Below are positions 1-64,000 of a stretch of DNA of 64,000 nucleotides, piece by piece; the first letter of the stretch is position 1, and every line of letters begins with the position of its first letter. Location of the stretch: contig JALHNO010000010.1 in assembly GCA_022843465.1 (NCBI GenBank), positions 83,771-147,770 on the forward strand. Reading direction: 5' to 3'. A program made the position numbers and the translations under genes. The notes under the pieces were generated by a model. It did not search any database. It had not been told where the DNA came from and worked only from the letters and a program-made list of their open reading frames with translations. Source of the DNA: Pseudomonadota bacterium. GTDB lineage: Bacteria > Pseudomonadota > Gammaproteobacteria > Xanthomonadales > Ahniellaceae.

Positions 1-757
1 CTCGACATGCGCTTCAACGCATGTCGAAAACGACGTGCTTCACCCATCCCTGGTGCACCGCATCCGGCCCGCACTTCCTGTGCGGGCGTGGAGCTCGGCT
101 GACGATGCCTGGGTATCGAACTTCGTTTGTGAGTGGGGCAGACACCGTCCCTGGTGCCGTACATCCGGCCCGCGCGTCAGCGCGGGCGTTCAGCACGTCT
201 CGACATGCGCTTCAACGCATGTCGAAAACGACGTGCTTCACCCATCCCTGGTGCACCGCATCCGGCCCGCACTTCCTGTGCGGGCGTGGAGCTCGGCTGA
301 CGATGCCTGGGTATCGAGCTTCGTTCGAAGGAGAGGCAGACACCGTCCCTGGTGCCGTACATCCGGCCCGCGCGTCAGCGCGGGCGTTCAGCACGTCTCG
401 ACATGCGCTTCGGCAACTGCTCCTGCGTTGCTCTACCTCGGGCATCCATGCCCTCGTCAACGCATGTCGAAAACGACGTGCTTCACCCATCCCTGGTGCA
501 CAACATCCTGCCCGCACTTCCTGTGCGGGCGTGGAGCTCGGCTGACGATGCCTGGGTATCGAACTTCGTTCGAAGGAGAGGCAGACACCGTCCCTGGTGC
601 ACAACATCCTGCCCGCACTTCCTGTGCGGGCGTGGAGCTCGGCTGACGATGCCTGGGTATCGAACTTCGTTCGAAGGAGAGGCAGACACCGTCCCTGGTG
701 CACAACATCCTGCCCGCACTTCCTGTGCGGGCGTGGAGCTCGGCTGACGATGCCTGG
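1..757. repeat. Tandem array of hairpin-rich repeats (198-bp then 101-bp units)
   Basis: Units of 198 bp begin at 1, 199 and 397. The third carries extra bases inside the loop of its first hairpin. From 489 the array continues as 101-bp units starting at 489, 590 and 691, the last one breaking off near 757. Each long unit has an ACATGCG/CGCATGT hairpin and a GCCCGCAC-ttcct-GTGCGGGC hairpin, and several units carry CTTCGTTCGAAG. The near-identical ORFs that run through it in several frames are by-products of repetition and none has a convincing ribosome binding site. The array continues off the left edge, so its full size is unknown. It ends just short of the stop codon of the efflux outer membrane gene. 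Confidence 0.93.
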
Positions 758-765
758 GGGCATCG

Positions 766-2190
766 TCAGAGCGCCGAGCTCCACCCCCCTCCCATCGCTT
801 TGAAGGCGGCGATCAGGGCGGTGGCGCTTTGGGTGTGGGCTTGGGCGAGCTGGTCTTCGGCTTGCAGTTGCTGGGCTTCGACATCGAGGACGGTGGAAAA
901 GTCGGCGATGCCGGCATCGAAGCGCAGGCGCGCCAGGCGCGCGGCTTCGGCGCTGGACCTTGCGGCGAGGGCGAGATGTTCGCGGGTGCTGGCGCTGTTG
1001 CGGTATTCGGCGAGGGCGCCATCGGCGTCTTCGAGCGCGAGCAGAACACTCTGCTCGTATTCGGCGAGCGCGCCTTCGGTGCGCGCGCGCTGCACCTTCA
1101 CGGTCGCCAGCACGCGGCCGAGATCGAAGGCCGACCAGGTGATCGAGGGTGAGAAGCGCCAGGTCTGGGTTGCGCTCTCACCGAGATCGCTGAAAGATTC
1201 CGACGCGAATCCGGCGGTGCCGCTGAAGAATATGCGCGGAAACAATTCGGCCATGCGAAAGCCGATCAGCTCGGTCTGTGCGGCCAGATTGCGCTCGGCG
1301 GCGATGATGTCGGGACGTCGGCGCAACAGATCGGCAGGATCGCCGGCTGGCTGGATATCGGGCAGTGCGATCAGGACCTCATCGCAATCCGGAATGGCCG
1401 GCGCTGATTGCGGATTGTGCCCGGTCAGTACCGCGATTCGGTAGCGGGTTCGGCTCAGCGCGGTTTCCAGTCGCGGAATATTGGCGCGGTTGATTTCGAG
1501 CTGTGCCTCGGCGCGGGCGCGGTCGAGATCGGTGCCGCGACCGGCCTCGATGCGGGCTTCGGTGATCTTCAGCGATTCCGCCTGATTCTCGACATTGCGC
1601 CTGGCGACTTCGAGCCGGGCCTGCAGGCCGCGATACTCGAAGTACTGGCGCGCCACTTCGGCAGTCACCGCGACCTGGGTGCCCCAGTAGTCGGCCTGGG
1701 CGCCGGCAAGCACGGCCTTCTGCGAACGCACACCGCGGGTGCCGCGACCGAACACACTGGCTTCCCAGCTCGCATCAAAACCGGCCTCGTAATAATCGCT
1801 GCTGAGCTCATTGGCCGGCGCACCCGGCGCCTCGGCAGTCGCCATCGAAGATCGCTGCCTCGCGACCTTGGACGTGATCACCGGCCAGAGATCGAACAAC
1901 GAGGCGCGCCGCGAAGCCCGCGTCTCGGCCAGTCGCGCCTTGGCGATGCGCAAGTCATGATTGGCCGCAATCGCCTCCGCGACCAGATTGTTCAAGGTCT
2001 CGTCATTGAACACGGTCCAGTAGCGGGCCAGCAGTTCGCCCTGGCTGACGCCATCGGCAGCAGCATGTTCGAAGGCTGCGGGAAGTTCCGATGTCGGCCG
2101 CACATAGTCCGGCCCGATCAGGCAGCCCGAGAGTGCCGCGCCGAGCAGGGCGAGTGCGATACCGCGTGCGAGTCGTTGCGGCTTAAGCAT
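766..2190 (-). CDS. RND efflux outer membrane lipoprotein (OprM/OprN, NodT family)
   Basis: This 474-residue outer membrane factor should form the trimeric exit duct of the tripartite pump encoded just upstream. I start at the ATG at 2190 rather than the longer ORF because it gives a clean lipoprotein signal, with Cys23 in an LSGC lipobox followed by IGPDYVRP, the usual start of the mature OprM/NodT family. Two outer-membrane-efflux-protein repeats follow, with long coiled-coil regions rich in Ala, Glu and Arg (for example around LEVARRNVENQAESLKITE). The start codon overlaps the stop of the pump gene by 8 bp, so translation is probably coupled. It is the last gene of the operon and its stop codon lies next to the repeat array at the window edge. 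Confidence 0.93.
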   Translation of the reverse strand: MLKPQRLARGIALALLGAALSGCLIGPDYVRPTSELPAAFEHAAADGVSQGELLARYWTVFNDETLNNLVAEAIAANHDLRIAKARLAETRASRRASLFDLWPVITSKVARQRSSMATAEAPGAPANELSSDYYEAGFDASWEASVFGRGTRGVRSQKAVLAGAQADYWGTQVAVTAEVARQYFEYRGLQARLEVARRNVENQAESLKITEARIEAGRGTDLDRARAEAQLEINRANIPRLETALSRTRYRIAVLTGHNPQSAPAIPDCDEVLIALPDIQPAGDPADLLRRRPDIIAAERNLAAQTELIGFRMAELFPRIFFSGTAGFASESFSDLGESATQTWRFSPSITWSAFDLGRVLATVKVQRARTEGALAEYEQSVLLALEDADGALAEYRNSASTREHLALAARSSAEAARLARLRFDAGIADFSTVLDVEAQQLQAEDQLAQAHTQSATALIAAFKAMGGGWSSAL

Positions 2191-5100
2191 GCTGCACCTC
2201 CCGTGCGGCGCGGTCTTCACGACGTTTCACGATGGTGCGGATGGCGACATAGAAGACCGGTGTCAGCACCAGGCCGAACAAAGTCACTCCAAGCATGCCA
2301 CTGAATACCGTGATGCCCATGACGTGACGAATCTCGGCGCCCGGTCCACTCGCCAGCATCAGTGGCACCACGCCCATGATGAAGGCGAAGCTGGTCATCA
2401 GGATCGGCCGCAGGCGCAGCCGGCAGGCCTCGAGCGCAGCATCGATGACACTGCGGCCCTGATGCTCCAGTTCGCGCGCGAACTCGACGATCAGGATGGC
2501 GTTCTTGCAGGCCAGGCCCATCAGCAGCACCAGACCCACCTGGACGAAGATATTGTTGTCGAGAAATTCCGGCTGGGCGCCGGCGGCCGCCAGTGACACC
2601 TTGAGAATCTCCGCCATATTGACCAGCCAGATGCCACCCATCGCCGACAGCATGCACATCGGCACGATCAGGATCACCGCCAGCGGCAGCGACCAGCTCT
2701 CGTACAGCGCCGACAGGGCGAGGAAGACGAGCAGCACACAGAGCGGAAACACGATCAGCGAGGTATCACCCTGATTGACCTGCTGATAACTCATATCGGT
2801 CCACTCGAAGGCCATGCCACGCGGCAGCGACTGCTCCATGATCCGGGTCAGCGCCGCGATGGCCTCGTTCGAGGACATCATCGCGGCATTGGTTTCGCCG
2901 GTCAGATCAGCCGCCAGATAGCCGTTGTAGCGGATCACCGGATCGGGCCCAAAGCTCTGTTTCAGATCCACTACGGTATTGATCGGCACCATCTGACCCG
3001 CGCCATTGCGCACACGCAACTGGGCAATGTCTTCGGGTTGATCGCGATACGGCGCATCGGCCTGGGCGATCACCTGATAGGTGCGCCCGAACTTGTTGAA
3101 GTCGTTGACGTACTGCGAACCCAGATAGACCTGCAGGGTCTCGTACACACTGCTGAGCGTCAGGCCCTGATCCTTGATCTTGGTGCGATCGACGACGGCG
3201 TCGAACTGCGGCACATTGACCTGATAGCTCGAGAACGGTGGAAAGAAGCCGGGTGTCTGCATCAGCTGACCTTGCAGGGCGCCTACCGCATTGTGCAGTT
3301 CGCCGTAGCCGGCACCGCTGCGGTCCTGGATCATCAGGGAATAGCCATTGCCGTTGCCGAGCCCGAGCACCGGCGGTGGCAGCAAGGCAAACGCCAGCGC
3401 TTCCTGGATCCCGGCGAATTTCCCATTCAACTCGCCCACGATCTCGCTCGCCTTGCGCTCGCGCTTGTCGAACGGATCGAGTCCGAAGAAGATCACGCCC
3501 TGATTCGGTGTATTGGTGAACTGCAGGCCATTGAGGCCAGGAAACGCCACCGCACTTTCGATGCCCTCGGTAGACAGGGCCATATCGCTCATCTTGCGGA
3601 TCACCGCATCGGTGCGATCGAGCGAGGCACCGGCCGGCAGTTGCACGATACCGAACAGGTACTGCTTGTCCTGCACCGGAATGAACCCACTCGATACCGA
3701 GCGGAACGCAACAAAGGTCAGCGCGATCAGCAGGGCGTAGACCAGGAACACCCAGGCACGGTGCTGCACCATGCCACCGACCATGCCGGAATAGCGTTCG
3801 CTGGAGCGCTTGAAGAAGCGGTTGAACGGCCGGAACGCCCAGCCGAACGCAAAGTCGATACCGCGCTGGACTCTGTCCTTCTTGCCATGAGGCTTGAGCA
3901 GCACAGCTGCCAGCGCCGGCGACAGGGTCAGCGAGTTGATCGCCGAGATCACCGTCGAGATCGCGATGGTGACCGCGAACTGGCGATAGAACTGGCCAGT
4001 GACTCCGGACAGGAAGGCGATCGGGATGAACACCGCGCACAGCACCACGGCGATGGCGATGATCGGTCCGCTGACCTCGCGCATTGCCTGATGCGCAGCG
4101 GCAAGTGGCGACAATCCGTTCTCGATGTTGCGTTCGACATTCTCGACCACGACGATGGCGTCGTCGACCACGATGCCGATTGCCAGCACCATGCCGAACA
4201 GGGTCAGCACATTGATCGAGAAGCCCAGTGCCAGCAGCACCGCAAAGGTACCAATGATCGACACCGGCACCGCGAGCAGGGGAATGATCGAGGCGCGCCA
4301 GGTCTGCAGGAACAGGATCACCACCAGCACCACGAAGAGGATGGCTTCCAGCAGGGTATAGATCACCTCCTTGATCGAGTCGCGGACGAACACCGTCGGA
4401 TCGTAGACGACGTCGTACTTCACGCCCTCCGGGAATGCCCGGCTCAATCGCTTCATTCGCTTGCGCACCGCATCCGACAGCGCGATCGAATTGGAACCCG
4501 GTGCCTGGAAGATCGCGATCGCCGCGGCCTGCTTGTTGTTGAGCAGGGAACGCAGCGTGTAATCGGCAGCGCCGAGTTCGATGCGCGCAACGTCCTTCAA
4601 TCGCGTGGTCTCGCCAAGGGCGCCGGTCTTGATGATGATGTCGCCGAACTCGGCCTCCTCGCTGAGGCGGCCGATGGCATTGATCGGAGTCGTGAAGTCG
4701 GTGCCGGCGCCGCTCGGTGATGCGCCCAACTGGCCAGCGGAAACCTGGACGTTCTGTTCGCGGATGGCATTGACCACCTCGCCGGCATTGAGCCCGCGCG
4801 CGGCAACCTTCTCCGGGTCGAGCCAGATCCGCATCGCATAGTCGCCGCCGCCGAACGCCAGTGCCTGACCAACGCCTTCGAGACGGGCGAGTTCGTCCTT
4901 GACCCGCAGCGTGGCGTAATTGCGCAGATAGTTGGCATCGTAGCGACCATTGGGCGAGACCAGGTGCACGACCATGGTCAGGTTCGGCGATGACTTCACC
5001 GTGCTGACACCGAGTCGACGCACTTCCTCGGGCAGGCGCGGCAGCGCCTGACTGACGCGGTTCTGCACTTCGACCTGGGCCTTGTCGATATCGGTCTCGC

Positions 5101-5392
5101 CCTTGAAGGTGATGTTGAGCTGCAATACCCCATCGCTGCCGGCGATCGACTTCATGTAGATCATGTCCTCGACGCCATTGATCGCCTCTTCAAGCGGCGA
5201 AGCAACGGTCTCGGCAATGGTCTTGGGATTGGCGCCTGGATAGACCGCGCGCACCTGGATGGTGGGCGGCACCACGTCGGGATACTCGCTGATCGGCAAC
5301 TGCGGAATCGCAATCAGGCCGGCCAGAAAGATCAGCGTGGACAGTACCGCCGCAAAGATCGGGCGATCGACAAAGAACTTGGAAAAATCCAT
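2183..5392 (-). CDS. RND multidrug efflux transporter, HAE1 family (MexF-like)
   Basis: This 1069-residue inner-membrane proton/drug antiporter is full length for the AcrB/MexB/MexF family. It begins MDFSKFFVDRPIFAAVLS, the family's first membrane helix. It carries the PEYPDV-type motif (ISEYPDVVPP) and the central helix 4 with GIVVDDAIVVVENVER, whose paired Asp residues relay protons. The second half repeats the architecture with LLMGLACKNAILIVEFA. Large periplasmic porter and docking loops lie between helices 1-2 and 7-8. An AAGGA ribosome site lies 9 bases before the ATG and the adaptor stop codon is only 12 bases upstream, so adaptor, pump and duct form one operon. The N-terminal sequence resembles MexF/BpeF more than AcrB. 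Substrates cannot be told from sequence. Confidence 0.96.
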   Translation of the reverse strand: MDFSKFFVDRPIFAAVLSTLIFLAGLIAIPQLPISEYPDVVPPTIQVRAVYPGANPKTIAETVASPLEEAINGVEDMIYMKSIAGSDGVLQLNITFKGETDIDKAQVEVQNRVSQALPRLPEEVRRLGVSTVKSSPNLTMVVHLVSPNGRYDANYLRNYATLRVKDELARLEGVGQALAFGGGDYAMRIWLDPEKVAARGLNAGEVVNAIREQNVQVSAGQLGASPSGAGTDFTTPINAIGRLSEEAEFGDIIIKTGALGETTRLKDVARIELGAADYTLRSLLNNKQAAAIAIFQAPGSNSIALSDAVRKRMKRLSRAFPEGVKYDVVYDPTVFVRDSIKEVIYTLLEAILFVVLVVILFLQTWRASIIPLLAVPVSIIGTFAVLLALGFSINVLTLFGMVLAIGIVVDDAIVVVENVERNIENGLSPLAAAHQAMREVSGPIIAIAVVLCAVFIPIAFLSGVTGQFYRQFAVTIAISTVISAINSLTLSPALAAVLLKPHGKKDRVQRGIDFAFGWAFRPFNRFFKRSSERYSGMVGGMVQHRAWVFLVYALLIALTFVAFRSVSSGFIPVQDKQYLFGIVQLPAGASLDRTDAVIRKMSDMALSTEGIESAVAFPGLNGLQFTNTPNQGVIFFGLDPFDKRERKASEIVGELNGKFAGIQEALAFALLPPPVLGLGNGNGYSLMIQDRSGAGYGELHNAVGALQGQLMQTPGFFPPFSSYQVNVPQFDAVVDRTKIKDQGLTLSSVYETLQVYLGSQYVNDFNKFGRTYQVIAQADAPYRDQPEDIAQLRVRNGAGQMVPINTVVDLKQSFGPDPVIRYNGYLAADLTGETNAAMMSSNEAIAALTRIMEQSLPRGMAFEWTDMSYQQVNQGDTSLIVFPLCVLLVFLALSALYESWSLPLAVILIVPMCMLSAMGGIWLVNMAEILKVSLAAAGAQPEFLDNNIFVQVGLVLLMGLACKNAILIVEFARELEHQGRSVIDAALEACRLRLRPILMTSFAFIMGVVPLMLASGPGAEIRHVMGITVFSGMLGVTLFGLVLTPVFYVAIRTIVKRREDRAAREVQHA

Positions 5393-5404
5393 GGGTCTCG
5401 GTCC

Positions 5405-6595
5405 TTATTCCTGCTCGGGCGCTGGCGCAGGCGGCGCACCTTCGGGCGGCTTGGGCGCGGGGGCCGGATCGCCCATCGCGATCTCGACCGGCTGCACCGG
5501 CATGCCCGGGAAAAACACCTTGGCGACACCGTGCACGATGATCTTGTCACCGGCGCTGAGGCCGCTTTCGATCACGCGCAGGCCTTCCACCATCGGGCCG
5601 AGCACGATGTCCTTGCGCGTCGCCGCATTCTTCGGGCCCAGCGTGTAGACAAACTTGCGGTCCTGATCGGTAAGCACGGCCTTGTCATCGATCAGCATCG
5701 CCTGCTGGCTGCGATTGCCCTGCAGGCGCACGCGCGCAAACAGGCCCGAGGCGAGTTTTCCGCTGCTGTTGTCGATGACCGCGCGGACCTTGACGGTGCC
5801 GCTCGCCGGATCGATCTGGTTGTCGACGAAATCGAGTTGGCCACGGTGTGGATAGCCCTCTTCATTGGCCAGCCCCACTTCAACCGGATTGCTGTCGGCG
5901 CCGGCCTGGGCGCGATCGGCATAGGTCAACCAGGTGGCCTCGTTGCCTTCGAAGTAGACGTGCATCGGGTTTTCCGACACCACCGTGGTCAGCAGGGTGC
6001 CGGCCTCGACCAGATTGCCCTCGCGCAGCATGGAGGCGCCGATGCGGCCGCTGATCGGACTCTCGATGCGTGCGTAGGTGATATCGAGTTGCGCCGCGCG
6101 CACGGCGGCTTCCGCAACCGCAATCCCGGCAGCGGCAGTTTTTTCTGCGCTCAGGCGCTGCTGGTATTCCTCGGCCGAGATCGCCTTGGCAGCGACCAGC
6201 TTGTCGGCGCGTTCGCGTTCATCGATGGCGAGGGCGGCGACGGTGCGCGCACGGCTGAGCTCCGCCTGGGCACTGCTGAGCCGGGTCTGGAATGGTCGAG
6301 GGTCAATGACGAACAGCAGATCGCCCTTCTGTACCGAGCCACCTTCACTGAACGCGATCCGGTCCAGATAGCCGGCAACGCGGGGTCTGATCTCGACGTG
6401 CTCGACCGCGGCAATGCGGCCGCTGAATTCATCCCAGAGCTGAACCTCCTTGATCAGTACCGGAGCCACCGATACCTCGGGCGGTGGCATCTGCATGCCG
6501 CCTTCGGGCGGGCTGCCGCACCCCGCAAGCGCCAGACCGAGGGCGGCGCTCAACAGGAACAGGCGAAACGGGCGCAGGGGTGCAGGGCGCGTCAT
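5405..6595 (-). CDS. RND efflux periplasmic adaptor lipoprotein (MexE-like)
   Basis: This 396-residue membrane fusion protein links the pump to the outer membrane duct. The ATG at 6595 is chosen because a GGAGAG ribosome site precedes it and because the longer start at 6619 would overlap the neighbouring gene. A lipoprotein signal ends in LAGC with Cys26. The order after that is typical: a lipoyl half-motif (EIRPRVAGYLDRIAFSEG, VQKGDLLFVID), an alpha-helical hairpin, the second lipoyl half (ITYARIESPISGRIG), a beta-barrel and a membrane-proximal domain. The C-terminal tail is Pro/Ala/Glu rich. It is the second gene of the efflux operon, following the SDR-like gene by 20 bp. Confidence 0.94.
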   Translation of the reverse strand: MTRPAPLRPFRLFLLSAALGLALAGCGSPPEGGMQMPPPEVSVAPVLIKEVQLWDEFSGRIAAVEHVEIRPRVAGYLDRIAFSEGGSVQKGDLLFVIDPRPFQTRLSSAQAELSRARTVAALAIDERERADKLVAAKAISAEEYQQRLSAEKTAAAGIAVAEAAVRAAQLDITYARIESPISGRIGASMLREGNLVEAGTLLTTVVSENPMHVYFEGNEATWLTYADRAQAGADSNPVEVGLANEEGYPHRGQLDFVDNQIDPASGTVKVRAVIDNSSGKLASGLFARVRLQGNRSQQAMLIDDKAVLTDQDRKFVYTLGPKNAATRKDIVLGPMVEGLRVIESGLSAGDKIIVHGVAKVFFPGMPVQPVEIAMGDPAPAPKPPEGAPPAPAPEQE

Positions 6596-6615
6596 CGTAG
6601 TCTCTCCATCGATAT

Positions 6616-7194
6616 TCAATTGTTGGTCTCTTCGAGTCCGACCTGACCGCGCAACAATTGCAGGCGGGCAGGACGGCTGAGCAGTTCACGCAGTACGGCC
6701 GCCGCAATCGTCGGCATATCGCAGTCGGCCAGCATCATCAGCGGTGCCGGGCTGGCGTGCTCGGCCAGCAGACGCAGCAGATCGTCTTCGATCGGCTCGT
6801 GTTCCGGACCGCAGAGGGCAATCTGGCATTGTGGTGGAGTCAGCTTCAGTGCGCGTTGCACCAGTTCGCTGATTCGGTAGGGGCTGGGATCGAAGCCACC
6901 GCCCTCGCTGCCCTCCGGGCATTGCCCGGCAAGCGCAGGCATTACCAGGAAGTCGATGGGCGGATAGACCTGTACCAGGTCCTCCATGTCGCGCAGGGCG
7001 TCGCGCCCCCGCACGACTATGCGCGCACCGTGCAGTGCGCAGGCTGCATCATGCAGATGATCCTCGTCGCCACCGAGCAGGCTGACGGTGCCGCCACTGT
7101 CGCGGACGAGACGCGCCAGGGCGAGACCGAATCCGGAGCAGCCATTGATGATCGCGACGTGGCGGCCGTGCAGGGGAAAGATGGCGGGAGGCAT
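6616..7194 (-). CDS. SDR-like Rossmann protein lacking the catalytic YxxxK
   Basis: This 192-residue protein opens with a beta-alpha-beta dinucleotide fold: HVAIINGCSGFGLALARLV matches the TGxxxGxG region of short-chain dehydrogenases with Thr replaced by Asn. A second beta strand (TVSLLGGDEDHL) and an acidic-hydrophobic strand (PPIDFLVMPALAG, at the NNAG position) follow. It is 40-60 residues shorter than ordinary SDR enzymes and I find no Tyr-x-x-x-Lys active site, so it is probably not a standard oxidoreductase. It is the first gene of the efflux operon and is divergent from a LysR regulator, a layout like mexS/mexT beside mexEF-oprN. It may sense or modify a pump-related metabolite; this is inference. 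Confidence 0.72.
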   Translation of the reverse strand: MPPAIFPLHGRHVAIINGCSGFGLALARLVRDSGGTVSLLGGDEDHLHDAACALHGARIVVRGRDALRDMEDLVQVYPPIDFLVMPALAGQCPEGSEGGGFDPSPYRISELVQRALKLTPPQCQIALCGPEHEPIEDDLLRLLAEHASPAPLMMLADCDMPTIAAAVLRELLSRPARLQLLRGQVGLEETNN

Positions 7195-7225
7195 CGCCGC
7201 ACCCTATCGGGCATCCGGCGCAGCG

Positions 7226-7267
7226 GGAATGGCCGAAAGCCACATACTCGCCATTCCAATCAGGAAT
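7226..7267. promoter_or_regulatory. Candidate LysR operator between the LysR gene and the efflux operon
   Basis: The 82-bp divergent intergenic region holds a perfect 8-bp inverted repeat, GGAATGGC (7226-7233) and GCCATTCC (7250-7257). The right arm also forms a second repeat, ATTCC-N5-GGAAT (7253-7267). Overlapping half-sites in a divergent promoter region are what LysR-type activators usually bind. Assignment rests on symmetry and position only. Confidence 0.5.
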
Positions 7268-7276
7268 AATCGCGCC

Positions 7277-8179
7277 ATGGATCGCTATGGCCTGATGCAG
7301 ACCTTTGTGCGCGTCGTGGAAACCGGCAGCGTGACGGCGGCAGCGCGCGCGCTGCGTGTCGGTCAGCCTGCGATCAGCAAGCAGTTGCAGGCGCTGGAAG
7401 CCCTGCTCGGGGTGCAGTTGCTGCAGCGTACGCCGCAGGGTGTGCGCCTTTCCGGGCAGGGTCGGCGCTATTACGAGCGCGCCAAGCGCCTGCTCGAAGA
7501 TGTCCACGAACTCGAGTCGGACTTCAGGGATTCCGGTCCCGGTTCCCTGCGTGGTCGATTGCGCGTGCGGGTACCGGTTACGCTGGGAGCGCTGCATCTG
7601 GCGCGGCTGATCGGCGAGTTTGCGCGGCTGCACACGGAATTGGAGCTCGACCTGCTGCTGTCCGATCAGAGTACGGGCCTGCTCGAAGCCGGGGTTGATG
7701 TCGCGATCGTGCTCGGCCGCCTGACCGATTCCAACCATGTGGCGCGTCGGCTCGCGGTATTGGAGCGGGTTCTGGTGGCCAGTGCCGGCTATCTGCAGCG
7801 GGTGGCCGTGCCGGTTCGCATCGACGACCTGGCCAGCCACGAGTTCATCCGTTTCAGTGGTGGTGGCGACGCCGATGTGCTGGCCTTTGGCTTGGCCGGC
7901 GAGCGTCAGAGCGTGCGGATCCGCGGCCGCATCCAGGTTGATAATGGGCTGGCCGTGCGCGCCCTGCTGCTGGCCGGGCATGGGATGGCGGCGCTGCCGC
8001 GCACCTGGGTGGCTGCCGAGCTCGCCAGCGGGCAGCTGCAGCAGGTACTCGCCGAACACAGCCTCGACGGGCTTGAACTGCACGCGCTGTATCCGTCGGC
8101 ACGCTTCGTTCCGGTGCGCGTGCGGGCGCTGATCCGCCACCTGCAGGAACACCTGCCGGCGCTGCCCGGTCTGCGCTGA
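7277..8179 (+). CDS. LysR-family transcriptional regulator
   Basis: This is a 300-residue regulator. The ATG at 7277 places the canonical winged helix-turn-helix at residues 1-60 (MDRYGLMQTFVRVVETGSV, AAARALRVGQPAISKQLQAL), and the longer upstream ORF would run through the intergenic region. The rest fits the periplasmic-binding-like effector domain (from about residue 90, LRVRVPVTLGALHLARLIGEF, to the end). It is transcribed away from the SDR-adaptor-pump-duct operon, so it most likely controls that operon in the way MexT controls mexEF-oprN. The effector is unknown. Confidence 0.93.
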   Translation: MDRYGLMQTFVRVVETGSVTAAARALRVGQPAISKQLQALEALLGVQLLQRTPQGVRLSGQGRRYYERAKRLLEDVHELESDFRDSGPGSLRGRLRVRVPVTLGALHLARLIGEFARLHTELELDLLLSDQSTGLLEAGVDVAIVLGRLTDSNHVARRLAVLERVLVASAGYLQRVAVPVRIDDLASHEFIRFSGGGDADVLAFGLAGERQSVRIRGRIQVDNGLAVRALLLAGHGMAALPRTWVAAELASGQLQQVLAEHSLDGLELHALYPSARFVPVRVRALIRHLQEHLPALPGLR

Positions 8180-8199
8180 GTCGGCGGCACACACAAAAG

Positions 8200-8223
8200 A
8201 ACGGACACATCCCTGTGTCCGTT
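8200..8223. terminator. Bidirectional hairpin between convergent genes
   Basis: AACGGACACA and TGTGTCCGTT form a perfect 10-bp stem with the loop TCCC. It lies between the LysR stop (8179) and the stop of the minus-strand adaptor (8248). On the minus strand the stem is followed by CTTTTGTG, which makes it a plausible intrinsic terminator mainly for the adaptor gene. Confidence 0.7.
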
Positions 8224-8247
8224 GGGGAAAACCGGGTGGTGCCTGGG

Positions 8248-9339
8248 TCAGGGCGCGGCGGCAATCCGGGTGGCTGTGTTCAGGCCCTGAACAATCTCCA
8301 CCGGATCGGCATCGCTGAGCTGGCCATGGCCGAGCACGGCGACTTCAGCGCCTTCCTCGATCCCTTCCAGCACCTGGACCTGATCGCCCTGGCTGGCGCC
8401 GAGCTTTACCGGACGACGATGCGCGATGCCGTCGGCAATCACGAACACCACCGGCATCTGCTTATGGGTCAGCACTGCAGCACGCGGCAGCAGCAAGGCG
8501 TTCTGGATGCGGTCCAGCGTGATGGTGACGCGCACCAGCTGGCCCGGACGCAGGGGCGTGCCGGCTTCGGCGACATCCAGGGTGATCGGTGCGGTGCCGC
8601 TCTTGGCATCGACCACGGCGGCAATGCGATCGACACGGGCACCGAAGTTGCGACCGGGGAAGGCGTCCGCGCTGAGTTCGGCCGACTGGCCGACGGCGAC
8701 ATCGATCAGGGCCGATTCGGGAATCGACAGACGCGCTTCGAGTTCGGAAAAATCCGCCAGGTCGAAGGCGGGCGTGCTGGTTGTCAGCATCTGACCGGGT
8801 TTGATATGGCGGCGTGTGATGACGCCGGTAAACGGCGCGCGGATTTCCGAGCGGGTAACGCTCAGGCGCGCCAGATTGACCTGGGCGGTCTGTGCGGCAT
8901 GATCGAAGCGGCTGCGCTCCACTGCTTCGGCGCTGACCATCTTGCGCTGCTGAAGCAGATGCTGACGCTCGTTCTCATGAGCCAGGCGGCGCTCGGTAGC
9001 GGCCTGCTGGGCCAGGCTCAGGCGTGCGCGCTCGGCATCGAGCCGGGCCAGCACCTGACCTTTCTGTACGTGATCGCCTTCCTCGACCAGCAGGCTGAGC
9101 ACCTCGCCGCCGGTTTCGGAGACGACGGTGGCGGCTCGGCGCGCCTCGAGGGTGGCGGTGCTGGTCAATACGCGGACCAGATCACCCTGCGCGACACGCT
9201 GGACCTGCACCCCGGGACGGAAGATTTCCTGCTCCGCCTCGGCAACGGCGGCGTCAGAGCTTCCGCAGGCCTGCAGCATCAGGGTGCTTACCAGGACCAG
9301 GGGCAGGGCCAGCAGCAAGGGCTTGCGCAAAGTCTTCAT
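8248..9339 (-). CDS. RND-type periplasmic adaptor lipoprotein, orphan
   Basis: This 363-residue HlyD/AcrA-type membrane fusion protein has a lipoprotein signal ending in LQAC (Cys25). The lipoyl half-motifs are AATVVSETGGEVLSLLVEEG with VQKGQVLARLD, and SEIRAPFTGVITRRHIKPG. A short helical hairpin lies between them and beta-barrel segments follow (LEARLSIPES, PLRPGQLVRVTITLD). No pump or outer membrane gene is adjacent, which is unusual because these adaptors normally sit upstream of an RND pump. It could serve a pump encoded elsewhere. The gene upstream is a 42-codon ORF whose stop lies 5 bases before this start. Confidence 0.9.
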   Translation of the reverse strand: MKTLRKPLLLALPLVLVSTLMLQACGSSDAAVAEAEQEIFRPGVQVQRVAQGDLVRVLTSTATLEARRAATVVSETGGEVLSLLVEEGDHVQKGQVLARLDAERARLSLAQQAATERRLAHENERQHLLQQRKMVSAEAVERSRFDHAAQTAQVNLARLSVTRSEIRAPFTGVITRRHIKPGQMLTTSTPAFDLADFSELEARLSIPESALIDVAVGQSAELSADAFPGRNFGARVDRIAAVVDAKSGTAPITLDVAEAGTPLRPGQLVRVTITLDRIQNALLLPRAAVLTHKQMPVVFVIADGIAHRRPVKLGASQGDQVQVLEGIEEGAEVAVLGHGQLSDADPVEIVQGLNTATRIAAAP

Positions 9340-9344
9340 TTTGT

Positions 9345-9473
9345 TCAGATCAGCTCGTTTTCGACGACAATCGAATTGGTTTCGACGCTGTTGTCGGCGT
9401 CAACCTGTTCGTTCCAGACCTTGTCCATGACGTCCATCAGGGCGTTGAACAGGACCTTCTCAAAGACTTCCAT
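9345..9473 (-). CDS. Short ORF (42 aa) leading into the orphan adaptor
   Basis: An ATG at 9473 preceded by GAGGAG (about 6 bases of spacing) opens a 42-residue acidic peptide starting MEVFEKVLFNALMDVMDKVW and ending VVENELI. It stops at 9345, only 5 bases before the adaptor ATG, so the two are likely co-translated. The first half reads as an amphipathic helix and there is no signal peptide or membrane segment. I do not recognise a family. It could be a small protein or a translational-coupling leader. The good ribosome site and tight spacing are the support. Confidence 0.5.
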   Translation of the reverse strand: MEVFEKVLFNALMDVMDKVWNEQVDADNSVETNSIVVENELI

Positions 9474-9829
9474 GACCAGCTCCTCTTGTTGTTGCGGTGG
9501 TGTTGTAGGTAACTATAACACCGGATCAGAAAGACACCATATGCTGGAAGTCACCTCTTTCACCGGAATCGCGGCACACCAATGAAAGCCGCGATCAGTG
9601 ACTTGTTTGGATGCAGCAAGAAGGATGAAGGTTTCCTACCCCTGCCATCAGACACGGGTGTCACCCCCCACACTGACAGTTGTGACCCGGCTAGCCCGTG
9701 AACGCTTCGGGCCAATTCGCGCCGTGCGCGGTCGAATTGCGGGCAATGCAGTTGGGTGCCGGATTGGAATGGCAACTCGGCGCAGAGCGCATTAGCATCC
9801 GGCGAACGTCATCCCACTGAAACAAGTCC
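9474..9829. other. Intergenic region upstream of the short ORF and the aminotransferase
   Basis: These 356 bases separate divergent genes and should hold both promoters. I see no convincing coding sequence. GTTATAGTTACCTACAAC just upstream of the short ORF on the minus strand is AT-richer than its surroundings and could include a -10 element, but no strong promoter can be called. Confidence 0.5.
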
Positions 9830-11071
9830 ATGTCGCATCGCCAGATCACCGCCGCCACCCGCCTGAATGAAGTCCGTTACGAGATCCGCGGCGAGCTGGC
9901 GCGACGCGCACTGGAAATGGAGCAGCAGGGCCAGAGCATCATCAAGCTCAATATCGGCAACCCCGGCCTGTTCGGGTTCGAGGCGCCGGCGCATCTGCGT
10001 GCCGCCATCGCGCACAATCTGGAGCGCAGCGATCCCTACTGTCATCAGCAGGGCCTTGCCGCCGCGCGCGAGGCGATTGCGATGCGCGAGATCGCGCGCG
10101 GGGCGCCGAATGCCGGGCCGGATACGGTATTTGTAGGCAACGGCGTCAGTGAACTGATTGATCTTGCGCTGCGCGGTCTGCTCAATCCGGGTGATGAGGT
10201 GCTGGTGCCGTCACCGGATTATCCGCTGTGGACCGCCAGCGTCATTCTCAATGGCGGCGTGGTGCAGCACTACCCCTGTCATGTCGGCAATGGCTTTCTG
10301 CCCGACCCGGACGAGATCGAGTCGCGCATCACGGCGCGCACGCGCGCGCTGGTGGTGATCAATCCCAACAATCCGACCGGCGCGGTCTATCCGCGCGAGC
10401 TGCTGCAGAAGCTTGCCGATATCGCCGCGCGCCATCGCCTGGTGCTGATGGTCGATGAGATCTACGACGGCGTGCTGTTCGGCGAGACGCCGTATACGCC
10501 AATGGCGCCGTTGGCGAGCGAGACCCTCTGCATCACCTTTTCCGGACTCTCCAAGGTCCACCGCGCCTGCGGCTGGCGCGTCGGCTGGATGAGCCTCTCG
10601 GGCTATCTCAAGCGCGCCCAGGAATATCGCCACGCGCTCGATCTGCTCGCCGCGCTGCGCCTGTGCAGCAATGTCACCGCACAGTGGGCGATTGAACCGG
10701 CCTTGCACGGGCCCGACACCATCAGCGCCCTGACCGGTGCTGGCGGCCGCCTGCAACGCACCCGCCAGGCGGTGATCGATGGCGTGGCCCGCAGCAGTTT
10801 TCTTGATCTGGTGGTTCCGCATGGTGCGTTGTATGCATTCCCGCGTGTTGATACCACCCTGTTGCCGGGCTTCGACGATCATCGCTTCGCGCTCGATCTG
10901 CTAGAACACGAGCAGGTCCTGCTGGTGCCGGGCAGCAGCTTCAACGTGCCCTACCGCACCCATTTCCGGCTGACCCTGCTGCCGCAGGCGGAGATCATGG
11001 ACGAGGTCTTCGTGCGCATGGAGCGCGCCCTGGATCGTGCTTCGCACGCCGCGCATCGCGCGGTCGCCTGA
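9830..11071 (+). CDS. alaA: PLP-dependent aminotransferase, AlaA-like
   Basis: This 413-residue class I/II aminotransferase probably transfers the amino group between glutamate and pyruvate to make alanine, as AlaA does. It shows the fold-type I signature: NPNNPTG at 178-184, VDEIYDG around 209-214, and the Schiff-base lysine K242 in FSGLSKVHRACGWRVGW. An Arg-containing C-terminal substrate site (THFRLTLLP) is present. The N-terminus (EVRYEIRGELARRALEMEQQG) and the IGNPGLFGFEAP stretch match the AlaA/YfbQ group closely. The length is normal. It stands alone, divergent from the short ORF and adaptor. The exact amino acid specificity is inferred from similarity. Confidence 0.88.
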   Translation: MSHRQITAATRLNEVRYEIRGELARRALEMEQQGQSIIKLNIGNPGLFGFEAPAHLRAAIAHNLERSDPYCHQQGLAAAREAIAMREIARGAPNAGPDTVFVGNGVSELIDLALRGLLNPGDEVLVPSPDYPLWTASVILNGGVVQHYPCHVGNGFLPDPDEIESRITARTRALVVINPNNPTGAVYPRELLQKLADIAARHRLVLMVDEIYDGVLFGETPYTPMAPLASETLCITFSGLSKVHRACGWRVGWMSLSGYLKRAQEYRHALDLLAALRLCSNVTAQWAIEPALHGPDTISALTGAGGRLQRTRQAVIDGVARSSFLDLVVPHGALYAFPRVDTTLLPGFDDHRFALDLLEHEQVLLVPGSSFNVPYRTHFRLTLLPQAEIMDEVFVRMERALDRASHAAHRAVA

Positions 11072-11168
11072 GCGCTCGGCAAATTGATGCCACTGCACGG
11101 GGCGCCAGCGCGTTAAGCTCAACTGATCGCGCGTCTGCGGCTTGCGGCGCGTCCGCGGAGCCATCACC

Positions 11169-11825
11169 ATGCGCTTGATCATTCTTGTACTGCTGGGGAT
11201 TTGCATGACTGCCACCGCCGCGCCGGCCAAGCGTTACCTCGCCTTGGGCGATTCCTACACGATTGGCGAATCGGTGGCCGAGGCTGGCCGCTTTCCGTTG
11301 CAGCTGGTGGCTGCTCTGCAGGAGCGCGGCGAAAACTACGGCGCACCCGAGATCATCGCGCGCACCGGCTGGACCACCGCCGAACTGCAGCAGGCGATCG
11401 ATCTCGCCAAACCGCGGCCGCCCTACGATCTGGTCACCCTGCTGATCGGCGTCAACAATCAGTATCGCGGCGGTGACCTGCGTCGCTACCGCAGCGAATT
11501 CTCCAAACTGCTGCTGCATGCCATCGCCCTGGCCGGGCGCGACAAGAAGCAGGTGCTGGTCGTTTCAATTCCGGATTGGGGCATTACCCCGTTTGCGCGC
11601 AACGACAAGCGCGGCGCGCGCCGGATCGCCAAGCAGATCGATGCCTTCAATGCCGAGGCGGCCGATGTCTGTCGCAAGAATGGCGTGCGCTTTATCGACA
11701 TCACGCCAACTTCGCGCGACCGCGGCGGCGATATCACCATGCTCGCCGAGGATGGCCTGCATCCAAACGCCGCGATGTATGCGCGCTGGGTCGAGGTGAT
11801 CGTGCGCGAAGGCTTCGGGCCCTGA
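11169..11825 (+). CDS. SGNH-family hydrolase, probably secreted
   Basis: This 218-residue GDSL/SGNH esterase-lipase has a short signal peptide at residues 1-18 (MRLIILVLLGICMTATAA). The ATG at 11169 is preceded by GGAG. Block I is ALGDSYT with nucleophile Ser29, block III is LIGVNNQY and the C-terminal block V is DGLHPN with the Asp-x-x-His pair. The substrate (ester, acyl or acetyl group) cannot be read from sequence. It ends 10 bp before the response regulator and may be co-transcribed with it. Confidence 0.88.
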   Translation: MRLIILVLLGICMTATAAPAKRYLALGDSYTIGESVAEAGRFPLQLVAALQERGENYGAPEIIARTGWTTAELQQAIDLAKPRPPYDLVTLLIGVNNQYRGGDLRRYRSEFSKLLLHAIALAGRDKKQVLVVSIPDWGITPFARNDKRGARRIAKQIDAFNAEAADVCRKNGVRFIDITPTSRDRGGDITMLAEDGLHPNAAMYARWVEVIVREGFGP

Positions 11826-11835
11826 GGCGCGCCGG

Positions 11836-12462
11836 ATGCGCGGCTCGATTCGCATCCTGCTGGTCGACGATCACGCCGTAGTGCGCGAGGGCATGCGCGC
11901 CCTGCTTGAAGATTTCAACGAAATGTCGGTGGTCGGCGAAGCCGCCAGCGGCGATCTCGTCCTGCCTATGCTGCCACGGATCGCGCCCGATCTGCTGATG
12001 ACCGATCTGAAGATGCCGGGCATGCCGGCCGCCGACCTGGTGCGCCAGGCGCTGCAACAGCTCCCGGCGCTGCGCATCATCGTGTTCACCAGCTTCGCCG
12101 AAGCGCGCCTGGTGCGCGCCCTGCTTGACGCCGGTGCCCACGGCTATCTGCTCAAGGATGCCCATCGCGAGGAAATCCGCCGTGCCATCCACGCCGTCAT
12201 GGAAGGCGAAACCTATCTGCACGCCGATGCCCGACAGGCGGTCGAGGAGGCCAGTGGCAAGGGCCCGCTCGGTCGCCTGACCGAACGCGAACGCGACGTG
12301 CTCGCCCTGATCGCCGAGGGCAAGAGCAACAAGGAAATCGGCCGCAGCCTCGATCTCACCGAGGGTACGGTCAAGGGTTATGTCAGCGCCATCTTCGAAA
12401 AACTCGGCGTCAACGACCGCACCCAGGCCGCCATGCTCGCGCATCGCAGCGGTCTGGTTTGA
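11836..12462 (+). CDS. NarL/FixJ-family response regulator
   Basis: This 208-residue two-domain regulator has a receiver at residues 4-120 with acidic pair D11/D12, phospho-acceptor D57 (TDLKMPG), Thr85 and K107. A LuxR-type helix-turn-helix follows at about 140-205 (LTERERDVLALIAEG, EGTVKGYVSAIFEKLGV). All catalytic receiver residues are present, so it should be phosphorylated. No histidine kinase gene is adjacent, which makes it an orphan here. It follows the SGNH hydrolase by 10 bp and is followed directly by the 87-bp repeat array. Confidence 0.94.
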   Translation: MRGSIRILLVDDHAVVREGMRALLEDFNEMSVVGEAASGDLVLPMLPRIAPDLLMTDLKMPGMPAADLVRQALQQLPALRIIVFTSFAEARLVRALLDAGAHGYLLKDAHREEIRRAIHAVMEGETYLHADARQAVEEASGKGPLGRLTERERDVLALIAEGKSNKEIGRSLDLTEGTVKGYVSAIFEKLGVNDRTQAAMLAHRSGLV

Positions 12463-12477
12463 CAGCCAGCGCTCTGC

Positions 12478-13565
12478 TGTAGGGCATCTCTGCGAGAGAT
12501 GCCGGCTCTCCTGTAGGGCATCTCTGTGAGATGCCGTCCCAACACCGCGGCGAATTCAATATGGCATCTCGCAGAGATGCCTCACAGAACAGCGCCCTTG
12601 TAGGGCATCTCTGTGAGATGCCGTCTCAATGCCGCGGTGGATTCAACATGGCATCTCACAGAGATGCCTTACAGAACAGCGCCCTTGTAGGGCATCTCTG
12701 CGAGATGCCGTCCCAACGCCGCGGTGGATTCAACATGGCATCTCACAGAGATGCCTCACAGAACAGCGCCCTTGTAGGGCAACTCTGTGAGAAGCCGTCC
12801 CAACGCCGCGGTGGATTCAACATGGCATCTCCCAGAGATGCCCTACAGAACAGCGCCCTTGTAGGGCATCTCTGCGAGATGCCGTCCCAACGCCGCGGTG
12901 GATTCAACGTGGCATCTCACAGAGATGCCCTACAGAACAGCGCCCATGTAGGGCATCTCTGTGAGATGCCGTCTCGACGTCGCGGCGGATTCAACATGGC
13001 ATCTCACAGAGATGCCCTACAGAACAGCGCCCTTGTAGGGCATCTCTGCGAGATGCCGTCCCAACGTCGCGGCGGATTCAACATGGCATCTCACAGAGAT
13101 GCCCTACAGAACAGCGCCCATGTAGGGCATCTCTGCGAAATGCCGTCCCAATGCCGCGGTGGATTCAACATGGCATCTCGCAGAGATGCCCTACAGAACA
13201 GCGCCCATGTAGGGCATCTCTGCGAGATGCCGTCCCAACGCCGCGGTGGATTCAACATGGCATCTCACAGAGATGCCCTACAGAACAGCGCCCTTGTAGG
13301 GCATCTCTGTGAGATGCCGTCCCAACGCCGCGGTGAATTCAACGTGGCATCTCACAGAGATGCCCTACAGAACAGCGCCCTTGTAGGGCATCTCTGCGAG
13401 ATGCCGTCTCGACGTCGCGGTGGATTCAACATGGCATCTCACAGCGATACCCTACAGAACAGCGCCCTTGTAGGGCATCTCTGTGAGATGCCATTCCCAA
13501 CGCCGCGGGAGATTCAAGACGGCATCTCACGGACACGCCCTACAGAAGCGCGGGCATCTCGTGGA
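12478..13565. repeat. 87-bp tandem repeat array of long inverted repeats (about 12 copies)
   Basis: Copies begin at 12514, 12601, 12688, 12775, 12862 and then every 87 bp to 13471, with a partial copy at about 12478 and a decayed last copy. Each unit holds a 23-base arm (GTAGGGCATCTCTGTGAGATGCC) and its exact reverse complement, separated by about 27 bases. Each arm also contains its own GGCATCTC/GAGATGCC palindrome. Because 87 is divisible by three, an open frame of 382 codons runs through it as a 29-residue peptide repeat, but its ATG at 12531 lacks a ribosome site. There are no unique spacers, so it is not a CRISPR array. It fills the gap between the response regulator and the convergent BNR lipoprotein gene. 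Confidence 0.96.
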
Positions 13566-13584
13566 GCCTTCGAGCAGCAACCTG

Positions 13585-16212
13585 CTACTCGAAGCCATTC
13601 CCAAACGGCAGCACGTCGTCGATCGGCAGCGGCCAGACCCAGGCGCCGCGCGAACGGGTCCAGACGGCGAGGGTGGTGAAGCCGCGGTCGAAGTTCATGT
13701 CCCAGATCATCACGCTGGGCAGGCCGGCATGCTTCTGCCAGACCGGTGATGGTGCGTTGATATCGTCGGTGTAGAACAGTCCCCAGTCGGTGCCGGCAAA
13801 CACCTGGTCGGGTCGGTTGGGATTGACGATGACGCTATTAGCGGGGATGTTCGGCAGGTTGCCGCTGACATCGCGCCATTCAAAGCTTGCGCACAGAGCG
13901 GTGCAGCGCACCTGATAGATGTGACCGGGCGTTGCCGGCGTATTTTCTGCAAATCCGCCGATGGCGGCGTAGCCGATCAGAGGATCGACCGGATCGAGAA
14001 ACACATCGAGCACCGGGCGATTGGGCAGTACGCTGTTGCCATCCGCCAGATGCACCCAACTGGCGGAATCGGCGACGCCCTGGCCCATCCCGAAGCCGAT
14101 CGCCACATTGCCATCATTGGTGCCCGCGATTGCGACATCGGGCGTGCTGGTGGCGTAGGCGATCTGGTTGATGAAGGCGCGGTCCATCAATGAACCCGCG
14201 CCATTGCCCTTGGTCAGGTCGGGGCTGTTGGCAACCCAACTGCTGGTGGGTTCGCCACCGCTGATGCTCTCCCAGGCACGGTACGAACCCGTGATGATCC
14301 GGCCGCAGCCGGTTGCCGCCGGGCAGCCGCTGGTCTCGCCGCCAAAGCGGTAAAGGTCAAAATGCGTCAGAAAGCTCTTCCGATCGGCGCCCCATCCGCT
14401 GGGCGCGGCTGACGTCGTACTTGTACCCTGTGCTGTGCTGGTGACCTGGATGACACCGTTCTGGCTCGAGTAGTACCAGCGATTGCCGAGCACCGGCTCG
14501 ATCGCGCTGAAGAAGCCGTCTGAGTTCCAACGGCCAGCCCAGGATTGCGCGCCAAAATTGCCATTGGTCCAGGTCGAGACCATCGACGAATTGTCCTGCG
14601 CGCCGCCGACCGCCGCCGAACTGCTGGCGGTGGCGAAGTTCGGCGTGATGCCGCCCGAGTAGAACTCGATCGTGTTCAGCGTGGCGTTCAACGAGGTCCA
14701 CGTCGGAGATGCGACCAGCGGATTGGCGCTGTAATAAACCCCACCATCGGTGCCGATCAGCAGACCATAGTTGCCGCCACCCAGATTGACCCAGCTGCGC
14801 CCGTGGTGATCGACATGTGGTGCGCTGCCCATGCTGGTGAAGCCGCCGCCGCCGGTCGTCGAGCGAAACGTGCGGAAGGCACTGAGCACGACCGTTGCGG
14901 GTGTGCTGGGATGCACGCTCATGCCGGCGTTGTACCAGCTCTGGGTACCGCCGCCGCTGACATCGCCATTGGTTGCCGCGACCCAGGTGTCACCGGCGTT
15001 GTCGCTGCGCCAGACCCCGAGAATATTGGGGCCCGATGGAAGGATGCGGGCAACCTGGGCATAGATCACCTGATCATCGGAGGGCGCGATCGCGAGATCA
15101 ATACGGCCCAGCGTGTTGGCAGGCGTCGGAATGCCGCCACCCGAGCCGGCCGGAAAGCCATTGTCGCCGCGCGAGATCACCGAGAAGTCCAGCGGACATC
15201 CGCTCGCCGGGAAACTGCCGCGGTAGATGCCATTGGCGCCGTTGCGGCTCAGATCCGGTTGCACGGTTGTGGCGAAACCGCGGGTGCCGATGGCGGCGAT
15301 GATCTGGGTGCTGGCGCCGAGATCGCGCAGCACGATGCCGGTGATGTCCTGGCGCTGCGTATTGAAGGCATTGGTCAGGCAGGGGCCGGTCCAGTTGTCA
15401 CCGGCGTCGTAGCTGAGATAGAGGCCGGTCTTGGTGCCGACGATGACGTTGTTGCTGTTGTTGGGATCGACCTCGACCTGGCCGATCGCCTGGTATTGCG
15501 GAAAGCCATTGGCCGAGGGCGGATAGAACGGGTTGAACACGTCTTCGCCCTTCACCGTCCAGGTCTCGCCGCCATCGACGCTCTTGAGCACGCCATTGCT
15601 GCCGAACGAGAACGAACCGAAGCGTAGGTCACCGGTGCCCGCATAGAGCACATCCGGATTGCTCGGGTCGAGGGTCATGTCGCTGATCGCGCTGGCCTGG
15701 ATCTCGGCGATATCGGTCTTGATCTCCCAGGTAGTGCTGGCGCTGCAGCAATTGCTGGTTTTCCAGATGCCGCCACCATCGGCGCCGAGCCAGGCAATTG
15801 CCGGGTTGCTGGGGTGACTGATCACGACATTCACCCGGCCGGCAACGCCGCCGCCGCTGCCGAGCGGGCGCGGACCCAGGGCGGTGAACTGCAGGGGATC
15901 GAGTCCGCCACCGCTGCTGTTGCGGCGGACGAGTTCGGCGCCAGCCGGTACCGCCGACTGCATCGCCGCGAGCTGACGCGCCGATTCGATCTGCCAGGCC
16001 GGATTGTAATGGCCGGTGGGATAGACAACGCGATTGACCCAGAAGTCGCCCATATCGGCGATCAGGCCCGGCTTCGGGCTTTCGCCGTTTGCGGTCGCGC
16101 TGGCGGCTGGAGCAGATGTCGAATGATTCATGGTCTGGCAGGCGGCCAGACCCAGCGCAGCGCTCGCCAGCAGCGTATTGCGCACAGCTGCACGCAGATG
16201 ATGTTGATTCAT
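13585..16212 (-). CDS. BNR/sortilin-like repeat lipoprotein with C-terminal NGFE tail
   Basis: This 875-residue exported protein has a signal peptide with a lipobox LAAC (Cys25). Many BNR-type beta-propeller motifs follow, such as SVDGGETW, SYDAGDNW and RSDNAGDTW, each a Ser-x-Asp-x-Gly-x-x-W loop. Propellers of this type occur in sialidases, sortilin-like proteins and glycoside hydrolases, but no catalytic set was recognised, so its ligand or reaction is unknown. Several short Cys-containing segments (SNCCSAS, ETSGCPAATGCG) could form disulfides. The C-terminus reads LPFGNGFE, the same tail as the beta-helix protein ending at 63263. The stop codon abuts the 87-bp repeat array. Confidence 0.85.
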   Translation of the reverse strand: MNQHHLRAAVRNTLLASAALGLAACQTMNHSTSAPAASATANGESPKPGLIADMGDFWVNRVVYPTGHYNPAWQIESARQLAAMQSAVPAGAELVRRNSSGGGLDPLQFTALGPRPLGSGGGVAGRVNVVISHPSNPAIAWLGADGGGIWKTSNCCSASTTWEIKTDIAEIQASAISDMTLDPSNPDVLYAGTGDLRFGSFSFGSNGVLKSVDGGETWTVKGEDVFNPFYPPSANGFPQYQAIGQVEVDPNNSNNVIVGTKTGLYLSYDAGDNWTGPCLTNAFNTQRQDITGIVLRDLGASTQIIAAIGTRGFATTVQPDLSRNGANGIYRGSFPASGCPLDFSVISRGDNGFPAGSGGGIPTPANTLGRIDLAIAPSDDQVIYAQVARILPSGPNILGVWRSDNAGDTWVAATNGDVSGGGTQSWYNAGMSVHPSTPATVVLSAFRTFRSTTGGGGFTSMGSAPHVDHHGRSWVNLGGGNYGLLIGTDGGVYYSANPLVASPTWTSLNATLNTIEFYSGGITPNFATASSSAAVGGAQDNSSMVSTWTNGNFGAQSWAGRWNSDGFFSAIEPVLGNRWYYSSQNGVIQVTSTAQGTSTTSAAPSGWGADRKSFLTHFDLYRFGGETSGCPAATGCGRIITGSYRAWESISGGEPTSSWVANSPDLTKGNGAGSLMDRAFINQIAYATSTPDVAIAGTNDGNVAIGFGMGQGVADSASWVHLADGNSVLPNRPVLDVFLDPVDPLIGYAAIGGFAENTPATPGHIYQVRCTALCASFEWRDVSGNLPNIPANSVIVNPNRPDQVFAGTDWGLFYTDDINAPSPVWQKHAGLPSVMIWDMNFDRGFTTLAVWTRSRGAWVWPLPIDDVLPFGNGFE

Positions 16213-16322
16213 GATGAGTCCCTCCCCGGAGCAACGCGCAGTGTCGCCACTCGGGGCTCAATTGCAAGCGCCATTCGGCATGGTCTGCACGTTCGGCAGA
16301 CGCCAGGTACGTCGTCGGCGGA

Positions 16323-16961
<639 letters not shown>

Positions 16962-17225
16962 ATGATCAATGTACGCGCTATCGACGAACTGGCCACGCGC
17001 CTGGCAACCCTGGTGCCGCCCGGATTCGACAGCGCCCGCGAGGATCTTGCGCGGACCTTTCGCGCCACTCTGCAGACCGGCCTGGAACGGCTGAACCTGG
17101 TGAGTCGCGAAGAGTTCGACGTGCAGCGGCTGGTTCTGCTGCGCACCCGCGAGAAGCTCGAAGCGCTGGAGAAACAACTGGCGCACATTGAGTACACCCT
17201 GGGTTCGGCGAAACCTCGGAGCTGA
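16962..17225 (+). CDS. ubiK: UbiK accessory factor (BMFP/YqiC family)
   Basis: This 87-residue protein begins at the ATG at 16962, directly behind a strong GAGGAGG ribosome site; the longer ORF start has none. Family features are the helical N-terminal half (INVRAIDELATRLATLVPPG, with FRATLQTGLERLNLVSREEFDVQ) and a C-terminal coiled coil (VLLRTREKLEALEKQLAHIE). UbiK binds membranes and UbiJ and helps aerobic ubiquinone synthesis. Its position ahead of comM is also common in related genomes. Confidence 0.92.
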   Translation: MINVRAIDELATRLATLVPPGFDSAREDLARTFRATLQTGLERLNLVSREEFDVQRLVLLRTREKLEALEKQLAHIEYTLGSAKPRS

Positions 17226-17485
17226 TGCTGGCAGTATTCGATTCCCCCGGATCGAAGGTCGTTCCCCGCGACCGCCTGCATATCGCGAACCCCACTCGCC
17301 AGGGGTTTCGCACCGCCGCCACGGAGTGGCGCGTCGTGACGTCAAGGATGGCGGCCCGCTTGCCGGACCGGACTGCCGGCAAGCGGGCATCTTGATTGCC
17401 CTGAACTTCTGAAGCGATTCCGGCGTCGCGCAACGGCAGCTCTGGCTGCCTGTGTTCGTCCGCCAGCATCGCAACAGGAGCCTGC

Positions 17486-18991
17486 ATGAGTCTCGCCATC
17501 GTCCATTCGCGCGCGCAGTTGGGCGTGGCGGCGCCGCTGATTTCGGTCGAGGTGCATCTCTCCGGCGGACTTCCCGCCACCAGTATCGTCGGATTGCCCG
17601 AAGCCGCTGTACGCGAGAGCCGCGATCGTGTGCGCGCGGCCCTGATCAATGCCCTGTTTGAGTTTCCGCAGCGGCGCATCACGGTCGGTCTGGCACCGGC
17701 CGATCTGCCCAAGGACGGCAGTCGCTTCGATCTCGCCATCGCGCTCGGCATTCTCGCGGCCTCGGGTCAGATTCCGGAAGCCGCGCTCGCCGAATTCGAA
17801 TGTTTCGGCGAACTGGCGCTGTCCGGCGAACTGCGGCCGATCACCGGTGTGCTGCCAGCGGTACTGCAGGCGCATCGCGCCGGTCGCAAGGTCCTGCTGC
17901 CGCACGACAATGGCGCCGAGGCCGCCCTGGTCAGCGAGGCCGAGGTCTATACCGCGCGTTCCCTGCTGCAGGTCTGCGCCTTTCTGCGCGGCGACGCGGC
18001 GCTGGCGCGGGCCGAGCCCGATCCGATCAGAATCGATCCCCTGTTGCCCGACCTGCAGGATGTCTGCGGCCAGGGCATGGCCCGGCGCGCGCTCGAGGTC
18101 GCTGCCTGCGGCGGCCACAATCTGCTCTTCATCGGTCCGCCCGGCACCGGCAAGACCATGCTGGCCTCGCGACTGCCTGGGATACTTCCGCCGATGACCG
18201 AGGCCGAAGCGCTGGAAAGCGCCGCCGTCGCATCGATCTGCGGCATGGACGTGCGGCCGTTCCTGGCGACGCGCAGCTTTCGCAATCCCCATCACTCGGC
18301 GAGTGCCGTGGCCCTGGTCGGCGGCGGATCGATTCCGCGTCCGGGTGAAGTCTCGCTGGCGCACAACGGCGTACTCTTTCTGGACGAGCTCCCCGAATTC
18401 GACCGGCGCGTGCTCGAAGTCCTCCGCGAGCCGATGGAATCCGGCCGCATCCTGATCTCGCGGGCGGCGCGTCAGGCCGAGTTTCCCGCGCGCTTCCAGC
18501 TGGTGGCGGCGATGAATCCCTGTCCCTGCGGATATTCTGGCGATCCCTCCGGACGCTGTCGTTGCGCGCCCGATACGGTGGCGCGCTACCGCGGCCGCAT
18601 CTCCGGGCCGATGCTGGATCGCATCGATATGCACGTCGAGGTACCGCGGGTTCCGCCGGCGCAATGGCGCGAACCGGGCGAAGACTCCGCCACCGTGCGT
18701 GCCCGTGTACTGGCGGCGCGCGCCCTGCAGATCGCCCGTGCCGGCAAGCCCAATGCCCAGCTCGGCACGCTCGAACTGGCACGTGATGCGGCACTGTCGC
18801 AGACCGATCGCGTTCTGCTCGACAGTGCCGCCGAGCGACTCGGCCTGTCGGCGCGCGCGCATCAACGCATCCTGCGGGTGGCCCGCAGCATCGCCGATCT
18901 CGGTGGCAGTGAAATCGTACGCCGCGAACACCTGACCGAAGCCATCGGCTACCGCCGCCTCGATCGGCTGCCGATGGCGGCGGCGAGCTGA
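17486..18991 (+). CDS. comM: YifB/ComM family Mg-chelatase-like AAA+ ATPase
   Basis: This 501-residue hexameric helicase promotes branch migration during natural transformation in relatives. The N-terminal ChlI-like domain (residues 5-125, GLPEAAVRESRDRVRAAL) resembles a Lon-type protease fold. The AAA+ core follows, with Walker A GPPGTGKT at 217-224, Walker B LFLDELPEF and the Cys-rich NPCPCGY/GRCRC segment. The C-terminal Mg-chelatase domain contains LSARAHQRILRVARSIADL. Length and order are normal. An AGGAG sits 6 bases before the ATG. Confidence 0.95.
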   Translation: MSLAIVHSRAQLGVAAPLISVEVHLSGGLPATSIVGLPEAAVRESRDRVRAALINALFEFPQRRITVGLAPADLPKDGSRFDLAIALGILAASGQIPEAALAEFECFGELALSGELRPITGVLPAVLQAHRAGRKVLLPHDNGAEAALVSEAEVYTARSLLQVCAFLRGDAALARAEPDPIRIDPLLPDLQDVCGQGMARRALEVAACGGHNLLFIGPPGTGKTMLASRLPGILPPMTEAEALESAAVASICGMDVRPFLATRSFRNPHHSASAVALVGGGSIPRPGEVSLAHNGVLFLDELPEFDRRVLEVLREPMESGRILISRAARQAEFPARFQLVAAMNPCPCGYSGDPSGRCRCAPDTVARYRGRISGPMLDRIDMHVEVPRVPPAQWREPGEDSATVRARVLAARALQIARAGKPNAQLGTLELARDAALSQTDRVLLDSAAERLGLSARAHQRILRVARSIADLGGSEIVRREHLTEAIGYRRLDRLPMAAAS

Positions 18992-19701
18992 GCCGATCGG
19001 GTCGAGCGGCTGCCGAGCTTGCCCGCGCTACTGCACGCATTTTCATGAAAGGCGATCAAGCGGAAGCTCTCCATGCAGCGGAGGGAGTCCGCCACGATGC
19101 ACTTCGGTGCCGCAATGCGGATGGCTGCACTTGCCTACCTGGGCATCCTGTTCGTGATGGCCGGGCTTGATGACCCCCGCATGCGGCCGCTGCGCCTGGC
19201 TTCGCGGGTTCGTCCAGGCAGCGCATGTTCCATTGCAGTGCCGGTCTGCGCGGCGCCAGTTGCACTTGTCACCGAGTCGCGACCGCTAGCGGAGCCGCCT
19301 TTCCTGCACATGTTCTGTCAAGACAATGGGCCCCACGTTCTCGAGGCCATGCAGCGTCTGCGCACGCGCTGGGGGCTGAGCACCGTCTCGCAGTGTCGCC
19401 GCGCGCACTGAAGGGGCAGCTGAGTCGGATTGCGCGCGCTGCGCAGTGATGTGGTCCACCGTACACGCGTCTTCGTTCTGCAGGATGTTCCTTCAGGCAG
19501 TTCGTTGGAAGTCGGCCTGGTCTGGACATTCGAGCGGTTGCCGATGATCTCGCGTTTGTCATGCCACAGGGCGGACCTCGATGCTGACGGGAATCGAGGG
19601 AGTCGGGACATCTGGCGACCGGTATACGATGCACTTGTACTGTACCTGAGCGGACTACCGTCCCTGTTTCCGACCAGATGCAGTTCCAGAAATGTCTTGT
19701 C
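18992..19701. other. Gene-poor stretch with only doubtful short ORFs
   Basis: These 710 bases have no recognisable gene. The best candidate runs from the ATG at 19097 to 19411 on the plus strand (about 104 residues). It starts with a possible membrane segment (MRMAALAYLGILFVMAG) behind a GGAGGG that is too distant (13 bases), and the rest has no family likeness. A second ORF at 19430-19708 looks random. Base composition is less GC-biased than the surrounding genes. It may be decayed sequence. Confidence 0.5.
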
Positions 19702-21546
19702 TTACTGAGGGCCGCAGTTTGCTAACGGGACCAATGCGGTGAGTGTTTTGGCCTCATCGTCGACGCCCAGAAGCATGAGCCCTCGGCATGGTGGTTCGGC
19801 TCGAAAATAGATGTCGAATCCGTCTGCCACGCTATCGACACGGTGCCGCAGTCGGGTTGTGGAGGCGAAGCTGAACTCGCCTACACCCACGATCCTTCCG
19901 TCGGCATCTGCGACGAGCAGTCCGTCCATGCGACTGCGCGTAGCTGCATCGATGAGCCTGCCTTCCGCGTGCCAGGCCGGCAGTGGCGCAGCGATCTCTT
20001 CGTCCACGCGGACGATGCTGCCCAGGATCGCCGCCACCGAGTCGGCGCCTTGCGGGAGAGCCAGTACTGTCCCCATAAGATGGTTGCGCGGCGCGCGGAA
20101 CATACCGACCCGATGCTTGCGCAGGACCTCGATCGCCTTCTGACCTGCTTCGATACTCGGCATGTCGAAATGCGCTGCAAACCCTGAGGCAAGTACGCCC
20201 ACCTGCACCTGAGCGGCGCGACGCTCGACTGCCTGTTCGACCGCAGCGGCCCAGCCGCGCCAATACTCATGACTCGGGTGGGCGAATGCCGATAGCAACA
20301 GGGCGGCAACGATGCTCGCAGTTTCTGATCGGGGCTCTTTTGCCCAACGCGCAGCGCCAGCAAGAAATAGCCCGAGCCAGAAGAGATTGGTCCATTGCAC
20401 GTAACGGTCGGCCAAGACCTGCAACGGATGCTCGGCGAACGCCTGCGTCCGTCCCAAGGCCACGAGTACGGCGACACCCACCGCGAACACCGAAAGCCCA
20501 AGACCGAGGGCTTCAATGTGTGTGACAGACTCCGGTCGACGCCATGCGCGAAATGACAAACCGGCAAGCAAGACGAGCCCAATCATGCCAATCACAAGGG
20601 CCAGGCTGAGCAAGCTGGGATTCCCGGTTGCAGCAAATACCGAACGGGACGACGCCAGCAGCTCAGGACCGAGGGTCAGGGAGGACACTACGTCGAGATT
20701 CAGGTCTGCTGCGGAGTTGCTGCCAAATGCCAGCCAGCTGGTCGTCCAGGACGAGGCCAGCCAGGTGACCCCATTGCGTGCAATCTCGAGTGGTGAGTAG
20801 CTGAGGGGCCCTCGCACGCTGTCGCTGCCCGGCAACAGGAACATGTAGGCGAGTACCGCCCCGCATCCAATGACGGCTGTCGCCACGGTCCACCTTGGAG
20901 CAACCCGGCGCAGGAACATCATGAACACCAGCAGGCCGAATACCGCCACGCCCGTTCCAAAGCTGAGCAAGGCGACGATGGCCGCGAGCAGGGCCACGGA
21001 CGCAATCCCCATTGAAGGCTCAAGCCGCAGGCGTTCGACGCAGTGCAGCGCGATAAGCGCGCAAATCACGACCAGGTAAACCTGAAAGGATTCGTTGCCG
21101 TGGAACTGCATGCGCGCGGCGCCCATCCACATCAGGGCCACGGCACTGACCAGCACACACGCAGAGCGAAACCCAAAGCCGTGAGCCTTGTCGTTCCAGA
21201 TGCGCACACACAGGATGACCAGGGCCAAGGTCAGCGCGACTAAACCGGTGACTACTCCGATCGTCTGGTCGCCACCTCCCCAATGGATATCTGCCAGCCG
21301 GACCAGATTGGACGTTACTTGCCGGTGCGCGTTGTCGGGCGCAAAAACATTGGCCGGAAATGGCACCTGCAGCAGGTGCGCATATTGCCGCAATTGGTCA
21401 GCAAACAATTCAGTCCAACCGGTGTGCCAAACTGCCAGAATCGTGGTGACGGCGTAGTAGCCCGCCACGATGAGGCAGAGAGCGCTGCCGAGGGTCTGGA
21501 GCAATCTGTGAAGTCTGGTGGGTGTCGTTCTGGCTTCGGATGTCAT
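19702..21546 (-). CDS. Polytopic membrane protein of unknown function
   Basis: This 614-residue protein has about ten hydrophobic segments through residue 420, for example LCLIVAGYYAVTTILAVWHT near the start, VVTGLVALTLALVILCV, GIASVALLAAIVALLSFGTG and LSLALVIGMIGLVLLAG. A soluble C-terminal domain of about 170 residues follows, with VGMFRAPRNHLMG. The layout resembles lipid-linked sugar transferases or O-antigen-type membrane proteins, but no catalytic motif is convincing, so no function is given. Codon use is less GC-rich at third positions than its neighbours, and it is flanked by gene-poor sequence on both sides, which may indicate acquisition or relaxed selection. Confidence 0.8.
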   Translation of the reverse strand: MTSEARTTPTRLHRLLQTLGSALCLIVAGYYAVTTILAVWHTGWTELFADQLRQYAHLLQVPFPANVFAPDNAHRQVTSNLVRLADIHWGGGDQTIGVVTGLVALTLALVILCVRIWNDKAHGFGFRSACVLVSAVALMWMGAARMQFHGNESFQVYLVVICALIALHCVERLRLEPSMGIASVALLAAIVALLSFGTGVAVFGLLVFMMFLRRVAPRWTVATAVIGCGAVLAYMFLLPGSDSVRGPLSYSPLEIARNGVTWLASSWTTSWLAFGSNSAADLNLDVVSSLTLGPELLASSRSVFAATGNPSLLSLALVIGMIGLVLLAGLSFRAWRRPESVTHIEALGLGLSVFAVGVAVLVALGRTQAFAEHPLQVLADRYVQWTNLFWLGLFLAGAARWAKEPRSETASIVAALLLSAFAHPSHEYWRGWAAAVEQAVERRAAQVQVGVLASGFAAHFDMPSIEAGQKAIEVLRKHRVGMFRAPRNHLMGTVLALPQGADSVAAILGSIVRVDEEIAAPLPAWHAEGRLIDAATRSRMDGLLVADADGRIVGVGEFSFASTTRLRHRVDSVADGFDIYFRAEPPCRGLMLLGVDDEAKTLTALVPLANCGPQ

Positions 21547-22041
21547 GCCGACGACACCGAGTCCTGGTAACCCGTCGCTGTATCCGCGCGCACCCAGCGA
21601 GGCACGCGATCGGGCGCCACCTTGTGATACGGCACAGACGGAGCAGCACTGTGCGGGCCGTCGCAGGGCAAGATCCGCGCAGCATCATCTGGGGGTAGAT
21701 GCGGCGACGGGGTGGCGGCAGACGCCCGACCACAGCATCGCGGTATCTCGACGGGAGGCATCCTGCGCACATTCAGCTCCAGAGCAATCTTGCATTTTGC
21801 CATAGCCTGCAGCAAGACGATATGCCCGATCGGGCCCTGCTCAATGGCAGGGACCCTGAATCCGAAACTTCCGTTCTGGCTACGCGTTCGAAGGGCATTT
21901 CAGATCCGAATTGGGCGCAGTCCATTGGGTGCTTCGATCTATTGCTGCTTCCAGGTCCGGGCTGCGGTGTGTGATGTAGATCAAACAGACACTGCCCGCA
22001 CTCCTTCGGTAGAACTGCGCGCCTCCGCAGTGAAGCGCGAC
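21547..22041. other. Non-coding stretch upstream of the membrane protein gene
   Basis: About 495 bases with no supportable gene. ORFs here have no ribosome site or family likeness. It contains one CRP/FNR-like palindrome (described separately) and lies between the unknown membrane protein and the response-regulator pseudogene. Confidence 0.5.
21970..21985. promoter_or_regulatory. CRP/FNR-type palindrome
   Basis: TGTGATGTAGATCAAA matches the CRP consensus TGTGA-N6-TCACA at 9 of 10 half-site positions. The inner GTGAT-GTAG-ATCAA also matches the FNR consensus TTGAT-N4-ATCAA at 9 of 10. It lies 424 bases upstream of the membrane protein gene and just downstream of the pseudogene, so its target is unclear. 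Confidence 0.35.
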
Positions 22042-22705
22042 TCACGTCGGCTGTTCCGCCGCCGTAGCCGCCTGCGGATCCAGCGCCAGCCGCGCGGCCA
22101 GCCTCATCGCCGGGGCTCTCGCATTGACGCCGAACTTGCACAGGACTGCGCTCATGTGTGCCTTGACGGTTGCTGCGCTGATATTGAGTTCGTGCGCGTC
22201 TGTTTGTTGAGCAAGCCACTGGAGACCAGGGTCAAGACGCGGAACTGGGCCGGCGTCAGGTTGCCCAGGCAGACAGCGAGTTGGCGTTCGGCGGCGGGCA
22301 GGCGTCCATCCAACTCCCCGTCTGGTGCCCAGCGCTCCCTGCGCAGCACGCGGTGCAAAGCGCTCGACAGGGTGCAGTGTCGGCCGACTTGGAAATGAAA
22401 CCGGTGGCGCCGTGGCCGGGTACACCGTGGACCGTATTGCCCTCAATGTACGCCGATATGACGACTACCGTCAGGGTCGGAAAGCTGGTCCACACATGGG
22501 GCAGGGCGCTGAATCGGTTTGCGCTCGGCTTGTTCAAATCGAGCTGCGGCAATTCCGGATTGGCTCCGCGGCGAGTAGTCCACACAGCTCGCCGACCTGA
22601 TCGGCGAGACTGACCCGCGCGTCAGCGCGGACCGTCATCACAGCGCCCCTCAGCACTTCACGAAACAGCGGATGATCAACGTCGATGACGAGGTGGGGGC
22701 GCGGG
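22042..22705 (-). pseudogene. Frameshifted response regulator pseudogene, ErdR/CrbR-like
   Basis: Read across frames on the minus strand, this stretch spells a NarL-type regulator. The N-terminal receiver start is LVIDVDHPLFREVLRGAV, the phospho-site region is LDLNKP, then FPTLTVVVISAYIEGNTV and GATGFISKSAD. The DNA-binding domain follows as LTPAQFRVLTLVSSGLLNKQ and HELNISAATVKAHMSAVL. At least three frame changes separate these pieces and the first frame ends in a stop near 22534. One lesion is visible exactly: near 22200 a single base is missing between LNKQ and AHELNIS, where ATCGCG should stand and only ACGCG remains. Related regulators next to acs control acetate use in Pseudomonas and Vibrio. 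It lies 3 bp downstream of the acs stop. Confidence 0.85.
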
Positions 22706-22708
22706 CGG

Positions 22709-24652
22709 TCACTGGTTCAGACGTTCCTTGAGCAGGGAATCGACCACGCCGGGATCGGCCAGGGTGGAGGTATCGCCGAGCTGGTCGGGGGCGTTCTCGG
22801 CGATCTTGCGCAGCACGCGGCGCATGATCTTGCCGGAACGTGTCTTCGGCAGGCCCGGTGCCCATTGCAACCAGTCCGGTGAGGCAATCGGGCCGATGTC
22901 ACGACGCACCTGGGCGACCAGTTCCTTGCGCAACTGCTCAGTAGGTTCAATCCCCGACTTCAGCGTCACATAGGCATAGATGCCCTGACCCTTGATGTCG
23001 TGCGGAGCGCCGACCACGGCCGCTTCGGCGACTGCGGCGTGACCGACCAGGGCGCTCTCGACCTCGGCGGTGCCGATGCGATGGCCGCTGACATTGATCA
23101 CATCGTCGACACGACCGGTGATCCAGTAGTAGCCGTCTTCATCGCGACGCGCACCATCACCGGTGAAGTAGGTGCCCGGATAGGTCGCGAAGTAGGTATC
23201 GAAAAAGCGCTGCGGATCGCCATAGACACTGCGCATCTGGCCGGGCCAGGAATCGAGCAGGACCAGATTGCCATCGGCAGCGCCTTCGATGTTGTTGCCC
23301 TGGGCGTCGACAAGTGCCGGAAACACGCCCGGCAGGGGCAAGGTGGCCGAGCCGGGTTTGGCATCGACAGCACCGGGGAATGGCGAGATCAGCACGCCGC
23401 CGGTTTCGGTCTGCCACCAGGTGTCGATGATCGGGCAGCGGCCATCGCCGACCACGCGGTAATACCATTCCCAGGCTTCCGGGTTGATCGGCTCGCCGAC
23501 CGTGCCGAGCAGGCGCAGGCTCCTGCGCGAGGTCGCATTGACCGGCGCATCGCCCTCGCGCATCAGCGCACGAATCGCTGTCGGCGCGGTGTAGAACAGG
23601 GTCACGCCATGGCGATCGACGGTCTGCCAGAAGCGCGAGATGTCGGGATAACTCGGCACGCCCTCGAACATCAGGGTGGTCGCGCCATTGGCCAGTGGCC
23701 CGTAGACCACATAGCTGTGGCCAGTGACCCAGCCGACATCGGCGGTGCACCAGTAGATGTCATCGGGTCTGAGGTCGAACAATTCCGCGTGGGTATAACT
23801 GGCCCAGACCAGATAACCGCCGGTGGTGTGCAGCACGCCCTTGGGTTTGCCGGTCGACCCTGAGGTGTACAGGATGAACAACGGGTCCTCGGCCTTCATC
23901 GCGGCCGCCTGATGCTGAGTCGACTGAGCGGCGATGGCCTCGTGGTACCAGAGATCGCGGGCCTGCCACTGCACATCATTGCCGGCATGGCGCAGCACGA
24001 GGACATTCTTTACGCTGTCACCGCCGTGACGGCGCAGGGCTTCATCGACATTGGCCTTCAGTGGCACGATCCTGCCGCCGCGCCAGCCACCATCGGCGGT
24101 GATCACCAGGTTGGAGCCGCAGTCGGCGATGCGACCGGCGAGCGCATCCGGCGAGAAACCACCGAACACCACCGAGTGGATGGCGCCGATGCGCGCGCAG
24201 GCGAGCATGGCGACCGCGGCCTCGGGGATCATCGGCAGATACAGGGTGACGCGATCGCCCTTGACCACGCCGAGCGTGGTCAGCGCATTGGCGAGCTGGC
24301 AGACCATCGCATGCAATTCCCGATAGCTGATCCGGCGCGCCGGCTTCGCCGGATCGTCGGCCTCGAAAATGATCGCGGTCTTGTCCGGTTGCGTTGCAAG
24401 ATGACGGTCGAGACAGTTCACCGCGACATTGAGTTCGCCGTCCTCGTACCAGCGGATGCGGAAATCCTCGCGCCGAAAGCTGACATTCTTCGTTTGTGTG
24501 GGCGCGCGACTCCAGTCCAGGCGCTGCGCCAGTTCGCTCCAGTAGCGATCTGGCTGCGTGCGCGCCAGGGCCGTGGCCGCGGCATGGTCAGTGGCCGTCA
24601 TCCGCGCGCCGCGGGCGAATTCTGCAGAAGGTGGATAGCGCTTTGACATCAT
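22709..24652 (-). CDS. acs: Acetyl-CoA synthetase
   Basis: This 647-residue enzyme activates acetate to acetyl-AMP and then acetyl-CoA. The start at 24652 (or the adjacent ATG at 24649) follows GGGAG and gives the E. coli-like length. Motifs include the P-loop-like [19 protein letters not shown], the adenylate-binding [28 protein letters not shown], and the C-terminal [11 protein letters not shown] with the acetylation-regulated lysine. A divergent MHS transporter lies across a 345-bp gap, and the broken response regulator is immediately downstream. Together they look like an acetate or short-chain carboxylate module. Confidence 0.97.
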
Positions 24653-24997
24653 GGGCTCCCGAAAGTCCGGAGCAGCATTGCCGCTCCCGCATTGAGTCGA
24701 CGGTTGGAGCTCAGCGCGAAAATGCGCCGCCTCATCCTCGACCAGGGGTGAATATCGCACAGCCGGACATTGGCGAATATTGTCGGCAGCCGGATGCGGC
24801 GCGGGGCGTCGCGGTCCACCGAGTCTGGCGCTCACGCTGGTTCGCCTTTCCTGCATGCCGATCTGGTCTACTTGCCGGCAGCCATGTTAGAAGTCGGTGA
24901 CCAGGGGATGGTGATCACCGGTGAACTGGAAAGCGCGTCCGACGGCGATCTCGACCGATCACAATTCTGCTGCAGTACCACTTCCGAGGAACCTGCC
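24653..24997. other. Divergent promoter region between acs and the MHS transporter
   Basis: These 345 bases should carry both promoters. A perfect 10-bp palindrome GGTGATCACC (24910-24919) lies about 80 bases upstream of the transporter and could be a regulator site. No coding sequence is supported. Confidence 0.4.
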
Positions 24998-26665
24998 ATG
25001 GCTGCCGTCATTCCACCATTGCAACCAGATGCCGGTGAAATCACCTCGGGTCACAGGAAGGTCATCTTCGCCTCCAGCCTCGGCACGGTGTTCGAGTGGT
25101 ACGACTTCTACCTGTACGGATCGCTGGCCGCGATCATCGCCAAACAGTTCTTCTCGGCACTGAATCCGACCAGCGCCTTCATCTTCGCACTGCTCGCCTT
25201 CGCCGCCGGATTTGCCGTGCGACCGTTCGGCGCGCTGTTGTTCGGCCGTCTTGGCGATCTGGTGGGTCGCAAGCACACCTTTCTGATCACGATCGTGATC
25301 ATGGGCATCTCGACCTTTCTGGTCGGCATCCTGCCTTCCTATGCCAGCATCGGCGTGGCGGCGCCGATCATCCTGATCGCGCTGCGCATGCTGCAGGGGC
25401 TGGCGCTCGGCGGTGAGTATGGCGGCGCGGCGACTTACGTGGCCGAGCATGCTCCGGCCGGCAAGCGCGGCCTCTATACCAGTTTCATCCAGACCACGGC
25501 CACGCTCGGGCTGTTTCTTTCGCTGCTGGTGATTCTCGGTTGCCGGATGGCGCTCGGTGCCGAGGCGTTCGAGGCCTGGGGCTGGCGGATTCCGTTCCTG
25601 CTGTCAGCCATCCTGCTGGTGATCTCGGTGTATATCCGTCTGCAGTTGAACGAGTCGCCACTGTTCCGTCAGATGAAGGAAGCGGGCACGCAATCGAAGG
25701 CGCCGCTGACCGAGAGTTTCGCCAACTGGAAGAACGGCCGCATCGTGTTGCTTGCCCTGCTCGGTGCCACGGCGGGCCAGGCGGTGGTCTGGTATGCCGG
25801 GCAGTTCTATGCGCTGTTCTTCCTGACCCAGACGCTGAAGATCGATGGCACCACGGCCAATCTGCTGATGGCAGCAGCCCTGGTGATCGGTACGCCGTTC
25901 TTCATCGTGTTCGGCTGGCTGTCCGATCGCGTCGGCCGCAAGCCGATCATCCTGGCCGGCTGTCTGATTGCGGCAGCGACCTATTTTCCGATCTTCGCGG
26001 CACTTGCCCACTATGGGAACCCGGCACTCGAGGCGGCAAGCAAGTCGAGCCCGGTGGTTGTCGTTGCGGACCCCGCCGATTGCAGCTTCCAGTTCGATCC
26101 GGTCGGCAAGAAGGTGTTCAACCGCAGTTGCGATATCGCCAAGTCGGCGCTGGCCAAAAGCGGCGTGACCTACCGCAATGCAGTTGCGCCGGCGGGATCG
26201 CTCGCCAGCGTCAAGGTCGGCGATACCGTAATCAGTTCGCTGGATGGCCGGGCCCTGGATGCGACGGCATTCAAGGACGCCAGCGCCGAGTTCAACGCCG
26301 AACTCACTGCTGCGCTGGCCTCCGCCGGTTATCCGCCCAAGGCCGATCCGGCGGGCATCAACAAGGGCATGGTGCTGTTGCTGCTGGTGATCCTGGTGCT
26401 CTACGTGACCATGGTCTACGGGCCGATTGCCGCCTGGCTGGTCGAGCTGTTCCCGACGCGCATCCGCTACACCTCGATGTCGCTGCCGTATCACATCGGC
26501 AATGGCTGGTTTGGTGGCTTCCTGCCGACCACGGCGTTTGCCCTGGTGGCCTTCAGCGGCGATATCTATTTCGGACTCTGGTATCCGATCCTCATCGCCC
26601 TGATGACCGTGGTGCTTGGGGCTCTGTTCCTGCCCGAGACCAGGGATGTCGATATTTCCAGGTAG
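24998..26665 (+). CDS. MFS transporter, metabolite:H+ symporter (MHS/ProP-like) family
   Basis: This 555-residue protein begins at the ATG at 24998 behind GAGGA. It has the MHS signatures GTVFEWYDFYLYG (residues 29-41), RPFGALLFGRLGDLVGRK (75-92) and RMLQGLALGGEYGGAATYVAEHAP, and a second cytosolic motif WLSDRVGRK. Twelve membrane helices are expected. Between the helices that follow that motif lies an insert at about residues 340-450, rich in Ala, Ser and Asp, with two cysteines, probably periplasmic. Ordinary ProP-like carriers lack it. The position opposite acs suggests uptake of acetate or another carboxylate; this is inference. Confidence 0.9.
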   Translation: MAAVIPPLQPDAGEITSGHRKVIFASSLGTVFEWYDFYLYGSLAAIIAKQFFSALNPTSAFIFALLAFAAGFAVRPFGALLFGRLGDLVGRKHTFLITIVIMGISTFLVGILPSYASIGVAAPIILIALRMLQGLALGGEYGGAATYVAEHAPAGKRGLYTSFIQTTATLGLFLSLLVILGCRMALGAEAFEAWGWRIPFLLSAILLVISVYIRLQLNESPLFRQMKEAGTQSKAPLTESFANWKNGRIVLLALLGATAGQAVVWYAGQFYALFFLTQTLKIDGTTANLLMAAALVIGTPFFIVFGWLSDRVGRKPIILAGCLIAAATYFPIFAALAHYGNPALEAASKSSPVVVVADPADCSFQFDPVGKKVFNRSCDIAKSALAKSGVTYRNAVAPAGSLASVKVGDTVISSLDGRALDATAFKDASAEFNAELTAALASAGYPPKADPAGINKGMVLLLLVILVLYVTMVYGPIAAWLVELFPTRIRYTSMSLPYHIGNGWFGGFLPTTAFALVAFSGDIYFGLWYPILIALMTVVLGALFLPETRDVDISR

Positions 26666-27408
26666 CGCGTCCATCCGATGATCGCCTGCGCCCGCCTGCG
26701 GGGGCAGGCGGCCAGCAGGGCCGGATGAGGGAAATTGGCGACCGTGTCGGGTCGTGCGCTGATAGGCGCGATGACTTGGCGTGTTCGATGCCGCCCGGTT
26801 GTCGCGAGGATCATAGGATGTGCCAAGGCCGCAGGCCGAAGCGCATCAGTTCAAGCAGATTCGATATCTGTCGAACCTGTCGAACCTGTCGAACTCCTCA
26901 CGAAGATCCAGGGCCAGCATGCTCCGCATGCGTCATCGCTGCGCGATGCCAAAGAGCTTTCACTCGCTTGCGCTTAGCCCCCTTCGCCCGCTTGCGGGAG
27001 AAGGGCCGGGGATGAGGGCGTCGCTGCAATTCCGCCCGGTTGTCGCGAGGATCGTAGGGTGTGCCAAGGCCGCAGGCCGAAGCGCATCAGTTCAAGCAGT
27101 TTCGATATCTGTCGAACCTGTCGAACTCCTCACGAAGATACAGAGCCAGCTTGCTCCGCAAGCGTCATCGCTCTGCGATGCCAAAGAGCTTTCACTCGCT
27201 TACGCTTTGCTCCCTTCTCCCGCTTGCGGGAGAAGGGCCGGGGATGAGGGCGAGGCTGCGATTCCGCTCGATCGACGCCGGAACCGTAGGATGTGCTGAG
27301 GCCGCAGGCCGAAGCGCATCAATCCACAGAGGACCGAACTCGTCGAACTCGTCACGAAGATCCAGAGCCAGCTTGCTCCGCAAGCGTCATCGCTCTGCGA
27401 TGCCAAAG

Positions 27409-28140
27409 AGCTTTCGCTCGCTTACGCGAGCGAGTCACTTTCTCTTGCGTGGCCAAGAGAAAGTAACCAAAGAGAAGGCCACCCCACGCTGGTTTCGTTC
27501 CCCATCGCGCTTCGCAAACCATCCCTGGTGGACGGCGCCCGGCCCGGCATCCCTGCCGGGCGTTCGACACCATTCGACATGCGATTCAACGCATGTCGAA
27601 AGCATGGTGTCTCACCCCTCCAGGTACGTGCTCGGCGGCCGCGGTCGACGATTGCACATCCCTGTGCAAGCGTCGCCTGAGCGACATCCTGTCGCTCACC
27701 CTTCGGGCTCACCGTCCACCGATCACCGGCGCAGAGGGGCCCCATTGAAGAGCGCGCGCTTCCTGCGCGCAGAAGCCAGAGCCAGAGCCAAAGCCAAAGC
27801 CAAAGCCAAAGCCAAAGCCAAAGCCAAAGCCAAAGCCAAAGCCGAGATCCCGGCGGCCTTGCTCCGATCCTGAGCTTCTGCGCGCCGGGAGCGCGCTTCT
27901 TTTCCCAAGGGGCCCCTCAGCGCCGGTGATCGGTGGTCGCGATCAGCACGCAGTGTGGCCGCATGGATGCGGCCAGTCGGCGATCGCACAAGGATGTGCG
28001 CCCGCCGACCAGCGAGCACCGAGCACGTACCTGGAGGGCAGGATGCCCGGAAGGCGGCGCTGTGGGGTGGCCTTCTCTTTGGTTACTTTCTCTTGGCCAC
28101 GCAAGAGAAAGTGACTCGCTCGCGTAAGCGAGTGAAAGCT
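27409..28140. repeat. Long inverted repeat: 67-bp perfect arms at the core of the island
   Basis: Positions 27421-27487 and 28062-28128 are exact reverse complements. The match extends outwards to 27409 and 28140 with a single G/T mismatch. Each arm has its own hairpin ACTTTCTCTTG-cgtggc-CAAGAGAAAGT. A second inverted pair lies inside, at about 27710-27773 and 27873-27935 (CCGATCACCGGCGC and its complement, CAGAAG and its complement). The space between the arms includes the ACATGCG/CGCATGT hairpin also present in the array at position 1. Confidence 0.93.
27775..27840. repeat. Hexanucleotide microsatellite (GCCAAA)9
   Basis: Two GCCAGA units are followed by nine perfect GCCAAA units (27787-27840), close to the axis of the surrounding palindrome. 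In one frame it would encode an Ala-Lys repeat, but no gene is supported. Long perfect runs of this type are prone to slippage. Confidence 0.95.
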
Positions 28141-29020
28141 CTGTGTCGGCGCGCAGCGACGGCGCATGCGAAGCATGCTGGCCCTGGATCCTCGTGACGA
28201 GTTCGACGAGTTCGAAGAGTACCGAGCTCCGACAATTGATGCGCTTCGGCCTGCGGCCTCAGCACATCCTACGGTTCAATCGTAGAACAGACGGCATCGC
28301 AACGTCGCCCTCATCCCCGGCCCTTCTCCCGCAAGCGGGCGAAGGGGGCAAAGCGTAAGCGAGTGAAAGCTCTGTGTCGGCGCGCAGCGATGACGCTTGC
28401 GGAGCAAGCTGGCTCTGGATCTTTGTGACGAGTTCGATAGGTTCGACAGATATCGAATCTGCTTGAACTGATGCGCTTCGGCCTGCGGCCTCAGCGCATC
28501 CGACCGTCCCCGCGACAATCCTGCATCATCGCCTGTTTGCCCTCACCCTCACCCTCTCCCGCAAGCGGGCGAAGGGGGCTAAGCGCAAGCGAGTGAAAGC
28601 TCTTTGGCATCGCGCAGCGATGACGCTTGCGGAGCAAGCTGGCTCTGGATCTTCGTGACCAGTTCGACAAGTTCGACGAGTTCGAACAGTACCGATCTTC
28701 CGCCAATTGATGCGCTTCGGCCTGCGGCCTCAGCACATCCTACGGTTCAATCGTAGAGCAGACGGCATCGCAACGTCGCCCTCATCCCCGGCCCTTCTCC
28801 CGCAAGCGGGCGAAGGGGGCAAAGCGCAAGCGAGTGAAAGCTCTTTGGCATCGCGCAGCGATGACGCATGCGGAGCATGCTGGCCCTGGATCCTCGTGAC
28901 GAGTTCGACGAGTTCGAAGAGTACCGAGCTCCGACAATTGATGCGCTTCGGCCTGCGGCCTCAGCACATCCTACGATTCCGGCGTTGATCGAGCGGAATC
29001 GTGGGTTTCCCTCACCCTGT

Positions 29021-29102
29021 CCCTCTCCCGCCAAGCGGGAGAGGGGATCAAGGCACTTCGCAGATTTCCCTCAGTAGCCCGCTCCCGCCAAGCGGGAGCG
29101 GG
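29021..29102. repeat. Two covarying 11-bp hairpins downstream of the thioesterase
   Basis: CCCTCTCCCGC-caa-GCGGGAGAGGG (29021-29045) and CCCGCTCCCGC-caa-GCGGGAGCGGG (29078-29102) are both perfect. They differ by one base pair, T:A against G:C, which keeps the pairing. They lie beyond the stop of the minus-strand thioesterase and may act in termination or mRNA 3' protection, though no T-run follows. Confidence 0.75.
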
Positions 29103-29145
29103 GGCCAAGAGGCTCAGCGGGACGCGGGAGAGGGGATCAAGCGGA

Positions 29146-29631
29146 TCAGGCTTGGGCGGCGAGAAAGCGCTTGCGTTCGGCCTCGATCTCGCGGCGCATG
29201 GCCATGATGCGGCGGGCGTAGTCGGACAGGGCGATTTCCTCGGGCGTATCGGCGACGAAGGCGGGTACGGCCACCGGTTGCCGGGCATCGTCTACCGCGA
29301 CGAAGACCATCAGGCAATGGGTCGTGCGCTCTGCCTGCTCGGCTGTGGTGTCGCGCGCCGAGACATTGACCGCCACATGCATGCTGGTGGTTCCGGTGTG
29401 GACGATTTCGGCGTGCACTTCGACCAGTTGGCCGATATGGATCGGTCGCTCGAACTGGATGCCGCCGACATAGACGGTGACGCAGTAGCGCCCGGCCCAG
29501 CCTGCGGCGCAGGCGTAGCCGGCCTGATCGATCCACTTCATGACCGCGCCGCCATGCACCTTGCCGCCGAAATTGACATCGGTGGGTTCGGCGAGGAAGC
29601 GGAAGGTGATTTCACGCTGGATGCCGGCCAT
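29146..29631 (-). CDS. Acyl-CoA thioesterase, hotdog fold (YciA/BACH-like)
   Basis: This 161-residue protein starts at the ATG at 29631 (MAGIQREITFRFLAEP), behind an AGGGAG; the longer frame upstream overlaps the divergent GFA gene. The hotdog core is clear: FGGKVHGGAVMKWIDQAGYACAAGWAG with the catalytic region after the HGG, and the second strand set around GQLVEVHAEIVHTGTTSM. Enzymes of this type hydrolyse short to long acyl-CoA esters in the cytosol. The tail is a charged helix (RIMAMRREIEAERKRFLAAQA without a known role). Confidence 0.9.
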   Translation of the reverse strand: MAGIQREITFRFLAEPTDVNFGGKVHGGAVMKWIDQAGYACAAGWAGRYCVTVYVGGIQFERPIHIGQLVEVHAEIVHTGTTSMHVAVNVSARDTTAEQAERTTHCLMVFVAVDDARQPVAVPAFVADTPEEIALSDYARRIMAMRREIEAERKRFLAAQA

Positions 29632-29723
29632 CGGCTTGCTCCCTGGGGGAATCACGGCGGGCTTGCCGAGATCAGTGGGTGAGATTACCGTCTGACCATC
29701 GGCTTGCGCGAACAGGAGGCGGT

Positions 29724-30128
29724 TTGGATACAGAGATTGCCGGATCCTGCCTCTGTGGTGCGCTGCGGTTCTCCATCGCAATGCCGAGCCTCTGGTGCGC
29801 GCATTGTCACTGCAGCATGTGCCAGCGCGCCCATGGCAGCGCCTTCGTGACCTGGGTGGGCGTGCCGGCCGGGAACTTTCGCCTGATCGCGGATGCGTCG
29901 CTGACCTGGTTCAATTCCTCGCCAGGCGCCGAGCGCGGATTCTGCCGGGATTGCGGCTCCAGTCTGTTTTTTCGCTCCGAGCGTTGGCCCGGTGAGATCC
30001 ATGTGACCCTGGCCAATCTGCAGGCGCCGATCGATCGCGCCCCGCAGGCGCATGTCTTTCATGACAGTCACGTCGCCTGGGTCGAGCTTGGCGACGCGCT
30101 GCCCCGCAAGCCGGTACCCGAAGGTTGA
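29724..30128 (+). CDS. GFA family zinc-binding protein
   Basis: This 134-residue protein belongs to the glutathione-dependent formaldehyde-activating fold family (Mss4-like). Zinc ligands are visible: SCLCGAL near the start, HCHCSMCQRAHGS and GFCRDCGSSLFF. A TTG at 29724 preceded by AGGAGG four bases upstream is the most likely start. A GTG at 29679 would add 15 residues and run into the divergent thioesterase leader. The family members' activity is mostly unproven, so only the fold is assigned. Confidence 0.85.
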   Translation: MDTEIAGSCLCGALRFSIAMPSLWCAHCHCSMCQRAHGSAFVTWVGVPAGNFRLIADASLTWFNSSPGAERGFCRDCGSSLFFRSERWPGEIHVTLANLQAPIDRAPQAHVFHDSHVAWVELGDALPRKPVPEG

Positions 30129-30205
30129 GACCGGCTCGACAGCGCACGCGGCGGCATTGCCGGTCATAATCGGCGCTTCCGGGAACGCAGGCCAAAGACG
30201 AAAGC

Positions 30206-31426
30206 ATGGGCGCATTTGCCTACCAGGCACTGGATGCAGCGGGCCGTACCCAGACGGGTGTGGTGCAGGCCGATACCGTCCGGGCCGCCCGTGGCCTGCT
30301 GCGCGACAAGGGGCTCAGCCCCTTGTCGGTGTCCCCTGCGGGTGATGTGGCGAGCGCCGGTCGTCTCGCCGGCCTCGGCAGCCGCGGCCTGTCGTCCACC
30401 CACCTGGTGGTCCTGACGCAACAGCTCGCGGTGCTGATCCGTGCCGGTCTGCCGATCGACGAGGCGCTGGCGGCGCTGGCGGATGAAGCCAGCGATCAGC
30501 GTCTGCGCGCCGTGGTGGCGGCGCTGCGCTCGCGGGTGATGGAGGGCAGCACCCTGGCCGCGAGCATGGCCGAATTTCCGGACAGCTTTCCCGAGATTGT
30601 CTGCGCCACCGTGCAGGCGGGCGAGCAGAGCGGGGCGCTCGACGAGGCGCTCGACCGCCTGGCCGACTACGCCGAGACCCGCGACAGTCTCAACCGCGAA
30701 CTGGTGTCGGCCTTTGCCTACCCGGTATTGCTCCTGCTGGTCGCCTTCGCCGTGGTCGCCGGACTGATGAGCAGTGTGGTGCCCAGGGTGGTTGATGTGT
30801 TCAGCAATCTGGGTGGCCAGCTGCCCCTGCTGACGCGTGCGCTGATCGCGATCAGCGGGTTCTTGTCGAAGTTCGGCTGGCTGCTGGCATTGATGCTGAT
30901 CGCCGCCATTGTGATCTGGCGGCTGCTGATGCGCCGGACCGAGCTGCGCCATCGCATGGACGCCTTCTGGCTGCGGTTGCCCCTGCTCGGGCGCGTGCTG
31001 CGCGCCTCCGAAACGGCACGGGTTACGCGCACCCTGGCGGTACTCACCGGCGCCGGCGTGCCGGTGCTGGAGGCGCTCCGGTTGGCCGCGCAGACCTTGC
31101 GTCGGTTGCCGCTGCAGCAGGCGATGCGGCGTGCCGCCCAGCGTGTCCGCGAGGGCACCGCGATCGCGCGCGCGCTCAGCGAGTCGCAGGCATTTCCACC
31201 AGTCGCGCTGCGGCTGATCTCGAGCGGTGAGCGCAGCGGCAGGCTGGCCGAGATGTTCGATGCGGCCGCGACCCAGCAGGCCCGCGAAGTGAAGTCCGCG
31301 CTCGACCTGCTGCGCGCGGTGCTGGCGCCGATGGTGATTCTCTTCGTCGGAGCCCTGGTACTGGCGATTGTTCTTGCGATTCTGCTGCCGATCTTCGAGC
31401 TCAATACCCTGATCGGCGCGCCATGA
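30206..31426 (+). CDS. gspF: Type II secretion inner membrane platform protein GspF
   Basis: This 406-residue protein begins MGAFAYQALDAAGRTQTGVV, the typical GspF N-terminus. It has two T2SSF domains (about 70-190 and 270-395, with the repeated pattern IRAGLPIDEALAALADE and LTGAGVPVLEALRLAAQ). Membrane segments are at about 170-195, 222-241 and 376-400. GspF is the polytopic platform component that works with GspE, L and M in secretion through the outer membrane. No other T2SS gene is adjacent, which is unusual because gspF normally lies in a long gsp operon. The stop overlaps the ftsE start by 4 bp (ATGA). Confidence 0.92.
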   Translation: MGAFAYQALDAAGRTQTGVVQADTVRAARGLLRDKGLSPLSVSPAGDVASAGRLAGLGSRGLSSTHLVVLTQQLAVLIRAGLPIDEALAALADEASDQRLRAVVAALRSRVMEGSTLAASMAEFPDSFPEIVCATVQAGEQSGALDEALDRLADYAETRDSLNRELVSAFAYPVLLLLVAFAVVAGLMSSVVPRVVDVFSNLGGQLPLLTRALIAISGFLSKFGWLLALMLIAAIVIWRLLMRRTELRHRMDAFWLRLPLLGRVLRASETARVTRTLAVLTGAGVPVLEALRLAAQTLRRLPLQQAMRRAAQRVREGTAIARALSESQAFPPVALRLISSGERSGRLAEMFDAAATQQAREVKSALDLLRAVLAPMVILFVGALVLAIVLAILLPIFELNTLIGAP

Positions 31427-32100
31427 TTCAATTCGACAAGGTCAGCAAGCGCTACCCGAACGGACACGAGGGACTCAGCCAGCTGAGTTTCGAAGTGGCC
31501 CGCGGCGAGATGGTCTTCGTCACCGGGCACAGCGGGGCCGGCAAGAGTACCCTGATCAAATTGCTCGCCGTGCTCGAGACGCCGACCCGCGGTGAACTCA
31601 AGGTAGCGGGCACGGCGCTTGCCCGTGCCGGTGCGCGCACGATTGCCCGTCACCGGCAGCGTCTCGGCGTTGTCTTCCAGGACTATCGCCTGCTGCGCGA
31701 CCGCTCGATCTTCGACAACGTGGCACTGCCGCTGACCATCGGCGGCCATGCCCGCGAGGAGATCGGTCGCCGCGTCCGTGCGGCCCTGCATCAGGTCGGT
31801 CTGCAGGGGCGTGAGCAGCACTATCCGGAGACCCTCTCGGGGGGCGAACAGCAGCGTGTCGGCATCGCGCGCGCTGTCGTGCATCGACCGGACCTGATCG
31901 TCGCCGACGAGCCGACCGGCAATCTCGATCCGCAACTCGCCACCGAGATCATGCAGCTGTTCGTCAATCTCGCCCAGACCGGCACCACGGTTTTGGTCGC
32001 CAGCCATGACCTGCACCTGATCCAGCGCATGAAGCGGCGCGTCCTGGTGCTCGATCGCGGCATCCTGATCGACGACTACCGCCCGGGGGCAAGCGCATGA
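31423..32100 (+). CDS. ftsE: Cell division ATP-binding protein FtsE
   Basis: This 225-residue ABC ATPase has Walker A GHSGAGKST at 35-43, the signature LSGGEQQRVGIARA and Walker B LIVADEPTGNLD, with the switch His in LVASHD. FtsE with FtsX recruits and activates peptidoglycan hydrolases through EnvC-type partners at the septum. It overlaps gspF upstream and ftsX downstream by 4 bp each, so the three are translationally coupled. Length matches the family. Confidence 0.96.
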   Translation: MIQFDKVSKRYPNGHEGLSQLSFEVARGEMVFVTGHSGAGKSTLIKLLAVLETPTRGELKVAGTALARAGARTIARHRQRLGVVFQDYRLLRDRSIFDNVALPLTIGGHAREEIGRRVRAALHQVGLQGREQHYPETLSGGEQQRVGIARAVVHRPDLIVADEPTGNLDPQLATEIMQLFVNLAQTGTTVLVASHDLHLIQRMKRRVLVLDRGILIDDYRPGASA

Positions 32101-33101
32101 ACCGGCGGGTACAGCCGGCCCCTTCCGCTGCGGCCTCAGCGCCGCAAGCCGCCGGCGGCGCCGGCTCCGCCGCACGCAATGCGCGCCCCGGCTTTGGCCC
32201 GCGGCAATGGCTGCTGCATCATCGTCATGGCGCGGCCGACGCCCTGATCCGGCTCTGGCGCCAGCCGATGGCCGCGCTGATGACGCTGGCGCTGGGTGGC
32301 CTGGCGTTGGCCCTGCCGCTGATGCTGGCGACCGTGTCAAACAATCTGCAGACCCTGATGCAGGGCCTGCGCAGCAGCGGCCAGATTGCGGTGTTTCTCG
32401 ATCCCGGACTCGATGCCGCCAGCGCAGACCAGGTCGCTGCCAGGGTGCGCAAGCTGGCCGGGGTGGCTGCCGTCGAGGTCCGCACACCGGCCCAAGGTCT
32501 GCAGGAGCTTCGCGATGCTGCCGGCTTTGCCGAGGCCATCGCGGCGATCGATGGCAATCCCTTGCCTTATCTCCTGCTGGTGCAGGCCAGTCCCGCGACC
32601 TTGCCGGACCAGCTGGCTGTCGACCTGATCGCGCTGGCCGAGGTGGATCAGGTGCAACACGACCAGCAATGGCGGCAGCGGCTGGATCGTGTGCTGGAAT
32701 TGCTGCGCCGGCTGGCAGCCGCGAGTCTGCTGCTGTTCGGTGTCGCCGCCCTGCTGGTCATTTCCAACAGTGTCCGCCTCGAAGTGGCCGCGCGCCGCGA
32801 GGAAATCGGCATCGTCAAACTGCTCGGCGCCAGCGATGCCTTCGTCAGACGCCCGTTCCTATGGTGCGGTTTCTGGCTGGGCGGGCTGAGTGCGCTCATC
32901 GCGGTCGCGCTATCGCTGGCTGCGCGGGCCTGGTTTTCGGAGCCGGCACGCGCACTCGCCCAGAGCTACGGTTCGAGCTTTGATCTGCAGGGTCCGGGTA
33001 CCGTGCTGGTGTTGACAACGCTGGCCGGTGGAGTTCTGCTAGGCTGCGCCGGCGCTTATATAGCAACCACTTTTCAGCTGATCTCCGACCGGGCTTCCTG
33101 A
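32097..33101 (+). CDS. ftsX: Cell division protein FtsX
   Basis: This 334-residue membrane subunit has an Arg/Pro/Ala-rich cytosolic leader of about 45 residues and a first membrane helix MAALMTLALGGLALALPLML. A periplasmic domain of about 100 residues follows (QIAVFLDPGLDAASADQVAA). Three C-terminal helices follow, with the conserved FtsX motif RREEIGIVKLLGASDAFVRRPF. It pairs with FtsE, whose gene overlaps it by 4 bp. The next gene starts 7 bp downstream. Confidence 0.95.
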   Translation: MNRRVQPAPSAAASAPQAAGGAGSAARNARPGFGPRQWLLHHRHGAADALIRLWRQPMAALMTLALGGLALALPLMLATVSNNLQTLMQGLRSSGQIAVFLDPGLDAASADQVAARVRKLAGVAAVEVRTPAQGLQELRDAAGFAEAIAAIDGNPLPYLLLVQASPATLPDQLAVDLIALAEVDQVQHDQQWRQRLDRVLELLRRLAAASLLLFGVAALLVISNSVRLEVAARREEIGIVKLLGASDAFVRRPFLWCGFWLGGLSALIAVALSLAARAWFSEPARALAQSYGSSFDLQGPGTVLVLTTLAGGVLLGCAGAYIATTFQLISDRAS

Positions 33102-33108
33102 TTACGAC

Positions 33109-33954
33109 ATGACGGCTGTACTCACTTCCCATATTTCCAGTGACAACCCGCGCGTGCTGGTAGTCGATGGGTCGAAAGTAGCGCGCAGGATGATCGAGCA
33201 GGTGCTGAAGGCCGAGCTCCCGAATGCCACCCTGACCTCCTGCGAGACGGGTGCCGAAGCCAAGGCCGCGATGGAGACCGGGATTGTCGATCTGGTCACG
33301 ACCGCCCTGCATCTGCCGGACATGGATGGCCTGGAGCTGGCCCGGCACGTGCGCGAGCATTCGCCGCAGGCCTACATCCCGATCATCGTGGTCTCGGGTT
33401 CGGTCAATGAGCGACTGGAGAGCCGCGGCCTTTCCGATGACGTCACCGATTATTTCGACAAGTCGCTGGGATTCAATGCGCTTGCCACGTTCATTCGCGG
33501 CTATGTCAGCGAACAGGAGCGCGCGAGCGGTGCCGTGCTCTATGTCGAGGACAGTCGCGTGGTGGCGCTCGCCACCCGTCGCATGCTCGAGAAATACGGT
33601 CTCAGCGTCACCCATGTGACCAGTGTCGAGGACGCCTTCGCCCTGCTCGATACCGCCAAGGCGCAAGGCCTTGGTGCAGGCGCCGATATCATCCTGACCG
33701 ATGTCTATCTCAAGGGTGGCCTCACTGGCAAGGAACTGCTGGAAACCGTGCGCGGCCAGTACGGTTACAGCCGCGGCCAGTTGCCGATTCTGGTGATGAC
33801 CGCGGACGACAATCCGCGCAACCAGACCGCCCTGATCCGTGCCGGTGCCAACGATCTGGTCAACAAGCCGGTCGAGGAAAAGATCCTCATCACCAAGCTG
33901 ATGTTCCAGCTGCGTGTCTCCAAGCATGCGCGCGAGTTGCGCAACGCGCATTGA
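33109..33954 (+). CDS. Tandem receiver protein (REC-REC), first domain degenerate
   Basis: This 281-residue protein is made of two receiver domains and no output domain. The first (about 14-132) keeps D20 and K118 but has Gly at 21 and Ala66 where the phospho-Asp is expected (TTALHLPDMDG), so it cannot be phosphorylated normally. The second (about 142-270) is intact: E147-D148, D198 (LTDVYL), T231 and K253 (VNKPVEE). It begins 7 bp after ftsX and probably shares its transcript. Stand-alone receivers like this act through protein contacts or phosphorelays; the partner is unknown. Confidence 0.9.
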   Translation: MTAVLTSHISSDNPRVLVVDGSKVARRMIEQVLKAELPNATLTSCETGAEAKAAMETGIVDLVTTALHLPDMDGLELARHVREHSPQAYIPIIVVSGSVNERLESRGLSDDVTDYFDKSLGFNALATFIRGYVSEQERASGAVLYVEDSRVVALATRRMLEKYGLSVTHVTSVEDAFALLDTAKAQGLGAGADIILTDVYLKGGLTGKELLETVRGQYGYSRGQLPILVMTADDNPRNQTALIRAGANDLVNKPVEEKILITKLMFQLRVSKHARELRNAH

Positions 33955-34020
33955 TGCGGGCCTGCCGGGAACGAGGGTCCCGATGGTTCCGCGCGCAATG
34001 GCGGCAGCGGATTCTTGAGC

Positions 34021-34758
34021 ATGGACACTGACCGCATCCGTCTGCACGATTCCTGGAAGCAGCGACTTGCAGCCCAGTTTGCCTCCGAAGGCATGCAGCG
34101 GCTGCGTGCCTTCCTGCTGGCCGAGAAGGCTGCCGGCAAGCAGATCTTTCCGCCAGGCGCGCAGATCTTTGCCGCCCTCGACCGCACGCCGTTCGAAGCG
34201 GTCAAGGTGGTCATTCTGGGGCAGGATCCTTACCACGGGCCGGGTCAGGCACATGGTCTGTGCTTCTCGGTGCAGCCCGGAGTGGCTGCGCCGCCTTCAC
34301 TGCAGAATATCTTCGCCGAGATCGAACGCGACCTCGGCCATCCACGGCCGTGCCATGGCTGTCTGCTCAGCTGGGCCGATCAGGGCGTGTTGCTGCTCAA
34401 TGCCGTGCTCACTGTTGAAAGCGGGCGCGCGGGCGCGCATCAGGGCCGGGGCTGGGAGCCATTCACCGACGCGATCATCGATCTGCTCAATCGCGAGCGC
34501 GAGGGACTGGTCTTCCTGCTCTGGGGCAGTCATGCTCAGGCCAAGGGGCGGCTGATCGATGCGCGTCGCCACCATGTGCTGAAGGCGCCGCATCCGTCGC
34601 CGCTGTCGGCCTACCGGGGTTTCATCGGCTGCGGGCATTTTTCCGCGGCAAACCGCTTGCTGGAAGCGCGTGGTATCCCTGGCATCGACTGGCAGCTGCC
34701 GGCAACGATGACGCCCTCTGTACAGAAAGTTGACGATTTCGTCCCGGACCTGGGTTAG
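34021..34758 (+). CDS. ung: Uracil-DNA glycosylase
   Basis: This 245-residue base-excision enzyme removes uracil from DNA. The water-activating motif is [10 protein letters not shown] with catalytic Asp69, and the DNA-binding [18 protein letters not shown] holds the active His. [23 protein letters not shown] is the standard uracil-pocket region. The ATG at 34021 is used; an upstream TTG at 34015 is also in frame. Full length for family 1 enzymes. Confidence 0.96.
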
Positions 34759-34799
34759 ACTCCGCGCACCTTGTTGGAAGGCCATGCCGAATGCCTTCC

Positions 34800-34951
34800 C
34801 AGGGGGAGTAGCTCCCGATGCCTGCGGTCAGTCTGCAGCATCGATCACAGGGTCGTCAGTACGGGGTTTCTCGATACGAGGCACTCCCGGTCCTGTGGGC
34901 AATGAATCCTTCATTGCGGGCGAGACCCTGTCGCCGTGGGCGACGGTCTCG
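34800..34951 (+). promoter_or_regulatory. yybP-ykoY manganese riboswitch
   Basis: The leader of terC carries the two hallmark loops of this metal-sensing aptamer, GGGGAGTAGC (34803-34812) and GCGAGACC (34920-34927). They are joined by stem P1, CAGGG (34800-34804) with CCCTG (34926-34930). The internal part (GTCGTCAGTACG, GGGCAATGAATCCTTCATTGC) also looks like the family. The 3' strand of the aptamer can alternatively pair, since CGAGACC (34921-34927) is complementary to GGTCTCG (34945-34951). A terminator follows, so Mn binding probably decides readthrough into terC. Confidence 0.93.
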
Positions 34952-34966
34952 TTTGCGTTTTTCGAG

Positions 34967-34997
34967 GCCTGCCGCGTGCGACGTGGCGGGCTTTTTT
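34967..34997 (+). terminator. Expression-platform terminator of the terC riboswitch
   Basis: GCCTGCCGCG and CGTGGCGGGC pair around the loop TGCGA (with G-U pairs) and are followed by TTTTTT (34992-34997). It lies 16 bases after the riboswitch and 41 bases before the terC ATG, as expected for transcriptional control. Confidence 0.9.
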
Positions 34998-35037
34998 GTG
35001 CCCGCCGCGCCTCGGTTGTCCGCTCTGGGGATGTGCA

Positions 35038-36027
35038 ATGGAAACGCTCGGCGAATGGTGGATGTGGTTGGCTTTCTTCGGCTTCGTGGTCGCGGCCGTC
35101 GTAGTGGATCTGGTGGTGCTGCGCTCGCAGGGTGCGCACCGGGTGTCGGTGCGCGAGGCCACGGTCTGGTCGCTGATCTGGGTGCTGCTGGCCCTGCTGT
35201 TCTGCGTCGGACTCTGGTATTACCTTGATGGCAGTGCCGGTCGCGCGGTCGCAAATGAAGCCGCAACGCAGTTTCTCACCGGTTATCTGATCGAGAAGAG
35301 TCTTTCGGTCGACAACATCTTTGTCTTCCTGATGATCTTCACCTACTTCGCGGTGCCGCTGGAACAGCAGAAGCGGGTGATCATTCTGGGCGTCATCGGC
35401 GCCATCGTGTTGCGCGCCATCATGATCCTGCTGGGCGCCGTGCTGATCGCCAAATTCCACTGGGTGCTGTACCTGTTTGGACTGTTTCTGCTGGTCACCG
35501 GCATCAAGATGCTGATCTTTGCCGACGCCGCCCCCGACCTTGAGCAGAATCCGGTGCTGCGCTGGATGCGATCGCACCTGCGCATCACCCCGGGCTTTCA
35601 TTCCGACCGGTTCGCCGTTCAGATCGACGGCGTGCGCTGGTATACGCCGCTGTTTGCGGTGGTCGTGCTGATCGCGGTGACCGACATCATCTTTGCGGTG
35701 GATTCGATTCCGGCGATCTATGCGATCACCGAGGATCCGTTCCTGGTGATGACCGCCAATGTGTTTGCCATCCTCGGTCTGCGCGCCCTGTACTTCCTGC
35801 TCGCCGACATGAAAGAGCGCTTCCATCTGCTCAGTTATGGCTTGGCTCTGGTGCTGATCTTTGTCGGTACCAAGATGCTGCTGGTGCACTGGTTCCATGT
35901 ACCGGCGTTCTGGTCGCTGGGTGTGGTCACCTCGATCCTGGTGCTGAGCATGGTGCTGAGCCTGGCGGTGCCGCCGCGGCGCCAGCCCAGCGACGGTACC
36001 GGGCCGGATGACCAGGAGAACCTGTGA
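35038..36027 (+). CDS. TerC family integral membrane protein (Alx/MntP-like Mn exporter)
   Basis: This 329-residue protein has about nine membrane helices and the TerC motifs EKSLSVDNIFVFLMIFTYF (residues near 85-103) and DIIFAVDSIPAIYAITEDPF, in which conserved Asp residues are thought to bind metal. The ATG at 35038 follows GGGG and lies downstream of the riboswitch and terminator. TerC/Alx proteins export manganese in relatives, which agrees with the Mn riboswitch. The C-terminal 20 residues are Pro-rich and cytosolic. Confidence 0.93.
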   Translation: METLGEWWMWLAFFGFVVAAVVVDLVVLRSQGAHRVSVREATVWSLIWVLLALLFCVGLWYYLDGSAGRAVANEAATQFLTGYLIEKSLSVDNIFVFLMIFTYFAVPLEQQKRVIILGVIGAIVLRAIMILLGAVLIAKFHWVLYLFGLFLLVTGIKMLIFADAAPDLEQNPVLRWMRSHLRITPGFHSDRFAVQIDGVRWYTPLFAVVVLIAVTDIIFAVDSIPAIYAITEDPFLVMTANVFAILGLRALYFLLADMKERFHLLSYGLALVLIFVGTKMLLVHWFHVPAFWSLGVVTSILVLSMVLSLAVPPRRQPSDGTGPDDQENL

Positions 36028-36193
36028 ACAGGCCCGGTGCCGAGACGGGCCTTGAGTCAGCGGACGCAGGACCGCTGGTTTTCGCAGGCTTGGAAGGCCG
36101 TGAACCGTGTGGCGGCGACGCTGCATCGGCTCGATCGGCAGCTTTCCAAGTCATTGAAAGAAAAGCGCTTGTTTATTGGAACTTCAGCCTCAT

Positions 36194-36220
36194 TTAGCAC
36201 TCTAACTGCCCGACTGCTAA
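36194..36220. promoter_or_regulatory. CIRCE element (HrcA operator) in the rpoH leader
   Basis: TTAGCACTC (36194-36202), nine bases, GACTGCTAA (36212-36220). The consensus is TTAGCACTC-N9-GAGTGCTAA, so only one of 18 positions differs. It ends 26 bases before the rpoH ATG and is inside the likely 5' leader or promoter. HrcA bound here should repress rpoH. Confidence 0.88.
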
Positions 36221-36246
36221 CATCTACCCATGAAAGGAGGGGTTTG

Positions 36247-37104
<858 letters not shown>

Positions 37105-37126
37105 TCGGTCTGTCGAGTGATTCGAG

Positions 37127-37149
37127 AACGGCCCGCACTGCGGGCCGTT
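37127..37149. terminator. Bidirectional hairpin between rpoH and tdk
   Basis: AACGGCCCGC-act-GCGGGCCGTT is a perfect 10-bp stem between the convergent stop codons of rpoH (37104) and tdk (37161). The following CCTGTTT is only weakly T-rich, so termination strength is uncertain. Confidence 0.7.
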
Positions 37150-37160
37150 CCTGTTTGCGG

Positions 37161-37787
37161 CTATTCGCCCAGCGGCAGGATCTGCTGTTGCGTCTCGATC
37201 CGCGACTCGCCGGCAAAGATGCGCTTGAACTCGGCGCGGCTGACCGAGACATAGCGGTCATTGCCGCCGATCTCGACCTGGGCGCCCTGCTGCAGGGCGC
37301 GGCCATGCTCATCGACACGCACCACCATGGTCGCCTTGCGGCCGGTATGGCAGATCGTCTTGATCTCGGAGAACGAATCGGCCCAGGCCAGCAGATACTG
37401 CGAGCCCTCAAACAACTCACCCAGAAAATCCGTGCGCAGCCCATAGGCCAGGGTCGGCACATCGAGCCGATCGACCACATCGGTCAGCTGCCAGACCTGG
37501 GCCTTGCTGAGGAACTGCGCCTCGTCGACCAGCAGGCAGTGCAGGGCGCCCTGGGCGCCGATATCGGCCTTGACCAGGGCCAGCAGATCATCCTCGCGCT
37601 CGAAGATGCGCGCACGCGCCTTCAGACCGATTCGCGACTGCACCACACCAACCCCGTAACGATCATCGAGCCTGGGCGTAAGGATCAGGGTGCGCATGCC
37701 GCGCTCGTGATAATTGTGCGCGCTCTGCAGCAGGGTCGTGGTCTTGCCGGCATTCATTGCCGAGTAGTAGAAGTACAGCTTGGCCAT
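37161..37787 (-). CDS. tdk: Thymidine kinase
   Basis: This 208-residue enzyme phosphorylates deoxythymidine for salvage. The ATG at 37787 gives [20 protein letters not shown] with the P-loop at residues 9-17. The lasso and catalytic region [16 protein letters not shown] follows, then [23 protein letters not shown]. The usual zinc cysteine pattern is reduced: ICHTGRKA is present with one Cys, where other TK1 enzymes carry a CxxC. Divergent from rep. Confidence 0.94.
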
Positions 37788-37930
37788 GGCGCGTTCGATC
37801 GAGTTCGGCAAGGCCCAGCGTAGCGCAAGCCTGCCAATGCGTCTCGGCCAGATTCGCGCTGGCCGCATTGTCGTGCGGGCCTCCGCGCCGACTCGCTAGA
37901 ATGTGCGGCCCCACTGCGTCATGAGTTCCC

Positions 37931-39913
37931 GTGAGCCTCAATTCCGCCCAACGCCAGGCTGTTGCCGAAATTTCCTCGCCGCTGCTGGTGCTGGCGGGTG
38001 CGGGTTCGGGCAAGACCCGGGTGATCACCGAGAAGATCGCGCATCTGCTGAAGAGCGGTTACCAGGCTGAGCACATCTACGCGATCACCTTTACCAACAA
38101 GGCGGCGCGCGAGATGCGCGAGCGGGTCGCCAAGCTGGTGTCGCGCGAGGCCGCCGAGCCGCTGACGGTGTGCACCTTCCATGCGCTCGGGCTCAAGCTA
38201 TTGCAGATCGAGCATGCCGCGGCCGGACTCAGGCGCGGCTTCTCGGTGCTGGACGCCGACGATGCGCTCAACCTGTTCAAGGAACTGGCGCCCAAGGGTC
38301 TGAAGAACGATGCGCTGTTTGCATTGCGCAATCTGGTCGGCAAGGCCAAGGATGACGGTCTCTCGCCCGACGAGGCGATCAAGGCGGCACGCAGTCCGCG
38401 CGAGATGGAGGCGGCCTCGATCTATGCGATGTACCAGCGTCGGCTGAGCAATTTCAATGCGGTCGATTTCGACGATCTGATCTATCTGCCGGCGCGGATG
38501 CTGGAAGAGGATGCCGAGCTGCGCACGCGCTGGCAGGGCCGCATCCGCTATCTGCTGATGGACGAGTACCAGGACACCAATCGCGCCCAGTACCGGATGG
38601 TGCGTCATCTGGTCGGTCCACGTGGTGCCTTCACCGCGGTCGGTGATGACGATCAGTCGATCTATTCCTGGCGCGGCGCCAATCCGGAAAACCTCAACGA
38701 TCTGGCGCGCGATTTTCCCAGCCTGAAAGTCGTAAAGCTGGAACAGAACTATCGCTGCAGCAGCCGCATCCTGCGCGCCGCCAATACCCTGATTGCCCAC
38801 AATCCGCATCTGTTCGAGAAGAAGCTGTGGAGCGCGCATGCCGATGGTGACCCGATCCGGGTGCTGGCCTGTCGCGATGAGGAACACGAGGCGGAGCGTG
38901 CAGCGGCGGCCATTGCGCATCGGCAGGCGCAGACCAAGGCGCGCTGGCACGATTTCGCGATCCTCTACCGCGGCAATCATCAGGCGCGCGCGCTGGAAAA
39001 GGCGCTGCGCCTGGTCAGCGTGCCGTATCACGTCAGTGGCGGTACCGCGTTTTTCGAACGCGTCGAGATCAAGGACGTGCTGGCCTATCTGCGCCTGCTC
39101 TGCAACCCCGACGACGATTCGGCCTTTCTGCGCGCCGTGCAGGTGCCCAAGCGCGAGATCGGTACCACCACGCTGGAAAAACTCGCCCTGCTCGCCGGCA
39201 GCCAGCACATCAGTCTGCTGCGCGCAGCTGAGCGCATCGATGTGCAGAAGCAGCTGGCGTCCCGTCCCGGTGCGGCCCTGATGCAGTTTGCCGAGATGCT
39301 GGAGCGGTGGCGCCGTGCCGGTCAGTCGCTGGATGCCGGTGCCCTGGTCGCCCGCGTGATCGAGGAGTCGGGCTACGAATTGCATATCCAGGCCACTGTG
39401 AAGGAGCCCTTGGCGGTTGCCTACCGCAAGGAAAACCTGCAGGAACTGGTGCAGTGGATGCGCGACAACGGCAAGGGTCGCGATGCCCTGGCCGACTTGC
39501 AGGCCCAGCTCGCCCTGCTCTCGCACAGCGCGCGCGATGAACCCGGCAATGCGGTGCGGCTATCGACCCTGCATGCCGCCAAGGGACTGGAGTTCAATCA
39601 TGTCTGGCTGGTCGGGCTTGAGGACGGCACCCTGCCGCATGAGGGCGGCATCAATGAGGGTCGCCTCGAAGAAGAACGCCGGCTGATGTACGTCGCGATC
39701 ACCCGCGCCAAGGAAACCCTCACCATCAGCTACGCCGAACACAAGCGCAAGTTCGGCGATATCGAGCGGCAGAAGCCCAGCCGCTTCATCGACGAACTGC
39801 CCGCCGCCGAGATCGAACGCGAAGGCGATGACCCCGAACGCGACGCCGAACAACGCCGCGAACGCGCGGGTGCCCATCTGGCCAATCTGGCGGCGATGCT
39901 GGGCAAGTTGTAG
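37931..39913 (+). CDS. rep: ATP-dependent DNA helicase Rep
   Basis: This 660-residue superfamily 1A helicase moves 3' to 5' and assists replication forks. The order is normal: Q motif LNSAQRQAV, Walker A AGAGSGKT, ITFTNKAAREMRERV, motif II LLMDEYQDTN, motif III VGDDDQSIYSWRGA, motif IV (LEQNYRCSSRIL), motif V LSTLHAAKGLEFNHVWLVG and motif VI RRLMYVAITRAKE. EFDFDD-like NAVDFDDLIYLP matches Rep over UvrD. The start is GTG at 37931; no in-frame ATG gives the full N-terminal motif. Confidence 0.96.
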   Translation: MSLNSAQRQAVAEISSPLLVLAGAGSGKTRVITEKIAHLLKSGYQAEHIYAITFTNKAAREMRERVAKLVSREAAEPLTVCTFHALGLKLLQIEHAAAGLRRGFSVLDADDALNLFKELAPKGLKNDALFALRNLVGKAKDDGLSPDEAIKAARSPREMEAASIYAMYQRRLSNFNAVDFDDLIYLPARMLEEDAELRTRWQGRIRYLLMDEYQDTNRAQYRMVRHLVGPRGAFTAVGDDDQSIYSWRGANPENLNDLARDFPSLKVVKLEQNYRCSSRILRAANTLIAHNPHLFEKKLWSAHADGDPIRVLACRDEEHEAERAAAAIAHRQAQTKARWHDFAILYRGNHQARALEKALRLVSVPYHVSGGTAFFERVEIKDVLAYLRLLCNPDDDSAFLRAVQVPKREIGTTTLEKLALLAGSQHISLLRAAERIDVQKQLASRPGAALMQFAEMLERWRRAGQSLDAGALVARVIEESGYELHIQATVKEPLAVAYRKENLQELVQWMRDNGKGRDALADLQAQLALLSHSARDEPGNAVRLSTLHAAKGLEFNHVWLVGLEDGTLPHEGGINEGRLEEERRLMYVAITRAKETLTISYAEHKRKFGDIERQKPSRFIDELPAAEIEREGDDPERDAEQRRERAGAHLANLAAMLGKL

Positions 39914-39944
39914 GCAACGCCTGGCCGCGTTGCCGGTTTCCGCC

Positions 39945-42233
39945 CTACTGCTTCAACTTCCGATCAAAGAAATCCACCAGCGCATTGTAGGCGTGCTTCT
40001 TCATCCACGGCAGCGAGATGCCGTGCTTGCCGCCCGGATAGGTCATCAACTCGAACTGGGTGCCTTGTTCCTGCAGGGCGCTCATCAGCTTGGTCGAGTG
40101 GGTGAACAGCACATTGTCATCGGCCATGCCGTGGATCAGCAGCAGCGGTGATTTCAGGCCCTCAAGATGGGCGAACACCGCGCTCTGCACATAGCCCTCC
40201 GCGTTGGCGGCTGGATGATCCATATACCGCTCGGTGTAGTGGGTGTCGTACAGACGCCAGTCGGTGACCGGGGCGCCGGAGACGCCCGCGGCGATCTGGT
40301 CCGAGGCCTTGGCGAGCAGCATCAGGGTCATGTAGCCGCCATAGCTCCAGCCGAATACGCCGATGCGGTCAGCGCGCACATAGGGCTGAGTCTTCAGCCA
40401 CTTCACGCCTTCGAGCTGGTCTTCGACTTCGGGTCCACCCATGTTGCGGAACAGCGCTTCCTCGAACGCCTTGCCACGACGATCGCTGCCGCGGTTGTCG
40501 AGGGTGAACACGATATAGCCACGGCGTGCCATCACCTGTACCAGGGGATCGTCCCAGGCCTTCTGTACACGCTGCACATGGGGGCCGCCGTAGACATAGA
40601 TCATCACCGGGTATTGTTTCTCCGGATCGAAATCACGGGGCTTGGTCAGCCGGTAGTAGAGCTTCTGCTCGCGCGCACCAACGATGCTGCCGAACTCGGG
40701 CGCCGCGTGATCTTCGTAGTAAGGCCAGTAGGGATGGCCCTCCTGCAGACGGTTGGCTTCGAGGATGGCCAGTTCCTGGCCATTGGCATCATGCAGGCGT
40801 ACCGCGGGCGGCGCCGAGGGGCTGCTCCAGCTGTCGATATAGACGTCGGCGCTCTTGGCAAAACGCACAGCGTGGATGCCCTCGCCGACACTCAGCTGAC
40901 GGGTCTCGTTCGAGGGCGTCGACAGCGTGGTGGCATAGACCTGGCGCTGCAGCGGATCGTCGCCGCCGGAGGCGAAGAAGATATGGTCGGCATCGAGCGC
41001 GACCGCCAGCAGTTCATCCACGACCCAGCCCTCTGGCGTCAGCGCATGGCGCAGGCTGCCATCGCTGCCGTACAGGTACAGGCGCTTGTAGCCATCGCGC
41101 TCGCTCTGCCAGATGAAGCCGGAACCATCCTTCAGAAAATGCAGTTCATCGTGCAGATTGACCCAGGTCGCACTGGTTTCGCTGAGCAGGTTGCTGATGA
41201 TGCCCTCGGCACGATGCCAGAGGCGCAGGTCGAGGCGACGCTGGTCGCGGCTCTGTACCTGGAAGCTGAGTGCGCTGCCGTCGGCATTCCAGTCGACCCG
41301 GGCCAGGTAGATGTCGCGGTCCTTGCCGAGATCCACCCACTTCACCGCGACGCTGGCCGGCATCGGCACCGCAATGCCGCCACTGGCCGCGAGCTCGGCG
41401 GGCAGGGCGGTGGTCATGTCGATCACGCCCAGGCGGATTTCAACGTTGCGTTCGCCGGCCGCCGGATAGCGTTGCTCGACGACTTCGGTACTCTCGGCGT
41501 TGATCTCGAAGCGACGCTGCACTGGCACCGGACCTTCATCGACGCGGGTAAATGCGATGGCGGTGTCATCGGGCGACCACCAGTAACCGGTGTCACGGCC
41601 CATTTCTTCCTGCGCCATGAACTCGGCCTGGCCATTGCTGATCAGGCCGCCGCCATCGCCGGTCAGTTGCAGGGTGCGGTCGCTGGCCAGTTCGATCGCC
41701 CAGAGATTCTGGTTGCGCACGAAGGCAACATAGCGACCGCCTGGCGACACCTTGGCATCGGTGGCGAAGCCGAGCTCACGATGGCTGAGCTTGCGCACCG
41801 CCTCGGCGCCTTCCTTGCCGAGGTCGTAGAGGAACAACTCGCCATTGAGCGGAAACAGCAGTTGTTTGCCGTCCGGAGAAAAATCGTATTCGAGGATGCC
41901 CTTGAGGCTGGCGGTGCGGGCACGTTCGCGGCGTGCTTTTTCTGCGTCCGACAGCGCTTCTTCGCCAGGCAGCAGGACCTTGGAGTCGACCAGCAGACGG
42001 GTTTCCTTGCCGGCGATGCGGTATTCCCAGAGATCCAGCTGGTACTGGTCGCTGGATTTGCCGCGCAAAAAGGTGACCCGCGTGCCGTCGGGCGAAACCT
42101 TCAGACCCATCGGCGTCGGGCCGGCGAGGGCGGGCGCATCATAGATGCGATCGATGGTCAGTTCGGCGGCCAGGCTCATGGGCGTGTGCGATACCAAGGC
42201 GGAAGCAAGGAGTAGGGCAGTCAGCGGGCGCAT
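39945..42233 (-). CDS. Secreted dipeptidyl peptidase IV (S9B family)
   Basis: This 762-residue serine peptidase removes N-terminal dipeptides ending in Pro or Ala. A signal peptide (MRPLTALLLASALVSHTPMS, ending in AA) precedes an eight-bladed propeller. The substrate-anchoring double Glu is in EFMAQEEMGRD. The alpha/beta-hydrolase part has the nucleophile in FGWSYGGYMTLML, the Asp in HGMADDNVLF and the His in GGKHGISLP. Such enzymes are abundant in Xanthomonadales that live on peptides. It is divergent from the phosphatase-pyrF pair. Confidence 0.95.
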   Translation of the reverse strand: MRPLTALLLASALVSHTPMSLAAELTIDRIYDAPALAGPTPMGLKVSPDGTRVTFLRGKSSDQYQLDLWEYRIAGKETRLLVDSKVLLPGEEALSDAEKARRERARTASLKGILEYDFSPDGKQLLFPLNGELFLYDLGKEGAEAVRKLSHRELGFATDAKVSPGGRYVAFVRNQNLWAIELASDRTLQLTGDGGGLISNGQAEFMAQEEMGRDTGYWWSPDDTAIAFTRVDEGPVPVQRRFEINAESTEVVEQRYPAAGERNVEIRLGVIDMTTALPAELAASGGIAVPMPASVAVKWVDLGKDRDIYLARVDWNADGSALSFQVQSRDQRRLDLRLWHRAEGIISNLLSETSATWVNLHDELHFLKDGSGFIWQSERDGYKRLYLYGSDGSLRHALTPEGWVVDELLAVALDADHIFFASGGDDPLQRQVYATTLSTPSNETRQLSVGEGIHAVRFAKSADVYIDSWSSPSAPPAVRLHDANGQELAILEANRLQEGHPYWPYYEDHAAPEFGSIVGAREQKLYYRLTKPRDFDPEKQYPVMIYVYGGPHVQRVQKAWDDPLVQVMARRGYIVFTLDNRGSDRRGKAFEEALFRNMGGPEVEDQLEGVKWLKTQPYVRADRIGVFGWSYGGYMTLMLLAKASDQIAAGVSGAPVTDWRLYDTHYTERYMDHPAANAEGYVQSAVFAHLEGLKSPLLLIHGMADDNVLFTHSTKLMSALQEQGTQFELMTYPGGKHGISLPWMKKHAYNALVDFFDRKLKQ

Positions 42234-42370
42234 GCACGATTCCGAAGCAGCGACAGGGGCTGGGAGTGTAATCGCAGCGGTGGCACCGTGTCCGGGCCTG
42301 GATTGCGACTTGCCGGGCGCTCTGCGCGCGCAGGCGCTAAAATGCGGAAGGAACCGAGGGAGTCTGGATC

Positions 42371-43327
42371 ATGAAGCCAATGTTGCGAGGGGCCCTGATG
42401 CTCTGCGCAGCCGCAGCACTTGCCGGCTGCCAGAGCATGCCGGCGACGCGGTCCAGTCAGACCGGGCCCGCTTGCGCGCTGCCTCCGGTAGCCAATGACG
42501 CCTTCCTGTCGACGCTCTGGCAACAACGCGCCGCCGAATACGATGCGCTGAGCCTGCAGGTGTATGCACGCGCGCTTGAGCGGCTGGATCTGGCGATGGC
42601 AGATCCGCAATGGAATGCGCTGTCCGATACCGAACGCGTGGACGCGCCAGCCAGTCAAGGCGTTGCCGTCATCACGGATGTCGATGAGACCCTGGTCGAC
42701 AATTCCGCGTTCGCGGTGCGCGAGATGCGCGAGCCGACCAGCGGATGCCAGAGCCCGGCCGAAGCGCGCGAAGCCTGGGCGCTGCGCTGGCGCGACTGGG
42801 TGCAGTCGGCACAGGCGCCCGCGCTCGCCGGCGCTGCCGAATTCATGCAGATGGCGACCCAGCGTGGCGCAACGGTGTTTTATGTGACCAATCGCAAGGA
42901 CGACGAAAAATCAGCCACTTGCGAAAACCTGCGTGCGACCGGATTTCCGCTCAGCGACTGCGCCCGTCAGGTGCTGACCCGCAATGAAGAGGCTGGCCGC
43001 GGCCGCGACAAGGTGTCACGCCGCCAGCAGGTTGCCGCGCACTATCGAGTGCTCATGCTGTTCGGAGACAACCTCGGTGATTTCGCCGGCGGCGTACTGG
43101 ACAGCGAGGCCGAGCGCGATCAGTTGGTCGCCGCCAGGCAATCCTGGTGGGGCGAGCGCTGGTTCATCCTGCCCAATCCCAGCTACGGCAGCTGGGAAGA
43201 GGTCCTCGGGCGCATTCTCGAACGCCCCGATGATTTTGCCACCGCCGGCGAGCGCGCGGCCTATGTACGTGAACTGAAGCAGAAAAAACTCGAAGACTGT
43301 CGCCAGCGGGATTGCCTGAAGCCATGA
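42371..43327 (+). CDS. Outer membrane acid phosphatase, lipoprotein e(P4) family
   Basis: This 318-residue lipoprotein has a LAGC lipobox (Cys20). The HAD phosphatase signature VITDVDETLVDNS places catalytic Asp103 and Asp105 in the DDDD-type class C acid phosphatase (e(P4), 5'-nucleotidase) group. Motif VFYVTNRKD and the C-terminal FGDNLGDF complete the set. Members hydrolyse nucleotide monophosphates such as NMN or other phosphomonoesters at the cell surface. It overlaps pyrF by 4 bp (ATGA), a pairing that places nucleotide uptake beside pyrimidine synthesis. Confidence 0.92.
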   Translation: MKPMLRGALMLCAAAALAGCQSMPATRSSQTGPACALPPVANDAFLSTLWQQRAAEYDALSLQVYARALERLDLAMADPQWNALSDTERVDAPASQGVAVITDVDETLVDNSAFAVREMREPTSGCQSPAEAREAWALRWRDWVQSAQAPALAGAAEFMQMATQRGATVFYVTNRKDDEKSATCENLRATGFPLSDCARQVLTRNEEAGRGRDKVSRRQQVAAHYRVLMLFGDNLGDFAGGVLDSEAERDQLVAARQSWWGERWFILPNPSYGSWEEVLGRILERPDDFATAGERAAYVRELKQKKLEDCRQRDCLKP

Positions 43328-44043
43328 ACGAAAACCTGAAGTCGCGCAAACCTGTCGCCGCCGCCGACCGGCTGATCTTCGCGCTCGACGTGGCAACCCG
43401 GGCCGAGGCCCTCGACTGGGTCGACCGCCTTGGCGACAGCGTGCAGTTCTACAAGATCGGTATGGAACTGCTGACCAGTGGTGACTACTTCCAGGTGCTC
43501 GACGATCTCGCCCGGCGCGGCAAGCGGATCTTTGTCGACCTGAAATTCTTCGATGTGCCGGCAACCGTGGCGGCTGCGGTAAAGGGCCTGACCCGTTACC
43601 CGGTCGATTTCTGCACCGTGCATGGCAACAACGCCATGCTGCAGGCAGCGGTGGCGGTCAAGGGCAATATCCAACTGCTGGGCGTTACCGCGCTGACCAG
43701 TCTCGACGAACAGGATCTGGCCGACCTCGGCTTCCAGTGCGACCCGCGTGCGTTGGTGCTGTCACGCGCGCGCGCCGCGCTCGCGGCAGGTTGCGATGGT
43801 GTGGTCTCGTCCGGGCTTGAGGTCGCCGAGTTGCGTCGCGAACTCGATCATCGTCTGGTCGTGGTCTGCCCTGGCATCCGGCCGGTCGCCAATAGCGACG
43901 ACCAGAAACGCACGGTCGATGTGGCGCAGGCGTTCGAGAACGGCGCCGACTACATTGTGGTGGGACGTCCGATCCGCCAGGCAGCCGATCCGCGCGCTGC
44001 CGCCGAGTCGATCCAGGCAAGTATCCGGCAGATCTTCGCCTGA
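43324..44043 (+). CDS. pyrF: Orotidine 5'-phosphate decarboxylase
   Basis: This 239-residue enzyme makes UMP from OMP. The start at 43324 overlaps the phosphatase stop. Catalytic residues are in FVDLKFFDVPATV (Asp72, Lys74, Asp77). Binding residues include ALDV (Asp22), FYKIG (Lys44) and the C-terminal PGIRP and VVGRPIRQA phosphate loops. Length and motifs match the standard bacterial class I enzyme. Confidence 0.96.
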   Translation: MNENLKSRKPVAAADRLIFALDVATRAEALDWVDRLGDSVQFYKIGMELLTSGDYFQVLDDLARRGKRIFVDLKFFDVPATVAAAVKGLTRYPVDFCTVHGNNAMLQAAVAVKGNIQLLGVTALTSLDEQDLADLGFQCDPRALVLSRARAALAAGCDGVVSSGLEVAELRRELDHRLVVVCPGIRPVANSDDQKRTVDVAQAFENGADYIVVGRPIRQAADPRAAAESIQASIRQIFA

Positions 44044-44149
44044 CCCGCCGCGGGGTCGCGCGGGGTAGTGGCGCCTGCGACCGTCGCGTTCACCCTGGTT
44101 CGGGCAGCAGGAGAACCGGGTGAATCCATTGCGGCCCGGACTGTCTCGA

Positions 44150-44340
44150 ATTAAACCGTTACGTATCAACAAGTTGAAGCGCATTTGGTAAGGTATTGCA
44201 TTAACTGTGGGTTCCAAGCTACTCTTTCTGCAACACAAGCTTCACAGATAAGCACGAAAACTATAAACAACGCGCCCAACTTCCCCCTCCCGGCTATGCC
44301 GGTTGTTCAGATGGTCCGAAAGGGCCATCTGATTTTTTTT
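44150..44340 (+). ncRNA. Candidate small RNA or leader transcript ending in a strong terminator
   Basis: The 524 bases between pyrF and the next gene have no coding sequence. From about 44150 the composition becomes AT-rich, with TTGAAG (44174-44179) as a possible -35. At 44308-44340 comes an intrinsic terminator (listed separately). A short independent transcript between them is plausible. No RNA family is recognised, and it could simply be the untranslated end of the pyrF transcript. Confidence 0.35.
44308..44340 (+). terminator. Strong intrinsic terminator with GAAA tetraloop
   Basis: CAGATGGTCC-GAAA-GGGCCATCTG forms a 10-bp stem (one G-U pair) followed by A and eight T residues. It is preceded by a small CCGG-ctatg-CCGG hairpin at 44290-44303. 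Confidence 0.9.
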
Positions 44341-44467
44341 GTGGCGGCGCGAAAAGACGTGTCTGGTCGGGCGCTTCCATGTGAAATCGGGCGCGTGAGG
44401 CGATACTTCGGTCCGGATAACGCGTTTTTTACGCAACCTGGTGTCAAATGCCGAGACCTTGACCCTG

Positions 44468-44540
44468 GGGAATGGGCTGGGTGCAAGTGGGCCAATCGCG
44501 CACGCACTTGCCAATGGGCCGCACTCGGCCCACCATTCCC
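44468..44540 (+). ncRNA. Candidate three-way-junction RNA in the leader of the lipoprotein gene
   Basis: Three perfect helices nest in 73 bases: outer GGGAATGG (44468-44475) with CCATTCCC (44533-44540), inner GCAAGTG (44483-44489) with CACTTGC (44505-44511), and inner TGGGCCG (44515-44521) with CGGCCCA (44526-44532). The last two are hairpins closed by the outer stem, giving a three-way junction. It ends 27 bases before the ATG at 44568 on the same strand. No known riboswitch motif is recognised. Confidence 0.45.
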
Positions 44541-44567
44541 GGCCCTGAAACGATGGAGCGTTTTGTC

Positions 44568-45491
44568 ATGAATCTCAAACTCAGCTCGCTGTCCCTGGCT
44601 TTGTTCGCGGCGCTCTCGCTGACGGCCTGCGGTGACAAGGAGTCCAAGACCGCAGACGCCGCCAAGGCCGCTGTAGCAGCCACGGCCGCGTCGCCCCAGG
44701 CGGCCATCGAGGCGGCGGCCAAGAGCATGCGGGACGGCAATCTGAAGGCCATCGTCGAAACCAGCGTGCCCCCGCAGTACCTGGACCAGGTGCGTGGCAA
44801 GTGGGCCGAGAAGATGAGCGCGGATCCGATCACCGATGCCGACCGCGCCGAGTTCAAGGAAAACCTGGACAAGCTGACCGCAGCCGATGCCGAAGCCAGG
44901 CTCTGGGCCGAGCTGGAGCCGCTGCTGACCCAGAAGCAGGCCGAGCTGAGCATGCAGATGCCGATGTTGATCGGCATTGGCCGCGGCGTCATCGCTTCCG
45001 GCGTTCAGCAGCGTGAAGACCTCAACGAAGCCCAGAAGACCCAGGCGCTCGCCGCTGTCGATGCGTTTGCCAGTTGGGCAGAGACCGCCAAGTTCACCGA
45101 CCCGGTTCTGGCGCAGAAATCCATCGGCGTTGTCTGCAAGACCGCGCGCGACCTCGATCTGCAGTCGCTCGATGCGGTACGCGCCTTGAATTTTGACCAG
45201 GCGCTGGCGAAGGGCGATATCGCGTTCAACGGTATAAAGCAGTTGCTGGAAGTCTATGGCTTCTCGCTCAACCAGACCTTCGACAGTGTCCGCACCGAGC
45301 TGGTTTCCGAGAGTGCCGAGGCCGCCAAGGTCAAGGTCAACTACCAAATGTTGGGTACCCCGCTGACCTTCGAGACCGACATGGTGAAGTTCGATGGTCG
45401 CTGGTATGGCAAGGAATCTCTGAGCAATCTGCAGAAGCAGGCGGCCGAAGGAGAGGTCGCTGCGGTCGAGGGATCGGAATCCAACGGTTGA
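44568..45491 (+). CDS. Lipoprotein of unknown function
   Basis: This 307-residue protein starts at the ATG at 44568 behind TGGAGCG. The signal peptide MNLKLSSLSLALFAALSLTAC ends in a lipobox LTAC. The mature part opens with an Ala/Lys/Thr-rich linker and then two helical domains (around MPMLIGIGRGVIASG, LDAVRALNFDQALAKGD) and a final beta-rich segment (VKVNYQMLGTPLTFETDMV). No family is recognised. It ends 40 bp before plsB and is preceded by the structured leader. It probably sits in the outer or inner membrane facing the periplasm. Confidence 0.85.
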   Translation: MNLKLSSLSLALFAALSLTACGDKESKTADAAKAAVAATAASPQAAIEAAAKSMRDGNLKAIVETSVPPQYLDQVRGKWAEKMSADPITDADRAEFKENLDKLTAADAEARLWAELEPLLTQKQAELSMQMPMLIGIGRGVIASGVQQREDLNEAQKTQALAAVDAFASWAETAKFTDPVLAQKSIGVVCKTARDLDLQSLDAVRALNFDQALAKGDIAFNGIKQLLEVYGFSLNQTFDSVRTELVSESAEAAKVKVNYQMLGTPLTFETDMVKFDGRWYGKESLSNLQKQAAEGEVAAVEGSESNG

Positions 45492-45531
45492 CCGACCTCG
45501 GATCGTCCTGTCGCAACTTGGGGACCCGTCC

Positions 45532-48054
45532 ATGGCCATACATCCGATGAGCATGCCCGGAACAGCGGTGCCAGAAATCCGCGCACCGCTGCCGTGGCGG
45601 ATTCTGGGGGCGTTGATCCGCCCCTGGCTCAAGATCAAGACCGAGCCGCCGCAGCCCGAGCAACGACTTGAGAGCAGCGATGCCCCGGTCGTGTATCTGC
45701 TGGAGCGCTACGGCCTGTCCAATGCGCTGATCCTCGAAGAGGCCTGCCGTCAGCATCAGTTGCCGCCGCCGCTGTTGCCGATGCCGGGCGGCTATCTGCG
45801 CAAGCAGCGCTCGCTGCTGGCCCTGTCGCGACGCGAGGGCTCGGGCATCTTCGGACGTCCGCGCAATCGTACGCACTCGGAAGGCCTGGCCCAGCTGGTG
45901 GTGGCGGTGCGTGCCAATCCGGCCCTGGATGTGCGGGTGGTGCCGGTATCGATCTTCGTCGGCCGCGCCCCGGCGCGCGAGTCGGGCTGGTTCAGCGTCC
46001 TGTTCTCCGAGAACTGGGCGATGGTGGGTCGCTTCCGGCGTTTTCTGGCCGTGCTGCTGAACGGTCGCGACACCATCGTGCATTTTTCCGAGACCATCAG
46101 CCTGCGCGAAGTGGTCAGCGAGGGCATGGACGTCGAGCGCACCGTGCGCAAGGCCAGCCGGGTCATGCGCGCGCATTTCTCGCGTTTGCGTACCGCCGTC
46201 ATCGGCCCGGATCTTTCGCATCGACGCACCCTGATCGATGCCGTGATGAATGCCGATCCGGTGCGTCAGGCGATGCTGACCACGGCCAGCAAGGAATCGC
46301 TGTCGAGCACCCAGGTCGAGGGACGTGCGCGCTCCTATGCCTGGGAAGTCGCCGCCGACTATTCGCCGCCGGCAGTGCGCTCAGCCTCTTTCCTGCTCAA
46401 GTCGGTCTGGACCAAGTTGTTCGACGGCATCCAGATCCACCACTTCGATACCCTCAAGCAGGTCGCGCCCGGCCACGAAGTGATCTACGTGCCCTGCCAC
46501 CGCAGTCATATGGACTATCTGCTGGTGTCCTATCTGCTGTACGAGAACGGCATCGTGCCGCCGCATATCGCCGCTGGCGTCAATCTCAATCTGCCGGTGA
46601 TCGGTGGCTTGTTGCGCAAGGGCGGTGCGTTTTTCCTGCGTCGCAGCTTCAAGGCCAATGCGCTGTATTCAGCGGTGTTCTCCGAGTACGTGACGCAATT
46701 GTTCCGCCGCGGGGTATCCCTCGAGTACTTCATCGAGGGTGGCCGCAGTCGCAGCGGCCGGCTGCTCGATCCGCGTGCCGGCATGCTGGCGATGACGGTC
46801 AAGAGTTTCCTCGCCGAGTCGCGCCGGCCGGTGGTGTTCCAGCCGGTCTACATCGGCTATGAGCGTCTGCTCGAAGGCAAGTCCTATATCGGTGAGCTTT
46901 CGGGCCAGCCCAAGGAAAAGGAATCCCTGTTCGGGCTGCTGCGTTCGCTCAAGCTGCTGCGTGAGCGCTATGGCAAGGTCGCGGTCAGTTTTGGCGAGCC
47001 GATCCATCTGGTCTCGCATCTTGATGCGGCCGCGCCCAACTGGCGTCAGGACGCCCGCGACAGCGATCGACCGGAGTGGTTCGGCGCCACGGTCAATGCA
47101 TTGGCCGACCGGATTGCCGTCAACATCAATCGTAGCGCCGACGTCAATCCGGTCAACCTGCTCGCGCTCGCCCTGCTGGCGACACCCAAGCATGCGATGG
47201 CCGAGGACGATCTGCTGCGTCAGATCGGCCTGTTCAAGCAATTGATCGAAGTGCTGCCGTATTCCGATCGGGTCACCATGACCGCGATGAGCCCGGCCGA
47301 AATCATCGCCTACGGCGAGCGCATGAAGGTGATCGAGCGCGTCAAGCATCCGCTCGGTGATGTGCTGCGCGCCGAAGGTGACAACGGCGTGCTGCTGAGC
47401 TATTTCCGCAACAATGTGCTGCACCTGCTGGCGACACCGGCCTGGGTCGCCTGCTGTTTTCTCAATAACCGGCGGCTGCAGCGTGCCACCGTCGAGCGGC
47501 TCGGTCGCTTCATCTATCCGTTTCTGCAGGGCGAGCTGTTCCTGGCCTGGGATGCCGAAGGCTTTGCTGCCGAGGTTCAGAAGACGGTCGAGGTCTTTGT
47601 CGGGATGGGTCTGCTCGAGTACGAGGACGAGGGCAAGTATCTGCGCCGTCGCATCGGCCAGACTGACGAGGCCTACCAGCTACGGGTGATCGCGATGAGT
47701 CTGCTGCAGGCGTTCGAGCGCTATTACATCGCGCTCGCCCTGCTGGTGAAGAGTGGTCCTGGCGTGCTGTCGACATCGGAACTGGAAAACCACTGTCAGC
47801 ACACCGCGCAGCGGCTGTCCCTGCTGCATACGCAGGCGGCACCGGAGTTCTTCGACAAGTCCCTGTTCCGCGGATTCATCGGCGTCCTGCGCGAGCGCCG
47901 GATTGTCTGGTTGAACGATCAGGCCAAGCTCGATTTCGGCGATGAACTCGGTGCCATGGCGAGCGATTCCAAGCTGATTCTCAGCCGCGAGCTGCGCCAC
48001 TCGATCCTCAAGCTTGCCAGCGACCCCGATCGCAGCAACGAAGTGGCGGCATAG
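45532..48054 (+). CDS. plsB: Glycerol-3-phosphate acyltransferase PlsB
   Basis: This 840-residue inner membrane enzyme transfers an acyl chain to position 1 of glycerol-3-phosphate, the first step of phospholipid synthesis. The acyltransferase block I is CHRSHMDYLL (the HxxxxD catalytic pair) and block III is FIEGGRSRSGRLLDPR. Block IV region VVFQPVYIGYERLLEG and long helical flanks fit the gammaproteobacterial PlsB. Length is close to the E. coli protein. GGGGA precedes the ATG at 45532. Confidence 0.96.
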   Translation: MAIHPMSMPGTAVPEIRAPLPWRILGALIRPWLKIKTEPPQPEQRLESSDAPVVYLLERYGLSNALILEEACRQHQLPPPLLPMPGGYLRKQRSLLALSRREGSGIFGRPRNRTHSEGLAQLVVAVRANPALDVRVVPVSIFVGRAPARESGWFSVLFSENWAMVGRFRRFLAVLLNGRDTIVHFSETISLREVVSEGMDVERTVRKASRVMRAHFSRLRTAVIGPDLSHRRTLIDAVMNADPVRQAMLTTASKESLSSTQVEGRARSYAWEVAADYSPPAVRSASFLLKSVWTKLFDGIQIHHFDTLKQVAPGHEVIYVPCHRSHMDYLLVSYLLYENGIVPPHIAAGVNLNLPVIGGLLRKGGAFFLRRSFKANALYSAVFSEYVTQLFRRGVSLEYFIEGGRSRSGRLLDPRAGMLAMTVKSFLAESRRPVVFQPVYIGYERLLEGKSYIGELSGQPKEKESLFGLLRSLKLLRERYGKVAVSFGEPIHLVSHLDAAAPNWRQDARDSDRPEWFGATVNALADRIAVNINRSADVNPVNLLALALLATPKHAMAEDDLLRQIGLFKQLIEVLPYSDRVTMTAMSPAEIIAYGERMKVIERVKHPLGDVLRAEGDNGVLLSYFRNNVLHLLATPAWVACCFLNNRRLQRATVERLGRFIYPFLQGELFLAWDAEGFAAEVQKTVEVFVGMGLLEYEDEGKYLRRRIGQTDEAYQLRVIAMSLLQAFERYYIALALLVKSGPGVLSTSELENHCQHTAQRLSLLHTQAAPEFFDKSLFRGFIGVLRERRIVWLNDQAKLDFGDELGAMASDSKLILSRELRHSILKLASDPDRSNEVAA

Positions 48055-48067
48055 GGACCGGCGACCG

Positions 48068-48457
48068 ATGCGGCCGCCCGCGCGCGAGGCCTGGCGGCGA
48101 TTGCCGTGGCGGCGCTGGATTGCCCGCGGCATCCTGCTTGGCCTGTGTGCTGCGACGGTGCTGGGCATCGCCGTGTTCGTCAGTCAGCGCGCATCGCCGG
48201 GTGCTGCGCATCCGGGCCTGGCCGGCGGCTGGCTGGTCTACCTTGGGCTTGGGATTGCCAGCCTTGCGGCGCTGATCGCGTTGCTCGCCCGCCGCCGCCA
48301 TGGACTGCGCGCACTGACCCTGATCAGTGTCCTGGTGTTTGCGTTTGAAGCCCTGCAGTTCGGCTGGGGACTGCATCTGGCGCGCGTGCCGATCGCCCTG
48401 CTGCTGGCCTGGTGGGCGGATCGCCAGCTACCCGCGATGCACGCATCGGAAGCGTGA
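48068..48457 (+). CDS. Small integral membrane protein, unknown
   Basis: This 129-residue protein, from the ATG at 48068, has a basic start (MRPPAREAWRRLPWRRW) and about four hydrophobic segments: GILLGLCAATVLGIAVFV, LVYLGLGIASLAALIALLA, LTLISVLVFAFEAL and VPIALLLAWWA. No motif is recognised. It lies 13 bp after plsB and may be cotranscribed. It is convergent with the YdcH-type gene. Confidence 0.65.
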   Translation: MRPPAREAWRRLPWRRWIARGILLGLCAATVLGIAVFVSQRASPGAAHPGLAGGWLVYLGLGIASLAALIALLARRRHGLRALTLISVLVFAFEALQFGWGLHLARVPIALLLAWWADRQLPAMHASEA

Positions 48458-48473
48458 TCGGCAGCGCGCCGGT

Positions 48474-48683
48474 TCAGGCGTCGAGATCCGGAATCAGCTT
48501 GGATTCGTAGAACGAGATCATGTCCTTGATCTTCAGCTTGCGCTTCTTCATGCGCGTGAGGTGCAGCTGATCGGTGGCGATGTCCGAGGACAGCCGGTTG
48601 ATCGCCTGATCGAGGTCGCGGTGCTCGACCTTCAACTCCATCAGGGCACGCGCGGCAGAAGCGGAATCGGTGCTGTCGTTCAT
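48474..48683 (-). CDS. YdcH family protein (DUF465)
   Basis: This 69-residue protein is nearly all helical: KVEHRDLDQAINRL, then LTRMKKRKLKIKDMISFYE. The RMKKxKLxxKD stretch is typical of DUF465/YdcH proteins, whose role is unknown. It has no signal peptide. The gene overlaps nothing and is convergent with the membrane protein gene and divergent from ttcA. Confidence 0.88.
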   Translation of the reverse strand: MNDSTDSASAARALMELKVEHRDLDQAINRLSSDIATDQLHLTRMKKRKLKIKDMISFYESKLIPDLDA

Positions 48684-48863
48684 GGTGGCTCGCGATCGAC
48701 TGGTGGCAGTCTAGCGCGAATGGTACGGCGATTCTCCGGCAGGCGGCGACCCCGGCAAGTCTGCGCCGTCCCTGGGCATCGGCCATTCTTCGCAATGCCG
48801 TGCACACGACACCCCGGGTAGAGCTGCTCCGCTACAATGACGACCCATTTTCTGGAGGCTGCC

Positions 48864-49751
48864 ATGAGCCTCGCCATCGATTCCGCCGATAGCCTCGAAC
48901 ATTCCCGCTTGACCAAGCGCCTGCGCCACCAGGTTGGCCAGGCCATTGCCGATTTCCGGATGATCGGCGAGGGCGACCGGGTCATGGTCTGCCTGTCCGG
49001 CGGCAAGGATTCCTACACCCTGCTCGATATCCTGCGCCAGTTGCAGGCGAAGGCGCCGGTGCGCTTTGAATTGCATGCGGTGCATCTGGATCAGAAGCAG
49101 CCGGATTACGATCCCGCCATCCTGCCGGCCTACCTCGAATCGATCGGCATGCCGTACACGATTCTGGAGCAGGACACCTACAGCGTGGTCAAGCGCGTGG
49201 TGCCGGAAGGCAAGACCATGTGCGGCCTGTGTTCGCGACTGCGCCGCGGCTCGCTGTACAGTTTTGCCGAGCGCGAGGGCTTTACCCGCATCGCATTGGG
49301 CCACCATCGTGACGATATCGTCGAGACGATGTTTCTCAATCTCTTCTATCACGCCAAGCTGGCCGCGATGCCGCCCAAGCTGCAATCCGATGATGGCAAG
49401 CACATCCTGATCCGGCCACTGGCCTACTGCGCGGAATCGGATATCGCGGCGTATTCTGCCGCCCGTCAGCATCCGATCATGCCGTGCAACCTCTGCGGTT
49501 CGCAGGAAACCCTGCAGCGCAAGGCGATCAAGGCCATGCTCGGTGAATGGGAGCGCCAGACACCCGGCCGCATCGACAATATCCTGCGTGGGCTGGGCGA
49601 CATCCGGCCTTCGCAGCTGGCCGATCACAAGCTGTTTGATTTCGTCGGACTGGGCAGCGCTGTCGATACGGCTCAGCCCGGCTGGTCGACCGACGAGCCT
49701 GCTGTGCCCGGGCGCCGACCGTTTCCGATCGCCCTGGTCGCCCAGGACTGA
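48864..49751 (+). CDS. ttcA: tRNA 2-thiocytidine biosynthesis protein TtcA
   Basis: This 295-residue enzyme thiolates C32 in certain tRNAs. The start at 48864 follows GGAGG; a longer frame begins at 48837. The PP-loop is [10 protein letters not shown], and iron-sulfur cysteines are in [11 protein letters not shown] (CxxC) and PCNLCGSQE (CxxC). The order and spacing match the TtcA/TtuA family, with [17 protein letters not shown] near the middle. Cytosolic and full length. Confidence 0.95.
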
Positions 49752-49801
49752 TTTTCCACCCCTCGCTGCCGGTGTGGCCATGGCCGCGCCCTGGAGTTCG
49801 C

Positions 49802-50716
49802 ATGTTTTTTCGCAACGTCACCCTGTTTCGTTTCCCGGTAGAAAACCTCGCCAAGCTCAAGAACCTTGAAGAAAGGCTGGCCGAGCACGCCCTGCGGCCC
49901 TGCGGTCCACTGGAGTTGTCCACGCGCGGCTGGGTGTCGCCGTTCGGCCGCGGCGAGGAAGTCTTCAGCCACGCGGTCGGTCCCTACGTCCTGCTCAATC
50001 TCGGCGGAGAAGACAAGCTGCTGCCAGGCTCGGTGGTGAATCAGGCCCTCGGCGAGAAGCTGGAAAAGCTCGAGAAGCATCGCGGCAAGCCGGTCGGTGG
50101 CCGCGAGCGCCGCAAGCTCAAGGACGAGGTGCTGACCGAGTTGATGCCGCGTGCGCTGGCCCGGCCCAGTCGCCTGCTCGGCTATCTGGATACCGAGAAG
50201 GGCTGGATTGCGGTCGACAGCGCCTCGCGCAAGGCCGCCGAAACCTTCGTCAGCAAGCTGCGCGAGGCGCTCGGCAGCTTCCCGGCGGTCCAGGCCGAGG
50301 CCGAGGAATCGCCGCGTGCCGTGATGACCGAGTGGCTGATCGATGGCCGTCTGCCCAAGGGCTGGCAGCTCGGAGACGAGTGCGAGCTCAAGGATCCGGC
50401 CGACCAGGGCGCCATCGTGCGCTGTCGCCGCCAGGAATTGGAGAGTGACGAGGTGCGCGAGCACCTGAAGAGCGGCAAGCAGGTCACCCAGCTGGCCCTG
50501 GTGTTCGAGGACCGGATGCGCTTCGTGCTGGACGAGAATCTGGCGGTCCGCAAGTTCAAACTACTGGATATTGCGACCGAATCCTTGGAAAGTGGCGACC
50601 GTGCCTCGGCGAATGCTGAACTGGATGCACGCTTCGCCTTGATGTCACACGAATTGGCTTTACTTCTCGGTGCAATCGAAACGATATTCGGGGTGCCGCG
50701 CCCGCACGGGGGATAG
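49802..50716 (+). CDS. rdgC: Recombination-associated protein RdgC
   Basis: This 304-residue DNA-binding ring protein starts at the ATG at 49802 (MFFRNVTLFRF) behind GGAG; the longer frame lacks this site. Features match the family: the N-terminal RFPVENLAKLKNLEERLAEH, the WVSPFGRGEEVFSHAVG segment, and the C-terminal LDARFALMSHELALLLGAIE. RdgC modulates RecA-mediated exchange. No partner gene is adjacent except the YgjP-like gene 38 bp downstream. Confidence 0.95.
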   Translation: MFFRNVTLFRFPVENLAKLKNLEERLAEHALRPCGPLELSTRGWVSPFGRGEEVFSHAVGPYVLLNLGGEDKLLPGSVVNQALGEKLEKLEKHRGKPVGGRERRKLKDEVLTELMPRALARPSRLLGYLDTEKGWIAVDSASRKAAETFVSKLREALGSFPAVQAEAEESPRAVMTEWLIDGRLPKGWQLGDECELKDPADQGAIVRCRRQELESDEVREHLKSGKQVTQLALVFEDRMRFVLDENLAVRKFKLLDIATESLESGDRASANAELDARFALMSHELALLLGAIETIFGVPRPHGG

Positions 50717-50754
50717 TCCTCCTGGCGGCGGGCCCCAAGGCTGAACAGGGCACA

Positions 50755-51522
50755 ATGGAACCGCAGGCCGAACAGTTCGTCGATCTGGAAACGCCCAACG
50801 GCAGGACCGTACGCGTGCTCACGCGGACTCATCCGCGCGCGCGCCGGCTGTCGCTGACGGTGGGGGCTGGCGGTCCCCGGCTTTCCGCGCCGGCGGGCAC
50901 GCACCATTCCACGATGCGGGCTTTCCTGCGCGAGAACGCGCTCTGGGTTCAGAAGAAGCTGCGCGAACTGGACCTGACCTCGCGCAAGCTGGCGCCGCCG
51001 ACGCCCGGTCGCGCCGAAACCCTGGCTTTCCGTGGTGTCGAACTGCCGGTCCGATGGGAGTACGGCGCCTTCCCGCGGGTCCGGCTCGAGCGCAATGAAC
51101 TGGTGATCAGTCTGAACCTTGGTCATGCCGAAGTGGCGCGCCATGCCCAGCGCGCGATGCGAAATTTTCTGGTCAGCGAGATGCGCCGGGAGGTCTCGCG
51201 CCTGGTTGCCTACTATTCGTTGCTGGTCGGCAAGACTCCGACCGCGTTCCGCTTCATCCCGATGCGCACGCTCTGGGGCAGTCTCAGCAGCGGCGGCCGG
51301 ATGTCACTGGATCTTTCCCTTATCCTGGCGCCGCCCAAGGCGCTGGAATACGTCATCGTTCACGAGATGTGCCATCTCTGGGTGCGCAATCACGGACCAA
51401 GATTCTGGGCGCGGGTGGCCCAGGTGTTTCCCGATGTCGACCAGCAGCGCGATTGGCTCAATGAGCAGGGTCACAGCATCAAGCATGAGATATCACGGTG
51501 GATCGGCGTCCGCATGGACTAG
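50755..51522 (+). CDS. YgjP-like zinc metallopeptidase (DUF45)
   Basis: This 255-residue protein has the zinc-binding HEMCHLWVRNHG with ligands His203, His207 and His213 and catalytic Glu204. The upstream TAFRFIPMRTLWGSLSSGG, typical of this family, and RARRLSLTVG near residue 30 agree with YgjP-type M48-related peptidases. It follows rdgC. The physiological substrate is unknown; some relatives act on regulators of DNA repair. Cytosolic, no signal peptide. Confidence 0.88.
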   Translation: MEPQAEQFVDLETPNGRTVRVLTRTHPRARRLSLTVGAGGPRLSAPAGTHHSTMRAFLRENALWVQKKLRELDLTSRKLAPPTPGRAETLAFRGVELPVRWEYGAFPRVRLERNELVISLNLGHAEVARHAQRAMRNFLVSEMRREVSRLVAYYSLLVGKTPTAFRFIPMRTLWGSLSSGGRMSLDLSLILAPPKALEYVIVHEMCHLWVRNHGPRFWARVAQVFPDVDQQRDWLNEQGHSIKHEISRWIGVRMD

Positions 51523-51608
51523 CGGAAACTCTTGAGATCTCCGCGGCAACCGCTCCTGCCTTGCCCAATCTTCGTCCATCCGTTGACTCGTACGCGGTTC
51601 GGGTGCCG

Positions 51609-52457
51609 TCAGCTGCGCAGTGCGCGGGCGACCTGATCTGGAATTTCCATGTGCAGATGATGCGAGCCGGCGAGCCGGCTGACCGAGAGATTCGGCACCA
51701 GCGCGAGCCGCTCAGACATCAGGCTGTATTCGACGAAGGGCATTGCCGGCTCCGCCAGCACCAGGGAAGCGCGGCAGCGAATGCCGATCAGGCAATTGCG
51801 AACCTGTTCCTCGGTCATGCGCATCGCGCTGGTCAAGGTCAGGCGCGGATCGCTGCTCCAGACAAAGCCACCTTCGACGGCGCGGGTGCCGCGGGTGACC
51901 AGCGCCTGGGCTGCCTCGGCGGTCAACGGCATCTGCGGATGCTGTCGGCGTGCAGCGGCCGGTGCTTCGAGATCGGGAAACACGCGTAGTTGCTTGGAGT
52001 CGATCACCGAACGATCGAGCAGGGCGGCGCGCAGGAGCCCCAGGGTTTTTTCAGCCTGCGTGCTGATCGGGCCCAGCGCCTCGATCAGATAGAGCGTGTC
52101 GACGCGCTCCGGCACGCTGGCGGCCAGCACGCTGCTGATGGCGCCGCCGAGAGAATGGCCGAGCAGGCTGAAGCGGTCCCAGCCGAGGGCGTCGACACAA
52201 CACAGCACATCGTGCAGATAGTCGACGTAGTGGTACCAGGCACCGCGTGGACGATGATCGGATTGGCCGTGACCGGGCAGGTCAATCGCCACCACATCAT
52301 GATCGGCAAACCAGGGCGCCAGTGCGTCAAAGCTGGCGGCGTTGTCGAGCCAGCCGTGGATCGCCAGGAGCTTAGGGCCGGCCCGATTGCCGCTGCGGCG
52401 CGCGGCCAGGCTCAGCTGGGGCAGGGTGATGCGGATATCTTCCGTCACTGCACTCAT
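51609..52457 (-). CDS. Alpha/beta-fold hydrolase
   Basis: This 282-residue enzyme has the oxyanion HGW (34-36), nucleophile Ser102 in LLGHSLGGAISS, an acid in the middle and the His near the C-terminus (LAGSHHLHMEIP). The tail matches esterase and hydrolase members of the MhpC type. The substrate cannot be assigned. Its start overlaps the hemH stop by 4 bp (ATGA), so it is cotranslated with ferrochelatase. Confidence 0.9.
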   Translation of the reverse strand: MSAVTEDIRITLPQLSLAARRSGNRAGPKLLAIHGWLDNAASFDALAPWFADHDVVAIDLPGHGQSDHRPRGAWYHYVDYLHDVLCCVDALGWDRFSLLGHSLGGAISSVLAASVPERVDTLYLIEALGPISTQAEKTLGLLRAALLDRSVIDSKQLRVFPDLEAPAAARRQHPQMPLTAEAAQALVTRGTRAVEGGFVWSSDPRLTLTSAMRMTEEQVRNCLIGIRCRASLVLAEPAMPFVEYSLMSERLALVPNLSVSRLAGSHHLHMEIPDQVARALRS

Positions 52458-53575
52458 GATTTGGCATCCTGATCAAAGGCCGGGCGGGCAGCGGCGTGGC
52501 GCTCGGCGCTCTGCTGCAGGGCGATGGCAGACAGCGGATCAGCAGGCATCCACTCCGGCCAGTGCGCGGTCTGTTTGCGCACCAGTTCGGCAAGGAAGCC
52601 GATGTGATCGGGCTCGGCATTCAATGCCGGAATGTAGTGAAAGCGTTCGCCGCCGGCGGCCAGAAAGCGCTCGCGCTCGCCGATCGAAATTTCCTCGATG
52701 GTCTCGAGGCAATCCACGGCGAAAGCGGGGCAGATCACGTCGATGCTGGTTACCCCGGTGCGCGCGAGGCGGACCAGTTCCTGATCGGTGTAAGGGTGCA
52801 GCCAGCGCTCGCGGCCAACCCGCGACTGGAAGGAAACACTCCAGCTGCCGGCGTCCAGCTGCAACTGTTCAGCGGTCGCGCGTGCAGTCGCCAGACACTG
52901 GCAGTAGTAGGGATCGCCGGCGCGCAGATAGCGCTCGGGGATTCCATGGAACGAGAACAGCAGATGCTGGCCGCGGCCATTGCTCTGCCAGCTTGCTCGC
53001 ACCCGATCGGCGAGCAGGCCTGCGTAGCCGGGTTCGCCGTAGTAGTCACTGACGAAGTGCAGTTCGGGCACCCAGCGCCAGCGCTGCAGCTGCCGTGCCA
53101 CCACGTCGAATACCGAACCAGTCGTCGTCCCGGAGTACTGTGGATACAGGGGCACAACCAGCAGGCGTCGCAGATTGCGTTGCGACAGCTGGTCCAGCAC
53201 CGCGCTGAGTGCAGGCGCGCCATAGCGCATGGCGAGCAGCACTTCGACCGCCTCGTGCCCCTTCTCGCGCAACTGGCGCTGGACACCCTCAGCAAGATCG
53301 CGGCTATGAAAGAGCAAGGGTGAGCCCCGTTCGGTCCATACCTTCTGATACGCCCGCGCCGAACGCGCCGGACGGATCCTCAGGATGACCCCGTGCAGGA
53401 TCAGTCGCCACAGCAGCCGGGGCAGCTCGATGACCCGGGGATCGGCGAGAAATTCGGCCAGGTAGCGGCGTACCGCCGTGGCCGTGGGGGCCTGCGGGGT
53501 GCCCAGATTGACCAGCACGACGGCGGCCAGCGGGGTCTGACCATGGCGAAAATCGGCTTGGCCGTGGTATTTCAT
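52454..53575 (-). CDS. hemH: Ferrochelatase
   Basis: This 373-residue enzyme inserts ferrous iron into protoporphyrin IX, the last step of heme synthesis. The ATG at 53575 (MKYHGQADFRHGQ) follows AAGGAA and the longer frame is dropped. The catalytic His is in LFSFHGIPERYL, and the C-terminal ECLETIEEI-type motif (DCLETIEEISIGER) with Glu is present, along with VVLVNLGTPQAP at the N-terminus. The C-terminal ~50 residues extend beyond the usual core. Overlaps the hydrolase gene downstream. Confidence 0.95.
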   Translation of the reverse strand: MKYHGQADFRHGQTPLAAVVLVNLGTPQAPTATAVRRYLAEFLADPRVIELPRLLWRLILHGVILRIRPARSARAYQKVWTERGSPLLFHSRDLAEGVQRQLREKGHEAVEVLLAMRYGAPALSAVLDQLSQRNLRRLLVVPLYPQYSGTTTGSVFDVVARQLQRWRWVPELHFVSDYYGEPGYAGLLADRVRASWQSNGRGQHLLFSFHGIPERYLRAGDPYYCQCLATARATAEQLQLDAGSWSVSFQSRVGRERWLHPYTDQELVRLARTGVTSIDVICPAFAVDCLETIEEISIGERERFLAAGGERFHYIPALNAEPDHIGFLAELVRKQTAHWPEWMPADPLSAIALQQSAERHAAARPAFDQDAKS

Positions 53576-53794
53576 CGACGTGTTCCTTGCAATGCGCTGC
53601 GTTGCATACCATATCCTGTGTCGGCTGGGCGTTTCCGCCACAAGCAGTGGGGCTGGCGCCGGTGGCCACCACGGTTGGTCCCGGGTTGTCGGCCCAGGCT
53701 TTGATTTTGCGCCTCACGCGGCTAGAATCGAAGCTGCCATGATCGCCCTCGTGGCTGACGATTACAGCAGTACATACCTAGAAAAGGATCGCCC

Positions 53795-54727
53795 ATGCGT
53801 CGCGCTGCCGAGCTCGCCGCCATTGTTGTACTTGCGCTGTGCGCGATTCCTGCGCAGGCGGACCCGTTTGCCTACGCCATTACCCCTGATCCGGATCAGA
53901 GCCAGCCCAGTTACCGGCTGATCCATGTCGATCTCGCGACCGGGATCAGCAGCAATGTCGGGCGGATCGGCTATTTCGATGTTGAAGGCCTCGCCATCGC
54001 GCCCGATGGCACGCTTTACGGCGTGTCGGACGCCAACAAGACCCTTATCACGATCGACCCGTCTTTCGGGCGCGGCACGGCGGTCGGGATCGGCAACGGC
54101 AATCTCGGCCTTTCCGGCCAGGGCATCAGCAACGCAACACCGATGGATTTCGGCTTGACCTTTTCCTGTGACGGCCGCCTGTGGATGTCCTCGGATACCA
54201 CCGGGCGCTTCTGGGAAGTCAACCGCAACACCGGTGAGGCGCGGTTCGTCGGCTTCATCGGCGCCAATGTTTCGGGTCTGGCTGGTGCGCCGGATGGCGT
54301 CTATGGCATCAGCGTCAACGCGCCCCAGGGTCTGTACAAGATCAATCTCGACACCGGCGCCGGCACCCGCGTCGGCAACCTCGGCAATACAACGCCGTTT
54401 GTCGACGCCGGCATGGATGCCGACAGCGCGGGCAACCTCTGGGCCGTGCTTGATTACAACCCGCCGCCCGACAGCCGTCCTGGCGATCTGGGCAAGCAGA
54501 GTGATCTGGTCCGGGTGAATGCCCAGACCGGGCTGATCAGTTATGTGTCCAAGACCTTCCCCGAAGTGGAGGGTCTCGCAATTGGTCGCCCGCCCGCCTG
54601 TGCGGTGCCCAACGGGCCGCCGCCCGCGATCTCGATCGTTCCGGTGTCCAGCCAGCACACGCTGGCGGTGCTTGCCCTGATCATGCTCGGCTTCGGACTG
54701 ATCCGGTTCTACCGCGGCCAGGCCTGA
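53795..54727 (+). CDS. Secreted beta-propeller-like protein with IPTL-CTERM-like anchor
   Basis: This 310-residue protein has a signal peptide (MRRAAELAAIVVLALCAIPA) and a series of beta-propeller-like repeats (DVEGLAIAPDGTLYGVSD, SGLAGAPDGVYGISVN). A C-terminal sorting-type tail follows: ISIVPVSSQHTLAVLALIM, ending in basic RFYRG. This tail resembles IPTL-CTERM (short Pro-containing motif, hydrophobic helix, positive end). Its ligand is unknown. It lies alone, 220 bp from hemH on the opposite strand. Confidence 0.85.
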   Translation: MRRAAELAAIVVLALCAIPAQADPFAYAITPDPDQSQPSYRLIHVDLATGISSNVGRIGYFDVEGLAIAPDGTLYGVSDANKTLITIDPSFGRGTAVGIGNGNLGLSGQGISNATPMDFGLTFSCDGRLWMSSDTTGRFWEVNRNTGEARFVGFIGANVSGLAGAPDGVYGISVNAPQGLYKINLDTGAGTRVGNLGNTTPFVDAGMDADSAGNLWAVLDYNPPPDSRPGDLGKQSDLVRVNAQTGLISYVSKTFPEVEGLAIGRPPACAVPNGPPPAISIVPVSSQHTLAVLALIMLGFGLIRFYRGQA

Positions 54728-54916
54728 GATCGCTGCACGCAGTGGCATTGCTGCTGCGCGCCCTTAGCCTTGATTCATCCGCTGCGCGCGATGATCGCTA
54801 CGCTGCTCAATCGCGTCCGGATACCGGGCGGGCAGCCGCATTGCATGCGGCGCTGTGCGCTGCTGGCGTGGCGCCAGCTTGAGGCGCTGATCCGAACTAC
54901 CTTGGGAAACCCACCG

Positions 54917-55588
54917 ATGACCAGAATTGTCCTGCTGTTTACCCTGCTGATCGGCGCCCTTGGCGTCACCGCCCAGGATGCCCAGCTGCAACGCGCCGAC
55001 GACGCCATCCGTGTCCTGAGCGAGATCATGCAGTCACCGGATCGCCGCATTCCCACCGAAATGCTGGCGCAGGCCGAAGCCATTGCGGTCATTCCCAATG
55101 TCGTCAAGGCCGGCCTCGTGCTGGGCGGTCGCCATGGTCGCGGCCTGATCAGCGTGCGCAGTCCCGATGGCACCTGGTCAAACCCGAGCTTCGTCAGCCT
55201 TGCCGGTGGCAGCGTCGGCTTCCAGGCCGGCGTACAGGCGACCGATGTGGTGCTGGTGTTCCGTTCGCGCCGCGGCGTCGACTCCATCGTCAATGGCAAG
55301 TTCACCCTCGGTGCGGATGCCGCCGTGGCGGCCGGGCCGGTTGGTCGCAACGCGCAGGCACTCACCGACGGTCAGCTGAAGGCCGAGATCTACAGCTACT
55401 CGCGCAGCCGTGGTCTGTTTGCCGGTGTCGCGCTGGATGGTTCGGTGATCAGGATCGATCACAAGGCCAACCAGAAGATCTACGGCAGCAAGGTGACGCC
55501 ACGGCGGATCTTCGAAGGTGGCGTCGGCCAGGTTCCGGCGCGCGTAGTCGATTTTCGTGACCGGCTCGAGGAACACACCGCGCAGTAA
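54917..55588 (+). CDS. SYLF/YSC84-domain lipid-binding protein
   Basis: This 223-residue exported protein starts at the ATG at 54917 behind GGGAAA; the upstream longer frame is not used. A signal peptide (MTRIVLLFTLLIGALGVTAQ) precedes the SYLF domain: RIPTEMLAQAEAIAVIPNV, RHGRGLISVRSPDGTWSNPS and SVGFQAGVQATDVVLVF, with the typical ending AEIYSYSRSRGLFAGVALDG. SYLF proteins bind phosphoinositides or membranes in eukaryotes; bacterial roles are unclear. It precedes tatA by 51 bp. Confidence 0.9.
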   Translation: MTRIVLLFTLLIGALGVTAQDAQLQRADDAIRVLSEIMQSPDRRIPTEMLAQAEAIAVIPNVVKAGLVLGGRHGRGLISVRSPDGTWSNPSFVSLAGGSVGFQAGVQATDVVLVFRSRRGVDSIVNGKFTLGADAAVAAGPVGRNAQALTDGQLKAEIYSYSRSRGLFAGVALDGSVIRIDHKANQKIYGSKVTPRRIFEGGVGQVPARVVDFRDRLEEHTAQ

Positions 55589-55639
55589 TCCGCGCGCGGC
55601 AGTATCCTTGTGGTTCTGCAATAGCAACGAGGTGTGGTC

Positions 55640-55870
55640 ATGGGTAGCTTCTCGATCTGGCACTGGGTGGTTGTCCTGGTGGTTGTGCTGGTGATCTTTG
55701 GAACCAAGAAACTGCGCAATGTGGGCGGCGACCTCGGCGGCGCGGTGCGCGATTTCAAGAAGGCGCTCAATACCGATGAGTCGTCCGACAAGTTGCAGGC
55801 CGACAAGCTCGAAGCCGACAAGGCTGAAGCCAGCACGGCGAAAGCGGCTGAGCGCGAAAAGGCCGACTAG
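55640..55870 (+). CDS. tatA: Sec-independent translocase subunit TatA
   Basis: This 76-residue protein begins at the ATG at 55640 behind ACGAGG. It has one short N-terminal membrane helix ([20 protein letters not shown]), an amphipathic helix ([17 protein letters not shown]) and a charged tail rich in Lys, Ala, Asp and Glu. TatA multimerises to form the passage for folded proteins with twin-arginine signals. First gene of tatABC, 21 bp before tatB. Confidence 0.95.
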
Positions 55871-55891
55871 GCCTGACGGCGCCTATCCCAG

Positions 55892-56191
55892 ATGTTCGAC
55901 ATCGGAATCAGCGAGCTGGCCCTGGTCGGGGTGGTTGCCCTGATCGTGCTCGGTCCCGAGCGACTGCCGAAGGCTGCCCGCATGGCCGGTGCCTTGCTGC
56001 GTCGTCTGCGCGGCAGCTGGACCAGCCTGCGCCATGAACTGGAGCGAGAAGTCGCCGCCGATGAGCTCAAGCGCAGCCTGCGCGATGTTTCCCAATCCAT
56101 CCAGGAGGCCAACCCGGCGCGCGCCGTGCAGGAAACCGCCGATGAAGTCGCCACGATTGCCCGCGATGTCAGCAAGAACGATCCGACATGA
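55892..56191 (+). CDS. tatB: Sec-independent translocase subunit TatB
   Basis: This 99-residue protein has the N-terminal membrane helix of TatB (MFDIGISELALVGVVALIVL, with the conserved Glu8 and GPERLPKAAR). A longer amphipathic helix and a helical tail follow. TatB forms the signal-peptide receptor with TatC. It overlaps tatC by 4 bp (ATGA). Confidence 0.95.
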   Translation: MFDIGISELALVGVVALIVLGPERLPKAARMAGALLRRLRGSWTSLRHELEREVAADELKRSLRDVSQSIQEANPARAVQETADEVATIARDVSKNDPT

Positions 56192-56937
56192 GTGCTGAAG
56201 ACGACGCCGAACTGCCGTTCCTGGCGCATCTGGTCGAGTTGCGTTCCCGTCTGATCAAGGCGCTTGCTGCCGTTCTGCTGATCTTTCTGGGCCTGTTGCC
56301 GTTCGCCAACAAGCTCTACGCCATGTTCGCCGGGCCCTTGCTGGCCAAGATGCCGGCAGGCACCCAGATGATTGCCATCAAGGTCGCCTCGCCCTTCCTG
56401 ATTCCAATGAAGCTGGCGCTGTTCACTGCGACCCTGGTTGCGATGCCGATCGTGCTGTACCAGATATGGGCCTTTGTTGCGCCCGGGCTGTACCGCCACG
56501 AACGCCGGCTGGCCCTGCCCCTGCTCGGCTCATCGATCTTCCTGTTCTATCTGGGCTGCGCTTTCGCATTTTTTCTGGTGCTGCCCACCGTGTTCGGATT
56601 TCTGCAGAGCGTGGCCCCCAGCGGTGTCGCGGTGATGACCGACATCGGCGAATACTTCGATTTTGTGCTGGTCATCTTTCTTGCGTTCGGCTTCTGCTTC
56701 GAAGTCCCGGTTGCCGTCGTGATCCTGTCCCTGCTCGGCTGGGTCAATCACCGCCAGCTCGCCGAGGCGCGCGCCTATGTCATCGTCGGTGCCTTCATCA
56801 TTGCGGCCGTATTGACACCGCCCGATGTGGTCTCCCAGCTGATGCTGGCGATTCCGATGTGCATCCTTTACGAGGTGGGCTTGATCGCCGCGCGCCTGCT
56901 GCCCTCGGGGACGCGTACGGCCAACGCCGGGAACTGA
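56188..56937 (+). CDS. tatC: Sec-independent translocase subunit TatC
   Basis: This 249-residue protein has six membrane helices. Conserved residues include PFLAHLVELRSRLIKAL at the N-terminus, the periplasmic loop before SPFLIPMKLALFTA, and the Tyr/Phe-rich ALYRHERR-like (PGLYRHERRLALPLLG) segment that joins the signal peptide site. It is the last gene of the tatABC operon. Full length for the family. Confidence 0.95.
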   Translation: MSAEDDAELPFLAHLVELRSRLIKALAAVLLIFLGLLPFANKLYAMFAGPLLAKMPAGTQMIAIKVASPFLIPMKLALFTATLVAMPIVLYQIWAFVAPGLYRHERRLALPLLGSSIFLFYLGCAFAFFLVLPTVFGFLQSVAPSGVAVMTDIGEYFDFVLVIFLAFGFCFEVPVAVVILSLLGWVNHRQLAEARAYVIVGAFIIAAVLTPPDVVSQLMLAIPMCILYEVGLIAARLLPSGTRTANAGN

Positions 56938-57038
56938 CTTCGCAAGGCATCTGGGCGTGCTGGAGATTGCGAGCCGTGGTGGGCCGTGGTATCACTTCTA
57001 CGCGCGCACTTCAGCGCCCCAACCCGGAGGAAATCAAC

Positions 57039-57392
57039 ATGACCGATATGCCCCCCTCACCGCCTGCCAATTCGGGAACCGATGAAAAGACCCTGGCCGC
57101 GCTCACCCACGCATCCGGAATTTTCTTTGGCCTGATTGTGCCCCTGGTGGTCTGGCTGCTGAAGAAGGACCAGTCGCCTTATCTGGCCGACAATGCGAAA
57201 GAAGCGCTCAATTTCCAGATTACCGTGCTGATCGCCTGTTTTGTCAGTGGCGCGCTTACCGTCGTCCTGATCGGCCTGCTGCTGCTCCCGCTGGTGATTC
57301 TTGCCGACGTGATTCTCTGCATCATTGCAGCGGTCAAGACCAACAACGGCGAAACCTACCGGTATCCCTTCGCCCTGCGCCTGATCAAGTAA
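57039..57392 (+). CDS. DUF4870 family membrane protein
   Basis: This 117-residue protein begins at the ATG at 57039 behind GGAGG. It has a short soluble Pro-rich start (MTDMPPSPPANSGTDEKTLA), then about three membrane segments: ASGIFFGLIVPLVVWLL, LNFQITVLIACFVSGALTVV and GLLLLPLVILADVILCIIA. The conserved DNAKEALNFQ and the Tyr-Pro near the end match DUF4870 members. Function is unknown. Confidence 0.9.
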   Translation: MTDMPPSPPANSGTDEKTLAALTHASGIFFGLIVPLVVWLLKKDQSPYLADNAKEALNFQITVLIACFVSGALTVVLIGLLLLPLVILADVILCIIAAVKTNNGETYRYPFALRLIK

Positions 57393-57416
57393 TTCACCGC
57401 AGCAATCGGCATGCAG

Positions 57417-57435
57417 CGCGCCCCTTCGGGGGCGT
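57417..57435. terminator. Hairpin between DUF4870 gene and threonine dehydratase gene
   Basis: GCGCCCC-TTCG-GGGGCGT forms a GC-rich stem with a UUCG-type tetraloop between two convergent stop codons (57392 and 57442), followed by TCTGCTTT. It is a likely intrinsic terminator. Confidence 0.7.
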
Positions 57436-57441
57436 TCTGCT

Positions 57442-58407
57442 TTATGGCGGGTCTGCCCGCCAGGGCAGGCGTTGCAGATCGACATTGCCGCCGCTCAGTA
57501 CGATGCCGACACGGCGCGCCGAGAACTCGGATGGATGCCGCAGGATCACCGCCAGGCACACCGCAGCCGAAGGTTCGATGATCAGCTTGAGACGATCCCA
57601 GAGCAGCCGCATGGCGGCGACGATCTCGTCATCGCTGGCGGTCAAGACCCGCACCCGCTCGCGCTGCATGATGGCGAAATTGGTTTCGCCGATTCCGGTA
57701 CGCAGGCCATCGCAGATCGTATCGGCGGCGGGGTTCTGCTCGCGCTTGCCGGTCTGCATCGCGCGGTAGGCGTCGGCGGCCCCCTCAGGCTCAGCCGCGT
57801 ACACCCTGATGGACGCGCTGTGCGCATGCGCCGCGATCGCGGTGCCGGACAACAGGCCGCCACCGCCGACCGGCACCACCAGGGTATCGAGATCGGGCTC
57901 GGCTTCGAGCAGCTCCAGCGCCGCCGTGCCCTGACCGGCGATGACCCGCGGATCGGTGAACGGATGGATCATGCTGGCACCGGTTTCCGCCTGCACGCCC
58001 GCGGCAGTGGTTTCGCGTGACGCGAGGTTGGCGGCGCACAGATGCAGGATGGCGCCAGTTTCGCGCATGTTCGCCAGCTTGATCGCCGGCGCGTTGTCTG
58101 GCACCACGATATGCGCGGGAATTCCGCGCAGTCTGGCCGCCAGGCCGAGCGCCGCGCCATGGTTGCCGGAGGAATGCGTCAGCACGCCGGGCTGCGCCTG
58201 CTCATCTGTGAGCGACAGCACGGCGTTGCTGGCACCGCGGAACTTGAAGGCCCCGATGTGCTGGAGATTCTCGCACTTGAACCACAGGCGCGCAGCGCTC
58301 AACTGGTCGAGTGCCGCGTTCTGCAGCACCGGGGTAATGCGAACCTGGCCGGCGATCCGGCGTCGGGCAGCATGGATATCCTCGATGGTCGGCAGGTCGA
58401 TCTGCAT
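57442..58407 (-). CDS. Threonine/serine dehydratase or racemase (PLP, fold type II)
   Basis: This 321-residue PLP enzyme carries the Schiff-base Lys55 in AFKFRGASNAV. The glycine-rich phosphate loop is VPVGGGGLLSG and the Ser-rich cofactor loop is SSGNHGAALGLAARL. It lacks the C-terminal ACT regulatory domain of biosynthetic IlvA, so it is like TdcB, serine racemase or hydroxyaspartate dehydratase. The substrate is therefore uncertain. Cytosolic, single gene, convergent with the DUF4870 gene. Confidence 0.88.
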   Translation of the reverse strand: MQIDLPTIEDIHAARRRIAGQVRITPVLQNAALDQLSAARLWFKCENLQHIGAFKFRGASNAVLSLTDEQAQPGVLTHSSGNHGAALGLAARLRGIPAHIVVPDNAPAIKLANMRETGAILHLCAANLASRETTAAGVQAETGASMIHPFTDPRVIAGQGTAALELLEAEPDLDTLVVPVGGGGLLSGTAIAAHAHSASIRVYAAEPEGAADAYRAMQTGKREQNPAADTICDGLRTGIGETNFAIMQRERVRVLTASDDEIVAAMRLLWDRLKLIIEPSAAVCLAVILRHPSEFSARRVGIVLSGGNVDLQRLPWRADPP

Positions 58408-58513
58408 GATGGCACCGCAAAACGCAGAGATTAGCCGCTATCCCATGCGGCCGTCTTCTGTACTGGAGCTCTTCACGCGGACAGCTGTCGCAGTCGGGTT
58501 AAACTCCGGCCAT

Positions 58514-59083
58514 ATGCACGACCACGACAGCGCCGACAGTGATCCCCTGGCGCAGGATTTTGCGCGCTTGCGCGAGGAGCTCGACCAGGCGCTGCCCGCG
58601 CTGCTGCCGCTGCTGTATGCCGATCTGCACCGGCTGGCAGCCGCACAGCGCCGGCGCACCCAGGCATCGGACACGCTCAACACCACGGCGGTGGTGAGCG
58701 AGTTGTATCTCCGTCTGCTGCAGTCGGGTAGCGTCGAGGTGGCCAGTCGCCGACATTTCTTCGCATTGTCCGCGCTGGCGATGCGGCAGATCCTGACCGA
58801 TCATGCCCGCCGTGCCGTGCTCAAACCCGAAGCGCGCGAAAACAACGATCTCGATGGCCTGGTGCTCGACAATCCGCAGGCCCTGATCGAGACCGACGAT
58901 CTGCTGCGTCGACTTGAATCCTTCGATGCCCGCCTTGCCCAGGTGGTGACCTGTCGCTACTTCGGCGGCTTCAGCGATCTGGAAACCGCGGAAATTCTCG
59001 GCATCACCGACCGCACCGTACGCCGCGACTGGGACAAGGCGCGGATCTGGATGAGCGCTGCGCTCGGCGGCTGCAACGCATGA
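58514..59083 (+). CDS. ECF-type RNA polymerase sigma factor (kinase-linked group)
   Basis: This 189-residue sigma factor starts at the ATG at 58514. Region 2 is near LPLLYADLHRLAAAQRRRTQ and region 4 is FSDLETAEILGITDRTVRRDWDKARIW. It belongs to the PF07638-like ECF group often encoded beside Ser/Thr kinases. The stop overlaps the kinase start by 4 bp, so the two are translationally coupled; no anti-sigma gene is present. The kinase may regulate this sigma factor by phosphorylation. Confidence 0.88.
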   Translation: MHDHDSADSDPLAQDFARLREELDQALPALLPLLYADLHRLAAAQRRRTQASDTLNTTAVVSELYLRLLQSGSVEVASRRHFFALSALAMRQILTDHARRAVLKPEARENNDLDGLVLDNPQALIETDDLLRRLESFDARLAQVVTCRYFGGFSDLETAEILGITDRTVRRDWDKARIWMSAALGGCNA

Positions 59084-61737
59084 ATTCGGCGGCGGCCGAT
59101 GATCGCGCCCTGATGGATTTTGCCGATCTGGTCGCGCGCGCGGCCGAAGCCGATGCCGAGGGTGCTGCCGTCATCCGCAGGCAACTTGCGCAACGGCATC
59201 CGCAACTGCTGGCTGCCTTCGATCGCGCTCTTGCCGGCGAGTCGCGCGGCTCGCCGCTGGATCAACCCCTGTTTCGGGCCGAGGCACCGGCCGCCGCGGC
59301 CTGGATCAGCGGTACCCGGATCGGCCCCTGGCAGATCGAAGCGCTGGCTGGCCGCGGCGGCATGGGCGAGGTCTATCGCGCCAACCGCGCCGACGGCGCC
59401 TTCGAGCGCACCGTCGCCATCAAGCGCATGAGCGTCGATCGCCAGGGTTTCGAAGCCCGATTCCGCAGCGAACGCAGCCTGCTGGCACGGCTGGATCATC
59501 CGGCCATCGCGCGTCTGCTCGACGGCGGGCTGGATGCTGCGGGCGGTCCCTATCTGGTGATGGAATGGGTCGATGGTCAGGATCTCGGTGATTGGCTGGA
59601 TCGCAGCGTCACCCTTTCGGCCCGGCTGGATCTGCTGGAACAACTGGGTGAGGCCATCGCCGCGGCGCATCGCTCCCTGGTCGTGCATCGCGACCTGAAG
59701 CCCTCCAATGTCCGGGTTGGCGCGGACGGCCGTCCCAAACTGCTGGACTTCGGCATCGCCAAGCTGATCGACAGCGAGAACCTGGATGCCACCGCCACCT
59801 TCGGGCCATTCACCCCGCAGTACGCTGCGCCCGAGCAGTTGCTTGGTCAGCCGGTTTCGACGCAGACCGATGTCCACGGTTTTGGACTGCTGATGTGTGA
59901 AGTGCTCGCGGCAGCGCCGGCGTTTCCGCTGGCGCATCGCAGCGTTGCCGACGCCGTGCGCACGATCTGCGATCAGGATGCGCCGACGCTGAGCGAACTG
60001 GCTGACCTGGGTCGTCTGCCGTATCCGCGCCAGCGTCTGCGTGGCGACCTCGATGCGATCGTCCGGCGCTGCCTGGCCAAGTCGCCGGCACAGCGCTATG
60101 AGAGCATGTCCGAGCTGCTGGCCGACCTGCGGCGTCATCGCAGCCATCTCCCGGTATTCGCGCGGGACGGGCTCTGGCGCTATCGGGCAGGACGCTGGAT
60201 GCGTCGGCACTGGTTGGCGATGAGCCTGGTCGCGCTCAGTCTGGTGGCCCTGATTGCCGGCGCTGCGGGCGTCCTCTGGCAGGCCCAGGTCGCTGCCCGC
60301 GAGCGCGATCAGGCGCGCAGCGAGGCGCGCCTGCAGGAGGCATTGCGCGAGCACTTTCTGCTGGTGCTGCGCGAGGCAGCCAGTGGCCAGAACGGTGATC
60401 TGCGCCAGGTGCTTGATCAAAGCGTGCTGGGCATCGACCAGCTCTATCGGGATGCGCCGGCATTGCGCCGCGATCTGAAGCTCGCGCTGGGCGAGCTCTA
60501 CTTCCATGTCGGCGACTATCTTGCCAGTCGCCGGCTGCTGGAATCACTTTCAGCCCAGCCGGATTTGCTCGCCTCGCCACTGCACCGCGCGCGCACCGCC
60601 TACCAGTTGGCGCTGGCGCAACTGCGATTGGGCGAGCCGGACGCGGCCGAACAATCACTGCGAGTGGCGAAGTCGGCAATTGCGGGCTTGCCAGTGGCGC
60701 GTGCGCTGGCAGCGGAAGTCGGCATGGCCGAAGCGCAGTTGCTGCGCGCGCGCGGTGATATTGCCGGCGGGCTGGCCCTGCAATTGCGCAGTGTCCGGCA
60801 GATGCGCGAGGCACCGGAGGCGACCGCGCGCGCGCTTGGGATCGCCGAATCCAATCTGGCGATGGGCTATATGCAGTCTGGCGATCTGGTTGCCGCCGAG
60901 CGCGAGAACCAGCGCGCCTTGACGACCTGGCAAGGCGCTGGCCTGGCGATGAACTCGAATCTGCCGGTCGTGCTGAGCAATCTCGGGCACATCGCCGCGA
61001 TGCAGGGCCGACCGCGCGCGGCGCTGGCGCACTATGACCGCGCTCTGGCCGCCACTCCGGGGACCACCGTGCAGATGCCCAGTCATGCCGCACTGCTCAA
61101 TGCGCGAGCGCGTGTGCTGCTGAGCCTGGCGCGTGCGGCCGAGGCGGCACCGCTGGCGCTGGCGGCCGAGGACATCCTGCGTGCCCGTACCGGGGATGAG
61201 AGTCCGGATCGCCTCGGTGTACTCGGCACACGTATTGATTGTGCGCTGCAAGCAGGCGAGTTGGCACTGGCAGCCAGCCTGGCCGACATTGCCGATGCCA
61301 TTGCGCGGCCGCGTCTGCCGGAAACCCATCCCTTGCGTCTGCGCGTCGAGCTCAGCGCCGCTCGCCTGCTGCAGTTGCGCAGCGGCGACGCTGCGGCCCT
61401 GCCGGAGTTTCGAAGGATCGCCGCCGCCTTGGCCGGCGCGCCGGCGACCCTGCGCATGGTCCAGGTGCGCGCGGAAGTGTGGAGCGCCGAGGCCGCGCTC
61501 GCCCTCGGCAACGACAGCGAATCGCTGGCCGCGCTCGCGCGTGCCCGCGCCGCGCTCGAGGGCTTGCAGGCTGCTGACGGCATTGATCGGCTCGACGTAG
61601 CCAGCCTCATCGCCGTCGTCGAAGGCGATACGGCGGGCTTCGAACAGGCGCAGGCCCTGCTGAGCCTCGAGTTGGATCAGGCGCATCCGCGTCTGGCCTG
61701 GTTCCGGCAGCGCTGGAACGAGCGCGCCTCCCGTTGA
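59080..61737 (+). CDS. Membrane Ser/Thr protein kinase with C-terminal TPR-like region
   Basis: This 885-residue kinase has a Hanks-type catalytic domain from about residue 83: the glycine loop AGRGGMGEVYRA, Lys115 (VAIKRM), VHRDLKPSNV with catalytic Asp205, and DFG at 223-225. An APE-like PQYAAPEQLL follows. A membrane helix is at about 378-400 (LAMSLVALSLVALIAGAAG). The periplasmic part of about 480 residues is helical TPR-like (LDQSVLGIDQLYRDAP, RTAYQLALAQLRLGEPDAA). The gene overlaps the ECF sigma factor. It may sense an external signal and modify the sigma factor. Confidence 0.92.
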   Translation: MNSAAADDRALMDFADLVARAAEADAEGAAVIRRQLAQRHPQLLAAFDRALAGESRGSPLDQPLFRAEAPAAAAWISGTRIGPWQIEALAGRGGMGEVYRANRADGAFERTVAIKRMSVDRQGFEARFRSERSLLARLDHPAIARLLDGGLDAAGGPYLVMEWVDGQDLGDWLDRSVTLSARLDLLEQLGEAIAAAHRSLVVHRDLKPSNVRVGADGRPKLLDFGIAKLIDSENLDATATFGPFTPQYAAPEQLLGQPVSTQTDVHGFGLLMCEVLAAAPAFPLAHRSVADAVRTICDQDAPTLSELADLGRLPYPRQRLRGDLDAIVRRCLAKSPAQRYESMSELLADLRRHRSHLPVFARDGLWRYRAGRWMRRHWLAMSLVALSLVALIAGAAGVLWQAQVAARERDQARSEARLQEALREHFLLVLREAASGQNGDLRQVLDQSVLGIDQLYRDAPALRRDLKLALGELYFHVGDYLASRRLLESLSAQPDLLASPLHRARTAYQLALAQLRLGEPDAAEQSLRVAKSAIAGLPVARALAAEVGMAEAQLLRARGDIAGGLALQLRSVRQMREAPEATARALGIAESNLAMGYMQSGDLVAAERENQRALTTWQGAGLAMNSNLPVVLSNLGHIAAMQGRPRAALAHYDRALAATPGTTVQMPSHAALLNARARVLLSLARAAEAAPLALAAEDILRARTGDESPDRLGVLGTRIDCALQAGELALAASLADIADAIARPRLPETHPLRLRVELSAARLLQLRSGDAAALPEFRRIAAALAGAPATLRMVQVRAEVWSAEAALALGNDSESLAALARARAALEGLQAADGIDRLDVASLIAVVEGDTAGFEQAQALLSLELDQAHPRLAWFRQRWNERASR

Positions 61738-61841
61738 GGTCATAACGGTTCGGCCGCCGCCTCGACCTGGCATTGTCGCCTTGCAAGCATGTCCGGATTG
61801 GGCGAGGGCAAGCGTATGTACTCCAAACATCGGAGTTGCCC

Positions 61842-63263
61842 ATGTCCAGATTCCTGCTCAGTGCTGCTGTTCTGCTGCTTGCCGGCCATGCCGGTGCTGC
61901 CAACTTCTCGGTCGACAACAACAACAACAGCGGCGCCGGTTCCCTGCGCCAGGCGATCATCGATGCCAACGCACAACCGGCGGGCAACCACAATATCCAG
62001 TTCAGCAATGCCTATGTGCTCGGTGCCACCATCGATCTGCTGAGCGCCCTGCCGGCGATCAATGCCAGCGATGTGCGCATTCGCGGCCTGGCGCGGGCGC
62101 CGCGAATCGACGGCGGCCAGACCTTTGGTATCTTTAGTGCCGGCAGCAACCTGCAAGCTCTGACGCTGGAAGCCATGACCCTGCTGCGTGGCGCCAGTAA
62201 TCAGGGCGGTGCCTGCGTTTCAAGCGGCAGTGCCGGAACAGCGGCGCAACTGACGGTCGATGGCGTGCGCATGGAGAGTTGCCGGGTGACCGGGCCGAGT
62301 CTGGTCTTTGGCGGTGCCATCGAATGGGAGCCATCGGCTGGCCTGGTCTACGTGCAGGACAGTGTGTTTCTCGGCAATGTCGTTGATGTCACCAGCCCCA
62401 GTGGTCAGGGCGGCGGTGGCGCGATCTCGGCGCGTGGCGACATCGTCCTGCTGAGGTCTCTGCTGCAGGAAAACGCGGTACTCGGGCGTGGTTACGGCGG
62501 CGCTGTCGACAACGGCGGTGTCGGCACCATGTTCTCCGTTACCGACAGCCGCTTCATCAACAATGGGGCTTCACCGGGCAGTGCAGGTTTTGGCAACGGC
62601 GGTGCGATCTATGCTTCCTGCGACAGCTGCGAACTCCTGGTTGAGCGCAGCTATTTTCGCGGCAATGCCGCCAATGTCGGCGGTGCGATCCTGATGCGGC
62701 GTGCCAGCGGCGATGTCACCGACGTCTTTCTCTCGCTGACCAATACCAGTTTCTACAACAATAGCGTGGTTGCCCAGGGCGGCGCATTGGCACTGTTCCT
62801 GGCGCGCCTGCGCGCGGTCAACAACACCTTCTACAACAATGACGCGGCCACCGGCGCCCATCTGTACTTCGCCACTGGCGTCAGCGTTTTCGGATTCAGC
62901 GCCAATGCCCTGGCGCCCACCTTCTCCGGCAGTGCCTGCGAAGGTACGGTCGCGGGCACCGCGAACAACGTAGCCGCCAACGCCTTCGCCGCTCCGGCAA
63001 GCTGCAGCGCGGCATTGCAGACGGCCGCCCTGGCAAATCCGAACTTCGGAACGATCTCGATCGAACAGGCGAGCACCCCCTTGCCGATCGTCCGCTTCGA
63101 CGGCAGCAATCTGATCGACGCCGCCGACAATGCACAGTGCGAACTTGTGGACGCGCGCGGCACGGTGCGCCCGCTCGATGGCGACGGCAATGGCGTTGCA
63201 CGCTGCGATATTGGCGCGTTCGAGCATCCCAGTCCGGCCCTGTTCGGCAACGGCTTCGAGTAA
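61842..63263 (+). CDS. Secreted right-handed beta-helix protein with NGFE tail
   Basis: This 473-residue protein starts at the ATG at 61842 and has a signal peptide (MSRFLLSAAVLLLAGHAGA). It opens with GAGSLRQAIIDANAQ, an SLRxAI motif typical of parallel beta-helix surface proteins. Repeated short strands follow with NNG/GG-rich turns (GNGGAIYASC, GGAILMRRA, AVNNTFYNND). Two to three paired cysteines occur late. The C-terminus HPSPALFGNGFE repeats the NGFE tail of the BNR lipoprotein. It follows the kinase by 104 bp. Function and ligand are unknown. Confidence 0.88.
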   Translation: MSRFLLSAAVLLLAGHAGAANFSVDNNNNSGAGSLRQAIIDANAQPAGNHNIQFSNAYVLGATIDLLSALPAINASDVRIRGLARAPRIDGGQTFGIFSAGSNLQALTLEAMTLLRGASNQGGACVSSGSAGTAAQLTVDGVRMESCRVTGPSLVFGGAIEWEPSAGLVYVQDSVFLGNVVDVTSPSGQGGGGAISARGDIVLLRSLLQENAVLGRGYGGAVDNGGVGTMFSVTDSRFINNGASPGSAGFGNGGAIYASCDSCELLVERSYFRGNAANVGGAILMRRASGDVTDVFLSLTNTSFYNNSVVAQGGALALFLARLRAVNNTFYNNDAATGAHLYFATGVSVFGFSANALAPTFSGSACEGTVAGTANNVAANAFAAPASCSAALQTAALANPNFGTISIEQASTPLPIVRFDGSNLIDAADNAQCELVDARGTVRPLDGDGNGVARCDIGAFEHPSPALFGNGFE

Positions 63264-63320
63264 GGTCGCGCCGGCGCAGCTTCGCCTACACTGGTGGCCC
63301 TCTGAGGAAGAGGCGCTGCC

Positions 63321-63695
63321 ATGCATCGTAGCCGACTGGCCGGATTCATCATCGATTGCCGTACCGAGCATCTCGATGCCGCAGCGCAATTCTGGAGTAC
63401 GGCGCTGGGACTGCCGGTACTTGGCGACGACGGCCCGCGTTATGTGCGACTGGACGGTGCAGCTCATGGGCTTTCGATCGAAGTGCAGCAGGTCGAGCAC
63501 GAGAGTCGCGTGCATCTGGACATCGAGACCGACGATGTCGACGCCGAGGTGCGGCGCCTGGAGGCCGCGGGCGCAGTGCGCCAGCGTCAGGGTCCGCGTT
63601 GGTGGGTGATGCGGGCGCCGACCGGACAAGGGTTCTGTGTCGTGCAGGCGCGCGAGGACCTCACTGCAATGCCTGGAGTGCAGGTCTGGCCGTGA
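63321..63695 (+). CDS. VOC/glyoxalase-fold protein
   Basis: This 124-residue protein has the vicinal-oxygen-chelate fold: an N-terminal half RLAGFIIDCRTEHLDAAAQFW with LGLPVLGDDGPRYVRL, then a second half VHLDIETDDVDAEVRRLEAAG and MRAPTGQGFCVVQ. Several metal-ligand positions are not obvious, so it may bind a ligand rather than act as a lyase. It is a lone gene upstream of the antiporter. Confidence 0.85.
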   Translation: MHRSRLAGFIIDCRTEHLDAAAQFWSTALGLPVLGDDGPRYVRLDGAAHGLSIEVQQVEHESRVHLDIETDDVDAEVRRLEAAGAVRQRQGPRWWVMRAPTGQGFCVVQAREDLTAMPGVQVWP

Positions 63696-63806
63696 CCTCA
63701 GGCGCCGTCGCTGGCGCCACCAGGTCGATGATGAATCACGATGATGGATCGCCCGGGATTCGCGCAAACTTGATCGCGCACCGTCGCGGTCGTGCATAAT
63801 CGACCC

Positions 63807-64000
63807 ATGCATGCCAACGGTACCCTCGAACTCGTCCTTGTCTTCCTGATCGCCGCCGTCATTGCGGTGCCACTGTTCCGTCGTTTCGGGCTCGGCGCCG
63901 TGCTCGGCTATCTGGCAGCTGGTGTAGTGATCGGCCCCAGCGTACTCAAGCTGGTCGGCGATACCGAGGCGGTGCTGGCCGTCTCCGAGCTCGGTGTCGT
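63807..64000 (+). CDS. Monovalent cation:proton antiporter-2, KefB/KefC-like (5' part)
   Basis: The ORF starts at the ATG at 63807 and runs off the window. The visible residues, MHANGTLELVLVFLIAAVIA, then RRFGLGAVLGYLAAGVVIGP and VLAVSELGVV, match the first helices of CPA2 antiporters of the KefB/KefC type, which export K+ or Na+ in exchange for protons. Nothing can be said about the C-terminal RCK or NAD-binding domains. Confidence 0.85.
   Translation, partial: MHANGTLELVLVFLIAAVIAVPLFRRFGLGAVLGYLAAGVVIGPSVLKLVGDTEAVLAVSELGV

Follow-up and report, generated by a model that had tools for sequence, protein, structure and literature searches.

The window, a stretch of 64,000 nucleotides from the assembly of a Pseudomonadota bacterium of the family Ahniellaceae (contig JALHNO010000010.1), contains a concentric imperfect palindrome (26,786-29,001) between two convergent genes. 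These genes face the element with their 3' ends and encode a sugar/MFS transporter (24,770-26,665, forward strand; PF00083, E 9e-37) and a 4HBT thioesterase (29,146-29,781, reverse strand; PF03061, E 3.8e-19). Left of the centre are three direct copies of a 240-bp unit, which begin at about 26,788, 27,029 and 27,261 with a spacing of 241 and 232 and occupy 26,786-27,027, 27,029-27,260 and 27,261-27,434 on the forward strand, the third leading into the inner arm. Inverted copies begin right of the centre at about 28,228, 28,458 and 28,699 (28,228-28,446, 28,458-28,676 and 28,699-28,917, reverse strand) and are followed by an outermost partial copy (28,907-29,001, reverse strand). An earlier note on this DNA had described the same layout of three direct and four inverted copies, and comparison of the repeats bears out both the layout and its coordinates. 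Rather than a single sequence, the unit is a mosaic composed of smaller hairpins; its copies are 61-96% alike, with the copy at 28,458-28,676 being 61% alike to its neighbour.

The inner inverted arms (27,335-27,487, forward strand, and 28,062-28,214, reverse strand) are 91% complementary. Perfect inner arms, as claimed in the earlier note, do exist, but their length is 71 bp (27,417-27,487 and 28,062-28,132) rather than 67 bp. Two more perfect inverted matches, of 72 bp and 71 bp, lie between the units. Both arms contain a putative A/T-rich triplex-pseudoknot motif, with the segments A-L-A'-TAACC-A''-L' (27,434-27,485, forward strand, in the left arm; 28,064-28,115, reverse strand, in the right arm). 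The arms enclose a core (27,488-28,061) that is a near palindrome of hairpins. At its centre is the microsatellite that had been noted before, a repeat of AAAGCC (about 27,773-27,849, forward strand), and the single further inverted pair of that description becomes three: 27,713-27,743 with 27,909-27,939, 27,616-27,642 with 28,012-28,038, and 27,754-27,776 with 27,874-27,896. In a related element (L165, 3390-3600), the stems of the core hairpins vary while the loop is constant (CATCCTG / CATCCCTG) and is mirrored on the opposite side.

The outer layer consists of hairpins of two kinds. The first are 48-bp hairpins, G/C-rich and related to the TMECO/PIT triplex motifs. A hairpin with the TMECO layout, CCCTTCTCCCGCTTGCGGGAGAAGGGCCGGGGATGAGGG, has four copies in the window, at 26,980-27,018 (forward strand; DNA fold -9.9 kcal/mol), 27,212-27,250 (forward strand; -12.4 kcal/mol, z -3.2), 28,308-28,346 and 28,779-28,817 (both reverse strand). 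The strict TMECO consensus for the first two strands, CCCTCNCCC N3-6 GGGNGAGGG, has 0 matches in the window, where the hairpin has 10-nt strands of the form CCCTTCTCCC / GGGAGAAGGG / GGGGATGAGGG; the strict full consensus is present in a sister copy (L009, 4404-4439, contig C41) and in 56 other loci. The second kind comprises five REP-like hairpins tagged with GTAGG[AG]TG, at 27,054-27,088 (forward strand, within unit 2), 27,286-27,320 (forward strand, within unit 3), 28,238-28,272, 28,709-28,743 and 28,940-28,974 (all reverse strand). The inner arm carries GTNAC, not GTAG. Outside the palindrome, two or three further hairpins (CCCTCTCCCGCCAAGCGGGAGAGGGG) lie beside the 3' end of the thioesterase gene (29,015-29,142).

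Open reading frames within the element gave no match in a Pfam search and have a weak codon signal, and a coding content was rejected on these grounds. A search of Rfam produced only chance-level matches under the gathering scores and no curated RNA family.

Copies in the same genome and in other genomes

The inner arm finds 43 matches in its own genome, and the outer REP-like hairpin occurs at 176 genome sites compared to 0 for a reversed control pattern; chance is therefore excluded as the source of the structure. We fetched the loci of the arm matches and mapped unit, arm and core in each. At least six other complete copies were found (contigs C41, C8, C10, C1 [twice] and C12), together with two copies truncated by contig ends (C3 and C35) and four diverged relatives (C4, C20, C24 and C26). 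These copies share one architecture, an arm, a core and an inverted arm set in arrays of hairpin units, and consist of short intergenic palindromes in high copy number and inverted pairs. Relative to the arms, the core is found either way round. Most copies are located at gene 3' ends, and sites with both flanks available are convergent or tandem but never divergent. One locus (L021, 2395-2460, contig C2) has the same outer layers around a small GTAG-type palindrome, AACGTAGGTCGGG...CCCGACCTACGTT, instead of an arm and core, indicating that the layers are independent, exchangeable modules.

The earlier note had proposed that copies of the 240-bp unit be sought throughout the genome. Many were found and they are dispersed, so the unit is neither unique nor local. 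The note had also offered recent expansion as a reason for the persistence of the structure and had named misassembly as what would undo its description. A recent local duplication or an assembly error is, in our view, an extremely unlikely origin. Two contigs of this genome do end within such elements, which counts in its favour, but the copies differ by 5-40%, and the same layout is present in at least six other complete loci and in many genomes. In addition, the closest relatives of the arms sit in other loci: the nearest relative of an arm was the other arm of the same element in 0 of 20 cases in this genome, which argues against local duplication and for exchange between loci. As contigs C3 and C35 end inside elements, exact repeat counts are provisional.

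We scanned the genomes of the order for the arm motif (CAAGAGAAAGTNACCAAAGAGAA), allowing up to 2 mismatches. It was present in 90 of 398 genomes, with up to 164 copies per genome, while a control pattern gave 2 hits in all; the same scan found it in none of 9 other genomes of the window's own family. Among the matches listed, carriers within the order include Dyella, Rudaea, Lysobacter, Luteimonas, Rhodanobacter and Dokdonella, and carriers outside the order include Pseudomonas, Acidovorax, Pseudorhodoferax and Sulfuriferula. Viral matches were limited to three contigs. Spread by plasmids was considered and rejected: two records share pieces with the query, at a coverage of 4-5%. Across 101 loci the arms point inward, with 76 inverted hits downstream versus 6 upstream, and the partner arm is 310-600 bp away in 49 of 57 loci. 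In one genome (G271), 30 of 34 A/T-rich arms are followed about 195 bp on by an opposed TMECO-type motif, and most arms also have a second, co-oriented one at about 260 bp (loci L221-L240). This regular spacing suggests that the two kinds of triplex motif form stereotyped composites there. None of six pieces of the arm, each of 14-16 bases, occurs in the open-access papers searched.

The three-strand match of the inner arm

An alignment of arms from many genomes gives the segment order seen in the window, where A is CTTTCTCTTG, A' is CAAGAGAAAG, A'' is AAAGAGAAG and L is the loop between A and A'. The extraction of 287 arms left the relation of A'' to A' free, and 282 of them carry an A'' that exactly mirrors A' (10 of 13 forms of A'). 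Eight of the mirror forms are non-symmetric (AAGAGAAA/AAAGAGAA, AAAAGAAA/AAAGAAAA, AAAGAGAA/AAGAGAAA, AAAGAAAA/AAAAGAAA, AGAGAAA/AAAGAGA, AAGAAAA/AAAAGAA, GAAAGAAA/AAAGAAAG and AAGAAAAG/GAAAAGAA), and none of the non-symmetric forms in these 287 arms has an A'' that is a direct copy of A'. When 43 distinct arms are aligned without gaps, 344 of 344 cells obey the mirror. Controls on the same 43 arms gave 37-52% for slid columns, 53.5% for a direct repeat and at most 86.6% for shuffles. The inner arm thereby has the layout of a class II motif, a hairpin followed by a mirror third strand.

Both helices of the arm also covary. Helix A/A' is paired in 94.4% of cells, a figure that is partly conditional as extraction demanded a purine A'' and a rough A/A' hairpin; 8 pairs have changed on both sides and 0 on one side (G.U). 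Helix L/L' is paired in 75.8% of cells versus 52.9% after shuffling, in a fixed register that leaves 24% of cells unpaired. Its covariation is 0.464 versus 0.122 (0 of 500 shuffles), with 40 two-sided versus 2 one-sided changes. Moreover, changes from C-G*G to T-A*A occur jointly across A, A' and A'', as counted over alignment cells rather than over independent events on a tree. A mirror cannot arise from base pairing or from strand copying; it is the match required by a third purine strand lying antiparallel in C-G*G and T-A*A triplets. To judge from the alignments, this covariation is the signature expected of an antiparallel purine-motif DNA triplex within one strand, and the two helices with A'' are a predicted H-type pseudoknot whose third segment runs along the first helix.

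We also considered whether the motif acts as RNA, as a terminator, mRNA protector or pseudoknot at gene 3' ends that works in both directions since both arms face inward. The location at gene 3' ends and the inward arms mean that each transcript meets the motif in sense orientation, which favours this explanation. RNA helices, however, pass through G.U, and one-sided changes number 0 in A/A' and 2 compared to 40 in L/L'; the absence of G.U steps argues for DNA rather than RNA. Tandem sites are common, and PIT motifs are reported to have neither promoter nor terminator activity (Holder et al., PMC4666352). We therefore regard a role as RNA as improbable. A separate feature of the A/A' stem is a C.A or A.C mismatch (alignment A1, columns 3 and 32). 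It is retained by 33 of 43 arms, in the forms GTCAC...GTAAC or GTAAC...GTCAC, as though it were needed in its own right.

The earlier note held that the whole acts like a 2.2-kb palindrome, and the 71-bp perfect arms and concentric symmetry of the window would favour a long palindrome, extruded as a cruciform, as the functional unit. In other copies, however, the arms are separated by spacers of 300-600 bp or by a whole gene, and arm types combine at random: of 48 inward pairs, 12 have the same triplex type in both arms, where 11.6 are expected by chance. The window element, with identical arm types, is among the minority. A preference for unlike arms within an element was rejected as well, as there is no excess over the type frequencies. 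Random pairing of arms, together with a perfect three-strand match in each, points to selection on the fold of each arm and not on complementarity between arms. We consider it very improbable that the cruciform is the functional unit, and the palindrome as a selected property is not upheld by these pairings. The suggestion that persistence implies function gains support, but for another reason, namely that the match kept is the internal three-strand match and not that between the arms. A nested palindrome of this kind, judged by its sequence, should be read as inverted pairs of putatively self-folding ends in preference to one cruciform.

Sites, gain and loss, and genes at the centre

The preference for gene 3' ends also shows in two arm-rich genomes, with 36 convergent and 4 divergent sites. 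Two orthologous intergenic sites were compared across 19-20 Dyella genomes, and the element there is present, absent or present with a reversed core. The empty sites are gaps of 15-160 bp, at which no precise insertion footprint or clean target duplication was found. As the junctions are unclean, insertion and deletion are indistinguishable, and the lack of a clean target duplication means that whole intergenic regions may have been lost or replaced. By inspection, one of these sites (L205) is also occupied, in one species, by an IS30-like transposase, and the other (L189) by a PIN-domain-like gene; both read as insertion hot spots.

Five elements (L067, L082, L119, L148 and L165) have one gene between two mirrored half cores, at 2767-3627, 5039-5749, 2774-3259, 5584-6411 and 3715-4530, respectively. 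These genes are of the leucine carboxyl methyltransferase type, of the COQ7 type, a HAD-type fragment and two without a Pfam family. The genome with the COQ7-type gene has another one elsewhere, to which the central copy is 32% identical. Third-position GC is low (0.30-0.57) in four of the five. This pattern suggests a gain of accessory genes at the element's centre, where the window has its microsatellite. The central genes are mostly of foreign composition, and a cassette-like gain of genes is possible. A PADLOC search of three cargo proteins gave no defence hit. Wide inward pairs in G271 were rejected as gene cassettes, since ordinary genes (a XerD-like recombinase in L240) lie between separate elements. 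Taken together, presence and absence, both core orientations and the central genes suggest recombination or mobility.

In one genome (G292, contigs C2, C6 and C7), the strand of single arms follows the local GC skew, 12/3 versus 4/13, which hints at an orientation linked to replication. This bias has p = 0.004 but was noticed before it was tested, and in G271 it is not significant.

Relation to known repeats and a possible mechanism

We propose that the element is probably a dispersed, non-coding, BIME-like composite repeat made of self-folding intrastrand-triplex motifs in concentric inverted pairs. What the sequence statistics themselves establish is the layout, the covariation, how far the motif has spread, the bias towards gene 3' ends and the presence or absence at orthologous sites. 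The outer layer would be formed by the G/C-rich TMECO/PIT-like motif and the inner arms by the A/T-rich motif. In the latter, the pyrimidine strand A would pair with the purine strand A', the mirror strand A'' would lie antiparallel along A' in C-G*G and T-A*A triplets, and loop L would pair with L' beyond A'', locking the fold as an H-type pseudoknot. Such folds may form on DNA that is transiently single stranded during replication, recombination or transfer. A protein acting in trans may recognise them as the ends of a non-autonomous element that moves or recombines. It is also possible that the folds provoke template switching and break repair. Either option would explain exchange between loci, inversion of the core, gain and loss, nesting of palindromes and the central genes. 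A further step, which we put forward only tentatively, is that the copies belong to a family of elements, widespread in gamma- and betaproteobacteria, that recombine or move. Locked DNA triple helices would form the ends of these elements, and some copies would carry a single accessory gene like a cassette.

The closest known repeats are TMECO and PIT (Holder et al. 2015, PMC4666352; PIT of Hoyne/Maher is cited there). According to that paper, TMECO is a G/C-rich intrastrand triplex motif of 262 proteobacterial genomes that is linked with instability; its triplex is stable in vitro, but DMS footprinting in vivo gave no sign of it, and PIT motifs had no promoter or terminator activity. Shared features are the pyrimidine-purine-purine class II form, the mirror third strand, the intergenic location, the inverted pairs and the occurrence in many proteobacteria. 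The outer hairpin of our element is of the same kind, with the strict consensus matched in copy L009. The inner arm differs in that it is A/T-rich, is apparently locked by a second covarying helix as a pseudoknot and occurs in inward pairs around a core. Neither a name for this inner arm nor a demonstration of its mirror by triple covariation appears in the sections of PMC4666352 consulted.

The REP/BIME repeats of the GTAG and CGTC superfamilies (PMC3733652) resemble the element in their small palindromic units, high copy number, inverted dimers, hetero-dimers and location at gene 3' ends, and GTAG-tagged hairpins belong to the 240-bp unit of the window. One alternative reading is a common BIME/REP mosaic that RAYT (Y1, HUH) transposases spread and maintain, with the mirror as a by-product of transposase binding. 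The own genome has 16 Y1_Tnp matches, REP dimers at gene 3' ends and RAYT terminal repeats have been described (PMC3733652), and the weak association of strand with GC skew in one genome is in keeping with such an origin, as are the GTAG-tagged hairpins. However, 8 of the 16 Y1_Tnp loci were inspected and none has an arm or core; a single broken RAYT among them has TMECO-like hairpins nearby. Moreover, 4 of 18 arm-rich genomes (G217, G188, G335 and G282) have no Y1_Tnp match. A link of RAYT to the arms was thus rejected on the inspected loci, and we consider this explanation unlikely. The composite of triplex motifs that we favour also differs from REP/BIME in its concentric, multilayer nesting over 2.2 kb, in its three-strand arms and in having no linked RAYT found for the arms.

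With MITEs and the terminal inverted repeats of RAYT-type transposons (TIRtrons, PMC3733652), the element shares inverted ends that face inward, a non-coding core and presence or absence at orthologous sites. Unlike these, it has a centre that is sometimes one unrelated gene. No transposase with its ends was found, and the empty Dyella sites showed no clean target duplication. The attC sites of integrons, folded single strands that mark one-gene cassettes, may be comparable in how they work and only in that respect. We take the element's sequence not to look like attC.

The known kind to which this element belongs is, by its sequence features, that of intrastrand triplex repeats in a BIME-like mosaic. 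Its unexpected feature is the covariation, which opens the use of such triplexes in living cells to test. It has long been asked whether DNA triplexes form in cells and do anything there, and the known bacterial triplex repeats have a structure in vitro but no reported in vivo signal or function. Three strands that changed together across many genomes would answer this question from evolution and supply a natural subject, present in many copies, on which to test triplexes. If true, the triple covariation would be the first evolutionary evidence of an intramolecular DNA triplex selected in living bacteria. The element may also offer a way for single accessory genes to be acquired at the ends of genes.

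Finally, core-like fragments are present within positions 1-250 of the window (2-49 and 144-247, 74-83% alike to the core), so that another element is likely at the window start or beyond it.
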